Below, one piece after another: positions 1 through 63,314 of a DNA stretch of 63,314 nt (position 1 is the first letter of the stretch; every line of letters begins with the position of its first letter). This stretch comes from Thermoleophilia bacterium (GTDB taxonomy: Bacteria > Actinomycetota > Thermoleophilia > Gaiellales > Gaiellaceae): contig SHVL01000005.1 in the NCBI GenBank assembly GCA_009694305.1, forward strand, positions 1-63,314, given 5' to 3'. The position numbers and the translations under genes were made by a program. Below the pieces are notes generated by a model that worked only from the letters and a program-made list of their open reading frames with translations, did not search any database and was not told the origin of the DNA.

Positions 1-1787
1 CCAAGCTCCGTCGCGAGGGCCTCGGCCTCGTCGAGGTCGTCCGACATCGCTTCGATTCCGTTGGCCCAGATCGACGGGTCGGAGAGGTCGAGGCCGACGA
101 TCCGCGCAAGATCCTCTGGCGTCTTCGAGCCGCCGGCCCGCAGCAGATCGAGGTAGGGAGCGACGATCGCGTCACCATTCCTCTGGTAGGTGCGGAAGAT
201 CGAGAGTGCGAACAGGTAGCCGTACGCGTAGGCGTAGACGTAGCCCGGTGAGTTCGTGAAGTGCGGGACGTAGCTCCACCAGGTCTCGTAGCCGCCGACT
301 CCGACCGAATCTCCGAACAGCTCCACCTGACACTCGAGCCAGAACTCGCCCAGCTGGTCGCTCGAGAGCTCCCCCTGTTCCCGCCGCGCGGTATGCACGA
401 GATTCTCGAAACGGTTCATCGCGATCTGCCTGAACGTCGTCGCGATCGCATCCTCGAGCTGGCCGGTGAGCAGGTCGAGCCGCCTGCGCGGATCGTCCTC
501 CAGGGCAAGCATCCGCTTGAACGTGAGGGCCTCACCAAACACCGATGCCGTCTCGGCGGTCGTCAGCGGCGTCGATGCGTTGAAGTATCCGAGCGGCTGC
601 GCCATCGTGCCGTGCAACGCGTGTCCGAGCTCGTGGGCGAGCGTCAGGATGGAGCGGCGGTCGCCCGTGTAGTTCATGAAGACGTACGGGTGAACGCCGG
701 GAACATTGGTCGCACAGAACGCACCGTGACGCTTGTCGTCCCGTACCGGAGCGTCGATCCAGCCCGCCGAGAAGAACCGCTCGACCTCGGCGCCGGCCTC
801 GTCGGAGAAGTCGGAGTAGGCTCCAACGACGAGCGTTCGCGCGTCCTCCCAGGATGTCTGCGAGGCATCCTCCGCGATGGGCGCGAAGCGGTCGTAGAAC
901 TCGAGCTGGTCGAGACCCAGGAGCTTCGCCTTGAGCCGGTAATAGCGCTGGGGCACGTCGTAGCGTGATGTCGCTGCGTCGATCAGCGCCTGCACCGCTT
1001 CGTCGGTCGTCTCGTTGGAGAGGTTGCGCGAGGTGATCCAGGTCGGGAGGCTCCGAAGCCGGTCGTCGATCGACTTGTCCACGAGCAGCGTGTTGAAGAT
1101 CGACGTCCGGGTGCGCAGGCCGGGCTCGAGCGCGACCGTGACGGCTTCGGCGACACCACGGCGCACGTCGCGGTCGGTCGCGTAGAGCTTCGCCAGCGCC
1201 GTCTCGAGCGACACCGGCTCGGCGTCTCCGAGGTCGATCCGCATCGCTCCGAGCACCTCCTCGTACAGCCGCTGCCAGGCCGAGGCTCCGGAGACGGCCT
1301 TCTCCGTGAGGATCTTCTCCTCCGGCTCCGTCAACACGTACGGGCGGAACACGCGCTGGGCGAAGAGCCAGTGGCGCCAGTGGTCGAGTGCAGGATCGGC
1401 CAGGAGCTCGTCGGCCGGACCGTCCTCGACCTCGGCCCATTCGAGCCCGAAGAAGAGGAGCTGCGTCTCGAGGCCAGCGGCTTTCTCGTCGAGCTTCGCC
1501 CGGAGCGCGCCGCGCACGGGATCGACCATGTCGGTAGAGAAGCGCAGATGTGCGTAGTAGAGGGCACGGGTCGCGATCGCTTCGATCCGCTCGCGCTCGT
1601 CGATCGCGGCGGCGAGATCGGCAGCCGAGAGGGATGCAACCCTGCCGTAGTAGCGATCGTGGAAAGCGGTTGCCGCCGCTTCCGCCTCGGCGAAGTCGGT
1701 CTCGATGCGCGGGTCGGCACCGGAGGCGTAGAGATCGGAGAGATCCCAGGCAACCTCTTCCGCACCTGTCTGCTCGATAGCTGTCAT
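1..1787 (-). CDS. pepF: M3-family oligoendopeptidase F-like peptidase, 3' end cut by the window edge
   Basis: Zinc metallopeptidase of family M3 that cleaves short peptides in the cytoplasm. The frame reads without a stop from an ATG at 1787 to the left edge, so about 595 residues are visible and the C-terminus is missing. The zinc motif HELGH, in the context LAHELGHALHG, lies at residue 385 (bases 621-635). Farther on, at about residue 480, comes the GGYETWWSYVPHF stretch typical of oligoendopeptidases. It follows the DUF255 gene by only 19 bases on the same strand, so the two are probably co-transcribed. The family assignment is firm; the substrate is not known. The exact subfamily (PepF versus a thermostable carboxypeptidase-like M3) cannot be settled from the visible part. 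Confidence 0.93.
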   Translation of the reverse strand, partial: MTAIEQTGAEEVAWDLSDLYASGADPRIETDFAEAEAAATAFHDRYYGRVASLSAADLAAAIDERERIEAIATRALYYAHLRFSTDMVDPVRGALRAKLDEKAAGLETQLLFFGLEWAEVEDGPADELLADPALDHWRHWLFAQRVFRPYVLTEPEEKILTEKAVSGASAWQRLYEEVLGAMRIDLGDAEPVSLETALAKLYATDRDVRRGVAEAVTVALEPGLRTRTSIFNTLLVDKSIDDRLRSLPTWITSRNLSNETTDEAVQALIDAATSRYDVPQRYYRLKAKLLGLDQLEFYDRFAPIAEDASQTSWEDARTLVVGAYSDFSDEAGAEVERFFSAGWIDAPVRDDKRHGAFCATNVPGVHPYVFMNYTGDRRSILTLAHELGHALHGTMAQPLGYFNASTPLTTAETASVFGEALTFKRMLALEDDPRRRLDLLTGQLEDAIATTFRQIAMNRFENLVHTARREQGELSSDQLGEFWLECQVELFGDSVGVGGYETWWSYVPHFTNSPGYVYAYAYGYLFALSIFRTYQRNGDAIVAPYLDLLRAGGSKTPEDLARIVGLDLSDPSIWANGIEAMSDDLDEAEALATEL

Positions 1788-1806
1788 ACGGCGTATTCTA
1801 GATGAT

Positions 1807-3708
<1,902 letters not shown>

Positions 3709-3744
3709 GCGATCCCGGCCGTCATCGGCGAGCCGCACCGCGGT

Positions 3745-4392
3745 TCAGGGTGTCTCATCGTCGTCGCCGTCGGATGCAGGAAGCGGCACCGTCGTGACGG
3801 GTTCGCGGCGCTGCCGCCGGTGCCTGATCCACTCGACGGTGAACGCCACACCGAATGCGATCCCGAGGCCGATGACCACGCCCTTCCACGGCTGCTCCTC
3901 GAACTGCTTGCCACCGAGGTAGCCGAGCATCGTCGCGTAGGTTGCCCACAGCCCACCTGCCACGATGTCGTAGCGCAGGAAGCGGTGCCAGGGGAGGCCG
4001 CGCGTGTAGCCCGCGGTGAACGTGACGGCAGTGCGGCCAAACGGAATGAACCGGGCAATGATGATGATGTAGCTCCCGCGCTCCTCGAGTTGCACCTCGG
4101 CCCAGTCGAAGCCGCGGTGGGCCTTCTCGTTCCGGAAGAGCCGCCTCACCGTGTGCTCCCCGGCGAACTTGCCGATCCCGTACGAGACGTTGTCACCCAC
4201 GACCGCACCCGCCCAGGCGGCGAGGATCACGAGGAGGAGGCTGAGATCGCCGGCACCGGCGAGGGTTCCCGCGACGATCACCATCGTCTCGCTCGGGACG
4301 ATCGGAAGGAAGGCGTCGATCACTGCAACGCCGAAGATCGCCACGTAACTCCAGTTCGAGCCCGAGACCCAGTCAACCATCATCTGGAACAC
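3745..4392 (-). CDS. DedA/SNARE-associated family membrane protein
   Basis: A 215-residue polytopic membrane protein of the DedA superfamily, whose members are linked to membrane homeostasis and lipid-carrier flipping. The family motif is visible as FIPFGRTAVTFTAG around residues 140-155, with the acidic-bearing segment DAFLPIVPSETMV near residue 25 and the basic IARFIP signature. I chose the GTG at 4392 because GAGG lies eight bases before it; the double ATG at 4383/4380 would leave the same signal too far away. The C-terminus is charged (RHRRQRRE, then DGDDDE). It is divergent from the CoA-transferase gene with only 30 bases between starts, so the two promoters must overlap. Confidence 0.9.
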   Translation of the reverse strand: MFQMMVDWVSGSNWSYVAIFGVAVIDAFLPIVPSETMVIVAGTLAGAGDLSLLLVILAAWAGAVVGDNVSYGIGKFAGEHTVRRLFRNEKAHRGFDWAEVQLEERGSYIIIIARFIPFGRTAVTFTAGYTRGLPWHRFLRYDIVAGGLWATYATMLGYLGGKQFEEQPWKGVVIGLGIAFGVAFTVEWIRHRRQRREPVTTVPLPASDGDDDETP

Positions 4393-4422
4393 GACTGCAT
4401 CCTCGCAGACAGGCGAACAGCC

Positions 4423-5631
4423 ATGATGGAGGAGATGGCCTCCGCGCCCCTCGCCACCACACGCGTGCTCGACGTGACGACATCGATCGCCGGGCCCTAC
4501 TGCGCCCAGATTCTCTCGGCGCTCGGAGCCGACGTGATCAAGGTCGAACGACCCGACACCGGCGACGACGGGCGCGCCTGGGGGCCACCCTTCTGGAACG
4601 GGGAGGGAACGATGTTTCTCTCCGCGAACGCAGGCAAGCGCTCGCTGGCGCTGTCGCTCCGGGACCCTCGCGGCCGCGAGGCGCTGCTGCGGCTCACCGA
4701 CGGCGCCGACGTGTTCCTCCAGAGCCTCCGTCCCGGCCTCGCCGACGAGCTCGGCCTCGGCCCGGATGCGCTGCGCGAGCGCAACCCCCGGCTCGTCTAC
4801 TGCTCGGTCGGCGCCTACGGCCACGTCGGGCCGCTGAAGGACGAGCCCGGCTACGACGCACTCATGCAGGCGGCCGGCGGGCTGATCTCGATGACCGGTG
4901 AGCCCGGCCGGCCAGGCGTGCGGGTCGGCGCGTCCATCGTGGATCAGGGCACCGGCACCTGGGCGGCGCTCGGGATTCTCGCCGCGCTCCTCGAGCGCGA
5001 CAGAAGCGGTGAGGGCTCGGTGGTTGACGTCTCGCTGTACGAGACAACCCTCGGCTACATCGGCTACCACCTCGCCGGCTACCTGGCAGACGGCACGGTG
5101 CCACACGGCGAGGGAACGCGGTTCCCGATGGTGGCGCCGTACCAGATCTTTCCAACCAGAGACGGCACGCTCATGATCTCGGGCGGCAACGATCGGCTCT
5201 TTGCCGCGATCTGCTCGGTCGTGGGGCTGCCTGCGCTGGTGGACGATCCCCGCTTCCGGTCGAACCCCGACCGGGTCGTGAACCGTGACGAGCTGTGCGC
5301 GATCCTCGAGCAACCATTCCGCGAGCGCGATTCAGCGGACTGGCAGGCGCGACTGTCGGAGGCAGGCGTTCCGGCGGCTCCGGTAGCCGACGTCGCAGAC
5401 ATCGTCCGTGCCCCTCAGACCGAGGCGCTCGGGATCCTGCAGCCCCTCCCCCACCCGTCGATCCCCGACCTGAAGCTCGCCGCCCTTCCCCTCTCGTTCG
5501 ACGGCGAACGGGCACTTCACCGTTTTGCCCCGCCCGCCATCGGGGAACACACCGCCGAGATCCTCCGTGAGGCCGGCTACGACACCGAAGAGATCGCGGC
5601 GCTTGCCGCAGAAGGAGTTATCGGAGCATGA
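4423..5631 (+). CDS. Class III (CaiB/BaiF) CoA-transferase
   Basis: A 402-residue family III CoA-transferase, which moves CoA between acyl groups through an aspartyl-CoA thioester. The N-terminal TRVLDVTTSIAGPYCAQIL and the segment EPGYDALMQAAGG carry the family signature. D145 in the GYDALMQA stretch is the likely catalytic aspartate. The acyl substrate cannot be read from sequence. Starts at 4423, 4426 and 4435 are all in frame; the GGAGGAG before 4435 abuts that ATG too closely to serve it well, so the first ATG is preferred. Its stop overlaps the start of the malic enzyme gene (ATGA), which implies translational coupling and perhaps a shared role in organic-acid metabolism. Confidence 0.9.
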   Translation: MMEEMASAPLATTRVLDVTTSIAGPYCAQILSALGADVIKVERPDTGDDGRAWGPPFWNGEGTMFLSANAGKRSLALSLRDPRGREALLRLTDGADVFLQSLRPGLADELGLGPDALRERNPRLVYCSVGAYGHVGPLKDEPGYDALMQAAGGLISMTGEPGRPGVRVGASIVDQGTGTWAALGILAALLERDRSGEGSVVDVSLYETTLGYIGYHLAGYLADGTVPHGEGTRFPMVAPYQIFPTRDGTLMISGGNDRLFAAICSVVGLPALVDDPRFRSNPDRVVNRDELCAILEQPFRERDSADWQARLSEAGVPAAPVADVADIVRAPQTEALGILQPLPHPSIPDLKLAALPLSFDGERALHRFAPPAIGEHTAEILREAGYDTEEIAALAAEGVIGA

Positions 5632-7040
5632 GTCATCTGTCCGCATCGTTCAGCGCCACGATCCGCGTCAGGCTGTCGGACGCGCCAGGATCGTTCGCAC
5701 GCCTCGCCCAGGCGATCGGGGACGCGGGCGGCTCGTTCGGCGCCATCGACCTCGTGCGCGTGGAAAAGGACACCAAGGTTCGCGATGTCACTGTCGAGGC
5801 ATCGGACGCCGACCACCTCGCGCGCATCGTCGAGAGCGTCCGCGAGACCGAAGGTGTCGAGGTCGAGCGTGTCTCCGACCGCACGTTCCTGATGCACCTC
5901 GGCGGCAAGATCGAGATGCGCTCGAAGATCCCCGTCAAGACGCGCGACGACCTCTCGATGGCCTACACCCCGGGCGTCGCCCGGATCTGCATGGCGATCG
6001 CGGACGACCGCGACGCGGCCTGGAACCTGACCATCAAGCAGAACACCGTCGCGGTCGTCTCCGACGGCACGGCCGTCCTCGGGCTCGGTGACATCGGGCC
6101 GGAGGCGGCGATGCCGGTGATGGAGGGAAAGGCACTGCTGTTCAAGGAGTTCGGCGGCGTTGACGCCTGGCCGCTCTGTCTCGACACGAAGGATCCCGAC
6201 GAGATCGTCGCGATCGTGAAGGCCATCGCACCCGGCTTCGGCGGCATCAACCTCGAGGACATCTCGTCGCCACGCTGCTTCGAGATCGAGCAGCGGCTCC
6301 GCGCGGAGCTCGACATACCGGTCTTCCACGACGACCAGCACGGCACCGCGATCGTCGTGCTCGCGGCACTCCTGAACGCCCTCCGCATCGTTGACAAGAA
6401 GATCGAAGACGTGAAGGTCGTGACGACGGGTGTCGGTGCGGCAGGCGTGGCGGTGACGGACATCCTGCTCAACGCCGGTGCGCGCACCATGATCGGCTGC
6501 GACCAGAGAGGCGCCATCTACGAGGGGCGCGAGGGGCTGAACCCGATCAAGCAGGCCTACGCGGAGCGAACGAATCCCGATCGGATCATGGGGTCGGCGG
6601 ACGAGGTGCTCGCGGGTGCCGACGTGTATCTCGGGCTGTCGTTGCCGGGCGCGGTCTCACGTGCCGGAATCGAGCGGATGGCCGACAACGCAATCGTCTT
6701 CGCGATGGCGAACCCGACGCCGGAGATCGCGCCGGAGGACCTGCCACCCGGGAAGGTCGCCGTCGTCGCGACGGGCCGCTCCGACTACCCGAACCAGATC
6801 AATAACGTGCTTGCGTTCCCCGGTGTCTTCCGGGGAGCGCTCGACGTCCGGGCGAGCACGATCACAGAGGGCATGAAGGTCGCCGCAGGCCACGCAATCG
6901 CGTCGGTGATCTCCGCCGACGAACTGGGGCCCGAGTACGTGGTTCCGAGCGTGTTCAACCGCGAGGTCGCGAAAGCGGTCGCGGCGGCCGTCGCCGGGGC
7001 CGCCGAACGCGACGGCGTGGCGCGGCGCTCGCGCCACTGA
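5628..7040 (+). CDS. NAD(P)-dependent malic enzyme with N-terminal ACT domain
   Basis: A 470-residue malic enzyme that decarboxylates malate to pyruvate. Residues about 10-83 form an ACT-type small-molecule-binding domain ([20 protein letters not shown]), a common N-terminal extension in Gram-positive and actinobacterial enzymes that suggests allosteric control. The catalytic part starts near residue 95. It shows [10 protein letters not shown] (113-), the lysine segment [20 protein letters not shown], the metal-binding [12 protein letters not shown] and the dinucleotide fold [13 protein letters not shown]. It is translationally coupled to the CoA-transferase upstream. The cofactor preference (NAD or NADP) is not resolved. 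Confidence 0.95.
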
Positions 7041-7044
7041 GCCC

Positions 7045-7098
7045 TCGCGACACGACGGGCGGGACACGACGGGCGGGACATGTCCCTACGGGGCGACC
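7045..7098. repeat. Intergenic GC-rich repeat with GGGACATGTCCC palindrome
   Basis: Two copies of a GACACGACGGGCGG-type unit run into a perfect 12-bp palindrome GGGACATGTCCC at 7075-7086, followed by CTACGGGGCG. The same core recurs at 13741-13752, and a degenerate version is at 31798-31825. This looks like a dispersed REP-like intergenic repeat rather than a gene-specific site. Confidence 0.6.
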
Positions 7099-7169
7099 AT
7101 GGGATCCACGAACGCGCGATCAGACCACCACGACGCCGGCAGAAGGAAATATGACGTCTGCGACGAAAT

Positions 7170-7802
7170 ATGGAGGTAGAACCCAGTTCATCGCTGCGTA
7201 CGAAGCCCGGGAAAGTGACCACTTTAGTGGAACCGCATACTGAACCTGTCCCGAGGGGAAAGACCAACAAGAACCTCGTCCGTGTTCTCGCCGTGATCGT
7301 TCTTACGGTCGCCGTAATCGTCATTGCGTGGCTTCTACTTGGCCGTTCGGATAACGACTCCGCGGTGCCGGTTACCACGGCGACACCCGTCGCGCCCGAG
7401 ATCATCTCGGCCGACGCTCTCTCGGCAAGCGCCGCGGACACAGGCCACGTTGTCGACTGGGCGGGACCGATCGTGGACACAAAACTCGAGTTCAGCCAGA
7501 CGGCCGACGGCCGCGTCTACGTTCGCTACCTGCCAGCTGGCGTCAAGGCGGGAGACCCGAGCACTGATTTCCTGGTCGTCGCCACGTACCCGTTCGCGGG
7601 CGCCTACAACGTCCTGAAGAAGGTGGCAAACGGCGAGGAGGTGAAGATTCTGGACGGTGGGATCGCCGCAGTGTCCAGCGGGCAAGCCCAGAGCGTCCAC
7701 TTTGCGTTCCCGGGAACTGCCTACCAGGGCGAGGTCTACGACCCCTCGGCCAAAAGGGCCTTCGAGGTGGCAACCTCGGGGGCAATCCAGCCCGTCCCGT
7801 GA
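7170..7802 (+). CDS. Membrane-anchored hypothetical protein
   Basis: A 210-residue protein of unknown function. A basic, proline-containing N-terminus of about 35 residues is followed by one strong hydrophobic segment (VLAVIVLTVAVIVIAWLLL, about 38-57). A Ser/Thr/Val-rich linker and an extracytoplasmic domain of about 140 residues follow, with no cysteines or recognised catalytic motif. The layout predicts a type II anchored protein with the C-terminal domain outside. No good ribosome binding site precedes the ATG at 7170. An ATG at 7151 is out of frame. It sits between the malic enzyme and the glycan cluster and gives no clear functional link to either. Confidence 0.7.
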   Translation: MEVEPSSSLRTKPGKVTTLVEPHTEPVPRGKTNKNLVRVLAVIVLTVAVIVIAWLLLGRSDNDSAVPVTTATPVAPEIISADALSASAADTGHVVDWAGPIVDTKLEFSQTADGRVYVRYLPAGVKAGDPSTDFLVVATYPFAGAYNVLKKVANGEEVKILDGGIAAVSSGQAQSVHFAFPGTAYQGEVYDPSAKRAFEVATSGAIQPVP

Positions 7803-7978
7803 CGACTCGACTATCACGGTCGGCTCGACATGTGCACCGTCGTACTTTCCCTCGCCCTGCCGAAACAGCCAGAAGATGAGCCACGAGCCCCATCGGATCA
7901 TTCCGGGGCATCGGTGAGAAACCCATATGCAGCATGCATGACCCCCATGCACGGACATCGAGGATGACGGAGGAACAG

Positions 7979-8761
7979 GTGAGAGCGAACGATGTCCGCA
8001 GGATCGTCCTCGAGCAGTCGAAGCGGGCAGGGGTCGGTCACATCGGGTCAGCGCTGTCGGTCGCGGACATCGTTGCGGCTCTCTACGGGGGCATCCTGCA
8101 GATCGACGACCCGGACGATCCCGACCGCGACCGCTTCGTCCTCTCGAAGGGCCATGCGAGCCTCGCTCTGTACGCGGCGCTGCACCTCCGCGGGTGGCTG
8201 AGCGAGGATGAGCTCTCGACGTATAACGCGGACGGGACGCTGCTGGGGACGCATCCGGAGGCCGTGCTTCGCGGGGTTGACTTCTCTACCGGCTCGCTCG
8301 GCCACGGGCTCTCGCTGGGGGCAGGATCGGCGCTCGCGGCCCGCCTCCAGTCCTCGACGCGACGGGTGTTTTGCCTTCTCAGCGATGCCGAGTGCAACGA
8401 GGGATCGGTGTGGGAGGCGGTCATGTTCGCTGCGCATCACGACCTCTCGGCACTCGTCGCGATCGTCGATCTGAACGGCCAGCAAGCGCTCGGGTACTCC
8501 CGCGACGTGCTCGATCTCTCCCCGTTGGAGGCCCGCTGGCGCGCGTTCGGCTGGGACGTCCACGAGGTGGACGGGCACTCCCCGGAAGAGATCTCCCGCG
8601 TGGTCGCAGGTCTCGACACGCGTGCCGGCCCACCACATGTCCTGATTTCCTCGACCACCTTCGGCAAGTCTGTGTCGTATATGGAGGGCCGGATCGAGTG
8701 GCACTACTGGCCGATGAACGACGAGCAATACGCCACCGCGATCGACGAGGTGGGTGGTTGA
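7979..8761 (+). CDS. Transketolase, N-terminal (TPP-binding) subunit
   Basis: About 260 residues, equal to the N-terminal half of transketolase, which binds thiamine diphosphate. Visible landmarks are SKGHASLALYAALH near residue 57, the substrate/TPP loop GSLGHGLSLGAG (105-116) and the diphosphate-binding segment SDAECNEGSVWEA (135-147), ending with N166. The usual GDGELQEG is changed to SDAECNEG, which is typical of split transketolases in sugar-modification clusters. The GTG at 7979 is preferred because GGAGG lies five bases upstream; ATGs at 7964 and 7934 lack this spacing. It is followed with a TTGA overlap by the C-terminal subunit. Confidence 0.92.
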   Translation: MRANDVRRIVLEQSKRAGVGHIGSALSVADIVAALYGGILQIDDPDDPDRDRFVLSKGHASLALYAALHLRGWLSEDELSTYNADGTLLGTHPEAVLRGVDFSTGSLGHGLSLGAGSALAARLQSSTRRVFCLLSDAECNEGSVWEAVMFAAHHDLSALVAIVDLNGQQALGYSRDVLDLSPLEARWRAFGWDVHEVDGHSPEEISRVVAGLDTRAGPPHVLISSTTFGKSVSYMEGRIEWHYWPMNDEQYATAIDEVGG

Positions 8762-9705
8762 GAGCGACATTCATCCGCACGCTTGTCGAATTGGCCGACG
8801 ACGACCCTCGCATCATGCTGCTGACGGGAGATCTCGGCTTCACGGTGGTGGAGTCGTTCGCCGAACGCTTCCCGGACCGGTTCTTCAACGTCGGCGTTGC
8901 CGAGCAGAACATGGTCGGCGTCGCGACGGGCCTCGCAGAGGCGGGCTTCGTTCCGTTCGTCTACTCGATCGCGACGTTCGCGACACTCCGGCCCTACGAG
9001 TTCATCCGTAACGGGCCCGTGCTCCATCGGCTGCCGGTGCGGATCGTCGGTGTCGGGGGCGGCCTCGATTACGGATCAAACGGTGTGACCCATCATGCTC
9101 TAGAGGACATCGCGGTGATGCGGGTACAGCCGGGCCTGACGGTTGTCGCGCCGGCCGACTTCGAGCAGGCTCGATCCGCATTGCGCGCGACGAACGCCCT
9201 TACCGGCCCTGTCTATTTCCGGCTGGGCAAGAACGAGTCGAATACGATCGCGGGCCTCGACGGCCGCTTCTCGCTGGGGCGCGCCGAGCAGATCGGGTCA
9301 GGGGCGGACGTCGCAATCGTCGCGACCGGCTCCATCACACTCGAAGCTGCGCGTGCCGTCGCCGCCCTCGTCGATCGTGGCGTCGATGCGAGCCTCGTCG
9401 TCGTCGCCTGTCTGAGCCCTGCTCCGATCGACGATCTCGTTGCCGCGTTGGGATCGGCGCGAGTGGCGATCACGGTGGAGGCGCACTACGCGTCGGGCGG
9501 ACTCGGCTCTCTCGTCTGCGAGATCGTCGCCGAACACTCGCTCGGGTGCCACATCGTGCGGCGTGCGGTCGGAGACGGACACCACGGCATCTCGGGTAGC
9601 GAGCGCTACCTCAACGGTCTGCACGGCCTGTCGTCCGAGTCGGTCGTCGCCACTGCGCTCGAGGCGCTCGACCGAGTCGCGACCGCCCGCCAGGAGCGTG
9701 CGTAG
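8758..9705 (+). CDS. Transketolase, C-terminal (pyrimidine/C-terminal domain) subunit
   Basis: A 315-residue partner subunit carrying the pyrimidine-binding and C-terminal domains of transketolase. The signature FNVGVAEQNMVGVATGLAEAG, with the catalytic glutamate in VAEQ, lies near residue 45, and GSNGVTHHALED near residue 110. The start is a TTG at 8758 whose last two bases are shared with the preceding gene's TGA stop; GAGG lies seven bases before it. The two subunits should form one active enzyme that transfers two-carbon units. Being next to glycosyltransferase, epimerase and methyltransferase genes, they more likely make a branched or unusual sugar than serve the pentose phosphate pathway. 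Confidence 0.92.
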   Translation: MRATFIRTLVELADDDPRIMLLTGDLGFTVVESFAERFPDRFFNVGVAEQNMVGVATGLAEAGFVPFVYSIATFATLRPYEFIRNGPVLHRLPVRIVGVGGGLDYGSNGVTHHALEDIAVMRVQPGLTVVAPADFEQARSALRATNALTGPVYFRLGKNESNTIAGLDGRFSLGRAEQIGSGADVAIVATGSITLEAARAVAALVDRGVDASLVVVACLSPAPIDDLVAALGSARVAITVEAHYASGGLGSLVCEIVAEHSLGCHIVRRAVGDGHHGISGSERYLNGLHGLSSESVVATALEALDRVATARQERA

Positions 9706-9708
9706 CGC

Positions 9709-10773
9709 ATGCGAGCGGATACCGCCCGACCACCCAGGCTCAGCGCAGTCATCGCCTGCTACCGCGACAGCCCGGCGATCCCGGACATGCACGAGCGCCT
9801 GACGCAGACATTCGTCTCGCTCGGGGTCGACTACGAGATCATCTTCGTGAACGATGCGAGCCCGGACGACGCGCGCGAGGTTCTCGAAGAGCTCACGAGC
9901 CGTGACACCCATGTCGTCGCGATCCACCACACACGCAACTTCGGCTCACAGGGCGCGTTCACGAGCGGCATGCGGGTGGCGACGGGCGACGCGGTGATCC
10001 TGCTCGACGGCGACCTGCAAGACCCACCGGAGCTGATCGCCGAGTTCTACCCCAAGTGGCGCGAGGGCTGGGATGTTGTCTACGGGATCCGGCAGCAGCG
10101 GATAGCCACGCGGATGATGCAGGTGGCATACAAGGCCTTCTACCGCGTCTTCAGAGCGACATCGTATGTCCCGATCCCGCTCGACGCAGGCGACTTCTCG
10201 CTGATCGACCGCCGCGTCGTGGACGCTCTCAACAGCCTGCCGGAGTCTGGCAGGTTCATGCGGGGACTGCGAGCGTGGGTCGGGTTCAGACAGACCGGCG
10301 TGCCGTACGTGCGGCCCGAGCGACCGTACGGCACCTCGACGAACTCCCTGATCCGGAACCTCGCCTGGGCCCGGCGCGGAGTGCTGTCGTTCTCGTACGC
10401 GCCGCTCGACCTGATCGTGTGGCTCGCGTTCTTCACCGTCGGCCTGGCGGTCATCGCGATCATCGTGCTGGTCTCCCTCAGGATTATCGAGCCTTCGTTG
10501 GCGCCCAAGGGCTTTGCATCCCTGTTCGTCATCATCCTCTTCGTCGGCGGCATCCAGTTGCTCTGCCTTGCGATCATCGGCTCCTACGTCGCGCACATCT
10601 ACGAGGAGGTGAAGCACCGGCCGGCGTTCATCGTCGAGAGCATCACGAACCCACCCGCCGCGAACGTCTCGGCCATCGACCCCGAAGTGCAGCGTTGCCT
10701 CGAGGATCTCGCCGTCGCGGTCGCCCGCCACGGGCGTGGCGACGTGAGCATTCCCGGGGCACACGGAGCCTGA
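9709..10773 (+). CDS. GT2 glycosyltransferase with two C-terminal membrane helices (DPM1/ArnC-like)
   Basis: A 354-residue family 2 glycosyltransferase that probably moves a sugar from a nucleotide donor to a polyprenyl phosphate at the inner membrane face. Residues near 10-120 form the GT-A fold with VIACYRD, FVNDASPDD and the metal-binding DGDLQDPPE. Two long hydrophobic helices follow near residues 235-260 and 272-298, as in the ArnC/GtrB/DPM1 group. It starts three bases after the transketolase stop and ends two bases before the epimerase start, so it is part of one operon. Confidence 0.9.
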   Translation: MRADTARPPRLSAVIACYRDSPAIPDMHERLTQTFVSLGVDYEIIFVNDASPDDAREVLEELTSRDTHVVAIHHTRNFGSQGAFTSGMRVATGDAVILLDGDLQDPPELIAEFYPKWREGWDVVYGIRQQRIATRMMQVAYKAFYRVFRATSYVPIPLDAGDFSLIDRRVVDALNSLPESGRFMRGLRAWVGFRQTGVPYVRPERPYGTSTNSLIRNLAWARRGVLSFSYAPLDLIVWLAFFTVGLAVIAIIVLVSLRIIEPSLAPKGFASLFVIILFVGGIQLLCLAIIGSYVAHIYEEVKHRPAFIVESITNPPAANVSAIDPEVQRCLEDLAVAVARHGRGDVSIPGAHGA

Positions 10774-10775
10774 AG

Positions 10776-11735
10776 ATGGAGCACGCGATCGTCACGGGTG
10801 CAGCCGGGTTCATCGGCGCGAACATCGTAAGGCGTCTCCTCGAGGACGGCGTAGAGCCGCACCTGTTCATCGCACCGGGATCCGCACGCTGGCGCCTGGC
10901 AGAACTCGAGGACCACGCCCCTATCGTTGAGGTAGACGTCGCCGACCACGATGGAGTTGCGACCGCGGTCGCGAAAGCCAGAGCCGACCGGGTCTACCAT
11001 CTCGCCGCCCACGGCGGCTACTCCTGGCAGACCGACCACCAGGCGATCCTGCGCGCGAACATTCTCGGAACATCGAACATGCTCGAAGCAAGCCTGGCCC
11101 AGGGCTTCGAGGTGTTCGTGAATACCGGTTCGAGCTCGGAGTACGGCCTCAAAGATCACGCACCGACCGAGGACGAGGTCGTCAACCCGAACAGCACCTA
11201 CGCCGTCGCCAAGGTTGCGGCGACAATGCTGTGCCGCCAGGTGGCCGTGAGGAGCGGCGCGAACGTCTGCACACTTCGCCTCTACTCGACCTACGGGCCG
11301 TGGGAGGAGCCGAGACGACTGGTGCCGGCACTCGCCGTCGAGGGCCTGCGCGGCAGGCTACCGCCACTCGTCGACTCGACGATCGCCCGTGACTTCGTCT
11401 GGGTCGGAGATGTCGTCGATGCATACCTGGCCGCCGGGCACGCAACCCACGACGAGCCGGGAGCGATCTACAACGTCGGCACGGGTGTGCAGACGACCAT
11501 CGCGGAGGCAGTCGAGGTGACGCGAGATGTACTCGCAGTCGAGGCCCGCCCCCAGTGGGGATCGATGCCTGCCCGCGCCTGGGACACGAGCCGCTGGATC
11601 GCCGACAGCTCGAAGATCCGCGACCGCCTCGGCTGGCAGGCGACGCTTGACTTCAGAGCGGGGCTGGCCGCATACGCCCATTGGCTGCGAGAGCGCCCTG
11701 AAGTGTTGTCCTACTACGAGGCCCAACGTGCCTAG
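10776..11735 (+). CDS. NAD-dependent sugar epimerase/dehydratase (extended SDR)
   Basis: A 319-residue extended short-chain dehydrogenase acting on a nucleotide sugar. The Rossmann motif GAAGFIG is at residues 8-14. The Ser segment NTGSSSEYG is near 116-124, and the catalytic Y142-x-x-x-K146 lies in STYAVAK. The C-terminal substrate region GPWEEPRRLVPAL is also typical. It lies directly between the GT2 transferase and two methyltransferases, which points to synthesis of a modified sugar for a surface polysaccharide or lipid carrier. Whether it epimerises or dehydrates cannot be decided here. Confidence 0.92.
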   Translation: MEHAIVTGAAGFIGANIVRRLLEDGVEPHLFIAPGSARWRLAELEDHAPIVEVDVADHDGVATAVAKARADRVYHLAAHGGYSWQTDHQAILRANILGTSNMLEASLAQGFEVFVNTGSSSEYGLKDHAPTEDEVVNPNSTYAVAKVAATMLCRQVAVRSGANVCTLRLYSTYGPWEEPRRLVPALAVEGLRGRLPPLVDSTIARDFVWVGDVVDAYLAAGHATHDEPGAIYNVGTGVQTTIAEAVEVTRDVLAVEARPQWGSMPARAWDTSRWIADSSKIRDRLGWQATLDFRAGLAAYAHWLRERPEVLSYYEAQRA

Positions 11736-12519
11736 TCGCCTCGACGAGCGGAGGAACCTGGCGAATGTCACCGAGGAGGCCTGGCGCCCACCACTCCACA
11801 TCACGCCCGACACACGCCTGCACCGATCTCTGTCTGCCGTGCGTCGTTGTTTCGACCTCCAGGCCGCCAGCATCTGGCGTGACCTCTCGGGAGAGCTTCC
11901 CGGGGTGAGCGGGCTGGTGCTCGATGTTGGCTGTGGGGCGCAGCCGTACCGGCAGCTGATCGGCTCGTCCTCCGACTACCTCGGGATCGATACGGTCAAC
12001 GCTCGGCCCGACTTCGGCTACGAGCTTCCGGACACGATCTACTTCGAGGGCGGGACGTGGCCCGTTGCCGATGGCAGCGTAGACGTCGTGCTGTGCACGG
12101 AGACGCTGGAACACGTGCTCGAACCGGCGACACTCCTGGACGAGGCGCACCGCAGCTTGAGACCGGGTGGCCGACTCATCCTCACCGTCCCGTTCGCCGC
12201 GCGTTGGCACTTCATCCCACACGACTACTGGCGCTACACGCCGTCGGGCCTCTACAACCTCCTACGGGCAGCAGGGTTCCGGGAGGTATGCGTGTACGCG
12301 CGGGGTAACGCCGGCACGGTTGCGTGCTACAAGCTGATGGCGCTCGCCCTGCCCTTTCTGCTCCCTTCGTCCGGCGGCGTCCGTGCACGCCTCCTCCAGC
12401 TTCTGGCGCTCCTCACCCTCCCGTTCGTGTTCGCTCTGGCGCTGATCGGGCGTGCGACGCTGCACGGCAAGGGCGGCGACGACTGCCTCGGCTACACGGC
12501 CACCGCTCTTCGACCCTGA
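11728..12519 (+). CDS. SAM-dependent methyltransferase with C-terminal hydrophobic segment
   Basis: A 263-residue class I methyltransferase. The SAM-binding motif VLDVGCGAQPY lies near residue 66, and the post-motif VLCTETLEHVLEP (a Methyltransf_11-type signature) near 120. A hydrophobic tail around residues 205-245 suggests membrane association. The start is a GTG at 11728 inside the end of the epimerase gene; GAGG lies six bases upstream. Together with the neighbouring genes it probably methylates a sugar or a lipid-linked glycan. Confidence 0.88.
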   Translation: MPSRLDERRNLANVTEEAWRPPLHITPDTRLHRSLSAVRRCFDLQAASIWRDLSGELPGVSGLVLDVGCGAQPYRQLIGSSSDYLGIDTVNARPDFGYELPDTIYFEGGTWPVADGSVDVVLCTETLEHVLEPATLLDEAHRSLRPGGRLILTVPFAARWHFIPHDYWRYTPSGLYNLLRAAGFREVCVYARGNAGTVACYKLMALALPFLLPSSGGVRARLLQLLALLTLPFVFALALIGRATLHGKGGDDCLGYTATALRP

Positions 12520-12520
12520 G

Positions 12521-13435
12521 ATGACCATGCTTCATTTCACCGAGCGTGCCTGTCCCGTGTGCGCCAGGAGCGATCGGTCGAAGCTTTTTGCGGAGGCACG
12601 GTTCGACCCTGCGCGGCTCGATGGCATGTCGTTTTCGTCACGCAAGGTGCCGGAGGGAATGCATCACCGCTTGCTGGAATGCGGCCGTTGCGACGTGCTC
12701 TACGCAAGTCCCGTGCCCGTCACCGACGATCTCACGGGTGCCTACGAGGAGGCCGAATACGACAGCGCGCGTGAGGCCCAGCATGCAGCCACCACGTACG
12801 CGCGGGTGCTCTCGGGCATTGCGCCGAACCTCCCGTCTCGCCGTCGCGCCGTCGATATCGGCGCGGGCGACGGGGCCTTCATGGAACGACTGATCGAGGC
12901 CGGATTCACCGACGTGATCGGATTCGAGCCGTCCGCAGCGCCGATCGCATTTGCGCCCGCGGGTGTTCGTGAGCGCATCCGGCCACGCGTTTTCGACGGA
13001 TCGGAGCTCGATGCGGGGAGCGTCAGCCTCATCTCGTGCCTCCAGACGATCGAGCACGTACCCGACCCTCTAGGGCTGTGCGTCAACGCTGCGACGCTGC
13101 TCGAGCCGGGAGGGGCCCTGCTGATCGTCTGCCACAATCGTCGCGCGGTTTCGGCGCGACTGATGAGACGAAGCTCACCGATCTACGACATCGAGCACCT
13201 TCAGCTGTTCTCCCCCGCCGGGATCCGGAACCTGCTCGAGCGGAGCGGATTCGAGCGGGTCGAGGTACGCACGCTCGTCAATCGCTACCCACTTGGATAC
13301 TGGCTCCGGCTCGCGCCGGCCCCATCGAGGATGAAGACAGGCGTCGAGACGGTGCTCGATCGGACGCACCTCAACGACGTGCTCCTGAGTTTCCCTGCCG
13401 GGAACCAGGTCGCCGTCGGCTATGCACGCGCCTGA
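12521..13435 (+). CDS. Class I methyltransferase with N-terminal zinc-ribbon-like C-x-x-C pairs
   Basis: A 304-residue methyltransferase. The N-terminus carries two cysteine pairs (CPVC near residue 12 and CGRC near 54), a zinc-binding hook common in methyltransferases that modify sugars or their carriers. The SAM motif AVDIGAGDGAFME lies near residue 113, and SCLQTIEHVPDPL near 174. It starts one base after the stop of the preceding methyltransferase gene. Two in-frame ATGs (12521, 12527) are possible. It closes the glycan operon; the convergent GtrA remnant lies 18 bases beyond. Confidence 0.88.
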   Translation: MTMLHFTERACPVCARSDRSKLFAEARFDPARLDGMSFSSRKVPEGMHHRLLECGRCDVLYASPVPVTDDLTGAYEEAEYDSAREAQHAATTYARVLSGIAPNLPSRRRAVDIGAGDGAFMERLIEAGFTDVIGFEPSAAPIAFAPAGVRERIRPRVFDGSELDAGSVSLISCLQTIEHVPDPLGLCVNAATLLEPGGALLIVCHNRRAVSARLMRRSSPIYDIEHLQLFSPAGIRNLLERSGFERVEVRTLVNRYPLGYWLRLAPAPSRMKTGVETVLDRTHLNDVLLSFPAGNQVAVGYARA

Positions 13436-13453
13436 AGGCGCGCCAAAGCAGCG

Positions 13454-13747
13454 TCAGTCGCGGTCGGCGAACGTCCAGAGACGGTTCGCAGCGAACGAGC
13501 ACACCGTCACCAGTGGGATCGCCGCCAGATACGCACCGACGTGCCCCATACCGACGACGCGGACGAAGAACACGACGAGCAGGCTCGCCAAAACCGCTGC
13601 CCCAACCTGGATGGTGACGTACAGGATGCGCGCGCGCGTTGAATCGTGGGCGGCGAATGTCCAACGGCGATCCACCCCGTGGGGGGACAAAACAACAGGC
13701 GGGCAGGCGGGATAGACGGGCATCCGCAAACCGCGCGGGCGGGACAT
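13454..13747 (-). pseudogene. GtrA-like flippase gene, 5' half missing
   Basis: The last 75 or so codons match the second half of a GtrA-family membrane protein: a WTF motif (RRWTFAAHDS), two hydrophobic helices, then FAANRLWTFADRD at the end. GtrA proteins have four helices in about 130 residues, with this pattern twice; the first two helices are absent. Upstream, the frame runs into a GC-rich intergenic repeat (GGGACATGTCCC), whose ATG supplies the only apparent start. The intact ABC permease gene begins right after. I read this as a truncated remnant, perhaps cut at the repeat. GtrA proteins work with GT2 transferases like the one at 9709, so the loss may matter. Confidence 0.6.
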
Positions 13748-13752
13748 GTCCC
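13733..13752. repeat. Second copy of the GGGACATGTCCC repeat
   Basis: The segment GCGGGCGGGACATGTCCC repeats the core seen at 7069-7086 almost exactly. It sits at the broken 5' end of the GtrA remnant. Confidence 0.6.
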
Positions 13753-13756
13753 GCTC

Positions 13757-16312
13757 CTACTCGTAGTGCAGGGCCTCGAGAGGGTTGAGCTTCGCGGCGC
13801 GGCGCGCCGGGAAGATCGCTGCGAGGACTCCGACGAGCACCGCAGCGACCGCGAAGACGATCACCTGCAGCGTCGGGAACGAGAAGTCGATCAGATCGAT
13901 CTTGAGGATCAGCAGGCCCGCGAGGATCACGCCGAGGATGATCCCGATGATCGCGCCGATCAGGGACGTGATCACGCTCTCGTGCCGGATCATCCAGCGC
14001 GTCTGAGACCGGGTCATCCCGATCGCACGCAACATCCCGATCTCGCGCGTCCGCTCGAAGACGCTGAGGACGAGCGTGTTGATGATCCCGAAGAGGCTCA
14101 CCACGATCGAGAGTGCGAGGAGCACGTAGAGGACGTTGAGAATCGACTTCAGTCCGGAGATCTGGTTCTCGACGAACTGCTCGCGCGTTGCGACTTTCGC
14201 GTTCGGGAACGGTGCGAGAGCCTGCCCGAGCACGGCGGCGTTCGCCTCCGTCTCGCCACCGCGCATCAGCACGAACGAGTAGACGTTCTTGGGGGACGGG
14301 TTCTCGGCGTCCCAGGCGGCGGCCGAGATCGTTACGACACCGAACGGCGAACCCCCCGACGGCGGGTCGAAGATTCCCTTGATCACGAAGGTGCCGGTGT
14401 TGCCGTTGACGAAAGTGACCTCGACCGGAGAGCCGACCTCCAGGTCGTGCTTCTTCGCGAACTCCTTGTCAACGAACGCGCCGTCCTTTCCCAGTTCGGC
14501 CAGGACGGCGTTCGACCCGGAGACCCAGTCGAGATTGATCACGGCTCCCACGCCCGGGTCTACGGCGGTCGAGAAATCGGGCTTACCGAAAACGAGCGTC
14601 TGACCGGTGCGCACGCTTCCGACCGCGAGCACACCCGGTGCCTGCGCAGCAGCAGCGGCAGCATCGGTCGGGATCGGCGAGAAGTTGTTCCGGGCCGTGA
14701 TCGCGTAGTCCCCGACGAAGATCTCGTTGACGGCGCCCGTGAACGTCTGCACGACGCTCCCGGCCAGCGTCGCCACGAGCGTCACGAGGGCGAGGCCGAT
14801 CATCAGCGCGGCGGCCGTAGATGCGGTGCGCTGCGGGTTGCGCCCGGCATTGTCACGCGCAAGTGCGCCGGCAGCGCCCCCAAACCGCGCCCCGGGCCAG
14901 CCGAGGATGCCGGTCAGGCCCGGAATCAGAGGCGCCGAGAGCATGGCGACCCCGATGAAGACCAGCACCATTCCGAGAATCATGAAGAGGAGAATCTTCG
15001 TCGTATCGAGATCGGGCCCGAAGAGCCCCCAGAACAGTCCTGCAAAGCCGAGAATCGTGATCACGGCTGCGATGGGAGTCCGGAAACGGGCAAACCGTCC
15101 CGGGGCGATCGTCACTCCTTCGCGCACCGCCGCGATCGGGGGCACACGCGTCGCCTTGAACGCCGGCAGGATGCTCGCGATCAACGTCACGATGATCCCG
15201 AGCAGCAGCGAGACGACAATCGTGCGTGTGCTGAAGACGAGACCGCTGTTTGGCAACGTGAATCCGACCGCGTCGAAGAGCCTGAACAGTCCGGTTGCGA
15301 GCGCGAGACCGAGGAACAGGCCGAGGATCGACGCAATCGTGCCCATCACGAGCGACTCGACGATCACGGAGAACCGCACCTGACGACGTGACGCCCCGAG
15401 AGTCCGCAGGGTGGCAAGCTCGCGCGTCCTCTGCGCAATCGTGATCGACAGCGAGTTGAAGATGACAAACGCGCCGACGAAGAGGGCAATCACCCCGAAC
15501 GCCAGCAGGAAGTAGCGGAGGAACGAGATGAACTCGTTCGTGGCTTTCGCGTCCTCGGCCGCCTGCTCGGTGCCCGTTCTGACCTGCGTGCCAGGAGGCA
15601 GGATCGCGCGGATCTCCCTGACGAGCTGCGCCCTCGAGACACCCGGCTTACCGGCGACGCGGATCTGATCGAGCTTTCCGACCTTACGGAAGAGCGCCTG
15701 CGCGGTAGGAAGGTCGAATCCCGCAAGCGTTGCACCGCCGATCGTGTCCACGGAACCGAACTTGACGAGGCCGGAGATCCTGAACTGCACGACCGGGCCC
15801 TCGGCCTGGACACCGATCTCCTGGCCGACGTCGAGCTTCTTCCTGGATGCGGTCGAGACGTCTACCACGACCTCGCCGCGGCCAGGCCACGCACCCTTCT
15901 CGAGCGTGAGGGTGTTGAAGTCGGGCCTCGTCGGGTCTACGCTGAAACCGAGGTTCGGTGCGCCCCCGAACACGATCGACTTGCCGTCCCTGCCGATCAG
16001 CTGCGCGTCTCCGGCAACGCCGCCGATCGCATCGGCAACGTCCGGCAGTGCCGCGACCTCGGGCCGGAGCGACTCCTGAAACGGCGGCGCCGTCGTACCT
16101 GACCCGTTCGAGATCTCGAAGGCCGACTTCCCGGTGATCGTCGCGTCCGTCCCCACGTACACGCTCGAGAAGATCGCGTCGAATGCCCTGTCGATCGAGT
16201 CGGTGAGCACGAACGTCCCGCTCACCATCGTCACGCCGAGGATCACCGCGAGAGCCGTGAGGGCTGTCCGCAGCTTCCTTCCCGCCATGCCCTTCAGCGA
16301 GAACCTGATCAC
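13757..16312 (-). CDS. FtsX/MacB-type ABC transporter permease
   Basis: An 851-residue permease with two FtsX domains. An N-terminal helix (LRTALTALAVILGVTMVSGTF) is followed by a large extracytoplasmic region and the first three-helix FtsX block near residues 265-395. Several more helices, a second extracytoplasmic region and a final FtsX block (GIINTLVLSVFERTREIGML and after) complete the protein. Permeases of this layout work with LolD/MacB-like ATPases to move lipoproteins, peptides or lipids, or to transmit mechanical force; the substrate here is unknown. Its start overlaps the stop of the ATPase gene (ATGA), so the two form one transport unit. Confidence 0.92.
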   Translation of the reverse strand: MIRFSLKGMAGRKLRTALTALAVILGVTMVSGTFVLTDSIDRAFDAIFSSVYVGTDATITGKSAFEISNGSGTTAPPFQESLRPEVAALPDVADAIGGVAGDAQLIGRDGKSIVFGGAPNLGFSVDPTRPDFNTLTLEKGAWPGRGEVVVDVSTASRKKLDVGQEIGVQAEGPVVQFRISGLVKFGSVDTIGGATLAGFDLPTAQALFRKVGKLDQIRVAGKPGVSRAQLVREIRAILPPGTQVRTGTEQAAEDAKATNEFISFLRYFLLAFGVIALFVGAFVIFNSLSITIAQRTRELATLRTLGASRRQVRFSVIVESLVMGTIASILGLFLGLALATGLFRLFDAVGFTLPNSGLVFSTRTIVVSLLLGIIVTLIASILPAFKATRVPPIAAVREGVTIAPGRFARFRTPIAAVITILGFAGLFWGLFGPDLDTTKILLFMILGMVLVFIGVAMLSAPLIPGLTGILGWPGARFGGAAGALARDNAGRNPQRTASTAAALMIGLALVTLVATLAGSVVQTFTGAVNEIFVGDYAITARNNFSPIPTDAAAAAAQAPGVLAVGSVRTGQTLVFGKPDFSTAVDPGVGAVINLDWVSGSNAVLAELGKDGAFVDKEFAKKHDLEVGSPVEVTFVNGNTGTFVIKGIFDPPSGGSPFGVVTISAAAWDAENPSPKNVYSFVLMRGGETEANAAVLGQALAPFPNAKVATREQFVENQISGLKSILNVLYVLLALSIVVSLFGIINTLVLSVFERTREIGMLRAIGMTRSQTRWMIRHESVITSLIGAIIGIILGVILAGLLILKIDLIDFSFPTLQVIVFAVAAVLVGVLAAIFPARRAAKLNPLEALHYE

Positions 16313-17052
16313 TCCGAGCTGATCGCTTCCATCGCAGCGCCGATCTCGGGTGCGGAGGCTCCCGAAAGCTCGCGCACGATGATCCCGTCTGCGAGGAACA
16401 GCACCCTGTCGGCGATTGCCGACGCACGCGCCTCGTGCGTGACCATGACGACGGTCTGCCCCATCTCCTCGACCGCTTGACGGAGGAGCTCCAGGATCTC
16501 ACCGCCCGTTCTCGAGTCGAGGTTCCCGGTGGGCTCGTCGGCAAAGACGACGGAGGGCCGCGAGACGAGCGCCCGCGCGATGGCGACGCGCTGCTGCTGG
16601 CCGCCGGAGAGCTCGGAGGGACGATGGTGAAGCCTGTCCCCGAGACCCACCGAGCCGATCAGCTCGTCCAGCCAGGCTCTGTCAGGCTTGACCCCGGCAA
16701 TCGTCAGAGGCAGCACGATGTTCTCCTCGGCATTCAGCATCGGGAGAAGGTTGAAGAACTGAAAGACGAACCCGATGTGCTCGCGCCGGAGCTTCGTTAG
16801 CTCGCTGTCGCCGAGGTCGGTTATCTCCTTACCGGCGACGGTGACCAGGCCGGTGCTCGGCCTGTCGAGTCCGGCGAGGATGTGCATCAGCGTGGATTTA
16901 CCGGAGCCGGACGGCCCCATCACAGCCGTCAACTCGCCTGCGGGAACATCGACCGAGACGCCGCGCAGTGCATCAACGGCGGTATCTCCGTCGCCGTAGC
17001 GCCGCGTCACATCCCGTGCGACGAGAACCGCCGCTCGATCTCCGTTCTCCAC
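16309..17052 (-). CDS. ABC transporter ATP-binding protein (LolD/MacB-like)
   Basis: A 247-residue ATPase that powers the FtsX-type permease downstream. Walker A is GPSGSGKST (46-54), the signature is [15 protein letters not shown] and Walker B is [13 protein letters not shown], typical of the MacB/LolD group. It starts at a GTG (17052) with GGGAGG five bases before. A motif containing TTTTGTCCA at 17082-17104, just upstream, also occurs twice near 50.2 and 51.4 kb and may be its promoter or operator. Confidence 0.93.
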
Positions 17053-17081
17053 CCGTGCCTCCCGGCTCGATCCACCCGGAC

Positions 17082-17104
17082 TATTCTGGACAAAACCTCT
17101 ACAG
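17082..17104 (-). promoter_or_regulatory. Promoter/operator-like motif TGTAnAnnTTTTGTCCA, copy 1
   Basis: On the minus strand this reads CTGTAGAGGTTTTGTCCAGA, followed by ATAGT, 30-50 bases before the ABC ATPase start. Closely similar strings lie at 50202-50220 and 51445-51470. The AT content stands out from the surroundings. Confidence 0.45.
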
Positions 17105-17130
17105 GAAGAAGCATCGTACCCATAGAGCCG

Positions 17131-18519
17131 CTAGCCGCCGAGTCGCATCCGCTCCGCTGCTTCGGTCAGCACAACCCGAAGGATTGTCACGATCTCGTCC
17201 ATCTCCGCCTCGCCCGCGATCAGCGGCGGCGAGATCTGGATCACGGGCTCGCCACGGTCGTCCTGACGACAGATCAACCCGGCTTCGAAGAGCGCCAGCG
17301 AGAGGAATCCGCGCAGAAGCGACTCGCACTCGTCGTCGTCGAAGGTCTCTCGCGTCGCCCTGTCCTTCACGAGTTCGAGCGCGTAGAAGAAGCCGGTGCC
17401 GCGCACGTCGCCGACGATCGGCAGGTCGAGCAGCGTCTCGAGCTTGGCACGGAAGATGTCCTGCGTCTCTCGCACGTGCTCGATGATGCCCTCGCGCTTC
17501 AGGATCTCGATGTTCTTCAGGGCGATGGCACACATCACGGGATGTCCGCCGAAGGTCATGCCGTGGGAGTAGCTCGACTTTGCCCCGAGGAACGGCTCCA
17601 TCACCCTGTCGCTCGCGATCACCGCTCCGATCGGGCCATACGACGAGGAGAGGCCCTTGGCGCAGCAGATGATGTCGGGCCTGATGTCGTATCGCTCCGA
17701 GCCGAACCAGTGGCCGAGCCGGCCGAAGCCGGTGATCACCTCGTCGGCAGAGAGCAGGATGTCGTACTCGTCGCAGATCGCCCGCACGCCCGCCCAGTAG
17801 CCCGCCGGGGGTGTGAAGCAACCGCCGGCGTTCTGCACCGGCTCCATGTGGACGAGGCACACGGTCTCCGGGCTCATCGCGAGAATCGCCTGCTCGAGGT
17901 CGTCGAGGAGGAACTGCGTGAACGTCGCCTCGGTCTCGTCGGCCGGCCGATAGTAGCGGTTCGTGTTGTGGACGTGGCGCACCTCGGGCACGAGCGGCTC
18001 GAAGACCCCCCGCAGGGACGGGCAGCCGTTGATCGAGAGCGCACCCATCGTCGTGCCGTGGTAGGAGATGTACCGCGCGATCGCCTTGTAGCGGAGCGGC
18101 CCGCCGTGATTGCCGCGCGCCACGTAGTACTGCCGTGCGAGCTTCCACGCCGCCTCGACCGCCTCGGAGCCACCTGAGACGAAGAACACGCGATTCAGGT
18201 CACCGGGTGCGAGCGAGGCCAGCTCGGTCGCGAGCTCTATCGCCCTCGGATGGGCGTACGACCAGTTGGTGTAGAACGGCAGCTCGCGCATCTGCTCGAG
18301 CGCAGCCTGGCCGATCTCCTCGCCGTAGCCGTAGCCGATGTTGACCGAGAACAGGCCTGCGAGAGCGTCGAGGTAGCGCTTGCCGTTCGCGTCCCAGAGG
18401 TAACAGCCGTCGCCCCTGACGATGATCGGCACGTCCTTTCCCTCGCCGAAGCCACCCATGCGGGTGAAGTGCATCCAGAGGTGATCCCGCGCGTTCTGCT
18501 GGAGGTCAGCTGCGGCCAC
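17131..18519 (-). CDS. Class III (omega) aminotransferase
   Basis: A 462-residue PLP-dependent fold-type I aminotransferase of the omega-amine group. D259 in SADEVITGFGRLG should contact the PLP pyridine nitrogen, and K288 in CCAKGLSSSYGPIGAV should form the Schiff base. SGGSEAVEAAWKLARQY near 115-131 binds the phosphate. Family relatives transfer amino groups from putrescine, beta-alanine or aromatic amines to pyruvate. I chose the GTG at 18519, since longer frames lack family-like sequence. The start lies inside the end of the universal stress gene. It is the last gene of the amine-catabolic run and probably feeds an aminoaldehyde to the dehydrogenase at 20541. Confidence 0.92.
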   Translation of the reverse strand: MAAADLQQNARDHLWMHFTRMGGFGEGKDVPIIVRGDGCYLWDANGKRYLDALAGLFSVNIGYGYGEEIGQAALEQMRELPFYTNWSYAHPRAIELATELASLAPGDLNRVFFVSGGSEAVEAAWKLARQYYVARGNHGGPLRYKAIARYISYHGTTMGALSINGCPSLRGVFEPLVPEVRHVHNTNRYYRPADETEATFTQFLLDDLEQAILAMSPETVCLVHMEPVQNAGGCFTPPAGYWAGVRAICDEYDILLSADEVITGFGRLGHWFGSERYDIRPDIICCAKGLSSSYGPIGAVIASDRVMEPFLGAKSSYSHGMTFGGHPVMCAIALKNIEILKREGIIEHVRETQDIFRAKLETLLDLPIVGDVRGTGFFYALELVKDRATRETFDDDECESLLRGFLSLALFEAGLICRQDDRGEPVIQISPPLIAGEAEMDEIVTILRVVLTEAAERMRLGG

Positions 18520-18961
18520 TTTTCGGGCCTTTCTGTGTGGGAACGATGAGCAACGGCGTAGACGACCGCTGCACGAGCTTGAGAACGACCGAGCCGAGGA
18601 GAGCACCGCTCACCGGGTTCTCGCCGACGGTGCCAACGACGATCGTACCGGCTCCGATCTCCGTGGCCACGGCCATCAGCACGTCGGCAGGCCTCCCTTC
18701 CTGGATCCGCGAGGAAACCGTGATACCGGCAGCCTCGAGGTCGGCCACTGCCCGGCCGACCGCCCGCGAGCCAACGCCCTCGAGCTGGCTGCGGAAGTCG
18801 GTCGATTCGCCCTCGACGGCAGGGCCACCGAAGGCGCTGATGTAGTACCCGAAGACAACGCAGACATCGGCCCCGAGAGGTGGCGCCCTGCGGATCGTCT
18901 CTGCCAGAGCGGCATTCGCCGAGAGAGAGTCGTCGTACCCGAGGACGAAGGTGTTACCCAT
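18506..18961 (-). CDS. Universal stress protein family (ATP-binding type)
   Basis: A 151-residue UspA-like protein. The C-terminal stretch GTVGENPVSGALLGS fits the G-x2-G-x9-G-S/T pattern of ATP-binding members. The start ATG at 18961 overlaps the stop of the APC permease gene by eight bases, and its end overlaps the aminotransferase by 14. Such proteins are often encoded next to APC permeases and may regulate transport, but that is an inference from context. Confidence 0.88.
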   Translation of the reverse strand: MGNTFVLGYDDSLSANAALAETIRRAPPLGADVCVVFGYYISAFGGPAVEGESTDFRSQLEGVGSRAVGRAVADLEAAGITVSSRIQEGRPADVLMAVATEIGAGTIVVGTVGENPVSGALLGSVVLKLVQRSSTPLLIVPTQKGPKSGRS

Positions 18962-20447
18962 CGAGCACCGCGGGGTCTGCGATCTCGGCGTGCCGCTGGA
19001 AGAACGCACGATGGTTGAACCAGCGCCAGAACATGAGAACGACACCCAGAACTATGAACATGATTGCGATGACGAGAGGCGGGCCGAGGCCGAACCACGA
19101 GTCCCCCGACTCCGAGTTGGCGGGATCGGACAGGTCTATGACCGACTTGACGAGGATGAAGCCCATCATGATCGCTCCGAGCAGGGGAACGACGCCGACG
19201 AGAACGAAGGTCTTGACACTCCTCGTCAACTGCTTTCTGAAGAAGTAGACACAGGCGAGTCCCGTGACGCCGTAGTAGAGCGCAATGAACATGCCGATCG
19301 AGGCGATCGAGTCGTAGAGGGCGTTCTCGCTCACGAGCGTGAGTCCCACGTACCAGATGACAGAGATCACGGCCATCCAGATCGTTGCCGTTCCCGGCGT
19401 GAGGTGTTTCGGGTGCACGTTGCCGAGTTGCTTCGGGAACGCTCCCTGGACAGCCATCGAGAGAGCCGTCCGCGTGGACGGAAGGATCGTCGTCTGGGTC
19501 GAGGCCGAGGCGGACGTGAGGACGGCGAGGATCAGGATCTTGTCGAACGGCGAGCCGAGCACGTCACGTCCGAGTGCGGCGAGGACGTCGAGCTGGTTCT
19601 CGACGAGGAATTCGGGGCCGTGGAACGCCTGCGCCGCGATGGCTACGACGACGTAGATGGCGAGCAGGATGATCGTGCTCAGGATTGCGGCCCGGCCCGG
19701 TGTCCGCGTCGAGTCCTCCGTCTCCTCGTTGACGCTCACCGTGGAGTCCCAGCCCCAGTAGATGAAGATGGCCACGAGGACGCCTGCCACGAGGGCACTG
19801 AACGACGAGATCTCGAACGGGTTCAGCCAGTTCAGCGAGGGCCTGATCGAACCGGCCGGATCGCTCGTGTAGACCTTGAACAGCGCGACGGCGGCGAACG
19901 TGAACAGCGCAACGATCTCGGCGGCGAGCAGGACGTACTGCGACCGTGCCGATGCCTCGATGCCGACGTAACAGATCCAGCTCATGACCACGATCCAGAT
20001 CACACCGGTCACGGTCACCCAGAACGTGCTGCCCGCAAGGCCGTCCGAGCCAACGAGCAGGAAGCTGTACTCGCCGGCGATCTGCGAGAGGTTGGCGATC
20101 ACGACCACCTGGGCGATGAGAGCCGCCCAACCGCCGAGCCAGCCGACCCAGGGCCCGAAAGCCTTCGTCGCCCACGTGAACGTCGTTCCACAGTCGGGGT
20201 CGGCCTTGTTCAGGTAGTAGAACCCCGCTGCGATGAAGAGCATGGGGATGAACGACACCCACATGATCGCCGGCGAGAAGAGGCCGACGGCGACAACGAC
20301 GAGCCCGAGCGCAGATGCGAGGCTGTAGCCGGGGGCGGTCGAGGCGACCCCGATCACGATGCTGGAGAGCAGCCCCAGAGCCCCTGTGCGCAAACCCTTC
20401 TCGCCAGGGGCCGACCCCGGCAGAACCGAGTTCTCCGTCGTCGTCAC
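18954..20447 (-). CDS. APC-superfamily amino acid/amine permease (first copy)
   Basis: A 497-residue membrane protein with about twelve hydrophobic helices. The N-terminal STAPGYSLASALGLVV and the segment GCGTT.TWATKAFGPWVGWLGGW (here DCGTTFTWATKAFGPW) mark the amino acid-polyamine-organocation superfamily. It is flanked by the aldehyde dehydrogenase upstream and the Usp and aminotransferase genes downstream, so it most likely imports the amine that they degrade. It begins with a GTG at 20447, with AAGG ten bases before. The substrate is not determined. Confidence 0.9.
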   Translation of the reverse strand: MTTTENSVLPGSAPGEKGLRTGALGLLSSIVIGVASTAPGYSLASALGLVVVAVGLFSPAIMWVSFIPMLFIAAGFYYLNKADPDCGTTFTWATKAFGPWVGWLGGWAALIAQVVVIANLSQIAGEYSFLLVGSDGLAGSTFWVTVTGVIWIVVMSWICYVGIEASARSQYVLLAAEIVALFTFAAVALFKVYTSDPAGSIRPSLNWLNPFEISSFSALVAGVLVAIFIYWGWDSTVSVNEETEDSTRTPGRAAILSTIILLAIYVVVAIAAQAFHGPEFLVENQLDVLAALGRDVLGSPFDKILILAVLTSASASTQTTILPSTRTALSMAVQGAFPKQLGNVHPKHLTPGTATIWMAVISVIWYVGLTLVSENALYDSIASIGMFIALYYGVTGLACVYFFRKQLTRSVKTFVLVGVVPLLGAIMMGFILVKSVIDLSDPANSESGDSWFGLGPPLVIAIMFIVLGVVLMFWRWFNHRAFFQRHAEIADPAVLDG

Positions 20448-20540
20448 CTCACACTCACCTTCGCATCGTAGCGATCAGGACGCTCCGGCCATGATCGGTT
20501 CCTGCAGGGAACGACCCCCTCGGGCGAGAGAGATACCAGC

Positions 20541-21986
20541 TCAGCTCAGCTTCACGCAGACGTGCTTGACCCGCGTGTACTCCTCCATCGAGTAGGCCGA
20601 CATGTCCTTGCCGTAGCCCGACTCCTTGAAGCCGCCGTGGGGCATCTCGGGCGTGAGCGGGAACAGATGCTCGTTGATCCAGACGCAGCCGAAGTCGAGC
20701 CCGGCTGCGACCTTCATCGCCCTGCCCACGTTCTCCGAGAACACCGAGGAGGCGAGGCCGTACCGTACGTCGTTTGCCATCGCGACCGCCTGCTCGTCGG
20801 AGGTAAACCGCTGCACCGTGACGACAGGGCCGAAGACCTCGCTCTGCACGATCTCCGCGTCCTGCTGCACGTCGGCGACGATCGTCGGCCTGACGAAGTA
20901 GCCACGGTCGCCGACCGAGTCACCGCCCGTCAGGACGGAGGCCTTCGCGTCAACGGCGCGCTCGAGGAACCCGAGCACGCGCTCCTGCTGCTCCGCGGAG
21001 ATCACGGGGCCCATGCCAATCTCGTCGTCGGTGCCGGGGTCGCCGACGGTCAGCGAGGCGACGGCATCGACGGTACGGGAGACGACCTCGTCATAGATCC
21101 GCTCGTCAACCAGGATGCGCGACGACGCGGTGCAGTCCTGCCCCGAGTTGAAGAAGCCACCGATCTTGATCGCCTCGGCAACCGTTGCGGGGTCGGCGTC
21201 GTCGAGCACGATCATCGGGGCCTTGCCGCCCAGTTCGAGATGGACGTGCTTGACGGTATCGGCTGCGTTCTTCGCGATCAGCTTGCCCGTGGCGGTGTCG
21301 CCCGTGAGCGAGACGAGTGCAATCGCCGGATGGCGCACGAGGGCGTCTCCGACCGGAACGCCGTCACCCGTCACGACCTGGAGTACGCCCGGCGGCAGCA
21401 CCTCCTGTGCGAGTTCGACGAAGCGCAGCATCGTCAGCGGCGTCTGCTCCGCCGGCTTGATGATCTGGACGTTGCCTGCGGCGAGCGCGGGGCCCATCTT
21501 CCACACCGCCATGAAGAGCGGGTAGTTCCAGGGGCAGATGCCGGCGACGATCCCGAGCGGCTCGCGGCGCACCATCGACGTGTATCCCGCAACGTACTCG
21601 GCGGCCGCTTTCCCCTCGAGGTTCCGCGCCGCGCCTGCGAAAAAACGGAGGTTGTCCACCATGATACCGGGCTCGTCAGCGGCGACCCACCACGGCTTTC
21701 CGACGTTCAGCGACTCGAGACGCGCAAGCTCCTCTGCGTTCTCCTCGATCACGTCGGCCAATTTGAGGAGCAGCTCCATGCGGTCCTTCGGCGTCTTGAA
21801 ACGCCACTCGTCCCAGGCGGTCTTCGCCGCCGACACAGCTCGCTCGACATCGTCCGCCGTCCCTCGCGGCACCTCCGCGATCACCTCGCCGGTCGAGGGG
21901 TTGAGCACCTCCATCGTCTCACCCGACGACGAATCGACGAACGCACCGTCGATGAACATCCTGTGCCGGCTCACTGAACCACCCAT
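20541..21986 (-). CDS. Aldehyde dehydrogenase, 4-aminobutyraldehyde/betaine-aldehyde type
   Basis: A 481-residue NAD(P)-dependent aldehyde dehydrogenase. The catalytic residues are in place: N154 (CPWNYP), E251 (LELGGK) and C285 (SGQDCTA). The sequences ESLNVGKP and FNSGQDCTASSR resemble gamma-aminobutyraldehyde dehydrogenases (PatD/YdcW-like) rather than general ALDHs. In this operon it would oxidise the aminoaldehyde made by the amine oxidase or the aminotransferase to the amino acid, for example GABA if the substrate is putrescine. The ATG at 21986 has AAGGAG seven bases before. Confidence 0.93.
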   Translation of the reverse strand: MGGSVSRHRMFIDGAFVDSSSGETMEVLNPSTGEVIAEVPRGTADDVERAVSAAKTAWDEWRFKTPKDRMELLLKLADVIEENAEELARLESLNVGKPWWVAADEPGIMVDNLRFFAGAARNLEGKAAAEYVAGYTSMVRREPLGIVAGICPWNYPLFMAVWKMGPALAAGNVQIIKPAEQTPLTMLRFVELAQEVLPPGVLQVVTGDGVPVGDALVRHPAIALVSLTGDTATGKLIAKNAADTVKHVHLELGGKAPMIVLDDADPATVAEAIKIGGFFNSGQDCTASSRILVDERIYDEVVSRTVDAVASLTVGDPGTDDEIGMGPVISAEQQERVLGFLERAVDAKASVLTGGDSVGDRGYFVRPTIVADVQQDAEIVQSEVFGPVVTVQRFTSDEQAVAMANDVRYGLASSVFSENVGRAMKVAAGLDFGCVWINEHLFPLTPEMPHGGFKESGYGKDMSAYSMEEYTRVKHVCVKLS

Positions 21987-22082
21987 ATTTGACTCCTTCT
22001 CGGGGAATTGTCGATCTCGACCGCTGCGAGCCTACCACCGCGATCGATTACGCCTTACCCGAAAGCTCCGAGCAGGCGCGCG

Positions 22083-23633
22083 CTACGTCTCCTCGTGCAC
22101 GAGCGAGACCGCGACGTCCTGCCGCCGTACTTTCCCACCGGCAAGGTAGCCGACCACAGCGGTCAGGAAGACCACTGCCAGGGAACCGAGCGTCAGGATC
22201 TCGAACCTCGACCGTGAGACGCCCCAGGCCTCGAAGAAGCTGCCGTAGTCCTCGCCGACGAGCTTCCAGATCAAGCCCGGGACGACTGCCTCGAGCGAAC
22301 CCACGACACAGAACAACGTCGTCACCGTCGCGCAGCAGAGGAGCAGTCCGTTCCCCGACCTCCCCACACGATAGATGCGAGGCACCTCGCCCCGCTTCTT
22401 GCGGAGCGCGTAGGCCGCCGGGAAGACCCACAGGTAGCTGAGAAGCGTCGTGGAGATCGCGATTGTGAGCACAGCGCCGAAGGCTGCTGCGGCCCCGGAT
22501 CCGCCCTTCGTGAAGAAGAGCGTCGCGACGACCGTGAAGATCGTCCCGACAACGCCCGAGAGCAGGTTGACGCGAACGGGCGTGCCGAAGCGGGCATCGA
22601 ACTTGCCAAAGAACGGGAAGAACGAGCCGTCCATCGCGCTGACTGCGAGCGTCCGGTCGGATCCGATCATCCAGACCGCACCCGACGTCGCAAGCGCGAA
22701 GATGAGTAGCACCACGGTGACTCCGAGCATGAAGCCGCTCGCACCACCCCACACGTCGGAGTATGCCGTGCCAGCGGCCTTGACCAGGCCGTCGAGGCCC
22801 TCCACGGCCTGCCCGGGCAACACGAACAGCACGCCGAGGACGGGCACGAGGTATGCCAGCACCGTGAGGACGCCGGAGCGGGCGACCGAGACCGGGATGT
22901 CCTTCTGCGGATCGATCATCTCCTCCGAGGCGTTCGCCTGCAGCTCGAACCCGACGAACGCGAAGAGCGCGATTGGGACGATACCGAGGAACCCGGCCAT
23001 CGAGGGCGACAGATCGCCCCAGGCGAGGCCGTGTACGCCGTGACGGATCGCGTAGATCAACGCCGTGGTGGTGAAGACGCCGACGATCAGCGCGCGTGCG
23101 ACGGCGCCGGCATTGGGGATCCACTTGCCCTTCTCAAACGAGACGATCGCAACGATGATCGAGAACCAGACGAAGACGATCTTGAAGATGTAGTCGAGCG
23201 CAGAGCCGTCCGCGATCTCACCCCACTGTGCACTCGCCGCAGCGACAGCCGCAAACGAGAGCGCACCACCCACCCAGAACGGGTTCGTCACCCAGTAGAG
23301 AACAGCAAAGATGGATGCCTGGAAGCGACCGAACGCGAGCTTGACCCACTCGTACGGACCGCCTTGCTCCGGGAAGGACGACCCGAGCTCCGACATCAGC
23401 AGTCCGTACGGAAGGACGAAGAAGAGCGCGAGAACGATGATCCAGACGATGGCCTCGAGGCCCAGGCCGGCGAGCGTGCCGATCAGGTCGAGACCGACCG
23501 TTGCGCAGACCGTGAACAGGATCATGTCGGTGCGACGGAAGACCCTCTTCAGCTTCGCCTTCTCATCCAGCGCAAGTTGAGTCGTGTGCTCGGTCGTTGC
23601 TTCGGAAAAACGGGGCGGTGCTAGATCGGACAT
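22083..23633 (-). CDS. APC-superfamily amine/amino acid permease (second copy)
   Basis: A 516-residue APC permease. After a short hydrophilic N-terminus come about twelve helices. The family features GLDLIGTLAGLGLEAIVWII and SSFPEQGGPYEWVKLAFGR are clear, the latter resembling glutamate/GABA and polyamine permeases. The C-terminal SLAVVFLTAVVGYLAGGKVRRQ ends with a charged tail. It lies between the copper amine oxidase and the aldehyde dehydrogenase, all on one strand. An AGGAG precedes its ATG. It differs from the permease at 18954 and may import a different member of the same class of amines. Confidence 0.9.
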   Translation of the reverse strand: MSDLAPPRFSEATTEHTTQLALDEKAKLKRVFRRTDMILFTVCATVGLDLIGTLAGLGLEAIVWIIVLALFFVLPYGLLMSELGSSFPEQGGPYEWVKLAFGRFQASIFAVLYWVTNPFWVGGALSFAAVAAASAQWGEIADGSALDYIFKIVFVWFSIIVAIVSFEKGKWIPNAGAVARALIVGVFTTTALIYAIRHGVHGLAWGDLSPSMAGFLGIVPIALFAFVGFELQANASEEMIDPQKDIPVSVARSGVLTVLAYLVPVLGVLFVLPGQAVEGLDGLVKAAGTAYSDVWGGASGFMLGVTVVLLIFALATSGAVWMIGSDRTLAVSAMDGSFFPFFGKFDARFGTPVRVNLLSGVVGTIFTVVATLFFTKGGSGAAAAFGAVLTIAISTTLLSYLWVFPAAYALRKKRGEVPRIYRVGRSGNGLLLCCATVTTLFCVVGSLEAVVPGLIWKLVGEDYGSFFEAWGVSRSRFEILTLGSLAVVFLTAVVGYLAGGKVRRQDVAVSLVHEET

Positions 23634-23807
23634 CTCTTACTCCTCTGGCGCAGTTCAAGGGTGGGGGAAAGCTCTTGGAACACTGTGTGTCTACGGGTCA
23701 TAAGCCATTCCTCGTGTCTCTGGGTAAACTTCTCTCCCCGCTGCAGGGTGAAGCCTGGCCCACCGCGGAGTGTAAAGCACTTGCAAGGCCGTCGAGCGCA
23801 GGCCACG

Positions 23808-25742
23808 TCAACCATCGGCCGCTCCTACGGGCCGACAGTGCCCTGCGGGCTCGGGAGGCGGTACATCGAGCGCAGGGTTGTAGTCGAAGAACCCGACCGG
23901 GCGCAGCACAAAGCCACACGACGTCACGGGCATCACGGGCCAGTCCTCGAGCCGTGGAAAATGGTGCGCACCAAAGACGTACCAGAGCACGACGTCCTCG
24001 TCGAGAAGCGGCCGGTCGGCCGCCGTCCAACGTGGGAGGCCGTCCTCGCCCGCGGCCTGGTTGGGATACTCGCCCGCCGGATAGCGCTCGGCCGGGTCGT
24101 ACCGCGTGACCCACACGTTGTGGTCGAGAAAGCGTGCGCGCTCACGGATCGAGGAATCGGGCTGCTGCATCGGTTCCACGCTCTCACCGGGAATCAACTC
24201 GTAGGAGACAGCATCGCCGATCCGGTTACGCCTGCCGGTGTTCTCGACGCGAAACCGGCGCGCGGTCGCCGGAGAGACGGAGCGGCGCGCCCGGGACTCG
24301 CTCTCGTACGTGAGCCTCTCTGGTCGAAAGGCCATCCCGTCGGGGTTGCCCGGCCCACGCGGTTCGCTGACGGCCTCGACGTCGAATGCGGTGTTCTCGA
24401 CGCCGTCGATGTCGAGGTCGAGGCGCGCGCAGAAGAAATGTTGATGGTTGCTCGTGACGATACCGTCGCCCAGCGGTAACGAGTACGGCGATCGCTCCGG
24501 AGCGATCCAGCCGGCCGTGTGGACGATGCCGGTCAGTTTTGCCTCGAACTCGATCGAGCCGTCCTGACGGAGATACCAGAAGAAGCCGTACTCGTAGTTT
24601 CCGACCGTGGCAATACAGGAGATCACGAGGCGTCTGGAGCGGGCGCGATCGACCCTGCCGGAATGTTCGTCGGTGTGCTTCCAGAGCAGGTTGTCGTCTT
24701 CCTCGTGGACGCAGATCGCGTTCGGGATCGTGACCGGCGACCCGTCCCAGGCATGTGTGACTGCGTCCAGGTACGCGATCTCGCCGAGACAGTCGCATCC
24801 CAGCTGCAGTGAGTTGACGAGGGAGCCGAGGCCGTACTCGCCCGTGTCGAACACCGCCTTGAAATGAGTGGTCGGGCTGGGGTCGCCGTACGGGATCACG
24901 AGCTCGGCGATCGAGGCACGATGGCAGATCGAGCGCCGCTCGCCGTCGTCGGTGTAGCCGATGTCATGCAACGTCAGCCCCTCACGCGGATGAAACCCGA
25001 TCCGAAGATCCCACTTCTGCCAGCAGACCTTCCGGCCGTCGAGCGTGAAGCTCGGGCCCTCGGGCTGGATGATCGAGATGGGTCGCAGGTCGGTGCGGTA
25101 CGGCCGCCCGCCGCCGCCCCGGTAGTCGCCACCCTCTCCACTCGGGGGACCCGTTCCCGGAGCGTCGTCGTCGATACGGACGACCACCATGTCGTCGAGA
25201 TCGACGACCGCGACGAGCCCGTAGAGCGGGCGCGAGTAGGGATTGTCGCCGTCGTCATCGGCCCGCACCCAGGAAAGCGCCCTGGCGAGCCGGGCCGTAG
25301 CCGGCTCGAAGGTGCCGACCGACCACGGCTCCACGTGAACGGTGGCCGGGTCAACCCCGCGACGTCGCAGCGCCTCGACGTAGCGGTCGTCGGCCAGCAC
25401 CGCGTCCACGACGGCGACGAACTCCTCGTTGTGGATACCCGGCTGGGCGCCTGCGGGCAGTTCGAGCGCCGACACGAGCTCGTCACCGTCAATGCCGAGC
25501 GCGACGACGACCTCGACGCCACGTCGCCGGCCCCGGTCGAGCAACACGCAGAACGCCTCGCGCCGCGGTCGCAGCCCGCCGTCCTTCCACGCGAGATACT
25601 CGGTCTTGACCGGCTCACGGGCCTCGACCGAGACGATCTGGACACGATCGCCGAGACCGGGCGCCGAGCGGGCAACCCGCACCGCACGAGAGATCTCGTC
25701 GGCACCGATCGAGTCGAGAGGATGCGGCTGCGTCTCAGGCAT
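23808..25742 (-). CDS. Copper-containing primary amine oxidase
   Basis: A 644-residue copper/topaquinone amine oxidase that converts primary amines to aldehydes, ammonia and hydrogen peroxide. The topaquinone precursor is Y383 in TVGNYEYG. The catalytic aspartate is probably D299 in AVFDTGEYGLG. Copper ligands H433 and H435 lie in SNHQHFF, and the third histidine in the C-terminal FGAHHFPRLEDWPVMP. No signal peptide is visible at the chosen ATG (25742), so the enzyme is probably cytoplasmic, as in other actinobacteria. Its start overlaps the stop of the DUF1028 gene. Likely substrates are aromatic or aliphatic monoamines such as tyramine. Confidence 0.95.
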   Translation of the reverse strand: MPETQPHPLDSIGADEISRAVRVARSAPGLGDRVQIVSVEAREPVKTEYLAWKDGGLRPRREAFCVLLDRGRRRGVEVVVALGIDGDELVSALELPAGAQPGIHNEEFVAVVDAVLADDRYVEALRRRGVDPATVHVEPWSVGTFEPATARLARALSWVRADDDGDNPYSRPLYGLVAVVDLDDMVVVRIDDDAPGTGPPSGEGGDYRGGGGRPYRTDLRPISIIQPEGPSFTLDGRKVCWQKWDLRIGFHPREGLTLHDIGYTDDGERRSICHRASIAELVIPYGDPSPTTHFKAVFDTGEYGLGSLVNSLQLGCDCLGEIAYLDAVTHAWDGSPVTIPNAICVHEEDDNLLWKHTDEHSGRVDRARSRRLVISCIATVGNYEYGFFWYLRQDGSIEFEAKLTGIVHTAGWIAPERSPYSLPLGDGIVTSNHQHFFCARLDLDIDGVENTAFDVEAVSEPRGPGNPDGMAFRPERLTYESESRARRSVSPATARRFRVENTGRRNRIGDAVSYELIPGESVEPMQQPDSSIRERARFLDHNVWVTRYDPAERYPAGEYPNQAAGEDGLPRWTAADRPLLDEDVVLWYVFGAHHFPRLEDWPVMPVTSCGFVLRPVGFFDYNPALDVPPPEPAGHCRPVGAADG

Positions 25743-26412
25743 CGCCGGGCACCCCGAAGCTCGGTGCCGCGCGCGGGTCGAGTGCGCGCGTGACGTAGTC
25801 GTCGGCCTGGTGCCTCCACATCTCCCACAGAAATGCGAGGCGCTCGATCGGATCGTCCTCGTCCCAGTCAACCCGGAGGTCGGTGACGGGCCACGCGACC
25901 GCGTCAACGACCACGATGCCCGCCGAGCGCACCGGCCCCTCTTCCCCACCCGCGTCCCGACCGGCGCGGAGTGCCGCGACCAGCCGCTCGCCGAGTTGAA
26001 CGTCGGCCGTGCCACGGAACGCCTCCACCATCGCCACGGGAACCGCGTCGTCGGCGAGCAGATTGCCGGCCGCCGCGCAGTCACGCTCCGCCCGGGTCGC
26101 GTGACGGCCAAGGACGTGCTCGCCCGAAAACACCGCCGTACGACCCGTGGCGTCCACGAGCGTCAACTGCCGATGGGCAACGTGCTCCGCGGTCGCGACG
26201 ACCTCGTCGAGTGCCTGCTGCGCGTCGTGGCCGACGGCGAGCAGGTCGAGGAGCCCCGGCCCGAGCCTCGGGTCGGTGATGTTCTGCGTGCAGGCCGCGC
26301 CGACCCCCGCCCGCGCCCACGCACATCGTGCGGCGACGGCCGGACTCGACGAGGTCACACAGGTGCCCAGCATCCCTGTCTGCTCGCAGCGCCCGACAAG
26401 AGAGAACGTCAT
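25735..26412 (-). CDS. DUF1028 (Ntn-hydrolase-like) protein
   Basis: A 225-residue DUF1028 protein. The N-terminus MTFSLVGRCEQTGMLGTCV and the segment AAGNLLADDAVPVAM are characteristic of this family, which resembles N-terminal nucleophile hydrolases and is often found with RidA and amine- or peptide-degrading genes. The reaction is unknown. The ATG at 26412 overlaps the RidA stop as ATGA, and the 3' end overlaps the amine oxidase start, so HpaB-RidA-DUF1028-oxidase form one tightly coupled unit. Confidence 0.88.
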   Translation of the reverse strand: MTFSLVGRCEQTGMLGTCVTSSSPAVAARCAWARAGVGAACTQNITDPRLGPGLLDLLAVGHDAQQALDEVVATAEHVAHRQLTLVDATGRTAVFSGEHVLGRHATRAERDCAAAGNLLADDAVPVAMVEAFRGTADVQLGERLVAALRAGRDAGGEEGPVRSAGIVVVDAVAWPVTDLRVDWDEDDPIERLAFLWEMWRHQADDYVTRALDPRAAPSFGVPGDA

Positions 26413-26858
26413 GGCAGCACGGCGGTGACGGTTACCTCGACGACCCACTGCGGGCGCGCCAACGCCAAGACGACGAGCCCCGTGAATACCGGGTGCACGC
26501 CGACGAGCCTCTCTCCGAGCACGCCGTAGACGGCTTCTCGGTACCGGATATCGGTGAGATAGACATGACAGGAGACGACGTGTTCGAGCCGGGCCCCGCA
26601 TTCGCCGAGCAGCAACTCCACGTTGTCCATCACCTTGCGCGTCTGACCCGCAGGGTCGCCGATCGCGACGTCCTCACGCGTGTCGAGATCCTGCGCGACC
26701 TGCCCACGCAGATAGACGGTGTTGCCGGCGATCACCGCCTGCGCAAGGTCGTTTCCAAGCCGCTGCTCGGGGTAGGTGTCACGCGTGTTGAACGGCCGTA
26801 TGCGCTCGTGTCCTCCCACCACGATCCGGTCGTTCGGGCCTTTCTCCGGCTGTCTCAT
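26409..26858 (-). CDS. RidA/YjgF family enamine-imine deaminase
   Basis: A 149-residue RidA-family protein. PFNTRDTYPEQRLGNDLAQAV and VYLRGQVAQDLD mark the family fold, but the conserved arginine context near the C-terminus (usually R.P.....VEI) appears as ALARPQWVVEVTVTAVL. RidA proteins hydrolyse reactive imines and enamines; here it would remove intermediates of amine oxidation. It overlaps the preceding monooxygenase gene and the following DUF1028 gene by four bases each. Confidence 0.9.
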   Translation of the reverse strand: MRQPEKGPNDRIVVGGHERIRPFNTRDTYPEQRLGNDLAQAVIAGNTVYLRGQVAQDLDTREDVAIGDPAGQTRKVMDNVELLLGECGARLEHVVSCHVYLTDIRYREAVYGVLGERLVGVHPVFTGLVVLALARPQWVVEVTVTAVLP

Positions 26859-28309
26859 CCGAGCACCTCCAGGGGCTCCTCGAGCCCTGCATACCGGCGA
26901 ACGAGGTCGGCGGGCCCGGCGAAATCGTAGTTGTTGTAGACGGCAAGCAGATGCGAGAACGCGGGTGACTGCGCGAAGAGCTGGAAGGTCAGGCGATGCC
27001 CCGCATAGTCGGAGTTGAGCAGGTCGCGTGCGAAGGCGAACAGGCGTCGCCGGTCGTCGGCTCCGAATCGGTCGATCCGGTAGTACTTCTGCAGCCAGTC
27101 GCCGACGCCGTCGGCCGCAAACGAGGCTGCGTCCGGGGTGACGCAGAGCTGCCCGCCACAGAGGTCGCGGGTGAGGTGCATCATCTCCGGCAGCTGTGCG
27201 CAGGCGAACACCCGGCCCGTGTAGAGGAGAGACTGATTCGGCATCAGCAGCCCGCCGGGGCTCACCTCGGCAAGCTCGATCGCAGCCGTGAGATGCGCGT
27301 TGATCCCCTCGCGATAGACGGCCAGCCGGCCGAGCTTCTCGCGCACGCCCTGGTGCATCTTGACGCCGGTCTGATGGGCGTTCGTATACGCCACTCCCAC
27401 GAGCAGGTCGGCGAACCGCAGATGGCGCTGCACGAACGGGAACATGCTGTAGCGGTGCAACGTCGCGCGGATGAACTTGGCGGCATGTGTATGCCGGTAG
27501 AAGAACACGTTCTCCCACGGGATCTCGACGTCGTCGAACACGATCATCGTGTCAACCTCGTCGAAACGCCCTGACAGCGGGTAGTCCTCGATGGGCTTAC
27601 GACCGGCAAAGGACGAGCGGCAGATGTGCCGGACACCGGGTGCGCCCATGTCGGCGATGAAGCCGACGGCGTAGTCCGAGAGCTCGTCGTCCCCCCAGTC
27701 GCCGATCGTCGGCTTCACGAACGCCTGATTGGCGTACGCAGCCGCGGTCTCGAACTTCGCGCCGCGCACCATGATGCCACTGTCGGTCTCGCCCGCCACG
27801 TGCAGGAGCACGTCTGGATCCTGATCCTGTGGCCCTTTCGCGCGATCGCCCTTCGGGTCGGTGTTCGCCGAGACGTGGAAAGGATCGGCAAGCGCAGCGT
27901 GGCGGACGTGAACCCGGATGTGCTCGGAGAAGGAGCTGTCTATCTCGTTGAGCACATCCTGGCCGTCGTAGAGCGACCACATCTCGCCGACGGTCTCGTC
28001 GCCGACGCGCGTGACGATGCCGCCAATGTCGTCGAGGACGGTGTCCACGGCCAGCCGCTTGGCATGCCAGTCCTCTTTCGTCAGCGGTAGCTTCGGTCCC
28101 GTCGAGCACCGCTCGCCCGTCTCTGAATCGACGTACGACATCACGTCCTGCGTCGCAGACTCGTGCGCAAGGTCGTAGATCCGCGCGCGGATGTCTACGA
28201 TCGGCTTGAACGAGGGATGGACGGAGACGTCCTCGACGCGTTCGCCGTCGATCCACACCTCACGCCCGTCACGAATCGACTCACGGTACTCATCGCCCGT
28301 TCTCAGCAC
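26855..28309 (-). CDS. 4-hydroxyphenylacetate 3-hydroxylase (HpaB)-family monooxygenase, first copy
   Basis: A 484-residue flavin-dependent monooxygenase large subunit of the HpaB/acyl-CoA-dehydrogenase-like fold. It uses reduced flavin from a partner reductase. The N-terminus LRTGDEYRESIRDGREVWIDG and the central CRSSFAGRKPIEDYPLSGRFDE, IVFDDVEIPWENVF and LCGGQLCVTPDAASF are all family landmarks. I chose the GTG at 28309 because family proteins start with LRTG.EY; GGAGG lies ten bases before it. An upstream ATG at 28387 would add a non-homologous leader. It opens the amine operon. No reductase gene is in this operon; one lies at 52989. Confidence 0.9.
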   Translation of the reverse strand: MLRTGDEYRESIRDGREVWIDGERVEDVSVHPSFKPIVDIRARIYDLAHESATQDVMSYVDSETGERCSTGPKLPLTKEDWHAKRLAVDTVLDDIGGIVTRVGDETVGEMWSLYDGQDVLNEIDSSFSEHIRVHVRHAALADPFHVSANTDPKGDRAKGPQDQDPDVLLHVAGETDSGIMVRGAKFETAAAYANQAFVKPTIGDWGDDELSDYAVGFIADMGAPGVRHICRSSFAGRKPIEDYPLSGRFDEVDTMIVFDDVEIPWENVFFYRHTHAAKFIRATLHRYSMFPFVQRHLRFADLLVGVAYTNAHQTGVKMHQGVREKLGRLAVYREGINAHLTAAIELAEVSPGGLLMPNQSLLYTGRVFACAQLPEMMHLTRDLCGGQLCVTPDAASFAADGVGDWLQKYYRIDRFGADDRRRLFAFARDLLNSDYAGHRLTFQLFAQSPAFSHLLAVYNNYDFAGPADLVRRYAGLEEPLEVLG

Positions 28310-28418
28310 TCCGCTAATCCCTCCGCCTCGACTGCTCCGCAGGATGTCACATTGGCAGTATTCGTACAAATCGATCTTTTTCTGCAAAAATATTGGTTAT
28401 ACCGATGAATGAGACTTC
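28310..28418. promoter_or_regulatory. AT-rich divergent promoter region between HpaB and broken LysR genes
   Basis: This is one of the most AT-rich stretches in the window. It holds TTTTT-CTGC-AAAAA, a 5-bp inverted repeat at about 28377-28390, and TATACC near 28395. On the minus strand, TTGCAG followed about 18 bases later by GAATAC could be the HpaB promoter. LysR proteins normally bind just such a region between themselves and their target, so this is the expected operator. Confidence 0.5.
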
Positions 28419-29324
28419 CTGTTCACGCTGCGCCAGCTCGCCTGTTTCGTCGCCGCCTGTGATGAGGGTGGGGTCGCCCTGGCCGCCGCACGACTGGGGC
28501 TCGCGCAGGCAACCGTGTCGGAGTCGATTGCCGACCTCGAGCGCTCGCTCGGAATCCAGCTTCTCGTCCGCGCACCCAGACGACGAGCGGTTCCCTCGTC
28601 GGCAGGACGGTCGCTGCTGCCCGACGCCCGAGCCGTTATCTCCGCTGCCGGACGCGTCGGCCAGCACAGCGCCGAACTCCGTGGCACGGTCGCAGGGGAG
28701 CTTCCGGTCGGCTGCCTGATAACCCTCGCCCCGGTGGCGATCCCGCGCATCTTCGGTGCGTTCGAGACCAGCTGGCCGTAGGCGCGGGCGACCCTGCACA
28801 CGGGAGACCAGCCGACGCTGCTCCGCTGGCTCGAGGACGCAACCATCGACGTCGCACTCACCTATGACCTCGCGCTCGATGCGTCGCTCTCGTCCACGCC
28901 GCTTGCGACGTTCCCGGTGTATGCGCTCGTCGGTGCAGGTCACCCGCTTGCGCGACGACGCTCCGTCACCCTGGGGCGCCTGGCACGAGAGCCGCTCGTC
29001 CTGCTCGACCTACCACTCTCGCGCGAGTACTTCCTCGACCTGTACCGAAAGGCCGGTGTCGAACCCGTGGTCGACCGGAGAGTCTCCGATCCGGAGCTGC
29101 TGCGAAGCCTCGTGGCGAACGGCTTCGGCTACACGCTCGCAAACGCGAAGCCCATCCCCACTGCGTCGGTGGACGGCATGCCGTTGGTGGCGATCCCGGT
29201 CTCGGGGACGACGCGAGCGCTCGTTGCCGGGCTCGTGCGGCGCGCCGGGGCCGTGCCGACACTGACCGCGGCGGCGTTTGCGGACGTCTGCGCCGCGGTA
29301 CTCGCGCCCGGCCTCGACGCGTAG
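28419..29324 (+). pseudogene. LysR-family transcriptional regulator, disrupted by an amber stop and lacking a canonical start
   Basis: The frame encodes a normal LysR protein: FTLRQLACFVAACDEG, the helix-turn-helix (ALAAARLGLAQATVSESIAD) and a substrate-binding domain to residue about 301. An in-frame TAG at 28779-28781 interrupts the second domain after FGAFETSWP, and the same frame resumes with ARATLHTGDQPTLL and runs to 29324. At the 5' end there is no ATG, GTG or TTG in frame. The family's usual MFTLRQL appears as CTG-TTC-ACG (28419), and the ATG at 28409 is one base out of frame. Two separate lesions suggest a real pseudogene rather than one read error. It is divergent from the amine operon that it presumably controlled. 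Confidence 0.8.
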
Positions 29325-29331
29325 GCACTCG

Positions 29332-30432
29332 CTATGCAACGAGCAGCGCGCGCAGAACACCCTCGAGCTGCGCGCAGCCGTCGGCGAGCGATGCGACCTC
29401 GATGCGCTCACCGAGCGCGTGCATGTCATGGCCTCTCGAACAACCGAGACAGAGGGCCGGGATCCCGAGCGCCAGCGCCGCATTGGCGTCGGTCGAGCCG
29501 TCTCCGAGCGTGTCGGTGAGACCGAGCTGCCGGCGAACGTCCCGCACCGCCGCAAGCAGCGGATGGCCCCGGTCGAGCCGCCCTGCAGGCCGACGGCCGA
29601 GTGCCTCGACTGCAAGCTGTGAGGGCGGGGTGACCGATAGCCCACCGATGCGCTCCTCGAACATGTCGAGCGTGGCTTCGTCGAGTGAGCGCACCTCGAC
29701 TATCGCCTCGGCCCGGGCGGCGATCGCGTTCACGGCGCCACCGCCGGAGATCACCCCGACGTTCACGGCAACGTCCGGCTCCATCCCGGAGAGCAACGTC
29801 TCGAGCGCCGCAAGCAGCTCGTGGATTGCACTCGGCCGACCCCGATCCCACCACGAATGGCCTCCTGGCCCCGTAACGGTCAGGCGAGCCCGCGAGGAAC
29901 CGACCGCGTCAACGCACACGAGCTCGATGCCGTGGCCTTCCAACGCGATCACCGCGTCGGGATCGAGCTCCGCACACGCGTGGCGCGCACCACGCAGGTT
30001 CCCGAGCCCTTCCTCGCCCACCGTGAACACGACAGCGAGAGAGCGTGTGAGCTCGGGTGCGAGCCGCTCGACGACGTCGACGGCAACGATGACCGCCGCC
30101 GCGTTGTCCCCGATCCCCGGGCCGTGCAGCCAGCCGTCGCGCTCGTGCGGGACGTGCGGGACGTCGGCACCGAAAACGGTATCGACGTGCGCCAGAAGTC
30201 CCAGCGTCGCGCGCCCTTCGCCGAGCAGCCAGACGAGATTGCCCGCTTCGTCCCGCACTCGCCGCCCGGCTGCGGATCGCAGCCGTTGCTCGAGCCAGTC
30301 CAGCCGCGGACCCTCGGCCCCGGTCGGAGCGGGAATCGACGCGAGCGCGCGCAGGTCGCGCACCAGGCGAGAGCCGGCGGTCGTCAACGGGTCAGGCGCC
30401 GCAGGCGTGATTGGCCCGCTTTTGCTCCTCAA
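29332..30432 (-). CDS. M20-family metallopeptidase/deacylase
   Basis: A 366-residue M20 enzyme (carboxypeptidase/acetylornithine-deacetylase group) using two metal ions. Ligands and base are visible: H82 in AHVDTVFG, D84, the bridging D109 in GPGIGDNAA, and E140-E141 in GEEGLG. The C-terminal histidine is in RGHDMHALGE. The start is uncertain; the TTG at 30432 has GGAG nine bases before. An ATG at 30450 is in another frame and ends early. It converges with the broken LysR gene, with seven bases between. The substrate, a small peptide or N-acyl amino acid, is not known. Confidence 0.85.
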   Translation of the reverse strand: MRSKSGPITPAAPDPLTTAGSRLVRDLRALASIPAPTGAEGPRLDWLEQRLRSAAGRRVRDEAGNLVWLLGEGRATLGLLAHVDTVFGADVPHVPHERDGWLHGPGIGDNAAAVIVAVDVVERLAPELTRSLAVVFTVGEEGLGNLRGARHACAELDPDAVIALEGHGIELVCVDAVGSSRARLTVTGPGGHSWWDRGRPSAIHELLAALETLLSGMEPDVAVNVGVISGGGAVNAIAARAEAIVEVRSLDEATLDMFEERIGGLSVTPPSQLAVEALGRRPAGRLDRGHPLLAAVRDVRRQLGLTDTLGDGSTDANAALALGIPALCLGCSRGHDMHALGERIEVASLADGCAQLEGVLRALLVA

Positions 30433-30507
30433 TCGAGACGACTCCGCTCATGTCCGACTCCCTCTCGTGGAACGACACTTGAAACGACTCTCGACCCTGG
30501 CGCGAGC

Positions 30508-30522
30508 GTATCACCGTGATAC
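30508..30522. promoter_or_regulatory. Perfect palindrome GTATCAC-C-GTGATAC
   Basis: A 15-bp perfect inverted repeat between the divergent M20 peptidase and saccharopine-dehydrogenase-like genes. Its size and position fit a dimeric repressor operator. No regulator in the window can be assigned to it. Confidence 0.5.
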
Positions 30523-30571
30523 ATGCGGCTGTCTGGCGAACCTGACCGTGCGATCAGGTACAAATCCAGGT

Positions 30572-31783
30572 ATGAGACTCCTTGTCGTCGGGGCCGGTGG
30601 TGTCGGGACCGCTCTTGCCCGCATCGCACAGCGCCGCTCGTTCTTCGAGCACTGCGCCCTCGCCGACTACGATGGCGCCCGCTCCGAAGCCGTCGTCTCC
30701 TCCCTCGACGACGAACGCTTCAGCGCCCATCGCATCGACGCCTCCTCGCAGGAGGCAGTCGCCGACCTGATCCGGGCCACGGACGCAACCCATGTGATGA
30801 ACGCCGTAGACCCGGTCTTCAACGTCCCGATCTTCGACGCGTGCTTCGATGCCGACGTCACGTACGTGGACATGGCGATGACGTTGTCCGAGCGGCACCC
30901 GACACACCCGTTCGAGAAGAGCGGCGTCAAGCTCGGCGACTACCAGTTCGAGCGTGCGGCAGCGTGGGAGGCGAAGGGTCAGCTTGCGCTCGTCGGGATG
31001 GGGATCGAACCGGGCGCGTCCGACGTCTTTGCACGCTACGCCGCCGACGAACTGTTCTCCGAAATCGACGAGATCGGCATCCGCGATGGCGCCAACCTCG
31101 TTGTCGAGGGGTACCACTTCGCTCCCACCTTCTCGATCTGGACAACGATCGAGGAGTGCCTCAACCCTCCTGTCATCTGGGAGAAGGAGCGCGGGTGGTT
31201 CACGACGGCGCGGTTCTCCGAGCCCGAGACATTCGACTTCCCGGAGGGCATCGGGCCCATCGAGTGCGTGAACGTGGAGCACGAGGAGGTGGTGCTCGTA
31301 CCCCGCTTCATCGACTGCAAGCGCGTCACGTTCAAGTACGGCCTCGGCGACTCCTTCATCAACGTTCTCGCGACGATTCAGCTGATCGGACTCGACTCGA
31401 AGGAGAAAGTCCTCGTCAAGGGTGTCGAGGTGGCACCCCGTGACGTGATCGCAGCCGTGCTGCCCGACCCCGCCACGCTGGGTGACCGGATGAAGGGCAA
31501 GACCTGCGCCGGAACGCTTGTCACCGGGCTCGGCAAGGACGGGCAGCCACGCAAGACCTACCTCTACCACGTCGTTGACAACGAGTGGTCGATGCGGGAG
31601 TACGGCTCGCAGGCCGTCGTCTGGCAGACCGCGCTCAACCCTGTCTGTGCGCTCGAGCTTCTCACCGAGGGCTCCTGGAGTGGTGCAGGCGTGCTCGGCC
31701 CGGAGGCGTTTCCGCCGCAACCGTTCCTCGACAAGCTGGCCGAGTTCGGCTCGCCCCACGGAGTGCTCGAGCTCGACCCGTAG
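30572..31783 (+). CDS. Saccharopine dehydrogenase-family oxidoreductase
   Basis: A 403-residue protein with an N-terminal Rossmann fold (LLVVGAGGVGTALARIA) and the saccharopine-dehydrogenase-like C-terminal domain (GMGIEPGASDVFARYAADEL). The length matches carboxynorspermidine/carboxyspermidine dehydrogenases and actinobacterial lysine-degradation relatives. With the amine-catabolic genes nearby, a role in polyamine or lysine metabolism is plausible but not shown. The ATG at 30572 has only a weak ribosome binding site. A palindromic site at 30508 lies upstream. Confidence 0.87.
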   Translation: MRLLVVGAGGVGTALARIAQRRSFFEHCALADYDGARSEAVVSSLDDERFSAHRIDASSQEAVADLIRATDATHVMNAVDPVFNVPIFDACFDADVTYVDMAMTLSERHPTHPFEKSGVKLGDYQFERAAAWEAKGQLALVGMGIEPGASDVFARYAADELFSEIDEIGIRDGANLVVEGYHFAPTFSIWTTIEECLNPPVIWEKERGWFTTARFSEPETFDFPEGIGPIECVNVEHEEVVLVPRFIDCKRVTFKYGLGDSFINVLATIQLIGLDSKEKVLVKGVEVAPRDVIAAVLPDPATLGDRMKGKTCAGTLVTGLGKDGQPRKTYLYHVVDNEWSMREYGSQAVVWQTALNPVCALELLTEGSWSGAGVLGPEAFPPQPFLDKLAEFGSPHGVLELDP

Positions 31784-31797
31784 TCCGCCACCCCACC

Positions 31798-31825
31798 GGG
31801 CGGGACAGGTCACGCCCCTACGGGA
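31798..31825. repeat. Degenerate copy of the GGGCGGGACA...CTACGGG intergenic repeat
   Basis: GGGCGGGACAGGTCACGCC followed by CCTACGGGA resembles the repeats at 7069-7098 and 13733-13752, with the palindrome half lost. It lies just after the saccharopine dehydrogenase-like gene. Confidence 0.45.
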
Positions 31826-31975
31826 TGCTTTGGGGCCGGCCCTGCGGGGGTGATGCGGGCGGCCAGAAGCGTCTCGCAAGGGCATCGGAACGGGGAACTA
31901 CCGGACGCGAGGAACGTCTCGTCGCCGCGCACCTGCCTCCCGGCCGCTCGGTTTCGAGGCCCTGACGAGGAATCA

Positions 31976-32006
31976 GCGTGGGCCGACTCGCCGAGCCGGC
32001 CCACGC
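31976..32006 (-). terminator. Stem-loop downstream of the BMP lipoprotein gene
   Basis: GCGTGGGCCG (31976-31985) and CGGCCCACGC (31997-32006) form a perfect 10-bp GC-rich stem with an 11-base loop, 14 bases past the stop of the minus-strand lipoprotein gene. No long U-run follows, so it may stabilise the 3' end or act as a Rho-aided terminator. Confidence 0.55.
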
Positions 32007-32019
32007 GCAACGGACGTTC

Positions 32020-33054
32020 TTACCCGGTCGTCGTCGGGATGCCGGTGATCGTCCCGTCCGCGATCTCCTGCTCGATCTTCTTCGTCGCCGCGATGTCATC
32101 GCTGTTCGCGTCGGGACTGAACTTCCCGAGGCCGACGCCGTCTTCAGTGAGACCGAAGACGGCGTTTCCACCACCGGTGAAGGAGCCATCCTGCACGGCC
32201 TTGGCCGTCAGGAACACTGCGCTGTCAACGCCCTTGAGCCCGCTCGTCAGCACGTGAGGGCCGAGGAACGACTGGTCTGCATCGACGCCGATCCCCCAGA
32301 CCTTCTGCTGCTTCGCCGCGAGCAACGCTCCGAGGCCACACCCACCGGCAACCTGGAAGACGGCCTTCGAGCCTGCTGCGATCTGGTTCAGCGCGAGCTC
32401 CTTGCACTTCGCCTGGTCGTCCCAGTCCTGCGAGTAGCCCCACTTGACCTTCATCCCCGGCACAGCGGCTGCAGCACCGGCCTTGTAGCCGGCGATAAAG
32501 CGATCGACCCCCGGCTCCTTGAAGCCGGCGACAGCACTGACGAGTTTCCCGCCCTCGCGCTTCGCCTGCAGCGCAGCAAGATAGCCGACGAGGTATCCCA
32601 CCTGCTCCTCGCGGAACACGAGCCCCTGGACATTCGCGGGCTTGCCCTTCAGCGTGGCCTGATCGACATCAACGATGGCGAACTTCGTGTTCGGGAACTC
32701 CTTTGCCGTGCTCGCAATCGCATCGCCCTGGGCGTACCCCAATCCGATGATCAGGTCGTAGCCCTTGCGCGCGAGAGACGTCATGTTGGGGATGTAGTCA
32801 GCAGCGGATTGCGACTCGACGACACGACCCTGGATCCCAAGCTCCTTCTCTGCCCGCTTGAGACCGTTGTAGGCGAGTTCGGTGAACCCGTCGTCGTTGA
32901 GCTGGCCGAGGTCGGTGACCAGCCCCACCTTGATGCCGGTCGGGGTAGTCTCCGTCGTTACCGAGGCCGCCTCGTCACTCGAGCCACACCCTGCCGCGAG
33001 AAGCGCGACCGCCGCCACGGACCCGGCAAACAATCCCCAACGACTCTTTCGCAT
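32020..33054 (-). CDS. BMP-family ABC transporter substrate-binding lipoprotein
   Basis: A 344-residue lipoprotein of the basic membrane protein family (BmpA/PnrA), which usually binds nucleosides for an ABC importer. The signal peptide ends in a lipobox LLAAGC, with the lipidated cysteine near residue 23. GIKVGLVTDLGQLNDDGFTE is the family N-terminus, and WGIGVDADQSF lies near residue 230. I chose the ATG at 33054 because GGAG is six bases before it; the ATG at 33060 abuts the GGAG. No permease or ATPase genes are beside it. It is divergent from the NrtR-like gene, sharing a 34-bp control region. Confidence 0.92.
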   Translation of the reverse strand: MRKSRWGLFAGSVAAVALLAAGCGSSDEAASVTTETTPTGIKVGLVTDLGQLNDDGFTELAYNGLKRAEKELGIQGRVVESQSAADYIPNMTSLARKGYDLIIGLGYAQGDAIASTAKEFPNTKFAIVDVDQATLKGKPANVQGLVFREEQVGYLVGYLAALQAKREGGKLVSAVAGFKEPGVDRFIAGYKAGAAAAVPGMKVKWGYSQDWDDQAKCKELALNQIAAGSKAVFQVAGGCGLGALLAAKQQKVWGIGVDADQSFLGPHVLTSGLKGVDSAVFLTAKAVQDGSFTGGGNAVFGLTEDGVGLGKFSPDANSDDIAATKKIEQEIADGTITGIPTTTG

Positions 33055-33079
33055 TGACATCTCCTGAACCTTTCGCTAG

Positions 33080-33100
33080 TTTTTGACTATGAGTCGTAAA
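33080..33100. promoter_or_regulatory. Inverted repeat centred on the NrtR-like start codon
   Basis: The arms TTTTTGACT and AGTCGTAAA match at 7 of 9 positions when one is reversed, with the start codon ATG as the 3-bp centre. A dimeric regulator bound here could block its own translation-start region and the divergent lipoprotein promoter. Autoregulation by the NrtR-like protein is an inference. Confidence 0.5.
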
Positions 33101-33799
33101 CCTCAGACCGAGTGTATCAGACCTGCCCAGATCACGGTCGCTGCTGTCGTGCAGGTCCGCGACGATGTTCTGCAGGTGCTGCTCTGGCAACGAGCCCAAG
33201 ACCCCTTCAGGGGCGCCTGGGCCCTGCCCGGTGGCGTACTCGACGCCGACGAGACACTCGAGATGTCGATCAGGCGGCATCTCGCGACGAAGGTCGATCT
33301 CGCCGGGATCGCACACCTCGAACAGGTCTCGACGTACGGCGACCCCGAGAGGAACCCGGTCGAATGGGAGATCGCCACCGCCTACGTCGGCCTCGTCCCG
33401 GTCGGTGTCGATCCATCCCTGCCCGAGGACACGAGTTGGCACCCGATCGACGCTCTCCCTCCCACGGCGTTCGACCACGGAGCGATTGTCAACTCGGCGC
33501 GCGACCGCCTGCGCGGCAAGCTCTCGTATTCCAACATCGGGTTCGCCCTCGCCCCGGCATCCTTCACCCTGACGGAGCTCCGCGACGTGTACGCCGCGGC
33601 TCTCGGCTACGACGTCTCGGCAACGAACCTGAAGCGGGTTCTGCTACGCCGCAAAGCGATAGCGCCGACGGGTGGCCGGCGCGACCCCGGGCGCGCGGGA
33701 GGCAGACCCGCCGAGGAGTTCTCCTTCTCGGAGCAAGCCCTGGAGATCACGGACCCGTTCGCTGCGCTGCGCCCGCCCGAGACCCGCGACCCGGAGTAG
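33089..33799 (+). CDS. NrtR-like transcriptional regulator (Nudix fold plus winged helix)
   Basis: A 236-residue protein with a Nudix domain (ITVAAVVQVRDDVLQVLLWQ, then WALPGGVLDADETLE) and a C-terminal winged helix (SFTLTELRDVYAAALGYDV, then NLKRVLLRRKAI). In the Nudix box the REUxEE part is replaced by RRHLATKVDL, so the catalytic glutamates are missing. This loss is typical of NrtR regulators, which sense ADP-ribose or related NAD metabolites instead of hydrolysing them. The ATG at 33089 has almost no leader with a binding site and sits in a palindrome. The target may be the divergent lipoprotein gene. Confidence 0.88.
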   Translation: MSRKPQTECIRPAQITVAAVVQVRDDVLQVLLWQRAQDPFRGAWALPGGVLDADETLEMSIRRHLATKVDLAGIAHLEQVSTYGDPERNPVEWEIATAYVGLVPVGVDPSLPEDTSWHPIDALPPTAFDHGAIVNSARDRLRGKLSYSNIGFALAPASFTLTELRDVYAAALGYDVSATNLKRVLLRRKAIAPTGGRRDPGRAGGRPAEEFSFSEQALEITDPFAALRPPETRDPE

Positions 33800-33948
33800 C
33801 CGGGGAGACCGGCTCGGCCGACCTCGACGATCGGCCATCGGCGCGTTGCTCTACGGCATGCGGAACGTCGTCGCCCGCGCGGCTTGACGGAGCACACCAC
33901 GCAGCTAGCGGTCGTGGGTGCCCGAGCCGACACCGCCTCTGCTCGATC

Positions 33949-34704
33949 TCACCCTTCGACCCGGTTGGATTCCACGACCAGGAAGGCGCTATCACCGCGA
34001 AAGCGGTCACGGGCGAACTCGACGGCCGTACCGTCGGCCGAGTAGCCGATGCGTTCGACGAGAATCATGGGCGCGCCCCGCTTCACTCCCATCGTGCGGG
34101 AATCAGAAGGCCGCGCGCCGGCAGTCTCGAGGCGCTCCACCATCCGCACGGGCCGTAAACCGAACTCCACATCCATGAGGCCGTACAGGGAACCGGCAAG
34201 GTTCATCTTCTCGATACCGGGAAAGAGGCCTAGAGGGAGCGAGGATCGTTCGACAGCGAACGGCTTCCCTTTTACAAGACGCAACCGCACGATCACGACA
34301 ACATCGTCGTCCTGTCCGACACCGAGGACGGCGGAGCCTCTCTTCCCGGCCGATTCGATCTCCGTCGAGATCAGCTCGACATGCGCTGCGTTTGCCTCGC
34401 GCCTCAGCGCCGCCGACAGCCCGATCGCCTGTATCGCGTCTCTCCTTACCACGGGCTCTCGCACGAAGGTGCCGCCCGACCGACCGACAACGCGTCGGAG
34501 CAGCCCGGCGCGCTCGAGTTCGCCGAGGGCCTGACGAACGGTCATGCGGCTCACGGCGAGCGACTCGGCAAACTGACGTTCCGGGGGCAGCCGTGTTCCC
34601 TTGGCGAGCCGGCCAGAAGCGATTGCGCCCGTAAGCTGCTCTGCAATCGCCAGGTACAGGGGCGTCGAACCGCGCTCGAGATCGAACGTGTAGGCCTCGT
34701 CCAT
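33949..34704 (-). CDS. GntR-family regulator, HutC subfamily (UTRA domain)
   Basis: A 251-residue regulator. The winged helix lies near residues 14-80 (PLYLAIAEQLTGAIASGRL, PPERQFAESLAVSRMTVRQAL). The UTRA ligand-binding domain follows, with VERSSLPLGLFPG and PMILVERIGYSADGTAVEFARDRFRGD. HutC-type proteins sense sugars phosphates, histidine metabolites or fatty acids. A site GTCTAGAC, the core of the DasR/NagR-type operator, lies about 32 bases before the start codon, so it probably represses itself. No clear target operon lies beside it. Confidence 0.92.
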   Translation of the reverse strand: MDEAYTFDLERGSTPLYLAIAEQLTGAIASGRLAKGTRLPPERQFAESLAVSRMTVRQALGELERAGLLRRVVGRSGGTFVREPVVRRDAIQAIGLSAALRREANAAHVELISTEIESAGKRGSAVLGVGQDDDVVVIVRLRLVKGKPFAVERSSLPLGLFPGIEKMNLAGSLYGLMDVEFGLRPVRMVERLETAGARPSDSRTMGVKRGAPMILVERIGYSADGTAVEFARDRFRGDSAFLVVESNRVEG

Positions 34705-34735
34705 CGACGTATCGTAGTCGGACTATTCGGATATT

Positions 34736-34743
34736 GTCTAGAC
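34736..34743. promoter_or_regulatory. GTCTAGAC operator core upstream of the HutC-type regulator
   Basis: The palindrome GTCTAGAC, within TATTGTCTAGACCGTT, matches the core of HutC-subfamily operators (GT-n-TA-n-AC), of which the DasR site TGGTCTAGACCA is the best known. Position just upstream of the regulator supports autoregulation. Confidence 0.6.
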
Positions 34744-34887
34744 CGTTGTGACGGAGCCGATGATCGAGGTGGGCGTGCTCCACGTCGAACGTGGACGGCA
34801 ATCGAGGCCGAAGCCGCTCGGGAATGGCCAGAGCCACGCCTGACGGGCGCCTCAAGGAATGCCCCCGCGAGACCGATACGGAATACC

Positions 34888-35001
34888 ATGGTAAAAACAC
34901 ACAGCTTGCTGAAAATCGTGGCGGTGGTGAGCCTTGCCGCCGAGGCTGCCGCAGTCGCCGCGATGTTCTGGCACGCAGACACCAAACTTCGGGTGCACTG
35001 A
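34888..35001 (+). CDS. Possible 37-residue single-pass membrane protein
   Basis: A short frame starting at ATG encodes a basic N-terminus (MVKTHSLLK), one hydrophobic helix (IVAVVSLAAEAAAVAAMFW) and a short polar tail. GGA lies about seven bases before the ATG. No family is recognised. It stands alone in the 390-base gap between the HutC regulator and the flavin oxidoreductase, which otherwise shows only the operator at 34736. It could be chance, so confidence is low. Confidence 0.35.
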   Translation: MVKTHSLLKIVAVVSLAAEAAAVAAMFWHADTKLRVH

Positions 35002-35094
35002 CAAGCTCCGGGAAGGTCGTCCGGTACGCGGCCGGACGGCCCAGGTCGCCGCGCCAGGTGACCGACATCGACGACGTGCTGGCGCGGTACGCTC

Positions 35095-36273
35095 GTGGTC
35101 GTGAGTGACGCATACGACGTGATCGTTGTCGGCGCTGGAGTAGCCGGCCTGGCCTGCGCCCGCAGGCTCGTCGCCGCCGGGCGCGTGCCACTCTTACTCG
35201 AGCGCTCCGACTGCGTGGGAGGACGGGTGAAGACAGACGTCGTGGACGGTTTCCTGCTCGACCACGGCTTCCAGGTGCTTCCCCTCGCCTACCCGGAGGC
35301 GAGGGCCCTGCTCGACTACGACCGGCTCGACCCTGGGACGTTCGAGCGTGGCGCGATCATCCGGTCGCATGGTCGCTTCCGCCGGCTGGCCGATCCGCGC
35401 CAGTCGCCCGTTCGCAGTCTCCGGGCGCTTGCCGGGGGCGTTGTCGGCGTGCGCGACGGCGCCGCTGTTCTCAAACTCCTGCGCGGTTCCGGCGACGAGA
35501 CGACAACCGCAGAGGCGCTGCGACGCTCCGGGATGTCGCGTGCGACCGTAGAGCGCTTCTTCGCACCGTTTCTGCGCGGCATCTTCCTCGAGGAGCATCT
35601 GACGACGTCGAGCCGGTTTCTCGATTTCGTGCTCCGATCGTTCTCCGCCGGGCCCGCCGCACTCCCACGGAACGGGATGGGCTCGATTGCAACCCAGCTC
35701 GCGGAAAGCCTCGACATCCGTACCGGGACCGCAGTTGCCACGGTCGGCCCGCACGCGGTGTCGCTCGAGACAGGGGAACAACTGCGGGCCGGAGCCGTCG
35801 TCGTGGCGACCGCCGGTATCGTGGACGAGCCCGCACACGGCTGGAACGGCGTCACCTGCGTGTACTACGACGCACCCGAGGCCCCGCTTCCAGGGCCGTG
35901 GCTCGTCGTCAACGGCGAGGGCGGGCCGATCAACAACCTGTGTGTCCCGAGCGAAGCAGCCCCGGGGTACGCGCCTGCGGGGCGCTCCCTCGTCTCGCTG
36001 AGCATCCTGGGTGCGGGCGAGCCCGACCTCGAAGCTGTCGGCCGGCAGCTTCGCGGGTGGTTTGGCAGCGGCGTCACGGAATGGCGCCATCTGCGGTCGT
36101 ATCGGATCCCGCGGGCGCTGCCGTCGTATCCCGTCGGCGGCTTCGGCTCGCAGTCGATTCGGCTCTCCGACGGCCTCTATGCGTGCGGAGACCACCGCGA
36201 GCACCCCTCACTCAACGGCGCACTGGCATCCGGGCGCCGTGCCGCCGAAGCCGTGCTGTCTGACAGTGCCTGA
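35095..36273 (+). CDS. FAD-dependent oxidoreductase, protoporphyrinogen-oxidase/phytoene-desaturase-like
   Basis: A 392-residue flavoprotein. The dinucleotide motif VIVVGAGVAGLACARRL is near residue 8, followed by LLLERSDCVGGRVKTD, and the C-terminal FAD segment is GLYACGDHREHPSLNGALASGRRAAEAV. This architecture is shared by amine oxidases, protoporphyrinogen oxidases and carotenoid desaturases; no specific substrate can be assigned. Two GTG codons (35095, 35101) could start it; neither has a clear binding site. A 7-bp hairpin follows the stop. Confidence 0.85.
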   Translation: MVVSDAYDVIVVGAGVAGLACARRLVAAGRVPLLLERSDCVGGRVKTDVVDGFLLDHGFQVLPLAYPEARALLDYDRLDPGTFERGAIIRSHGRFRRLADPRQSPVRSLRALAGGVVGVRDGAAVLKLLRGSGDETTTAEALRRSGMSRATVERFFAPFLRGIFLEEHLTTSSRFLDFVLRSFSAGPAALPRNGMGSIATQLAESLDIRTGTAVATVGPHAVSLETGEQLRAGAVVVATAGIVDEPAHGWNGVTCVYYDAPEAPLPGPWLVVNGEGGPINNLCVPSEAAPGYAPAGRSLVSLSILGAGEPDLEAVGRQLRGWFGSGVTEWRHLRSYRIPRALPSYPVGGFGSQSIRLSDGLYACGDHREHPSLNGALASGRRAAEAVLSDSA

Positions 36274-36281
36274 CGGCGGCT

Positions 36282-36301
36282 ATCCGAACGGCCTTTCGGA
36301 T
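36282..36301 (+). terminator. Small hairpin after the flavin oxidoreductase
   Basis: ATCCGAA and TTCGGAT form a perfect 7-bp stem with a six-base loop, starting eight bases after the stop codon. There is no U-run, so termination function is uncertain. Confidence 0.35.
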
Positions 36302-36470
36302 GCGATACGCTCCCCGGCGCAGACCGTTCCCCGACCGAAGGAGGCCGTTTCGATGACTGACACTGGCTCCTTCACTCCGCGCGTCGGGCGGTCGATCGGC
36401 TAGCCCGGATCTCACGCCGAACTCCCGCCCCGACATCGGCGACTGGCGCGCCGTCCCGTGCGCCGCAATC

Positions 36471-37574
36471 ATGCATCCGACGACGAAAGGGATTTTCCGC
36501 TTGCCCGAACTCGCATCACTCGGCTGGAACGACCGGCTGAGCACGCTGTACGAGCCCTTCGCCGCCGACGGAGTCGTCGCCGGCCGGGTCTCGGTGCAGC
36601 ATCGGGGTGCCTACGACGTTCTCACAGAGGACGGAGAGCTTCGCTGCGAGGTGCCTCGCCGCCTCGTACACGAGGCGGCGACCATCGCCGATCTGCCCGT
36701 TGTCGGCGACTGGGTCGTGATTGTTTCCGGCTCCGGGGCGAGCTCCGGCACGATCACGGCTGTCCTGCCCCGCTCGACGAGGTTCTCCCGCAAGACAGCC
36801 TGGCAGGCAGCCGAGGAGCAGGTGCTGGCTGCAAATATCGACGTGGTCTTTCTCGTCGCGTCGATGAACGAGGATCTCAGCCTGCGACGCCTGGAGCGCT
36901 ATCTGATCCTTGCCTGGGAGAGCGGCGCGCGCCCCGTGATCGTGCTGACGAAGTCCGACCTCCACCCTGCCCCGGAGACAGCGGTGGCAGAGGTCGAGAC
37001 CATTGCGGGTGACGTACCCGTACACGCGATCTCGAGCCTCACGGGTGCCGGGCTCGAGAAGGTGACGGGAGAGCTAGCCCCGGGGCTAACCGCCGTGCTG
37101 CTCGGGTCGTCGGGCGTCGGCAAGTCAACCCTCGTCAACACCCTGGCCGGAGAGGAACTGCTCGCCACCCAGGAGATCCGCGACGACGGCAAGGGGCGCC
37201 ACACAACCACCCGTCGCGAGCTCATCCAGCTCCCCGGCGGGGCGCTGATCATCGACACCCCGGGTATCCGTGAGCTCCAGCTCTGGGTTGCCGACGACGG
37301 CATCGACGAGGCATTCGAGGACGTGACGGCGCTGTTTGCGTCGTGCAAGTTCTCCGATTGCGCTCACGGCCGCGAGCCCGGCTGTGCCGTCCACGCCGCT
37401 CTGGAGGATGAAACCCTGTCGGCGGAGCGATGGGCCAGCTACGTCAAGCTCCAGGCCGAGCTCGAACATCTCGACCGGAAGCTCGACAAGCGGGCAGCGT
37501 CGGCTGCCCGCAAGAAGTGGGCCTCGCTCGCAAAGGAACAGCGGGAGAGCCCACGACCGAAAGGGAACCGGTAG
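36471..37574 (+). CDS. rsgA: Ribosome small-subunit biogenesis GTPase RsgA
   Basis: A 367-residue circularly permuted GTPase that acts late in 30S subunit assembly. The order of motifs shows the permutation: G4 LTKSD (159-163) comes before G1 GSSGVGKST (212-220) and G3 DTPG (262-265). An N-terminal OB-fold region lies near 35-100. The C-terminal zinc site has C292, C297, H299 and C305. The ATG at 36471 has no obvious binding site. A TTG at 36501, with AAAGGGA nine bases before, is a serious alternative. The gene ends before a strong hairpin shared with the convergent lamin-tail gene. Confidence 0.95.
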   Translation: MHPTTKGIFRLPELASLGWNDRLSTLYEPFAADGVVAGRVSVQHRGAYDVLTEDGELRCEVPRRLVHEAATIADLPVVGDWVVIVSGSGASSGTITAVLPRSTRFSRKTAWQAAEEQVLAANIDVVFLVASMNEDLSLRRLERYLILAWESGARPVIVLTKSDLHPAPETAVAEVETIAGDVPVHAISSLTGAGLEKVTGELAPGLTAVLLGSSGVGKSTLVNTLAGEELLATQEIRDDGKGRHTTTRRELIQLPGGALIIDTPGIRELQLWVADDGIDEAFEDVTALFASCKFSDCAHGREPGCAVHAALEDETLSAERWASYVKLQAELEHLDRKLDKRAASAARKKWASLAKEQRESPRPKGNR

Positions 37575-37683
37575 CGCCGCGTCTCGCGGCATCCGCGCCG
37601 GGCAGGTGGGCGCGAGCGGGCGGGTGAGGGCGAGATACCGCCCGAGGCACGGGAAGGCAGGTGGGACAGATCCCGGTAGAGAA

Positions 37684-37720
37684 GATCGGGGGTGAGGCGC
37701 GAGCCGCCTCACCCCCGATC
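37684..37720. terminator. Strong bidirectional hairpin between rsgA and the lamin-tail gene
   Basis: The arms at 37684-37699 (GATCGGGGGTGAGGCG) and 37705-37720 are perfect complements, 16 bp, with a five-base loop. It lies between convergent genes, ending five bases from the stop of the minus-strand gene, and can serve both directions. Confidence 0.8.
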
Positions 37721-37725
37721 TCTGC

Positions 37726-38691
37726 CTACGGGGTCTTCACGTTCGCCGCCCCGGGGGTCGGGGTCGTCGTGAACGTCCAGTCGGCCGCCGCGTTGCCCGT
37801 GTCCGATCCGTCAGGGATCCGTGCGAGGACCCCCTCGACCGTGTTCGAGTCCGCGACGTCAACCGGGAGCATCGTCCCTTCGACGAGGTCGAACACCCCG
37901 GTGCCGATCGTCGCTGCGTGGATCGCCCCCTCGTAGGAGAGTGCGTCGAGAAGGGTGTCCGTGGCCGTATCGACGAGCGCGAGGCCATCCGGAGCCCCGT
38001 TCTGGGGATCGACGGCGACCACGATCTTCGCTCCCACGGCAAGGGAGCCGGTCAGCGCCCTGCGCGCGTACTCGGCGCTGTCGCCGCCGTTGACGAGCAC
38101 GAGTGCGATGCCGTCGAGGACGGCTGCTGCCGTACCGACATTCGCGATTTCGACAAAGCCACCGGTGTCGGCTCCGACCTGGTCGTAGTCCACCTCGTTG
38201 ATCACGAGACGCGCACTCGCCGGGGGTGGAGGCGGCGGAGGCGGAGGCGTGCCGCCGGTCTCACAGGTGAGCGTGATCAGGTCGGTTGCCGTGGAGCCGA
38301 CCTCGACCTGACCGGCCACACCGTCGAAGGACGTGCACGGCGTACCGGCAAGCCCACCAACCGAGTTGAGTGCGGCGCCGGAATCTCCCTTTGGGCCAGC
38401 CGGGCCAGCCGGGCCGGCCGGGCCAACTGCGCCCGCTGCGCCCTGAGCGCCTGTATCGCCTCCGGGGCCCGCAACGCCCGCCGGGCCGGCCGGGCCCTCC
38501 ACGTTCCACGAGAGATACACCTCGTTGCGCTTGCATGCGTTCGGGTTGAAGACGATCCGCACGAGGCCATGACGGACGTTGCGGCAGGCGTCGATGGTCG
38601 TCGGGGGGTCGCCGGCTGCGGTTGCCATTGCCGCTACACCCGCAACCACGGTGGCCGCAAGACCTGCGACCGTGAGCACGTGCTTGTTCAC
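37726..38691 (-). CDS. Secreted protein with collagen-like Gly-X-Y repeats and a lamin-tail domain
   Basis: A 321-residue exported protein. Residues 1-25 form a Sec signal (a hydrophobic run ending AAMATAAGD). A short cysteine-bearing segment precedes a collagen-like stretch of Gly-X-Y triplets near residues 70-105 (GPAGPAGVAGPGGDTGAQGA and on). A second cysteine pair, a nine-proline run, and a lamin-tail domain (LVINEVDYDQVGADTGGFVE) to the end follow. Lamin-tail domains bind DNA or matrix components in secreted bacterial proteins. The GTG start at 38691 has GAGGAG about eight bases before. A cell-surface or matrix role is inferred from the architecture. Confidence 0.88.
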   Translation of the reverse strand: MNKHVLTVAGLAATVVAGVAAMATAAGDPPTTIDACRNVRHGLVRIVFNPNACKRNEVYLSWNVEGPAGPAGVAGPGGDTGAQGAAGAVGPAGPAGPAGPKGDSGAALNSVGGLAGTPCTSFDGVAGQVEVGSTATDLITLTCETGGTPPPPPPPPPASARLVINEVDYDQVGADTGGFVEIANVGTAAAVLDGIALVLVNGGDSAEYARRALTGSLAVGAKIVVAVDPQNGAPDGLALVDTATDTLLDALSYEGAIHAATIGTGVFDLVEGTMLPVDVADSNTVEGVLARIPDGSDTGNAAADWTFTTTPTPGAANVKTP

Positions 38692-38866
38692 TTCGGTTCT
38701 CCTCTGGTCGGATGGGAAGACCGACAGAGGTATCCGACCTGCCGTGCCGCGACCAGTGTCCCGTCGGGACAGTGCGGTCGCGAAGCGCCGTTTCAGGCGG
38801 GGGTGTGGATGCATCGTCCCACTTTCGGCACGACTGTGAGGCGTCCGACCGGGTGTTCGGAGGCGA

Positions 38867-41518
38867 CTAGCGCTTCCAGGGTGCCTCGGCACCTCCGTCG
38901 ATCCCGTACCGCTCGATCGCCTCCTGCACCACGGTGGGAGCCACGACGCCGTCGTCGGCAAGTGCCTTCAGCGCCGTCACGACGACGTGGAAGCGATCGA
39001 CCTCGAAGAACTGCCGCAGCTTGTACCGGTAGTCGCTGCGGCCGAAGCCGTCGGTGCCGAGCACCGCGTAGCGGCCGCGCACGAACGGCCGGATCTGATC
39101 GGCGAACGCACGCATGTAGTCGGTGGCGGCGACAAACGGCCCGGCGCGCCCGGCAAATGCCTCCTCCACGTAGGTGAGCCTCTGCTCCTCCGTCGGATGA
39201 AGCCTGTTCCACCGCTCGACCTCGAGCCCGTCGCGGCGGAGCTCCGTGAAGCTCGTCACGCTCCAGATATCGCTCGAGATACCGAAGTCGGCCTCCAGCA
39301 ACTCTGCTCCCGCGATCACCTCACGGAGAATCGCGCCCGATCCGAGCAGCTGCACCCGGGGGCCGTCGCCCACTCCCTCTCGCAGGAGGTAGATCCCGCG
39401 CAGGATGCCCTCCTCGGAGCCCACGGGCAGCGCCGGCTGCACGTAGTTCTCGTTCATCACGGTCAGATAGAAGAAGACGTCCTCCTGCTCCTCGCACATG
39501 CGCCGCAGGCCCTCGCGCACGATCACCGCCAGCTCGTAGCCGTAGGTCGGGTCGTAGGCGCGGCAGTTGGGCACGACAGACGCGAGTAGATGCGAGTGGC
39601 CGTCCTCGTGCTGGAGCCCCTCGCCGTTCAGCGTTGTCCGCCCCGCCGTGGCACCGATCAGGAATCCGCGTGCGCGGCTGTCGCCGGCCGCCCAGGCGAG
39701 GTCGCCGATGCGCTGGAACCCGAACATCGAGTAGAAGATGTAGAACGGCACCATCGTGACGCCGTGGTTCGCGTAGGACGTCGCAGCCGCGATCCACGAC
39801 GAGAACGCACCCGGCTCGTTGATCCCCTCCTGGAGGATCTGGCCGTTCTCGTGCTCGCGGTAGAACATGAAGTCCTCGGCGTCCTCTGGTTGGTAGAGCT
39901 GGCCGACCTGGGAGAAGATGCCGAGCTGGCGAAACATCCCTTCCATCCCGAAGGTGCGCGATTCGTCGGGCACGATCGGGACGATCCGCTCACCCATCGC
40001 GGGGTCACGAACCAGCGTGTTGAGGATCCGGACGAAGGCCATCGTCGTCGAGTTCTCGCGCTCACCACTGCCCTCGATCACCGTCTCGAAGGGGGCCGGG
40101 GTCGGGAGCGGCTCGGCGTCGGTGTGACGCGCAGGGAGGCTGCCACCGAGTGCGGCACGGCGTTCGAGCAGATAGCGGATCTCCGGACTGTCCTCGGGCG
40201 GCCGAAAGAAGAACGCCCCCGTCGCCTCCTCGTCGCTGAGCGACAGGCCGAGCCGGTCGCGGATCGCGAGTCGAGCCTCCTCGTTCATCGACTTCTGCTG
40301 GTGGGTGATGTTGCGGCCCTCGCCGGCCTCCCCCATCCCGAAGCCCTTGATCGTCTTCGCGAGAATCACGGTGGGCTGACCCGTCACGTTCATCGCGGCC
40401 GCATATGCCGCATACACCTTCTGCGGGTCGTGGCCGCCACGGCCGAGCTCCCAGATCTGCTGGTCGGTCCAGTCCTCGACCATCGCGCGCGTCTCCGGGT
40501 ACGCACCGAAGAAGTGCTCCCGCACATACGCGCCGTCCTTCGCCTTGAACGTCTGGTACTCGCCGTCAACCGCCTCTTCCATGCGGAAGTGAAGCCACCC
40601 CTCGGTGTCGGCGTCGAGAAGTTGATCCCAGCCCGAGCCCCAGATCACCTTGAGCACGTTCCAGCCGGCTCCCGTGAAGTTCGTCTCGAGCTCCTGGATG
40701 ATCTTGCCGTTCCCGCGCACCGGCCCGTCGAGGCGCTGCAGGTTGCAGTTGATCACGAAGACGAGGTTGTCGAGCTTCTCGCGCCCGGCAAGTGAGATCG
40801 CCCCCATCGCCTCCGGCTCGTCCATCTCACCGTCGCCCATGAACGCCCAGACCTTGCGGTCGGCCGGTTCGACGACACCGCGCGCCGCGAGGTATTTCAT
40901 GAAACGCGCCTGGTAGATCGCCATCAGAGGGCCAAGACCCATCGAGACGGTCGGGAATTGCCAGAACTCCGGCATCAGCCAGGGATGCGGATACGACGAA
41001 AGGCCGTCGCCGTCTACCTCCTGGCGAAAGCGGTGAAGCTGCTCTTCGCTCAACCGACCCTCGAGAAACGCGCGAGCGTAGATCCCCGGCGAGGAGTGGC
41101 CCTGGATGTAGATCAGATCGCCGCCATGGGTCTCCGACCGCGCCCGCCAGAAGTGGTTGAAGCCGACCTCGTAGAGCGTCTCGGCCGACTGGTAGCTCGC
41201 AATATGACCGCCGAGCTCCGTTGACTCGTCGTTTGCCTGCAGCACGATCGCAACCGCATTCCACCGGACGAGCGCAGTCACGTACCGCTCCAGCTCGGGA
41301 TCGCCCGGAAGCTGCGGCTCCTCGTCAACGGGGATCGTGTTCACATACGGAGTGCTGAGCCCCGCCGAGACCTTGACGCCGTACTCCTGCGCGTGGTCGA
41401 TTGCCCGGTCGAGCAGGTAGCCCATCCGGTGGCGACCCTGTGTTTCGACAATGGACTCGACGGAGTCGAGCCACTCCCTCGTCTCGACCGGATCACTATC
41501 GGGGAGATCGGAGGCCAT
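38867..41518 (-). CDS. aceE: Pyruvate dehydrogenase E1 component, homodimeric type
   Basis: An 883-residue single-chain E1 that decarboxylates pyruvate with thiamine diphosphate and acetylates the E2 lipoyl domain. The TPP-binding motif is GDGEMDEPEA starting at residue 228 and ending at the asparagines near 257-259 (VINCN). The substrate region SSPGIYARAFLEG and the C-terminal GTDGFGRSDYR are as in AceE of actinobacteria. The chosen ATG at 41518 gives the expected N-terminus SDLPDSDPVETREW. No E2 or E3 genes are nearby, as is common in actinobacteria, where AceE is a free-standing gene. It is divergent from the SDR gene, with 60 bases between starts. Confidence 0.97.
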   Translation of the reverse strand: MASDLPDSDPVETREWLDSVESIVETQGRHRMGYLLDRAIDHAQEYGVKVSAGLSTPYVNTIPVDEEPQLPGDPELERYVTALVRWNAVAIVLQANDESTELGGHIASYQSAETLYEVGFNHFWRARSETHGGDLIYIQGHSSPGIYARAFLEGRLSEEQLHRFRQEVDGDGLSSYPHPWLMPEFWQFPTVSMGLGPLMAIYQARFMKYLAARGVVEPADRKVWAFMGDGEMDEPEAMGAISLAGREKLDNLVFVINCNLQRLDGPVRGNGKIIQELETNFTGAGWNVLKVIWGSGWDQLLDADTEGWLHFRMEEAVDGEYQTFKAKDGAYVREHFFGAYPETRAMVEDWTDQQIWELGRGGHDPQKVYAAYAAAMNVTGQPTVILAKTIKGFGMGEAGEGRNITHQQKSMNEEARLAIRDRLGLSLSDEEATGAFFFRPPEDSPEIRYLLERRAALGGSLPARHTDAEPLPTPAPFETVIEGSGERENSTTMAFVRILNTLVRDPAMGERIVPIVPDESRTFGMEGMFRQLGIFSQVGQLYQPEDAEDFMFYREHENGQILQEGINEPGAFSSWIAAATSYANHGVTMVPFYIFYSMFGFQRIGDLAWAAGDSRARGFLIGATAGRTTLNGEGLQHEDGHSHLLASVVPNCRAYDPTYGYELAVIVREGLRRMCEEQEDVFFYLTVMNENYVQPALPVGSEEGILRGIYLLREGVGDGPRVQLLGSGAILREVIAGAELLEADFGISSDIWSVTSFTELRRDGLEVERWNRLHPTEEQRLTYVEEAFAGRAGPFVAATDYMRAFADQIRPFVRGRYAVLGTDGFGRSDYRYKLRQFFEVDRFHVVVTALKALADDGVVAPTVVQEAIERYGIDGGAEAPWKR

Positions 41519-41578
41519 GCGTCTCACACAGCGTAGTCGAGCCGTCCGCAGCATTGCCACCAGATACCCTGCCCGTCG

Positions 41579-43129
41579 ATGGCAACGGCAGGCTCAACCG
41601 ACGATCAGCCCCCGGTGGCCGATACGGCCGAGCGGCTGCGGGCGGCGACCGAACTCCTCGAGTCGGTCGCACGCGACCGCGGGATGCTCGGTTCCCTGTC
41701 GGTCGAGGAGCGCACAAGGCTCCTCACCGCCGCCGCCGACGTCTTCAATCCCGATGCCGTCCAGCGCCGCCGCTTCACGAAGGCCAAGCGCAAGGAGGAG
41801 CGCGACGCAGGCATCCGGGCGGACGAGTCGCTCCTCGCCGACACCGGGATTCGCGTCCTGAGAGAGAAGCCGGTGTTCACGACGCCGAACGTGTACCCAC
41901 CGAAGGGGTGCGAACCGGCCGACGCTGCAACCGCCGTCCCCACGACGAGCGAGGAGCAACACTGCTACGTCTGCAAGGGTCCCTACCGGGAGCTCCATCA
42001 CTTCTACGACCAGATGTGCCCGTCGTGCGCTGCGTTCAACTTCGCCAAGCGCTCGGAGACCACCGACCTCGAGGGCCGCGTAGCCGTGCTCACGGGCGGG
42101 CGGGTGAAGATCGGCTACCAGGCAGGGATCAAGTTGCTCCGCGCCGGAGCACATCTCGTCGTGACGACGCGGTTCCCTCGCGACTCCGCCGCCCGGTACG
42201 CGCAGGAACCGGATTTCGACGACTGGAGCGGCCGGCTCGAGATCTACGGTCTAGACCTCCGGCACACCCCGAGCGTCGAGGCGTTCTGTGCCCACCTGCA
42301 GACGACGCACGACCGCCTCGACTACATCGTCAACAACGCCTGTCAGACCGTCCGCCGACCCCCGGATTTCTACCGTCACATGCTCGACGCAGAACGGGCG
42401 TCGGAACACACGCTGCCCGCGGAGGTGCAGCGCCTCCTCGGAGAGTATGCGGGGCTTCGACGCTACGAGATGCTCGAAGGCGATGTGCAGGCGCTCGCCG
42501 ATTCCGGGCTCACGGTCCTCGAGCCAACCACCTCGGCGGCGCTCTCACAGGTGCGACTGTTACCCGGCGAGGACGGTGACCAGGGCCACCTCTTTCCCGA
42601 AGGGCGACTCGACCAGGACATGCAGCAGGTTGACCTGCGCGAGCGTAACTCGTGGCGGTTCCTCCTCTCCGAGGTCTCGACCGTCGAGCTGCTCGAGACG
42701 CAGCTCGTGAACGCTGTCGCACCCTTCGTGCTCAACGCGCGGCTAAAGCCTCTGATGCTCCGCACCGCCGACCGCGACAAGCACATCGTCAACGTCTCGG
42801 CCGTCGAGGGGCAGTTCTACCGGCGATTCAAGACGACGCGGCATCCGCACACGAACATGGCGAAGGCGGCATTGAACATGATGACGCGCACGTCGGCCAC
42901 CGACTATCACGGGGACGGCATCCACATGAACAGCGTCGATACGGGCTGGGTGACCGACGAGGATCCGCTGCACGTCGCCGAGCAGAAGACGGTGGAGCAC
43001 CGGTTCCGACCGCCGCTCGACATCGTGGACGGCGCGGCGAGAATCGTTGACCCGATCGTTGACGGGCAGAACACGGGCGAGCACATGTGGGGCAAGTTCC
43101 TCAAGGACTATCGCCCGACCGACTGGTAG
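41579..43129 (+). CDS. SDR oxidoreductase with N-terminal cysteine-rich (zinc-like) domain
   Basis: A 516-residue protein. Residues 1-125 are helical and of unknown fold. Residues 129-150 hold C129-x-x-C132 and C147-x-x-C150 with H140-H141, a likely zinc site. The SDR domain follows: TGGRVKIGYQAG (172-), VNNACQT (251-) and NVSAVEG (405-). About 150 residues are inserted between NNAC and NVSA, far more than in standard SDRs. Where the catalytic tyrosine should be, the sequence is HPHT425-N-M-A-K429, so Thr replaces Tyr. The reaction is therefore uncertain. I recall the HTNMAKAALN form from related large SDRs but cannot verify this here. Confidence 0.85.
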   Translation: MATAGSTDDQPPVADTAERLRAATELLESVARDRGMLGSLSVEERTRLLTAAADVFNPDAVQRRRFTKAKRKEERDAGIRADESLLADTGIRVLREKPVFTTPNVYPPKGCEPADAATAVPTTSEEQHCYVCKGPYRELHHFYDQMCPSCAAFNFAKRSETTDLEGRVAVLTGGRVKIGYQAGIKLLRAGAHLVVTTRFPRDSAARYAQEPDFDDWSGRLEIYGLDLRHTPSVEAFCAHLQTTHDRLDYIVNNACQTVRRPPDFYRHMLDAERASEHTLPAEVQRLLGEYAGLRRYEMLEGDVQALADSGLTVLEPTTSAALSQVRLLPGEDGDQGHLFPEGRLDQDMQQVDLRERNSWRFLLSEVSTVELLETQLVNAVAPFVLNARLKPLMLRTADRDKHIVNVSAVEGQFYRRFKTTRHPHTNMAKAALNMMTRTSATDYHGDGIHMNSVDTGWVTDEDPLHVAEQKTVEHRFRPPLDIVDGAARIVDPIVDGQNTGEHMWGKFLKDYRPTDW

Positions 43130-43181
43130 CCGAGCGAGCGGCAGATACCGTGCAACTGGCGCCGCCGGTACGGTGCAATCC

Positions 43182-43781
43182 ATGAATCCCCGGACGATCA
43201 CCGATACGCTCGTCGCTGCGGCCGAAGGGCTTGTCGAAGCTATCGAAGGGCTCGTCGATGCAGCGATCGACCGTGTCCTCCTGACCGGCGAGCGTGTGAC
43301 CTCGGCGGCCGAAGGCCAACGCCTCCTTGCCGGCGAAACCGAGACGGAGGCGCTCGCGGACAACATCCAGCGCGTCGTCGTGCTCGCCGTCCCCGTCCTG
43401 CGGGTCGTTGCGCACGGGGCACGATTCACCCGGGTGCCATGGGTCATGGTCGCATCGACCACGATCTCGATGGGCATCGCCGTCCGCACGGGCATCCGCG
43501 AACTCCAGGTGCTCGCCGCACTCGTCGCCTACCGTCTCGAAACGGCATCCGGCACGCCCCCCGACCCGATGCTCGTCAAGAGGATCGCGATCGAGATCTA
43601 CCTGGATCCGAAGCATGCCCCGGTTGTCGGCGACGCAGAGCTCCGCCTCGTCCGCCTGGCGCGGAAGTGGATCCTCAGCGGAGCCTTCGGCCGCAACACC
43701 TCGAAGCAGGCGACAAAGGCGCTCGCCGCCGCCGAGAAGCTCGACGCGCACGCCATCCTCGCGAGCCGGGCGGTCCTTTGA
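43182..43781 (+). CDS. Conserved-looking hypothetical protein, membrane-associated
   Basis: A 199-residue protein of no recognised family. The first 50 residues are Ala/Val/Glu-rich and probably helical. Two moderately hydrophobic segments (VVVLAVPVLRVVAHGA and WVMVASTTISMGIAV) lie near 66-82 and 88-103. The C-terminal half is mostly charged helix (LDPKHAPVVGDAELRLVRLARKW). Its TGA stop shares bases with the TTG start of the flavin oxidase, so translation of the two is coupled, suggesting a functional link. Confidence 0.75.
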   Translation: MNPRTITDTLVAAAEGLVEAIEGLVDAAIDRVLLTGERVTSAAEGQRLLAGETETEALADNIQRVVVLAVPVLRVVAHGARFTRVPWVMVASTTISMGIAVRTGIRELQVLAALVAYRLETASGTPPDPMLVKRIAIEIYLDPKHAPVVGDAELRLVRLARKWILSGAFGRNTSKQATKALAAAEKLDAHAILASRAVL

Positions 43782-45016
43782 CGCGCGTCTGCGTGGTCGG
43801 CGCCGGGCTCGCCGGACTCGCTGCCGCCGATGCACTTACCGCGGCCGGCGTGGAGGTGGACGTGCTCGAAGCGCGGCAGCGCGTCGGGGGGCGCGTCTGG
43901 TCGGACCGGCTCGCAACCGGCGCGCTGATCGAGCGTGGCGGCGAGTTCATCACGGCCGGCTATACGACAACCGAGCGCCTCGCCGCACGACTCGGCTGCG
44001 AACTCGTCGGCATGGGCATCCGCTACCCCGACCGGCGGCTCCATCCCGACCCCGGGATCGACCGCGAAGCTGCTCTCGCGGCTGCCGTTGTGGTCGAGCG
44101 AGAGGCCGCGCTCCAGCCGGGGCGAGCCGCTGTCGAGGTTCTCGCCGAGACCGTTTCCGACCCTGCCATCCGCGAGCTGTTCGCAAGCAGGGTGCAGAGC
44201 GCAACCGCCCATCCGATCGATGACCTGGAAGCCGCCTTCCTCCTCCGTGTCTCGTACCTGATGAACAACGACGAGTGCCGGCGGGTCGAGGGCGGAAATC
44301 AGGAGCTCGCCCGGCGGCTCGCGGCCGGCCTCGGAGATCTTGTTCATCAGGGAACGCCGGCACTGAGCGTCGCTCACGACGGCTCCGGCGTCACCGTCAC
44401 GACGGCAGCGGGCCATGTCGAAGCCGACGCGGTCGTCGTCGCAGTCCCGATTCCCCTGCTTCGCGCCCTCGCGTTCGACCCGCCCCTCCCCACCGATGTC
44501 GTCAACGCGATAACGGAGGTGCGGATGTCGGTGGCCGCGAAGCTCGCCGTTCCGCTGCGCTCACCTGCCGCGGCGGACGCAGTCATGTCCGTGCCCGGCC
44601 GCTTCTGGGCCTATACCACGCCCTGCGACGAGATCGGTGTCCGCACGGTCGGCTCGTGGGCGGGTTCTGCGCCCGTCGTCACAGCCCTCGAAGCAACGGA
44701 GGGGCCCGAGAGGTGGATCGGCGAGGTGGCCGCGCTCTGGCCCGCGCTCGACCTCGATCCCGAGGGGGCGACCGTCACGACCTGGCTCGACGACCCCTGG
44801 GCTCAGGGAGCCTATTCCGTGCTCGAGCTACGTGCGGAGACCGACGAATCACTGCTTTCCACGCCCGTCGGCCGGGTCGTCTTCGCCGGCGAGCACACCT
44901 CACCCGACTGGAGCGGCACGATCGAAGGCGCTCTCCGGAGCGGCGAGCGCGCCGCCGCCGATGTCCTTCGACTCGAGCTCCAGAGCGACTTCGCGAACCG
45001 CCACCTGTCAGGGTGA
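43778..45016 (+). CDS. Flavin-containing amine oxidase-like protein
   Basis: A 412-residue FAD-dependent oxidase of the monoamine-oxidase/protoporphyrinogen-oxidase type. VCVVGAGLAGLAAADAL is near residue 5, VLEARQRVGGRVWSD near 32, GALIERGGEFI near 50. The C-terminal FAD-binding end is VVFAGEHTSPDWSGTIEGALRSGERAA. The start is a TTG at 43778 overlapping the preceding TGA. The only other long extension would overlap the upstream gene out of frame. The amine or other substrate is unknown. Confidence 0.88.
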   Translation: MTRVCVVGAGLAGLAAADALTAAGVEVDVLEARQRVGGRVWSDRLATGALIERGGEFITAGYTTTERLAARLGCELVGMGIRYPDRRLHPDPGIDREAALAAAVVVEREAALQPGRAAVEVLAETVSDPAIRELFASRVQSATAHPIDDLEAAFLLRVSYLMNNDECRRVEGGNQELARRLAAGLGDLVHQGTPALSVAHDGSGVTVTTAAGHVEADAVVVAVPIPLLRALAFDPPLPTDVVNAITEVRMSVAAKLAVPLRSPAAADAVMSVPGRFWAYTTPCDEIGVRTVGSWAGSAPVVTALEATEGPERWIGEVAALWPALDLDPEGATVTTWLDDPWAQGAYSVLELRAETDESLLSTPVGRVVFAGEHTSPDWSGTIEGALRSGERAAADVLRLELQSDFANRHLSG

Positions 45017-45023
45017 GAGGAAA

Positions 45024-46085
45024 ATGGCCGCGCCGTTGACCGATCGAGGAACGACGGGTGGCTCTCGGGCCTACGGCTGGCGGGACTTCGACCCCGAGGT
45101 CGTCGAGGGTCTCGTCGAGAACGACTCGCGGTTCATCAGCCGACGCGCGGGTGGATGGATCGCCTCGCCGTTCGTCGGCCACTACGACAACCGGCTCGCG
45201 TGGAAGGACGACAACTTCAAGAAGGGCAGCGTCGCCGCCGGCGACCCGCCGGTGAGCTTTCGCGCAGCCCCCACCTACGTCCTCGAGCGCCCGCTCGACA
45301 ACGTCATCGCCGGGCGCGAGCTGATCGTCGATGCCGCGGCGGGCCGGTGGGGCAACCCCGAAGCGACACGGCTCGGCAACGAGAACAGCGAGGGTGCCCT
45401 CACCTGGAACGTCTTCCGCGCACTCCAGGAAGCGGGACGCCTCGGCGTTGCAGCGGACGCGCTCGCTGGGCTCGACGGGTCCCCGGCAGAGCCGGAGCTC
45501 TTCTTCTGGGGTCGGCGTGTCACGCTCGATACCGCGACCGTCTGGGACGATCTCGCGGCAACGCTCGCAAAACTCGAGCCGAACGCGGCGCAGCACGTCG
45601 AGCCGGACGTCTGCCTGCACGTGCCGGGCTTCGGCTGGGTCGTGATCGAAGCGAGCTTCGGCCCGAGCTCCGACGCGTTCGACGACCCGGCCAGGGTCGA
45701 GGAGTTCCTCGAACTGTACGCCGCTGCCTGCCCCGGGCTCTTCGCCGAGGAGCGGATCCGGACGACGCGACTTCGCGACGTCCCTCCGCTCCTCCTGCGC
45801 ACGATCGCCGTTGCTCACTCGCTGAAGGCGGACGGCGAGCAGGCGGTCGTCATCGCGGTCGTGCGCGAGAGCGACACCACCGACGTCGAGCGGAGAGTCG
45901 GCCGCTGCCTTGCGGAAACGGCCGACGTCGCCTTCCGGCGCGTCACCTGGGAGTCGCTCTACCGGGCCCTCGACCCGGCCGATCCCGCACTCGCTCCGCT
46001 GCGCGGCTACCTGGAGAACAAGAGCTTCGGCCTCCGCCCCGCGTTCGCCCTCCAGGACGACGAGCCGGACGCCGGGCCCGTCTAG
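45024..46085 (+). CDS. Hypothetical protein with a possible PD-(D/E)xK-nuclease-like core
   Basis: A 353-residue protein that I do not recognise. A run resembling the restriction-endonuclease-like core is visible: an acidic helix (ENSEGALTWNVFRALQEAG, near 130), a separate segment EPDVCLHVPGFGWVVIEASFG (near 193-213). This gives D...E-x-S instead of the usual D...E-x-K, so catalytic activity is doubtful. A PD-(D/E)xK relationship is inference from pattern alone. GAGAGG lies four bases before the ATG at 45024. It follows the flavin oxidase by seven bases, so it is probably co-transcribed, and it converges on the ABC exporter with four bases of overlap. Confidence 0.7.
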   Translation: MAAPLTDRGTTGGSRAYGWRDFDPEVVEGLVENDSRFISRRAGGWIASPFVGHYDNRLAWKDDNFKKGSVAAGDPPVSFRAAPTYVLERPLDNVIAGRELIVDAAAGRWGNPEATRLGNENSEGALTWNVFRALQEAGRLGVAADALAGLDGSPAEPELFFWGRRVTLDTATVWDDLAATLAKLEPNAAQHVEPDVCLHVPGFGWVVIEASFGPSSDAFDDPARVEEFLELYAAACPGLFAEERIRTTRLRDVPPLLLRTIAVAHSLKADGEQAVVIAVVRESDTTDVERRVGRCLAETADVAFRRVTWESLYRALDPADPALAPLRGYLENKSFGLRPAFALQDDEPDAGPV

Positions 46086-47887
46086 GCGACGCGCTCCGCC
46101 CAGTCGCCGTAGAGGCCCGTGTAGACGCCGCCCCGCTTCATCAGCTCCGCATGGGTGCCCTGCTCGACGATTGCCCCGTCTGCGAGGACGACGATCAGGT
46201 CGGCGCCCTGGATCGTCGAGAGCCGGTGCGCGATCACGAATGCGGTCCGTCCCGCAAGCAGCTTCTGCAACGCCCGCTCGATCACGCGCTCCGTCCCGAT
46301 GTCAACGGACGAGGTCGCCTCGTCGAGGATCAGGATTCTCGGGTCGGCGAGCAGTGCCCGCGCGAACGCGATCAGCTGACGCTGCCCGAGCGAGAGCCTG
46401 AAGCCCCGCTCGCCGAGCTGCGTCTCGTATCCGCCCTCGAGCGTCCTGATCCATTCGTCGGCACCGACCGCGACCGCCGCCTGCTCGATCTCTTCTCTCG
46501 TCGCGTCGGGACGTGCAAACGCGATGTTCTCCGCAACCGTCCCTGCAAACAGGAAACCCTCCTGGGGCACCATGCCGAGCTGACGCCGCAGGGACTTCTG
46601 CTCTACCTCCCGTACATCGTGCCCGTCGATCGTGATCTGGCCCTCTCTCACGTCGTAAAAGCGGGCTATCAGCTTGGCGATCGTCGATTTTCCGGCGCCC
46701 GTCTGGCCGACGAGCGCCACCGATGTTCCGGCGGGAACGTCGAGGTCGATCCCGTGCAGTACCTCGGGAAGCGAGCCGTAGCCGAACCTCACGCCGTCAA
46801 AGCGAACGTGCCCGACGATCCGCGGCAGCACGAACGCTGTCGGCGCATCGACGATCTCGGGCTCCTCGTCGAGCACCTCGATGATCTTGTCGAGCGCCGC
46901 CGTCGCCGAGAGGAAGGTGTTGTAGAGCTGCGAGAGCTGCTGCACCGGGTCGAAGAAGTTCGCGAGGTAGAGGAAGAAGGCAAGCAGCGTCCCGATCGAG
47001 ACCTGGTCGTTCACGAGCAGGTAGCCGCCGTAGCCGAGCACGATCGCGGTCGCAAGCGAGGAGAGGAAGTCAACGGCCGGGAAGTAGAGCCCGTTGAGCA
47101 CGATCGTCTCGTAGTTCGCGTCGCGATAGAGGCTGTTGATGCCGCGGAAGCCCGCCTGGTTGCGCGACTCACGGGCGTACGACTGGACGACGCGCATACC
47201 GGCGATATCCTCCGCCAGGGTCGCCGTGACGAGGCCGATGCGCTCGCGCACACGACGGTAGGCGCGGTTCGAACGGACGCGAAACCAGATGGTGGCCGCG
47301 ACCATCAAGGGGACGACCGAGAGGGTCGCGAGAGCGAGGCGCCAGTCGAGCACAAACAGCACGACAGCCGTGCCGACGAGCAGCATCACGTTCTGCACGA
47401 GGGAGGTCACGCCGTCGGTGATCAGCGTGTCGAGAGCCTCGATGTCGTTCGTGATCCGGCTGATGATCGCCCCGGTGCGGTTACGCTCGAAATAGCCGAG
47501 AGAGAGCCGCTGCAGGTGCCCAAAGAGGCGAATCCGCAGGTCGGCGAGGGCCCGTTCGCCCACCCAGCCCGTCAGGTAGGTCTGCAGCGCCGAGAGACCG
47601 AATGTCGCGAGCCCGACGACGACGAATGCGACCACGATCCAGACGAGCATCCGCAGATCGCCCTCCTTGATGCCCTGATCCACGGCAAGCTTGGCAAGCA
47701 GCGGCGGCACGAGTGCGACGAGGGTGAAAGCAAGAAGCGAGGCGACAGCGCCCGCAGTCCGCCGCCGGTAGGGCAGCACGAGACCGATGAGCACCGCAAT
47801 GCGGCGGCGCGACTGCTGCTTCGACCAGTCGCCGACCTTGCCGCCCCGCTCCTCGGAGAGGTACGCGCCCGCCTGGGAGATCTTCAT
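46082..47887 (-). CDS. ABC exporter subunit with canonical ATPase site
   Basis: A 601-residue half-exporter: a six-helix transmembrane domain (residues about 30-330) fused to a nucleotide-binding domain. Walker A is GQTGAGKST, Walker B is ILILDEATSSVD with the catalytic glutamate, but the signature is LSLGQRQ rather than LSGGQ. It pairs with the half-exporter encoded just upstream, whose own Walker B has Asp in place of Glu. That is the pattern of heterodimeric exporters with one degenerate site (BmrCD and TM287/288 type). The start overlaps the partner's stop (ATGA). The cargo, a drug or lipid, is unknown. Confidence 0.93.
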   Translation of the reverse strand: MKISQAGAYLSEERGGKVGDWSKQQSRRRIAVLIGLVLPYRRRTAGAVASLLAFTLVALVPPLLAKLAVDQGIKEGDLRMLVWIVVAFVVVGLATFGLSALQTYLTGWVGERALADLRIRLFGHLQRLSLGYFERNRTGAIISRITNDIEALDTLITDGVTSLVQNVMLLVGTAVVLFVLDWRLALATLSVVPLMVAATIWFRVRSNRAYRRVRERIGLVTATLAEDIAGMRVVQSYARESRNQAGFRGINSLYRDANYETIVLNGLYFPAVDFLSSLATAIVLGYGGYLLVNDQVSIGTLLAFFLYLANFFDPVQQLSQLYNTFLSATAALDKIIEVLDEEPEIVDAPTAFVLPRIVGHVRFDGVRFGYGSLPEVLHGIDLDVPAGTSVALVGQTGAGKSTIAKLIARFYDVREGQITIDGHDVREVEQKSLRRQLGMVPQEGFLFAGTVAENIAFARPDATREEIEQAAVAVGADEWIRTLEGGYETQLGERGFRLSLGQRQLIAFARALLADPRILILDEATSSVDIGTERVIERALQKLLAGRTAFVIAHRLSTIQGADLIVVLADGAIVEQGTHAELMKRGGVYTGLYGDWAERVA

Positions 47888-49641
47888 GCCGAAACCCCGA
47901 TCTCCTGGAGCAGGCCGAACTCGTGAATCTCGCGGTAGACGGCGCTCTGCTCGAGCACCTCGCCGGGGGTGCCCTTCGCGGCGATCCTGCCGTGCTCGAG
48001 CACGACAATCGTGTCGGCGAGCGCAATCGTCGAGAGCCGGTGGGCGATCACGATCGTCGTCCTCCCCCGCATCGCCTCCTTCAGGCCGGCCCGGATGAGC
48101 GACTCCGTGGTGGCGTCCACGGAGGCTGTTGCGTCGTCGAGGATGAGGATTCGCGGGTCGATCACGAGGGCCCGCGCAATGGCAAGCCGCTGACGCTGGC
48201 CGCCCGAGAGGGTGATGCCGCGCTCACCGATCACCGTGTCGTAGCCGTCTGGCAGTTGCTCGATGAAGTCATGGGCCTGGGCGGCCCGCGCGGCGGCCTC
48301 GACGAGGCCGGGCGCTACGTCAGGTACACCGAAGGCGATGTTGTCACGGACGCTCGCCGAGAACAGGAACGGATCCTGGGAGATGACGCCGACCGCACGC
48401 CGCAGCGAGCGGCGGGTGACGTCGCGCACGTCGATGCCGTCAACGAGCACACGCCCCACATCCGCGTCGTAGAAGCGCGGCACGAGCGACGCGAGCGACG
48501 TCTTCCCGGCCCCCGAGGCGCCGATCAGGGCGACCGTGCTGCCGGCCTCGACCTCGAGATCGATCCCCTCGAGGATCGGCCGTTCGGGATCGTATCCGAA
48601 CGAGACGCCCGAGAAGACCACCCGACCGGGCCCGGCGACCAGGTCTCCGGCATCGGCGGCGTCGGCGATCTCCTCGGGCTCGTCGATCACCTCGAAGAAC
48701 CGCTCGCCGGATGCGGTCGCACGCTGGGCCTGACCGACCCATACCCCGAGCGAGCGCAGCGGTATCACGAGCATCACAAGCAGCAGGTTGAAGGCGACGA
48801 AGCCCCCGATCGTGAGATCTCCCTGTACGACGAAATGCCCCGCTGCGAGCAGTACGCCGGCCTGCGCGAGCATCGGCAGGAAGGTGAGAAGCGGCACGTA
48901 CAGGGAGCGCTGCGTGTTCGCGCGCACGGACGCCTCGAAGACCTCGTCGGAGGCGCGCCGGAAACGCCGCTCCACCTGCTCCTCCTGGGCGAACGACTTG
49001 ACGACGTGAATACCTACGATCGACTCCTCCGACACGGTCGCCACCTCGCCGAGCTTCTGCTGCACATCGCGGAGCACCGGGTGCGAGACCTGGCTGTAGC
49101 GGTAGGCGACGCCGATCAGAACCGGGGTGATCGCGAGAGCGATGAACGCGAGCCGCCACTCGTAGAAGAAGAGGACGACCGTGACGCAGGCGATCGTGAC
49201 CACATGCTGGGCGAAGAAGATGAGGCCGTAGCCGAGGAAGAAGCGGATCGTCTGCAGGTCAACGGTCGCCCGCGACATCAGCTGACCGGTCTGGTGGCGG
49301 TCGTAGTAGCCGAACGAGAGGCGGAGCAGGCGGGCATAGAGAGCATCGCGCATGTCCCACTCGACCGCCAGAGCCTGCTTACCCGAGATGAACCGACGCC
49401 CCAGCATCAGCAGCGCCCGAAGCAGCCCGACGCCGAGGATCACGAGAACCAGAAATGCGATCTGATGACCGTCCTGCCCACCCTTGAGCTCGTTGATCAC
49501 GAAGCCCGTGAGGACGATGACCGCGATCGCAGCGGCCTGTGAGAGGATTGCCAGGATCGTCGAGGCGATCAGCGACAGGCGATAGGGCCGCAGGAACTGC
49601 AGTAGGCGAACGAAGGTGCGGGAGTTCGACGAGGCGATCAG
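47884..49641 (-). CDS. ABC exporter subunit with degenerate ATPase site; 5' end lacks a normal start
   Basis: The partner half-exporter. Walker A is GASGAGKTS, the signature LSGGQRQRLAIARAL and Walker B ILILDDATASVD, with Asp where the catalytic Glu should be. The first canonical in-frame start, GTG at 49500, would leave out the first membrane helix. The same frame stays open to 49672 and encodes that helix (RPYRLSLIASTILAILSQAA), yet has no ATG, GTG or TTG. An ATG at 49646, with GGAGG 11 bases before it, is out of frame by one base. Either CTG (about 49641) starts the protein, or a one-base change near 49643 has broken the 5' end. The position given assumes CTG. Confidence 0.85.
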   Translation of the reverse strand: MIASSNSRTFVRLLQFLRPYRLSLIASTILAILSQAAAIAVIVLTGFVINELKGGQDGHQIAFLVLVILGVGLLRALLMLGRRFISGKQALAVEWDMRDALYARLLRLSFGYYDRHQTGQLMSRATVDLQTIRFFLGYGLIFFAQHVVTIACVTVVLFFYEWRLAFIALAITPVLIGVAYRYSQVSHPVLRDVQQKLGEVATVSEESIVGIHVVKSFAQEEQVERRFRRASDEVFEASVRANTQRSLYVPLLTFLPMLAQAGVLLAAGHFVVQGDLTIGGFVAFNLLLVMLVIPLRSLGVWVGQAQRATASGERFFEVIDEPEEIADAADAGDLVAGPGRVVFSGVSFGYDPERPILEGIDLEVEAGSTVALIGASGAGKTSLASLVPRFYDADVGRVLVDGIDVRDVTRRSLRRAVGVISQDPFLFSASVRDNIAFGVPDVAPGLVEAAARAAQAHDFIEQLPDGYDTVIGERGITLSGGQRQRLAIARALVIDPRILILDDATASVDATTESLIRAGLKEAMRGRTTIVIAHRLSTIALADTIVVLEHGRIAAKGTPGEVLEQSAVYREIHEFGLLQEIGVSA

Positions 49642-49829
49642 ATCATGGTAGGGGCAGCCTCCCTGTTCGGATCAAGACGACGTCGCTCACGGCGGAGCGC
49701 GGGTCGGAGAGAGTGTCGTCCCGCCGACGGAAGTGCATCGGCTCGGCACCGGGCAAGCTCGACGTCCGGCAATCCGCGCACACGACGCTCTTTCGACCAT
49801 GTCTGTCGGCGCCGGCCACCACCGCCGAG

Positions 49830-50084
49830 CTATGTCTTCGTGAGGCGCTCGCGCAACAGCGGCAGCACGTCGTCGGGCTCCGGATAGCGCCCCAGCATCG
49901 ACTTCGTGAACACCAGCTCGCCGTCGAGATGGACGTCGAAGATCCCGCCCACGCCGGGAACGACCTCGAGGACGTCGATCATGCCTCCCCACTCCTCCAG
50001 GATGCGCGCCACCAGACCGGCGGCGTTCGGCCACGCGGTTCAGGGAACGCAGTACTCGATACGGAAGCGGTGCCGGTCTGCCAT
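49830..50084 (-). CDS. Rdx/SelW-like thioredoxin-fold selenoprotein with in-frame UGA
   Basis: An 84-residue protein read from ATG 50084 through an in-frame TGA at 50042-50040 to TAG at 49830. The N-terminus is RFRIEYC12-V-P-U15, so the UGA sits exactly at the second position of the C-x-x-C/U motif of the SelT/SelW/SelH (Rdx) family. After it comes a complete Rdx body: VARILEEWGGMIDVLEVVPG, VGGIFDVHLDGELVFTKSML, then GRYPEPDDVLPLLRERL. A hairpin with loop GGUCU lies 15-33 bases after the UGA. The family has redox roles. A stop mutation of TGC is the alternative, but the hairpin and the otherwise intact gene favour selenocysteine. SelA/B/C/D genes are not in the window. Confidence 0.8.
50007..50025 (-). 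promoter_or_regulatory. Candidate bacterial SECIS hairpin
   Basis: On the minus strand, CGCCGCC-GGTCT-GGTGGCG forms a 7-bp stem (one G-U pair) with a five-base loop. The loop begins 21 bases after the UGA. The E. coli fdhF element has the same GGUCU string in its SelB-bound loop, about 18 bases after UGA. A two-base bulge and two more pairs can extend the stem below. Confidence 0.7.
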
Positions 50085-50105
50085 GGAACGTATTCAACCT
50101 CTAAC

Positions 50106-50141
50106 AACGCATCCGCGCGAACCTGCCACGGCGGATGCGTT
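50106..50141. promoter_or_regulatory. Perfect 11-bp inverted repeat upstream of the Rdx selenoprotein gene
   Basis: AACGCATCCGC (50106-50116) and GCGGATGCGTT (50131-50141) are perfect complements with a 14-base spacer, 22 bases before the selenoprotein start codon. It could be a leader stem, an operator or a terminator for transcription from the right. Confidence 0.5.
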
Positions 50142-50201
50142 CCCCGAGAGGCTGACGGCCTGGTCGCAGACGGTGCCGGAATACGGCCCAGAATGCAGAC
50201 G

Positions 50202-50220
50202 TTGTACAGGTTTTGTCCAT
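50202..50220 (+). promoter_or_regulatory. Motif TGTAnAnnTTTTGTCCA, copy 2
   Basis: TTGTACAGGTTTTGTCCAT, followed by an AT-rich ATTTTGTCGAGATAATAA. It is upstream of the decayed glycosyltransferase on the plus strand and about 120 bases upstream of the selenoprotein on the other. Related to the strings at 17082 and 51445. Confidence 0.45.
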
Positions 50221-50289
50221 ATTTTGTCGAGATAATAATCTCCCCTCCGAACCCCCGCTCCGTCTACCGGCGACGGAGCCGAGCGTGCT

Positions 50290-51015
50290 CCAACTCTCTC
50301 ACGCGGCGACCGGAGAGCGCCACAGCAGAGCAGGAGCAGACGGGAACAGACCGACGGCCGTGCAGTTCGCAACGCACTCGTCGCCGGAGGGCCGCTGGTG
50401 GCACTCCAGGCCGACACGACGCTGCTGTCGGGCCCAGGGCACGCAGAAGACGCCGGTTTTCTCCCGTCGCTCCTCGCTACCGGAGACCGTCTCGCCCGCG
50501 AGCGTATGTCTCGCTCGGCAGCTTCCTCTCCTCGAGGACGGACGTCCTGCAGCGCATAGCCGAAGCGCTCCGGGCCCTGGAGTGGGATGCGGTCGTCGCA
50601 ACAGGCTCTACCCCTTCGGCAGCTGCTCGGGCCGACACCGGCCGGCTGGGTGATGAGAGAGCATCTCCCCCAGGTGGCCGCGCTCGAGGGTGTGACATCG
50701 TCGTCTGTCACGGGGGCAACAACACCGTCACGGAGGCCGTCACGGCCGGCCGTCACGGCCGGCCTTCCCGTGCTTGCCGCCCCGTTCTCGACCGATCAGT
50801 TCGCGGGAGCAGAGGATCTTCGTCGCGCAGGCCTCGGGCGCGTGATCGACCCGAACACCGCGAGTCCGCACCACATAGCCGAGCAACTCGCCAACCCGAG
50901 CGGCGGCGCCGAAGCCCGTCGGGCAGCCGCGCTGGGTACCGAGCTCCGGGCCTCTCCCGGTGCCCACGTCGCTGCGGACGCGATCACCAACGCTGGTCGC
51001 CGCGCTCGTCGCCGC
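50290..51015 (+). pseudogene. Decayed UGT/MGT-type glycosyltransferase
   Basis: Pieces of a macrolide/UDP-glycosyltransferase C-terminal domain appear in alternating frames. ALVAGGPLVALQADTTLLSG (about 50370) is followed by YVSLGSFLSSRTDVLQRIAE and LRALEWDAVVATGSTP in a second frame. VMREHLPQVAAL follows in a third, then CDIVVCHGGNNTVTEAVTAG (about 50690-50750), then GLPVLAAPFSTDQFAGAEDL to about 51000. At least four frame changes are needed to join them, and no start is visible. The HGGNNTVTEA segment is the donor-binding motif. This is a dead gene, not a sequencing slip. Confidence 0.75.
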
Positions 51016-51071
51016 AGCCTGAGCACCCTACCCGTTGCTTCCCCCGGGCTTCTGTACCCTCCCCGGCGGCG

Positions 51072-51224
51072 CTACCGGCCCGGGACGTCGCCAGACCGCT
51101 GTTGCGCCTGGATCCTGTCGTTCTCGCGGCCGTCTGCAATCGCGGCAAAGATCAGCCCGACGATCCCGGCGGCCGCAGGGATCGTCACAGCCACGCCCGC
51201 GAGAAAGAGCCCGAGGTTACTCAT
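51072..51224 (-). CDS. Small single-pass membrane protein
   Basis: A 50-residue protein: MSNLGLFLAGVAVTIPAAAG, the rest of one helix (IVGLIFAAIAD), then a charged tail. The ATG at 51224 overlaps the TAA stop of the gene before it (ATGAGTAA), so it is translationally coupled. No family is recognised. Confidence 0.6.
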   Translation of the reverse strand: MSNLGLFLAGVAVTIPAAAGIVGLIFAAIADGRENDRIQAQQRSGDVPGR

Positions 51225-51426
51225 TGCGATCGCTGCTCGTCTGGACTGCATCGCTGCCCATCTGGAGTGCGATGACACCGAAGGACAGGATCGACGGCAC
51301 CCAGAGGCCCACGAAGATGCCCTGCTCGTGGCTGCCGGTGAACCAGAGCGTGACGGAAAGGACGAACGAGGCGAACGCGGCGACGAGAATTGCCGCGGAG
51401 GCCCGAAGACGGAGTGTGCGTTTCAT
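51217..51426 (-). CDS. Small two-helix membrane protein
   Basis: A 69-residue protein with a basic start (MKRTLRLR), a hydrophobic helix (ASAAILVAAFASFVLSVTLW), a short loop (FTGSHEQG) and a second helix (IFVGLWVPSILSFGVIAL). GAGGAG lies eight bases before the ATG, one of the best binding sites in the window. It is coupled to the 50-residue gene downstream. An AT-rich TTTTGTCCA-type motif lies just upstream. Function unknown; small paired membrane proteins of this kind may modulate a transporter or sensor. Confidence 0.7.
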   Translation of the reverse strand: MKRTLRLRASAAILVAAFASFVLSVTLWFTGSHEQGIFVGLWVPSILSFGVIALQMGSDAVQTSSDRNE

Positions 51427-51444
51427 CGGTGGCGCTCCTCAATG

Positions 51445-51470
51445 TTTGTATATCTTTTGTCCAGATTATA
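51445..51470 (+). promoter_or_regulatory. Motif TGTAnAnnTTTTGTCCA, copy 3, with TATACT
   Basis: TTTGTATATCTTTTGTCCAG is followed by ATTATACT. On the plus strand TTTGTA and TATACT are spaced like -35 and -10 boxes, aimed at the dehydrogenase gene at 51643. On the minus strand it precedes the two small membrane protein genes. Confidence 0.5.
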
Positions 51471-51642
51471 CTAGCAGCCCCCCTGCCTGTTCGTTGGACG
51501 AACCGGCCCACGCCACCCGGAGCGCAGGCCTCCGAGGGTTGCCCCGGCGCCGTTGTACACTCGTCGGGTCGCGACACGATCGGTCGATCTCGTCCGGGGT
51601 CTCACCGCTCTTGTCAAACCATCATTCAGAACAGGGGCCAGG

Positions 51643-52713
51643 TTGAAACGGCATCGGATTGCGGTCATACCCGGCGACGGGATCGGCCCGGAGGTTGTCG
51701 ATGTCGGCGTTCGTGTCCTCGACGAGGTCGCCCGGGCCGACGGTGATTTCGCCTTCGACTTCGAGGAGTTGCCCTGGGGAAGCGCCTACTTCAGAGAGAC
51801 AGGGCGGATGATGCCCGACGATGCGCTCACTGTTCTCCGGCAGTTCGATGCGATCTACCTCGGCGCGGTGGGGTCGCCCGATGTCCCCGATCACCTCACC
51901 CTCTGGGGGCTGCTGCTTCCGATCCGCCAGCGCTTCAACCAGTACGTCAACCTCCGGCCCGTCAAGCTGTTCCCCGGGGTCGTCACGCCGCTGCGAGACA
52001 AGGGGCCCGAGGACATCGACATGGTGTGTGTTCGGGAGAACTCCGAGGGCGAGTACGCCGGCGTCGGTGGCCGCGTCCACGTTGGCTTCGAGCACGAGCT
52101 TGCACTCCAGACCGATGTCTTCACGCGGAAGGGCGTCGATCAGATCGCCCGTTACGCATTCGATCTGGCACGCGGGAGACGTAAGCACCTCGCGAGCATC
52201 ACAAAATCGAACGCGAGCCCGTTCAGCTACGTCCTCTGGGACGAGGTCGTGGCCGAGGTGGCGCTCGAGTACCCCGACGTGGAAGTCACGAGCCTGCTGA
52301 TCGACGCCGCTGCAGCCTTCTTCGTGACCAGGCCCGAGATGTTCGACGTCGTCGTGGCGTCGAACCTGTTCGGAGACATCCTCACCGACATCGGCGCGGT
52401 GATCCAGGGCAGCATGGGTCTCGCTGCGAGCGCCAACCTCAACCCGGACGGCGGCTACCCGGGGATGTTCGAGCCGGTACACGGCTCCGCACCCGACATC
52501 GCGGGGAAAGGCATCGCAAATCCGCTCGGTGCCGTGTGGGCGGGCGCCCTCATGCTCGAGGACCTCGGACATCCCGAAGCGGCCACCAGGACGATGGACG
52601 CCCTCAGGGCCGTCCTCGCAAGCGGCGTGGTGCGAACGCCGGACATCGGCGGCCAGTCGGGAACGAGCGACGTGGCGGACGCCCTCCTCGACGCACTCCG
52701 CACCCGCAAGTAG
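51643..52713 (+). CDS. Isocitrate/isopropylmalate-family dehydrogenase, tartrate/D-malate type
   Basis: A 356-residue beta-decarboxylating dehydrogenase. IAVIPGDGIGPEVVDVGV is the N-terminus. VCVRENSEGEYAGVGGRVH and LQTDVFTRKGVDQIARYAFD match the tartrate dehydrogenase/D-malate dehydrogenase (TtuC/DmlA) group better than LeuB. The C-terminal FEPVHGSAPDIAGKGIANPLG binds the cofactor. I chose the TTG at 51643 because AGGGG lies five bases before and family members begin at KRHRIAVIPG; a TTG at 51553 is in frame but would add a 30-residue tail unlike the family. Substrate among D-malate, tartrate and isocitrate is unresolved. Confidence 0.9.
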   Translation: MKRHRIAVIPGDGIGPEVVDVGVRVLDEVARADGDFAFDFEELPWGSAYFRETGRMMPDDALTVLRQFDAIYLGAVGSPDVPDHLTLWGLLLPIRQRFNQYVNLRPVKLFPGVVTPLRDKGPEDIDMVCVRENSEGEYAGVGGRVHVGFEHELALQTDVFTRKGVDQIARYAFDLARGRRKHLASITKSNASPFSYVLWDEVVAEVALEYPDVEVTSLLIDAAAAFFVTRPEMFDVVVASNLFGDILTDIGAVIQGSMGLAASANLNPDGGYPGMFEPVHGSAPDIAGKGIANPLGAVWAGALMLEDLGHPEAATRTMDALRAVLASGVVRTPDIGGQSGTSDVADALLDALRTRK

Positions 52714-52795
52714 CGCGCAGACACTCCCGCTCGCTCACCGCAGTTCGCAGGCCGGGAAACCACCGGACGCATCCCTGCGGTGACCACCCCGTCAA

Positions 52796-52824
52796 CAAAA
52801 AACCCCCGCCGCAGCAGGGGTTTC
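52796..52824. terminator. Rho-independent terminator between the dehydrogenase and tRNA-Ala
   Basis: AAACCCC (52800-52806) and GGGGTTT (52817-52823) form a stem. On the minus strand the stem ends in a T-run, so it terminates the tRNA transcript; it may serve the plus-strand dehydrogenase as well. Confidence 0.75.
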
Positions 52825-52828
52825 TCTA

Positions 52829-52901
52829 TGGAGCCAAGCGGGATCGAACCGCTGACCTCCTGGGTGCGATCCAGGCGCTCTCCCAGCTGAGCTATGGCCC
52901 C
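52829..52901 (-). tRNA. tRNA-Ala (anticodon CGC)
   Basis: The minus strand folds as a standard tRNA: acceptor GGGGCCA pairs with TGGCTCC, the D arm is AGCTCAGCTGGGAGAGC, the anticodon stem CCTGG/CCAGG encloses ATCGCAC, and the T arm contains GGTTCGATCC. The loop gives anticodon CGC, reading GCG (Ala). The discriminator is A, and no CCA is encoded. Confidence 0.93.
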
Positions 52902-52988
52902 GTTACCGCTGCATGATAGCGCGTCCGGCCGGGGGCGTCAGGCACCGCTGGCCGTTGACCCCGATCGAGAGAGACGGAAAGCGTAGCC

Positions 52989-53552
52989 CTACCAGCCTGC
53001 ACCCTCGTCGAGTGAGATCGGGTGGCCTGCCGGGATGGCGGTATCCGCTTGCATCCCTCCGAGGCTGCCTCGATAGAAGACCAGTGGCTCGCCGCCGCGA
53101 TGCTCGATCGCCACCACTTCGCCGAGCACGAGGTCGTGGTCTCCGGCGACCACGATCTCGGTGACACGGCAGCAGAGCACGGCAGCAGCGCCCTCGACGG
53201 CCAGGAAGCTCTCGAGGATGCGGTGGACCCGGTGCGCAGGGAACGGCATCCCGCGGGCGGCAAATTCGACAGCGGCCTCGCTTTGCCCGCGGTGAAGGAT
53301 GCTGACGGTGAAGCGCCCGCTCTTGCCGACAGCCGCGAGCGTGCGCGACCCATGCCCGAGCGAGACGAGGACGAGCAACGGATCGAGCGACACCGACGTG
53401 AACGAGTTGAGCGTCATGCCGGCGGGTTCGCCGTCGTGCTCGGCGGTCACGACTGTCACGCCCGTTGCGAACTCACCGACGCAATCCCGAAATGCGGCGC
53501 TCCCTGCCGCTTCCTCCGGGACAGGGGACAGCGCATCCACTACGACCTGCAC
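52989..53552 (-). CDS. Flavin reductase family protein (HpaC-like)
   Basis: A 187-residue flavin reductase that supplies reduced flavin to a two-component monooxygenase. FATGVTVVTAEHDGEPAGMT, NSFTSVSLDPLLVLVSL and GRFTVSILHRGQSEAAVEFA are the family landmarks. The GTG start at 53552 has GGAG six bases before it. It is the last gene of the operon that begins with the VOC dioxygenase and contains the HpaB-like oxygenase at 56228, its probable partner. Confidence 0.92.
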   Translation of the reverse strand: MQVVVDALSPVPEEAAGSAAFRDCVGEFATGVTVVTAEHDGEPAGMTLNSFTSVSLDPLLVLVSLGHGSRTLAAVGKSGRFTVSILHRGQSEAAVEFAARGMPFPAHRVHRILESFLAVEGAAAVLCCRVTEIVVAGDHDLVLGEVVAIEHRGGEPLVFYRGSLGGMQADTAIPAGHPISLDEGAGW

Positions 53553-53618
53553 CTCGATCTCCGGCCGACCAGACGGGTGTTCCCTGGTCCGAGACGGCTC
53601 GACGCACGGGGTTGCCGG

Positions 53619-54944
53619 TTAGAGGTGATGAAGGTACTCCCGCAGCTCCCAGTCGGAGACCCACTGGTCGAACCGGCTCAGCTCGTAGCGCTTGATCACC
53701 GTGAACGTGTGAATCAGCTTCTCACCCATCGAGGAGCGCAGCAGCTCGTCCGCCTCGAGCGCGGCGAGCGCCTCGGGCAGCGTCATTGGCAGCGCCGCTC
53801 CCTGCTGCTCCTCCGGCAACTCGTAGATGAACCCGGAGAGGGCGGGCGCCGGCTCCAGCTTCCGCCGGATCCCGTCGAGCCCGGCCGCGAGTGTGGCCGC
53901 ATAGGCGAGATAAGGGTTCGCGGCGCCGTCACCGATGCGGATCTCGGCTCGCGTCGCGCTCCCCCGCTCGGGTGGCACCCGCACGAACGTGAAACGGTTG
54001 TCGTACCCCCAGCACGCACGCGTCGGGACGAGTGCTTCCGGGTTGATCCGCCGGTAGGCGTTGACCGTCGGGTTGAAGAACGCCATCAGCGGCGCTGCGT
54101 GAGCAAGCACGCCCGCGATGAAGCTACGCGTGAGGGCCGCGAGGCCGTTCTCGCCCTCGGTGTCGCCACAACAGTTCATTCCGTCTGCGTCGCAGAGCGA
54201 GACGTGTAGGTGGAAGCCCGAGCCCTCGTCGTCGTTCCAGGGCTTGCCGATGAAGGTCGCCAGCAGCCCCTCGCGCGCCGCCATCTCCTTGACGAGCCAC
54301 TTCAGCCTGAAGGCACGGTCAGCCGACTCGACGGCTTCCCCGTGGCGGATGTTGATCTCGAACTGTCCTCGCCCGTACTCGTGGTTGCCGGCTATCACAT
54401 CGAGGCCGACGGCATCGGCGGCCTCCATCATCCGGCCGAGGATGCCGCGCGGGTCGGCCTGGTGGCCGACGGTGTAGACGTGCGAGTCGTGCCCGGCGTA
54501 GGGGCGCCAGCCGCCGCGAGAGGACTCGTCTGGCTCGCACAGGAAGAACTCGAGCTCGGGGGCGACGACCGGTGACAGCCCGAGCTGCTCGTACCCGGCG
54601 ACGATCCGTTTCAACACTGCGCGGCCGTCCAGCTCGAAAGGCTCGTGGTCGGCGACACGCTCGAGGTTGGCGATGCAGGCTGCCACCGTCGGCTCCCACG
54701 GGACCCGGGCGAGCGTCGAGAGGTCAGGCCGCGCCGCGATGTCCTTGAAGCCGCTTTCCTCGAAGCCGGGTACGACATGATGGCCGAGGTCAACGGTCAT
54801 CACGGCGCCGACGAAGTGGGCGCAGTCCTCCACCGTTCGGTCGAGCTCGCCGACCGGGACGTCCTTGCCACGCACGATCCCGTGTAGGTCGGCGAACTGC
54901 AAGCGGATGGTCTTCACGCCGTCGAGATCGAGCACTGTCTTCAT
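53619..54944 (-). CDS. Glutamine synthetase-like gamma-glutamyl-amine ligase
   Basis: A 441-residue type I glutamine-synthetase-like enzyme. Metal and substrate residues lie in APELEFFLCE, NHEYGRGQFEINIRHGEA, GSGFHLHVSL and RAEIRIGDGAANPYLAYAAT. GS-like enzymes outside nitrogen assimilation gamma-glutamylate amines: PuuA for putrescine, IpuC for isopropylamine, TdnQ/AtdA1 for aniline. The sequence does not decide which amine. The ATG at 54944 has GGGAG five bases before. Its neighbours in the operon are a P450 and a flavin monooxygenase, which suggests an amine or aryl-amine catabolic role rather than ammonia fixation. Confidence 0.88.
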   Translation of the reverse strand: MKTVLDLDGVKTIRLQFADLHGIVRGKDVPVGELDRTVEDCAHFVGAVMTVDLGHHVVPGFEESGFKDIAARPDLSTLARVPWEPTVAACIANLERVADHEPFELDGRAVLKRIVAGYEQLGLSPVVAPELEFFLCEPDESSRGGWRPYAGHDSHVYTVGHQADPRGILGRMMEAADAVGLDVIAGNHEYGRGQFEINIRHGEAVESADRAFRLKWLVKEMAAREGLLATFIGKPWNDDEGSGFHLHVSLCDADGMNCCGDTEGENGLAALTRSFIAGVLAHAAPLMAFFNPTVNAYRRINPEALVPTRACWGYDNRFTFVRVPPERGSATRAEIRIGDGAANPYLAYAATLAAGLDGIRRKLEPAPALSGFIYELPEEQQGAALPMTLPEALAALEADELLRSSMGEKLIHTFTVIKRYELSRFDQWVSDWELREYLHHL

Positions 54945-54960
54945 CGGTCTCCCTTCCCTG

Positions 54961-56217
54961 TCAGCTGGTCGTAATGCGAACCGGCATCCGCTTGAAGCCA
55001 TTCGTGAAGTTCGACCGTAACCGTTCGACCGGCCCGGTGAGCTCCATGTCGCTCATCCGCGGCAGCAGCTCCTCGAACATCACCTGTACCTCGAGCTTGG
55101 CCAGGTGCGCTCCGAGGCAGTAGTGCGGCCCTCCACCGCCGAAAGCGACCTGGCGGTTCGGAGAGCGGCCCACGTCGAAGTGGGTGGGATCGTCGAAGAC
55201 TTCCTCGTCGAAGTTCGCCGAGATGTACCACACGACGACCTTCTCACCTGCGCGGATCGACGTGCCGCGAAGCTCGACGTCGCGCGTCGCGGTGCGCCGG
55301 AAGTGAAGGACAGGTGTCGTCCAACGCAGGATCTCGTCCGCGCCGGTCTGTCGGAGCAGCTCCGGCGAGTCCTGCAGCCGCCGCCACTCGTCGCGGTGCT
55401 CGATCAAGGTGTTCATCCCGTGTGCAATCGCCTGCCGCGTCGTCTCGTTGCCGGCGACGACGAGCAACAGGAACATCGTGTCGAACTCCTGCGAGCTCAG
55501 CTTCTGCCCGTCGATCTCGGCGTGCACGAGCTTCGAGACGAGATCGTCTCGCGCGTCGTGGCGGCGCTGATCGGCAAGCCAGTGGCCGTAGTCGAAGATG
55601 TCGAGCGCGGTCGGGCTGCGGAAGGGGACGAGCCTGTACTTCTCCGACTCCGGGCTCTCGTGGAGGACATCGGTCAGCTCCGGATCGGTGTTGCCGATGC
55701 AGCCGTCCCCCCACACGATCAGCTTTCCGGTGTCTTCGTCCGGAACGCCGAGAAGCCGAGCGAGGACGCGGATCGGTAGCTCCCTGGCGATCTCCTCGAC
55801 GAAGTCGAACTCTCCGAGCGCGAGCGCGCGTTCCACGACGACCCGTGTCAGCTCGCGCAGGGTCGCCTCGTACGTGCGAACCGTCCGCGGCGTGAACAGC
55901 TCCGAGACGAGGCCACGGAGACGGGAATGGCCGGGTGGATCCATGTCGAGCATCGACTTGCGCGCCGCGATCTGATCCTCGTCGAGATCCTCGAGTGCGG
56001 TCGCACCGGTCTCCGACGAGAAGGTTTCGGTGTCCCTGTGGACTGCAACGAGGTCGGCGTGCTTCGTCACGCACCAGAAGCCCTCGCCGCCCTGCCAGTC
56101 GTACCAGTGCACGGGCGCCTCTTTCCGAAGAAGCGCGAACATCTCGTGCGGGACGCGCTCCGCGAACACGTCGTTGCCGAGGTCGATGTCGTCGAGCGTC
56201 AACTCGCCCGCAGTCAT
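54961..56217 (-). CDS. Cytochrome P450
   Basis: A 418-residue soluble P450. The oxygen-activating I-helix motif is AGNETT (255-260), the ExxR motif E295-x-x-R298, and the heme signature FGGGGPHYCLGAH with C367 as the iron ligand. ATRDVELRGTSIRAGEKVV precedes a typical PERF region. It is 16 bases from the GS-like gene and 10 from the HpaB-like gene. The ATG at 56217 was chosen because upstream residues look non-native. The substrate is unknown; no ferredoxin or ferredoxin reductase is nearby, so electrons must come from elsewhere. Confidence 0.95.
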   Translation of the reverse strand: MTAGELTLDDIDLGNDVFAERVPHEMFALLRKEAPVHWYDWQGGEGFWCVTKHADLVAVHRDTETFSSETGATALEDLDEDQIAARKSMLDMDPPGHSRLRGLVSELFTPRTVRTYEATLRELTRVVVERALALGEFDFVEEIARELPIRVLARLLGVPDEDTGKLIVWGDGCIGNTDPELTDVLHESPESEKYRLVPFRSPTALDIFDYGHWLADQRRHDARDDLVSKLVHAEIDGQKLSSQEFDTMFLLLVVAGNETTRQAIAHGMNTLIEHRDEWRRLQDSPELLRQTGADEILRWTTPVLHFRRTATRDVELRGTSIRAGEKVVVWYISANFDEEVFDDPTHFDVGRSPNRQVAFGGGGPHYCLGAHLAKLEVQVMFEELLPRMSDMELTGPVERLRSNFTNGFKRMPVRITTS

Positions 56218-56227
56218 TGCGCGACCA

Positions 56228-57691
56228 CTAGTCCTCGAGGAACTGCTCGACGAGCGACGCGGGAAAGGCCTTGTCGGCGATCGTGTAGGCAAGCGCCGTC
56301 ATCCGGTACGAGTCGGAGAGGTAGAACCGCTCGTAGAGCTCGCCCCGGCCACCGAGGTCGGAGCCGAGATAGTCCCAGGCGAGCCTGAAGAGTCGGATCC
56401 GGCGCGTAGCGTCAGCCCCCGCCGACTGGAAGTACTTCTCGATCTCCGGCCCGAGTGGCCCCTCGATATCAGCCTTCGAGGGTGTCGCCATGAAGCCGCC
56501 ACCACCGATCAACTGCAGTAGCTCGTTCGCGCGGGGAATCCACTTCGGCATCTCGCCACGGAGCGCGACGAACGGCCGCTCGTCGGGATACCAGACACCT
56601 CCGGCGTCCTCGAACGATCCCGCTTCCGCTGCGACGATTGCGGCGCGCGTCAACTCCATCATGTTCCAGATCTGCCCGATCTTCTCCTGGACGTGATCGA
56701 AGCGGTTGACCGCGGTCACCTCTGCGATCATGTGGCCGAGGCCGAACGCAAAGGCGAGCTTCACGTAGGCGCGCGTGAAGGCCTGGTGCATGATGTGGCC
56801 GCGCCACCCCGTGTCCGTGATGACCTCCGAGTAGCCGACGGTGTCACCGTCGAGGAACAGTCGCTCCCGGGGCACCTCGACGTCATCGAAGATGACGACG
56901 CAGTCCATCTCGTCGAAGCGCGACGAGAGCGGATAGTCGAACGTGTTGCGCTGCTTCGAGAAGCTGTCACGGCAGATGAACCGCAGCCCCGGCGTCGCGA
57001 TCGGAATTGCGAACGCGAGTGCGTAGCGCCCATCCTGTGGGCGGATATCCGATCCCGGATAGACGAGCAGGTCGTCCGCAAAGGGGGCGAGTGTCGCAAG
57101 CATTCTGGCGCCGCGAAGGATGATCGAATCATCGTTCTCGCCAACCTTGTGCAACGAAACCTCGCCCATCATCTGCTCTGCCTCGGGCTTCGTGCGGTCT
57201 ACCTGCGGGTTCATCAGCGCGTGCGTCGTCGAGAGATCCCCGTCTCGCATCAGCTTCTGGTACGCGACGATGTTCGCGGCGCCCTCCTCGTTGCCGCGCC
57301 GCGCCCAGACGTCCGAGCGGCCAGAGAAACATGCGAACGTCACGTTCAGGTAGTCAGGTGTCCGTCCCATCATGCCGCCTGAGAGCGCGGCCGTGAGCTC
57401 GATTGCGCGGCGACGACGCTCGAGATCCTCGCGGCTGCGCGGGATCAGATGTGTGACGTTGACGAGCCGCCCGTCATCGGGTGAGGGCGCGAGCATCTCG
57501 TCGGCGTGCTCGTGCTGGAGGTCGAAGACCCGCGCCATCGAGAGCGCCGCAGATCGCAGCTCCGGGCTGTCGAGCGGAGACGTGACCTTCTCGCCCTTCA
57601 GCCAGATCTCGCGCTCGCCGACGCTCAGTCCCGCAAGGTACTGCTCGCCTGTCCGTGCCGCCGTGTCCGTGCTCTCGCCGGTCGTTGCCAT
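56228..57691 (-). CDS. HpaB-family flavin-dependent monooxygenase, second copy
   Basis: A 487-residue HpaB-like oxygenase. GEQYLAGLSVGEREIWLKGE replaces the usual opening, followed by TPDYLNVTFACFSGRSDVW, FICRDSFSKQRNTFDYPLSS and VVIFDDVEVPRERLFLDGD. The last third holds LIGGGGFMATPSKADIEGPL. It differs from the copy at 26855 and is co-encoded with a flavin reductase, so the pair is a complete two-component system. The ATG at 57691 has GGAG eight bases before; the ATG at 57697 overlaps the VOC stop but its GGAG is too close. Confidence 0.92.
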   Translation of the reverse strand: MATTGESTDTAARTGEQYLAGLSVGEREIWLKGEKVTSPLDSPELRSAALSMARVFDLQHEHADEMLAPSPDDGRLVNVTHLIPRSREDLERRRRAIELTAALSGGMMGRTPDYLNVTFACFSGRSDVWARRGNEEGAANIVAYQKLMRDGDLSTTHALMNPQVDRTKPEAEQMMGEVSLHKVGENDDSIILRGARMLATLAPFADDLLVYPGSDIRPQDGRYALAFAIPIATPGLRFICRDSFSKQRNTFDYPLSSRFDEMDCVVIFDDVEVPRERLFLDGDTVGYSEVITDTGWRGHIMHQAFTRAYVKLAFAFGLGHMIAEVTAVNRFDHVQEKIGQIWNMMELTRAAIVAAEAGSFEDAGGVWYPDERPFVALRGEMPKWIPRANELLQLIGGGGFMATPSKADIEGPLGPEIEKYFQSAGADATRRIRLFRLAWDYLGSDLGGRGELYERFYLSDSYRMTALAYTIADKAFPASLVEQFLED

Positions 57692-57693
57692 TC

Positions 57694-58656
57694 TCATGTC
57701 TCCATTTCTGCGGTAAGGACGATGCCGTCTGCGGGGGGAAGCTCCTCCCCGCGGGCCTCGAGGCCCGTGCGCTCGGCTTCGACGGCGGCCTGGTCGAACC
57801 GGAAGTAGGAGCGCGGAGGCAGGATGCCCCAGACGTTGGACGAGTGCACGTCGTCGGGCCAGTCGCGTGGCACGTGGTCGGGCTCGAGCTGTTCCATGTC
57901 GGCGAAGATCTCGACGAACAGCTCCTCCTCGGGTATCCGGATGTACGCGCTGAGGTTGCGCCCGAGGCCATGCCGGAGCGGCCCCCACGAGACCCAGCGG
58001 CCGTGCTGCGCCAGGTGGTCGAGCGCGACGCGAATCTCACCCCAGTCCACGACCTCGAACGCAAGATGATGAAAATGCGGGTTGTCCTGGCCGACGAGCG
58101 CGATGACATGGTGGTCGGAGTTGCAGTGCAACCACGCCCCCACGTCCGCAAGTCGATCGGTGATTCGCATTCCGAGCACGTCTCGATAGAACGCGGTCTG
58201 GGCTGCGAGGTCGCCCGCGAGAACGCTCGTGTGGCCCAGCTTGCGCGGCCGGAAGCCCGGGAGCACCGTCGTCGAGCGCGCGACGTCCGGCCAGCGGTCG
58301 TCGGTCGAGCGGTCGTCGGTCGAGCGGTACGGGACGAGCGCCAGGCCGAAGCCGTCCGCATCAGCCAGATGGAGCGACCCGTCTCGGGACGCGTGGGAGA
58401 TGCCGTGTCGGTCGAGGTGTGCGGCGGCGACCTCGAGTGAGCACCCTGACCCCAGCTCGAAGGCCTGATGGTCGAAACCCGGTTCTCCCTCCGCCAGCAA
58501 CTCGAGCGAATAGGGCTCGTAGCCGCAGGCGAGGAATGCACGGTTGCCCTGCCGTCTGCGTTCGGTGAGGCCGAACTGGATCGTCCATCGCGCCACGGCT
58601 TCGTCGAGGTCTGCAACCCTCAGGCAAACGTGGTCGAGTTGCCTGAGTGCAATCAT
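57694..58656 (-). CDS. Two-domain VOC protein, extradiol ring-cleavage dioxygenase type
   Basis: A 320-residue vicinal-oxygen-chelate protein with two tandem domains. The likely iron ligands are H142 (KLGHTSVLAG), H197 (FHHLAFEV) and E249 (LFVEIFADM), the triad of type I extradiol dioxygenases such as BphC. It should cleave a catechol-like ring, perhaps the hydroxylated product of the monooxygenase downstream. A 15-bp coding repeat gives RSTDDRSTDDR between the domains. A TTGACG-16-TATAAT promoter ends nine bases before the ATG, so the mRNA is nearly leaderless. Confidence 0.9.
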   Translation of the reverse strand: MIALRQLDHVCLRVADLDEAVARWTIQFGLTERRRQGNRAFLACGYEPYSLELLAEGEPGFDHQAFELGSGCSLEVAAAHLDRHGISHASRDGSLHLADADGFGLALVPYRSTDDRSTDDRWPDVARSTTVLPGFRPRKLGHTSVLAGDLAAQTAFYRDVLGMRITDRLADVGAWLHCNSDHHVIALVGQDNPHFHHLAFEVVDWGEIRVALDHLAQHGRWVSWGPLRHGLGRNLSAYIRIPEEELFVEIFADMEQLEPDHVPRDWPDDVHSSNVWGILPPRSYFRFDQAAVEAERTGLEARGEELPPADGIVLTAEMET

Positions 58657-58702
58657 TCTGGATACATTATACTTCAACCAAATATCCCGTCAAGGAGGCA
58701 CC
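58657..58702 (-). promoter_or_regulatory. Strong sigma-70-type promoter for the VOC-HpaB-P450 operon
   Basis: On the minus strand TTGACG (58693-58688) and TATAAT (58671-58666) are 16 bases apart. The start codon follows nine bases later, implying a leader of only a few bases. The same stretch carries AAGGAGG for the plus-strand CMD gene, so the two divergent units share one control region. Confidence 0.7.
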
Positions 58703-59074
58703 ATGAGCGAGCCAGACACCCGGCGAGAGCGCGCCCTCGAGCGACTCGCGGAGCTAGACGACGAGCCGGGAGGCGACGCGTTTCTCGCGCGGATGGGCGT
58801 CCTGGGCGACTGGATCGTTGACTTCGCCTTCGGCGATGTCCACACGCGAGACGGTCTCGATGCACTCACACGCGAGCTGATTATCGTCGCGATGCTGACA
58901 ACGCTCGGCGGCTGCGAACCGCAGATCCGGGCTCATCTGCTCGCCGCGCGCGCCGCCGGAGGGACGGACGTCCAACTCGAGGAGACCATCCTTCAGACCA
59001 CACCGTATGCAGGTATTCCACGCGCCGTGAACGCGATGAAGGAGCTTCGGACGATCCAGGAGGCATCGGCGTGA
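58703..59074 (+). CDS. Carboxymuconolactone decarboxylase-family protein
   Basis: A 123-residue CMD/AhpD-fold protein. TRELIIVAMLTTLGGCEPQI and LLAARAAGGTDVQLEETILQ are characteristic. The C-x-x-C peroxidase motif of AhpD is absent, so it is closer to true CMD decarboxylases. It begins with AAGGAGG six bases before the ATG and is coupled to the FAH-family gene by a GTGA overlap. A role in aromatic-acid ring-fission metabolism fits the cluster. Confidence 0.9.
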   Translation: MSEPDTRRERALERLAELDDEPGGDAFLARMGVLGDWIVDFAFGDVHTRDGLDALTRELIIVAMLTTLGGCEPQIRAHLLAARAAGGTDVQLEETILQTTPYAGIPRAVNAMKELRTIQEASA

Positions 59075-59901
59075 GGGCCGTGCGCTTCACGAGCGACGGG
59101 CTCGAGCCGCGGCTCGGCCGGCTCGAGGACGACCACATCGTCGATGCGGGGCCGGCAGGCTTTCGCGGCTTCGACGCGAGCGATGCGGCCTGGGAGTCGG
59201 TCGCGAACGCCGCGGGCAGCCACCATGCGCCCGAGAAGGTGAAGCTCCTGCACCCGTGCGAGCCGCAGAAGATCGTTGCGGTCGGCCTCAACTACCAGTC
59301 ACACGTCACGGAGACGAACCTCCAGCGGCCGGAGGTTCCCTTCGCGTTCGCTATCTGGCCGAACGCGCTCATCGGCCACGAAGAGGACATCGTCATCCCA
59401 CGCGAGGAGACACGACCTGACTGGGAGGGCGAGGTCGCGCTGATCATCGGGAGACGCACCTACCGTGCAGACCGTGCCGCAGCGCGCGCGGCAATCGGCG
59501 GGATCACTGCGATCAACGACGTGAGCGGCCGTCGCGCGCAACTCGAGACCCCGATGAAGCAGTTCACGCTCGGCAAGAGCTTCGACACGTTCGCGCCGAT
59601 GGGCCCGTGCGTCGTGCACCCCGACGCGCTCGATCTTGTGCGAATCGCGGTGCGCACGACACTCGACGGCGAGGTTGTCCAGCAGTCCGACACGAGCAAT
59701 CTGATCTTCGGCTTCGAGGAGCTGATCGAGTACTTCTCCCGGGGCATGACGTTTGTGCCGGGAGACGTGATCGCCACCGGGACACCGGGCGGGGTCGGCG
59801 ACGAGCGCAAGCCGCCGCGCTATCTCCGGGACGGCGAAGTGGTCGAGGTAGACGTCGAGGGCGTCGGGACACTGCGCAACCGCGTGCGCATGGAGGAATA
59901 G
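59071..59901 (+). CDS. Fumarylacetoacetate hydrolase-family protein
   Basis: A 276-residue FAH-family hydrolase or decarboxylase of ring-fission products. KIVAVGLNYQSHVTETN, the metal-binding W-E-G-E-V-A segment (DWEGEVALIIGR), INDVSGRRAQ and GDVIATGTPGGVG are all present. It starts with GTG overlapping the CMD stop. Together with the VOC dioxygenase and CMD protein it completes a plausible ring-cleavage pathway. A 21-bp tandem array begins two bases after its stop. Confidence 0.93.
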   Translation: MRAVRFTSDGLEPRLGRLEDDHIVDAGPAGFRGFDASDAAWESVANAAGSHHAPEKVKLLHPCEPQKIVAVGLNYQSHVTETNLQRPEVPFAFAIWPNALIGHEEDIVIPREETRPDWEGEVALIIGRRTYRADRAAARAAIGGITAINDVSGRRAQLETPMKQFTLGKSFDTFAPMGPCVVHPDALDLVRIAVRTTLDGEVVQQSDTSNLIFGFEELIEYFSRGMTFVPGDVIATGTPGGVGDERKPPRYLRDGEVVEVDVEGVGTLRNRVRMEE

Positions 59902-59902
59902 C

Positions 59903-60007
59903 GGCTACAAGTCCGTGAGCGGAGGCTACAAGTCCGTGAGCGGAGGCTACAAGTCCGTGAGCGGAGGCTACAAGTCCGTGAGCGGAGGCTACAAGTCCGT
60001 GAGCGGA
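59903..60007. repeat. Five perfect 21-bp tandem repeats at the 3' end of the FCD regulator gene
   Basis: The unit starts GGCTACAAGTCC and is repeated exactly five times with no spacers. On the minus strand each unit contains ACGGACTTGTAG, that is, the last codons and stop of the FCD regulator. The first unit on that strand is the real gene end; the other four lie past the stop. Confidence 0.95.
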
Positions 60008-60678
60008 GGCCACGCGGCGACGTGCTCGCGCGTCAGCCGCTCGGCCGCCGCACCCTTACCGCTCTCGACCGCGTGGAGGATCGCCGCATGCTCCTCGGCC
60101 CAGCGGCGCACGTCGTCATCGTGGCCCACCGCCTGCCCGGCGAAGATCGGCGCGCCGATCCGGGTCATCCACACGATGCGCGAGAACTGCTCGAGAAGTG
60201 GGTTGCCGGACGCGGCGACGAGCGCGACGTGGAACTCGCGGTTGACCTCGAAGCTCTCCGCCACGTCGCCGACGACCTGCACCTGCCGGATAACCGAGCG
60301 GCGCATTCGCTCGATCGCCTCTCGCTCCTGCACCCTGGCAGCCAGCCGCGCAGCCGGCGGTTCGAGCACGAGTCGCGCGCCCCAGGCGTCCATCAGGTGG
60401 CTGAAGTCCTGCTCCGCGACCCTCGCTCCTCGATTCGGCTCGAAGACGACCAGGCCTTCCGTTGCCAACCGACGCAGCGCCTCCCGCAGCGGCGTCCGCG
60501 ACACGCCGAGCTCCTCCGCGAGTGCCTCCTGAGGCAGGCGGCTGCCGGGTGGAAGCTGCCCCGAAAGGATCCGCTTCTGCACGACCGCGTACACCTGGTC
60601 TACCACGCTCTGGATCTCGAGGGAACCGCTGCTCAACGGCTCATCCGTTCGCCTGACCTGGCCTGGATTGCACCGCAC
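59989..60678 (-). CDS. GntR-family regulator, FadR/FCD subfamily
   Basis: A 229-residue regulator. The winged helix lies near 22-85 (VVDQVYAVVQKRILSGQL, LPQEALAEELGVSRTPLREAL), and the FCD ligand-binding domain follows (FEVNREFHVALVAASGNPL, WAEEHAAILHAVESGKGAAAE). Such proteins sense small carboxylates and typically repress catabolic operons, here probably the CMD-FAH and VOC-HpaB units. The start is uncertain; GTG at 60678 is used and a TTG at 60630 is an alternative. Its stop codon lies within a tandem repeat unit. Confidence 0.88.
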   Translation of the reverse strand: MRCNPGQVRRTDEPLSSGSLEIQSVVDQVYAVVQKRILSGQLPPGSRLPQEALAEELGVSRTPLREALRRLATEGLVVFEPNRGARVAEQDFSHLMDAWGARLVLEPPAARLAARVQEREAIERMRRSVIRQVQVVGDVAESFEVNREFHVALVAASGNPLLEQFSRIVWMTRIGAPIFAGQAVGHDDDVRRWAEEHAAILHAVESGKGAAAERLTREHVAAWPPLTDL

Positions 60679-60730
60679 GAGACATCACAGGGCGACCGCT
60701 ATCTGACCTGACGTGCATGGTTTTCGACTT

Positions 60731-60761
60731 TATCCAATTCCGGGTGAAGATATCCAATTCC
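60731..60761. promoter_or_regulatory. Direct repeat TATCCAATTCC spaced 20 bp
   Basis: Two identical 11-bp strings at 60731-60741 and 60751-60761, two helical turns apart, lie 50 bases upstream of the FCD regulator. The spacing suggests a site for tandem binding of a regulator. Confidence 0.55.
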
Positions 60762-60897
60762 CACAAGCGGCCCCCACACGGTAGCGGGGAGCAGCAACTA
60801 CCTCACCGGCCGGGAGCTCGTCAGGTCTACCCGGCGGCTCCGATCCAGGCGCGAGCGTCAGGTGCAGGCGCAACTACCGCTTTCCGGGGGAGGGTGC

Positions 60898-61165
60898 AAC
60901 GAAGAAGACCTGACCCCGCTCTCGCTCCTTCAGGCGGCGAGCCCCTGCGCTGCGTCACCCTGCACGTCCGGAACGGCCGAAGCCGCTGGAGGGGTGGAGC
61001 AGTGCGAGACCTGACACTCGCTCCAGTTGCATCTTGCAGTCAGGGCCCAGATGCGTGAATGCAAGACCTGACACCGGATCCACACGGTGGTGTGGAACGA
61101 ACGTCACATGAACGGCACGAAGATGCCGCAGAGAACCAGGAGTGGAACGAAGAAGACCTGACCCC
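60898..61165. repeat. Cluster of GACCTGAC-type repeats in the 544-base gap before kup
   Basis: The 60679-61222 gap holds no gene that I can support. It contains copies of a GAAGAAGACCTGACCCC motif at 60898-60917 and 61143-61165, shorter forms (AGACCTGACAC) at 61005-61017 and 61061-61077, and an inverted GTCAGGTCT near 60820. Similar strings are known near REP-type elements in diverse bacteria. Confidence 0.7.
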
Positions 61166-61222
61166 ACTCTCCCCGATCGCACAAGACGAGCGTCTGCGGC
61201 GCCAGAGTAGACTCCGCCCGAG

Positions 61223-63148
61223 ATGAGCGAGAGGGCTAACGCAGCCGCTCCGAGCCCGCGACTGCAAAAGGGCGCTGCGGCGCTAAGTCTCGGCGCCCTC
61301 GGCGTCGTTTTCGGCGACATCGGGACCAGCCCGCTCTATTCGCTCCAGACCGTATTCTCGGCCCGCGGGTTTGCCGTAAACACGACGGAGGCGGACGTCT
61401 TCGGGGTGATCTCGCTTGTCTTCTGGACGATCATGATCGTCGTGACGATTGAGTTTGTGATCTTCGTTATGCGCGCCGACAACGACGGCGAAGGCGGAAT
61501 CATGGCCCTGATTGCGCTGGTGCAAACGGCCGTGATCAAGCGGCAGTGGGCCAAGCCGGCGCTGATTGCTGCTGGTCTCTTCGGCGTCGCACTTTTCTTT
61601 GGCGACGGGTTGATCACGCCGGCGATCTCGGTTATGTCAGCGGTCAGCGGGCTTTCGGTGGTCAACCCAGCGGCCGGGAACTTTTTCGTCCCGATCACGC
61701 TCGTCGTCTTAACCGGTCTGTTCATGATCCAACGCTTCGGTACCGCACTCGTCGGCCACCTCTTCGGCCCCGTGATGGTGATCTGGTTCCTAATCATCGG
61801 CCTCGTCGGCCTACTTCAACTGACGGATGACGTGGCGATGCTGAAGGCGATGCTGCCGACCTACGCCGTCAGTTTCTTCATCAATCACCTTGGCATCTCA
61901 TTCATTGCGCTCGGCTCGATCGTGCTGACGATCACCGGCACCGAGGCGCTCTACGCCGACATGGGCCACTTTGGCCGCCCGGCAATCAGCCGCGCTTGGT
62001 TCCTGCTCGTCTTCCCGACGCTAACGCTCAATTACATGGGCCAAGGATCGCTGATTCTCGACACGCCATCAGCGATCAGTAACCCGTTCTTCCTGCTGTT
62101 CCCAGACTGGGCTCAAATTCCGATGGTAATCCTCGCCACGATTGCCGCCACGATCGCCTCGCAAGCCGTGATCTCCGGCGCGTTCTCGGTTGCCAAGCAG
62201 GCGACGGCACTCGGCTTCATGCCGAGGCTGACGATCAGGCAGACCTCCAACACTGAGATAGGCCAGATCTACGCGCCTGCGATCAACTGGAGCCTCTACG
62301 TCGCGGTCGTCGCCCTGGTCGTCGCCTTCGGATCATCCGCCGCCTTGGCCTCGGCCTACGGTATCGCCGTTACCGGCACGCTGACGATCGACACAGTTCT
62401 GTTCCTCGTCGTTGTGCGCAAGCTCTGGCAGAAACCGCTGTGGCTTGTGTGGCTGGCGGGGATTGTCTTCCTAACCGTCAACGTCCTCTTCCTCGCAGCG
62501 AACACGACGAAGATCCTCCACGGCGGCTGGTTCCCGGTCGCCGTTGGCGTCATTCTACTGACGGTGATGCTGACCTGGAACCGCGGCTGCAAGCGGGTCA
62601 CCGGAATCCGCGCGGAACGAGAAGGCTCGCTGCGTGACTTCCTGCAAGAGATAGCGAAGCTTGATCCACCAGTGACGACCGTCCCTGGGACCGCGGTCTA
62701 TCTCAACGCCCACCGCGAGACGGCCCCGATGGCCCTACGCGACGCCGTCGCCTTCAACCGCGCGATCCATGAGCAGATCGTGATCCTCTCGATCGAGACG
62801 ACGAAATCACCGTTCGCCGACGACGAAGACCGCCTTTCGCTCGACGAGATCGACTACGCAGGTGACAACATCGTCCACCTGACGGCAAGACTCGGCTTCA
62901 AAGACACGCCCGACGTGCCCCACCTTCTCGAGTTGGCCGTGGCGCAAGGCCTTGACGATGGGATCGACGTCGAACACGCGACGTACTTCCTCTCACACCT
63001 CGACGTTGTTCCCGGTGGGCCGTTCGAGATGGCCGGCTGGCGCAAACGGATCTACTGCGCGCTTTCGCGTAACGCAGCCAGCCCAACCGACTACTTCTGC
63101 CTGCCAGCGAACCGAACGGTCACGATCGGTTCGCAGCTGGCGCTCTAG
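61223..63148 (+). CDS. kup: Low-affinity potassium uptake protein Kup
   Basis: A 641-residue KUP/HAK/KT potassium-proton symporter. ALSLGALGVVFGDIGTSPLY is the family N-terminus, followed by about twelve membrane helices (to about residue 450) and a C-terminal cytoplasmic domain. GDGLITPAISVMSAVSG and GTEALYADMGHFG are further signatures. Codon choice includes more A/T-ending codons than the genes to its left. The gene lies between perfect inverted 23-bp repeats (61143-61165 and 63182-63204), which raises the possibility of transfer as a unit. Confidence 0.96.
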   Translation: MSERANAAAPSPRLQKGAAALSLGALGVVFGDIGTSPLYSLQTVFSARGFAVNTTEADVFGVISLVFWTIMIVVTIEFVIFVMRADNDGEGGIMALIALVQTAVIKRQWAKPALIAAGLFGVALFFGDGLITPAISVMSAVSGLSVVNPAAGNFFVPITLVVLTGLFMIQRFGTALVGHLFGPVMVIWFLIIGLVGLLQLTDDVAMLKAMLPTYAVSFFINHLGISFIALGSIVLTITGTEALYADMGHFGRPAISRAWFLLVFPTLTLNYMGQGSLILDTPSAISNPFFLLFPDWAQIPMVILATIAATIASQAVISGAFSVAKQATALGFMPRLTIRQTSNTEIGQIYAPAINWSLYVAVVALVVAFGSSAALASAYGIAVTGTLTIDTVLFLVVVRKLWQKPLWLVWLAGIVFLTVNVLFLAANTTKILHGGWFPVAVGVILLTVMLTWNRGCKRVTGIRAEREGSLRDFLQEIAKLDPPVTTVPGTAVYLNAHRETAPMALRDAVAFNRAIHEQIVILSIETTKSPFADDEDRLSLDEIDYAGDNIVHLTARLGFKDTPDVPHLLELAVAQGLDDGIDVEHATYFLSHLDVVPGGPFEMAGWRKRIYCALSRNAASPTDYFCLPANRTVTIGSQLAL

Positions 63149-63181
63149 CTGTCCTACGGACGTTGTGAAACCGGTGGAACC

Positions 63182-63204
63182 GGGGTCAGGTCTTCTTCGT
63201 TCCA
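63182..63204. repeat. Inverted copy of the 61143-61165 repeat, downstream of kup
   Basis: GGGGTCAGGTCTTCTTCGTT and the next three bases are the exact reverse complement of the 23 bases at 61143-61165. The remaining bases to the window end show no gene. Confidence 0.85.
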
Positions 63205-63314
63205 TCCGCTGGCGTTTGTCGGCAGACTCCTGGACTCTGCGCCTCGGTCGTGGACGCGGCACCTGGACGGCTGTAGCGGCTGCCGGGTCTCGCGATGCCG
63301 TGCTCGGGCAGCCG

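Follow-up and report, generated by a model that had tools for sequence, protein, structure and literature searches.

The delivery of Sec-tRNA-Sec by SelB at a hairpin with a GGUCU loop has been established for the fdhF gene of Escherichia coli, in which the apical loop of the SECIS element lies about 20 nt past the UGA codon, as it does in the gene described here. The limits given for bacterial SECIS (bSECIS) elements are a loop of 3-9 nt, a stem of 4-16 bp, a G within the first two loop positions, a spacing of 16-37 nt, and an MFE of at most -7.5 (PMC13188914). The SelW-like proteins are catalogued bacterial selenoproteins, with ten members listed in PMC1794560, including those of Geobacter, Desulfotalea, and Symbiobacterium (the last of which was at that time placed in the Actinobacteria); according to the same paper, Cys homologues of these proteins are few or absent in organisms that use Sec. 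Rdx proteins with a CxxU motif are also contained in a more recent selenoprotein list, and the SelW-like family was one of the most abundant in samples from the ocean (PMC9312934). A literature search for selenoproteins of the class Thermoleophilia found no paper on this subject.

Here, a SelW-like (Rdx family) gene of 84 codons was located at 49830..50084 on the minus strand of the window, i.e., the whole 63,314-nucleotide stretch of Thermoleophilia DNA that was analysed, which belongs to an assembly of 2.47 Mb with 97% completeness. The preliminary description had placed a selenoprotein gene at exactly these coordinates; its strand, however, has to be corrected, because the gene runs from 50084 down to 49830. 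A plus-strand reading of the same interval was rejected, since the open frame there is unrelated. Translation bore out the further description of the gene: it begins with ATG at 50084-50082, ends with TAG at 49832-49830, and carries one in-frame TGA, which is codon 15 (50040..50042, minus strand) and lies in the motif C12-V-P-UGA. With this TGA read as selenocysteine (U), the product is MADRHRFRIEYCVPUTAWPNAAGLVARILEEWGGMIDVLEVVPGVGGIFDVHLDGELVFTKSMLGRYPEPDDVLPLLRERLTKT, followed by the stop codon. Two genes on the same strand lie 3' of it in the window and look by eye like ABC transporter genes.

The family of this protein was assigned by profile searches. The Rdx model PF10262 matched with 51.1 bits (cut-off 22.6) over its positions 3-73 of 74, and TIGR02174, which describes SelT/SelW/SelH proteins, matched with 41.5 bits (cut-off 34.2). 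The Rdx match covers the sequence on either side of the TGA (43.3 and 51.1 bits in two profile searches); because the profile matches extend over residues 8-78, the TGA is inside one domain, and this is more telling evidence than the hairpin by itself. The top NCBIfam model was NF041051 (SelTWH_Campy), but the score of 58.1 bits is below its cut-off of 88 bits, indicating that the protein is not a member of this equivalog. The CxxC/CxxU active site that defines the Rdx/SelW family is present as C12-V-P-U15. The closest solved homologues are SAV_2001 of Streptomyces avermitilis (PDB 3dex, E 3.7e-11) and similar Cys-containing Rdx proteins, and in 3dex, 2fa8, and 2ojl a Cys is aligned to the position of the UGA codon, which agrees with the earlier proposal that the UGA occupies the Cys/Sec site of an Rdx gene. 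Since such solved homologues exist, we regard the family as settled; they also suggest, by homology, a thioredoxin-like fold for the protein.

Downstream of the UGA, a candidate bacterial SECIS hairpin occupies 50007..50025 of the minus strand, in which the stem strands CGCCGCC (50025-50019) and GGUGGCG (50013-50007) enclose the loop GGUCU (50018-50014). It has seven pairs, one of them G-U, and begins at the 15th base after the UGA (14 bases between), just as had been described. Folded in isolation, the hairpin has an energy of -13.2 kcal/mol (z -3.15); with its 5-nt loop beginning with GG, its seven pairs, and a distance of 21 nt from UGA to loop, it lies within the bSECIS limits cited above (PMC13188914). 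When a 45-nt stretch including the UGA was folded, a competing structure was favoured (-16.6 kcal/mol); however, the bases adjacent to the UGA would be in the ribosome during decoding. The chance occurrence of such an arrangement was estimated in Markov random sequence of the window's composition, counting each TGA that has, 16-37 nt farther on, seven pairs closing an RGUCU loop. About 0.05 such matches are expected per strand of the window, while two were seen, namely that of the SelW-like gene and one other on the minus strand at 38690, whose frame is not a plausible gene.

The SelW-like gene was then compared with its relatives; those that are named come from metagenome assemblies bearing the labels Thermoleophilia, Actinobacteria or Actinomycetota. 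Rdx was matched in 63 of 151 neighbourhood genomes, with exactly one in-frame TGA wherever the match is full-length; three of these genomes (G002, G026, and G069) have two Rdx genes each, every one with one TGA, so that two SelW-like genes can coexist. In a class-wide sample of 399 genomes, 74 match Rdx, 72 of them with a single in-frame TGA and two without a stop. A phylum-wide sample of 396 genomes yielded 56 matches, comprising 40 with the TGA, one partial match, and 15 full or nearly full matches without a stop, several of them in large genomes, which are presumably Cys forms. All 31 loci that were inspected, including that of the window, show a single TGA in CxxU followed by a hairpin. 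The loop is always [AG]G[TC]CT and starts 21 or 24 nt past the UGA. Two types of protein could be distinguished, i.e., CVPU with ALPNA, to which the window protein belongs, and CP[TV]U with GYD; identity to the window protein is 66-71% for three relatives of the former type versus 35-39% for two of the latter. No relative of the gene was found in the viral contigs searched.

The hairpin also shows signs of covariation. In 21 distinct hairpins, the stem pairs are standard in 95.9% of cells, compared with 84.6% after shuffling and 31-63% in slid controls; double changes occur in 13 cells, and the first and last stem pairs alternate between G-C and C-G among the relatives. As the sequences are both related and coding, these figures are supportive and do not amount to a probability, because shared ancestry inflates the counts. 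The coding part behind the SECIS (49833..50006, minus strand) retains the conserved sequence FDVHxDGELVFxKxMLGRYPxPDDVLPL, and dN was lower than dS after the UGA in seven of seven comparisons, with dN/dS (about 0.25 to 0.7) only moderately below 1. These data bear on whether the TGA marks a decayed gene, i.e., a pseudogene in which the TGA arose by mutation of a Cys codon or reflects an error of sequencing or assembly. Where a draft assembly shows just one internal stop, such a reading is always available; however, dozens of genomes from many genera, each assembled separately, have the TGA at this very codon, no further stop is present, and the downstream sequence and hairpin are conserved. 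Decay is thus refuted in practice by the conservation of the TGA in relatives, and we consider it extremely improbable. Loss of the part of the gene 3' of the UGA, which had been named beforehand as a finding that would speak against a selenoprotein, was seen in none of the relatives inspected, and the homologue alignment that had been proposed as a check showed UGA in CxxU to be kept in relatives and Cys in the solved homologues.

The search of the rest of the genome for sel genes, likewise proposed in the preliminary description, found all four of them, so that the other finding named beforehand as speaking against a selenoprotein, a genome devoid of SelB/SelC machinery, does not apply. The selA gene (C66:29114-30388, 510 bits), selB (from about C66:31157, 351 bits), and a tRNA-Sec gene (selC) with a UCA anticodon (C66:34739) are clustered on one contig, while selD (C5:7628-8539, 355 bits) is on another; selA and selB score above their cut-offs. 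The SelB protein has the GTPase, SelB beta-barrel, and SelB winged-helix domains, with the C-terminal winged helix matched by PF09107. A second strong match to the tRNA-Sec model, on contig C90, was identified by ARAGORN as tRNA-Ser and discarded. Within the cluster (L048:3103-8832 on C66), selA, a gene for an HpcH/HpaI aldolase, selB, and, farther on, the tRNA-Sec gene all point in one direction, with the aldolase gene sitting between selA and selB; a short opposite-strand ORF just before the tRNA-Sec gene (L048:8191-8667) resembles by eye a PAS/LOV sensor domain.

Across the 151 genomes, the machinery tends to accompany the gene: selA was found in 49 of the 63 genomes with a TGA-containing Rdx gene versus 42 of the 88 that lack one (Fisher p 0.0002); when the count is restricted to gene-bearing genomes with a completeness of at least 90%, 22 of 25 have selA. 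A recognisable selA was absent from the other 14 of the 63, and selB reached its cut-off in none of these 14. All 14 are fragmented drafts, and because selA, selB, and selC form one cluster in the window's genome, the loss of a single contig could eliminate all three, which would explain the exceptions. Three of the 14 (G028, G032, and G108) are nevertheless at least 90% complete; in these, either contigs are missing or the genes are relics after the loss of Sec decoding.

A second selenoprotein gene was found in the same genome. It encodes a formate dehydrogenase alpha subunit (G000:C4:46232-48103, locus L068) and contains a single in-frame TGA; the hairpin CGTCGTC-GGTCT-GGCGACG comes next, with its loop 18 nt after the UGA. 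The GGUCU loop is thus common to the SelW-like and formate dehydrogenase hairpins, whose stems differ, and its presence in two genes that are not related to each other, within one and the same genome, lends strong independent support to its being a target of SelB. When the genome was searched with a SECIS covariance model, only the window gene, which is in the training set, scored well (38.5 bits), and the remaining matches (the next at 18.7 bits) included no convincing selenoprotein; since the formate dehydrogenase SECIS was missed, the model is evidently too narrow.

These findings also concern the possibility that the UGA is decoded by means other than SelB and tRNA-Sec, i.e., by a suppressor tRNA or after reassignment of the codon to Trp or Cys in this lineage. 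UGA reassignment does exist in other lineages. Here, however, TGA terminates other genes of the lineage, e.g., the SelW-like genes of L003, L007, and L008, the genome contains tRNA-Sec, SelA, and SelB, and a SECIS hairpin follows the UGA in both the SelW-like and the formate dehydrogenase gene, making such decoding highly implausible.

A further alternative is that the UGA terminates translation, so that the locus consists of two small ORFs or undergoes programmed truncation, with the 3' part made from an internal GTG. An in-frame GTG is indeed present (50010..50012, minus strand) and would open a 60-codon ORF, which, going by the sequence, may be where a conventional gene caller would start a shortened gene without the active site; genes of this kind are expected to be truncated or passed over by ordinary gene callers. 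Against this stand the CxxU active site, which would be cut off from the remainder of one domain, and the near-fixed spacing between hairpin and UGA, which termination does not need. We consider this alternative very unlikely, if slightly less so than decay of the gene or decoding without SelB; in selenium-starved cells the UGA may still act as a stop, as a side effect.

The gene is thus almost certainly a genuine selenoprotein gene of the SelW/Rdx family, in which UGA codon 15 is decoded as selenocysteine via SelB and the GGUCU hairpin; the machinery, the conserved UGA in CxxU, and the conserved hairpin all support the real selenoprotein that the preliminary description had claimed. In the proposed mechanism, SelA and SelD would make Sec-tRNA-Sec, and SelB carrying it would most likely bind the GGUCU-loop hairpin just 3' of the UGA, by analogy with fdhF, whereupon a ribosome at codon 15 would read through the UGA and insert selenocysteine in place of terminating. 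The product, which is predicted to contain selenium, would be a small redox protein of the thioredoxin-like type whose active site is Cys-Val-Pro-Sec, and it would probably act as a thiol/selenol oxidoreductase on putative redox partners. The genes flanking the SelW-like gene vary among relatives and so suggest no partner.

Compared with E. coli fdhF, the SelW-like gene has the same GGUCU loop but different stem sequences, and its loop is 21 nt from the UGA instead of 18 nt; the formate dehydrogenase alpha gene of the window's genome is identical to fdhF in both loop and distance (18 nt). The likeness to fdhF that had been pointed out earlier is well founded, as a 37-base fdhF element with GGTCT is present in 5,368 of 5,426 E. 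coli genomes, with the fdhF annotation in the rows shown. Compared with its solved relatives of the SAV_2001 (3dex) type, which have Cys at this site, the Thermoleophilia gene has UGA. With the bacterial SelW-like selenoproteins (Rdx, pfam10262) it shares the family, the CxxU motif, and the encoding of Sec by UGA. Because SelW-like CxxU selenoproteins have been catalogued since 2005-2006, the family, motif, and mechanism were already known; the gene is not of a new kind and alters no concept. Within the known kind it is a new member, found in the class Thermoleophilia of the Actinobacteria; new as well are the conserved SECIS and the Sec form of the protein being near-universal in this family of Thermoleophilia. 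The little-studied class thereby gains a selenoprotein with good support and a lineage that decodes Sec, and the clade-wide set with covarying SECIS elements can serve annotation and help to define the bacterial SECIS as it occurs in actinobacteria. There is about an even chance that Rdx occurs in the Thermoleophilia family almost only in the Sec form, in two lineages (CVPU-ALPNA and CP[TV]U-GYD) that differ in loop spacing and both use a SECIS with an [A/G]GUCU loop; if so, this family would be a good natural system for studying what keeps the Sec of SelW from being replaced by Cys.
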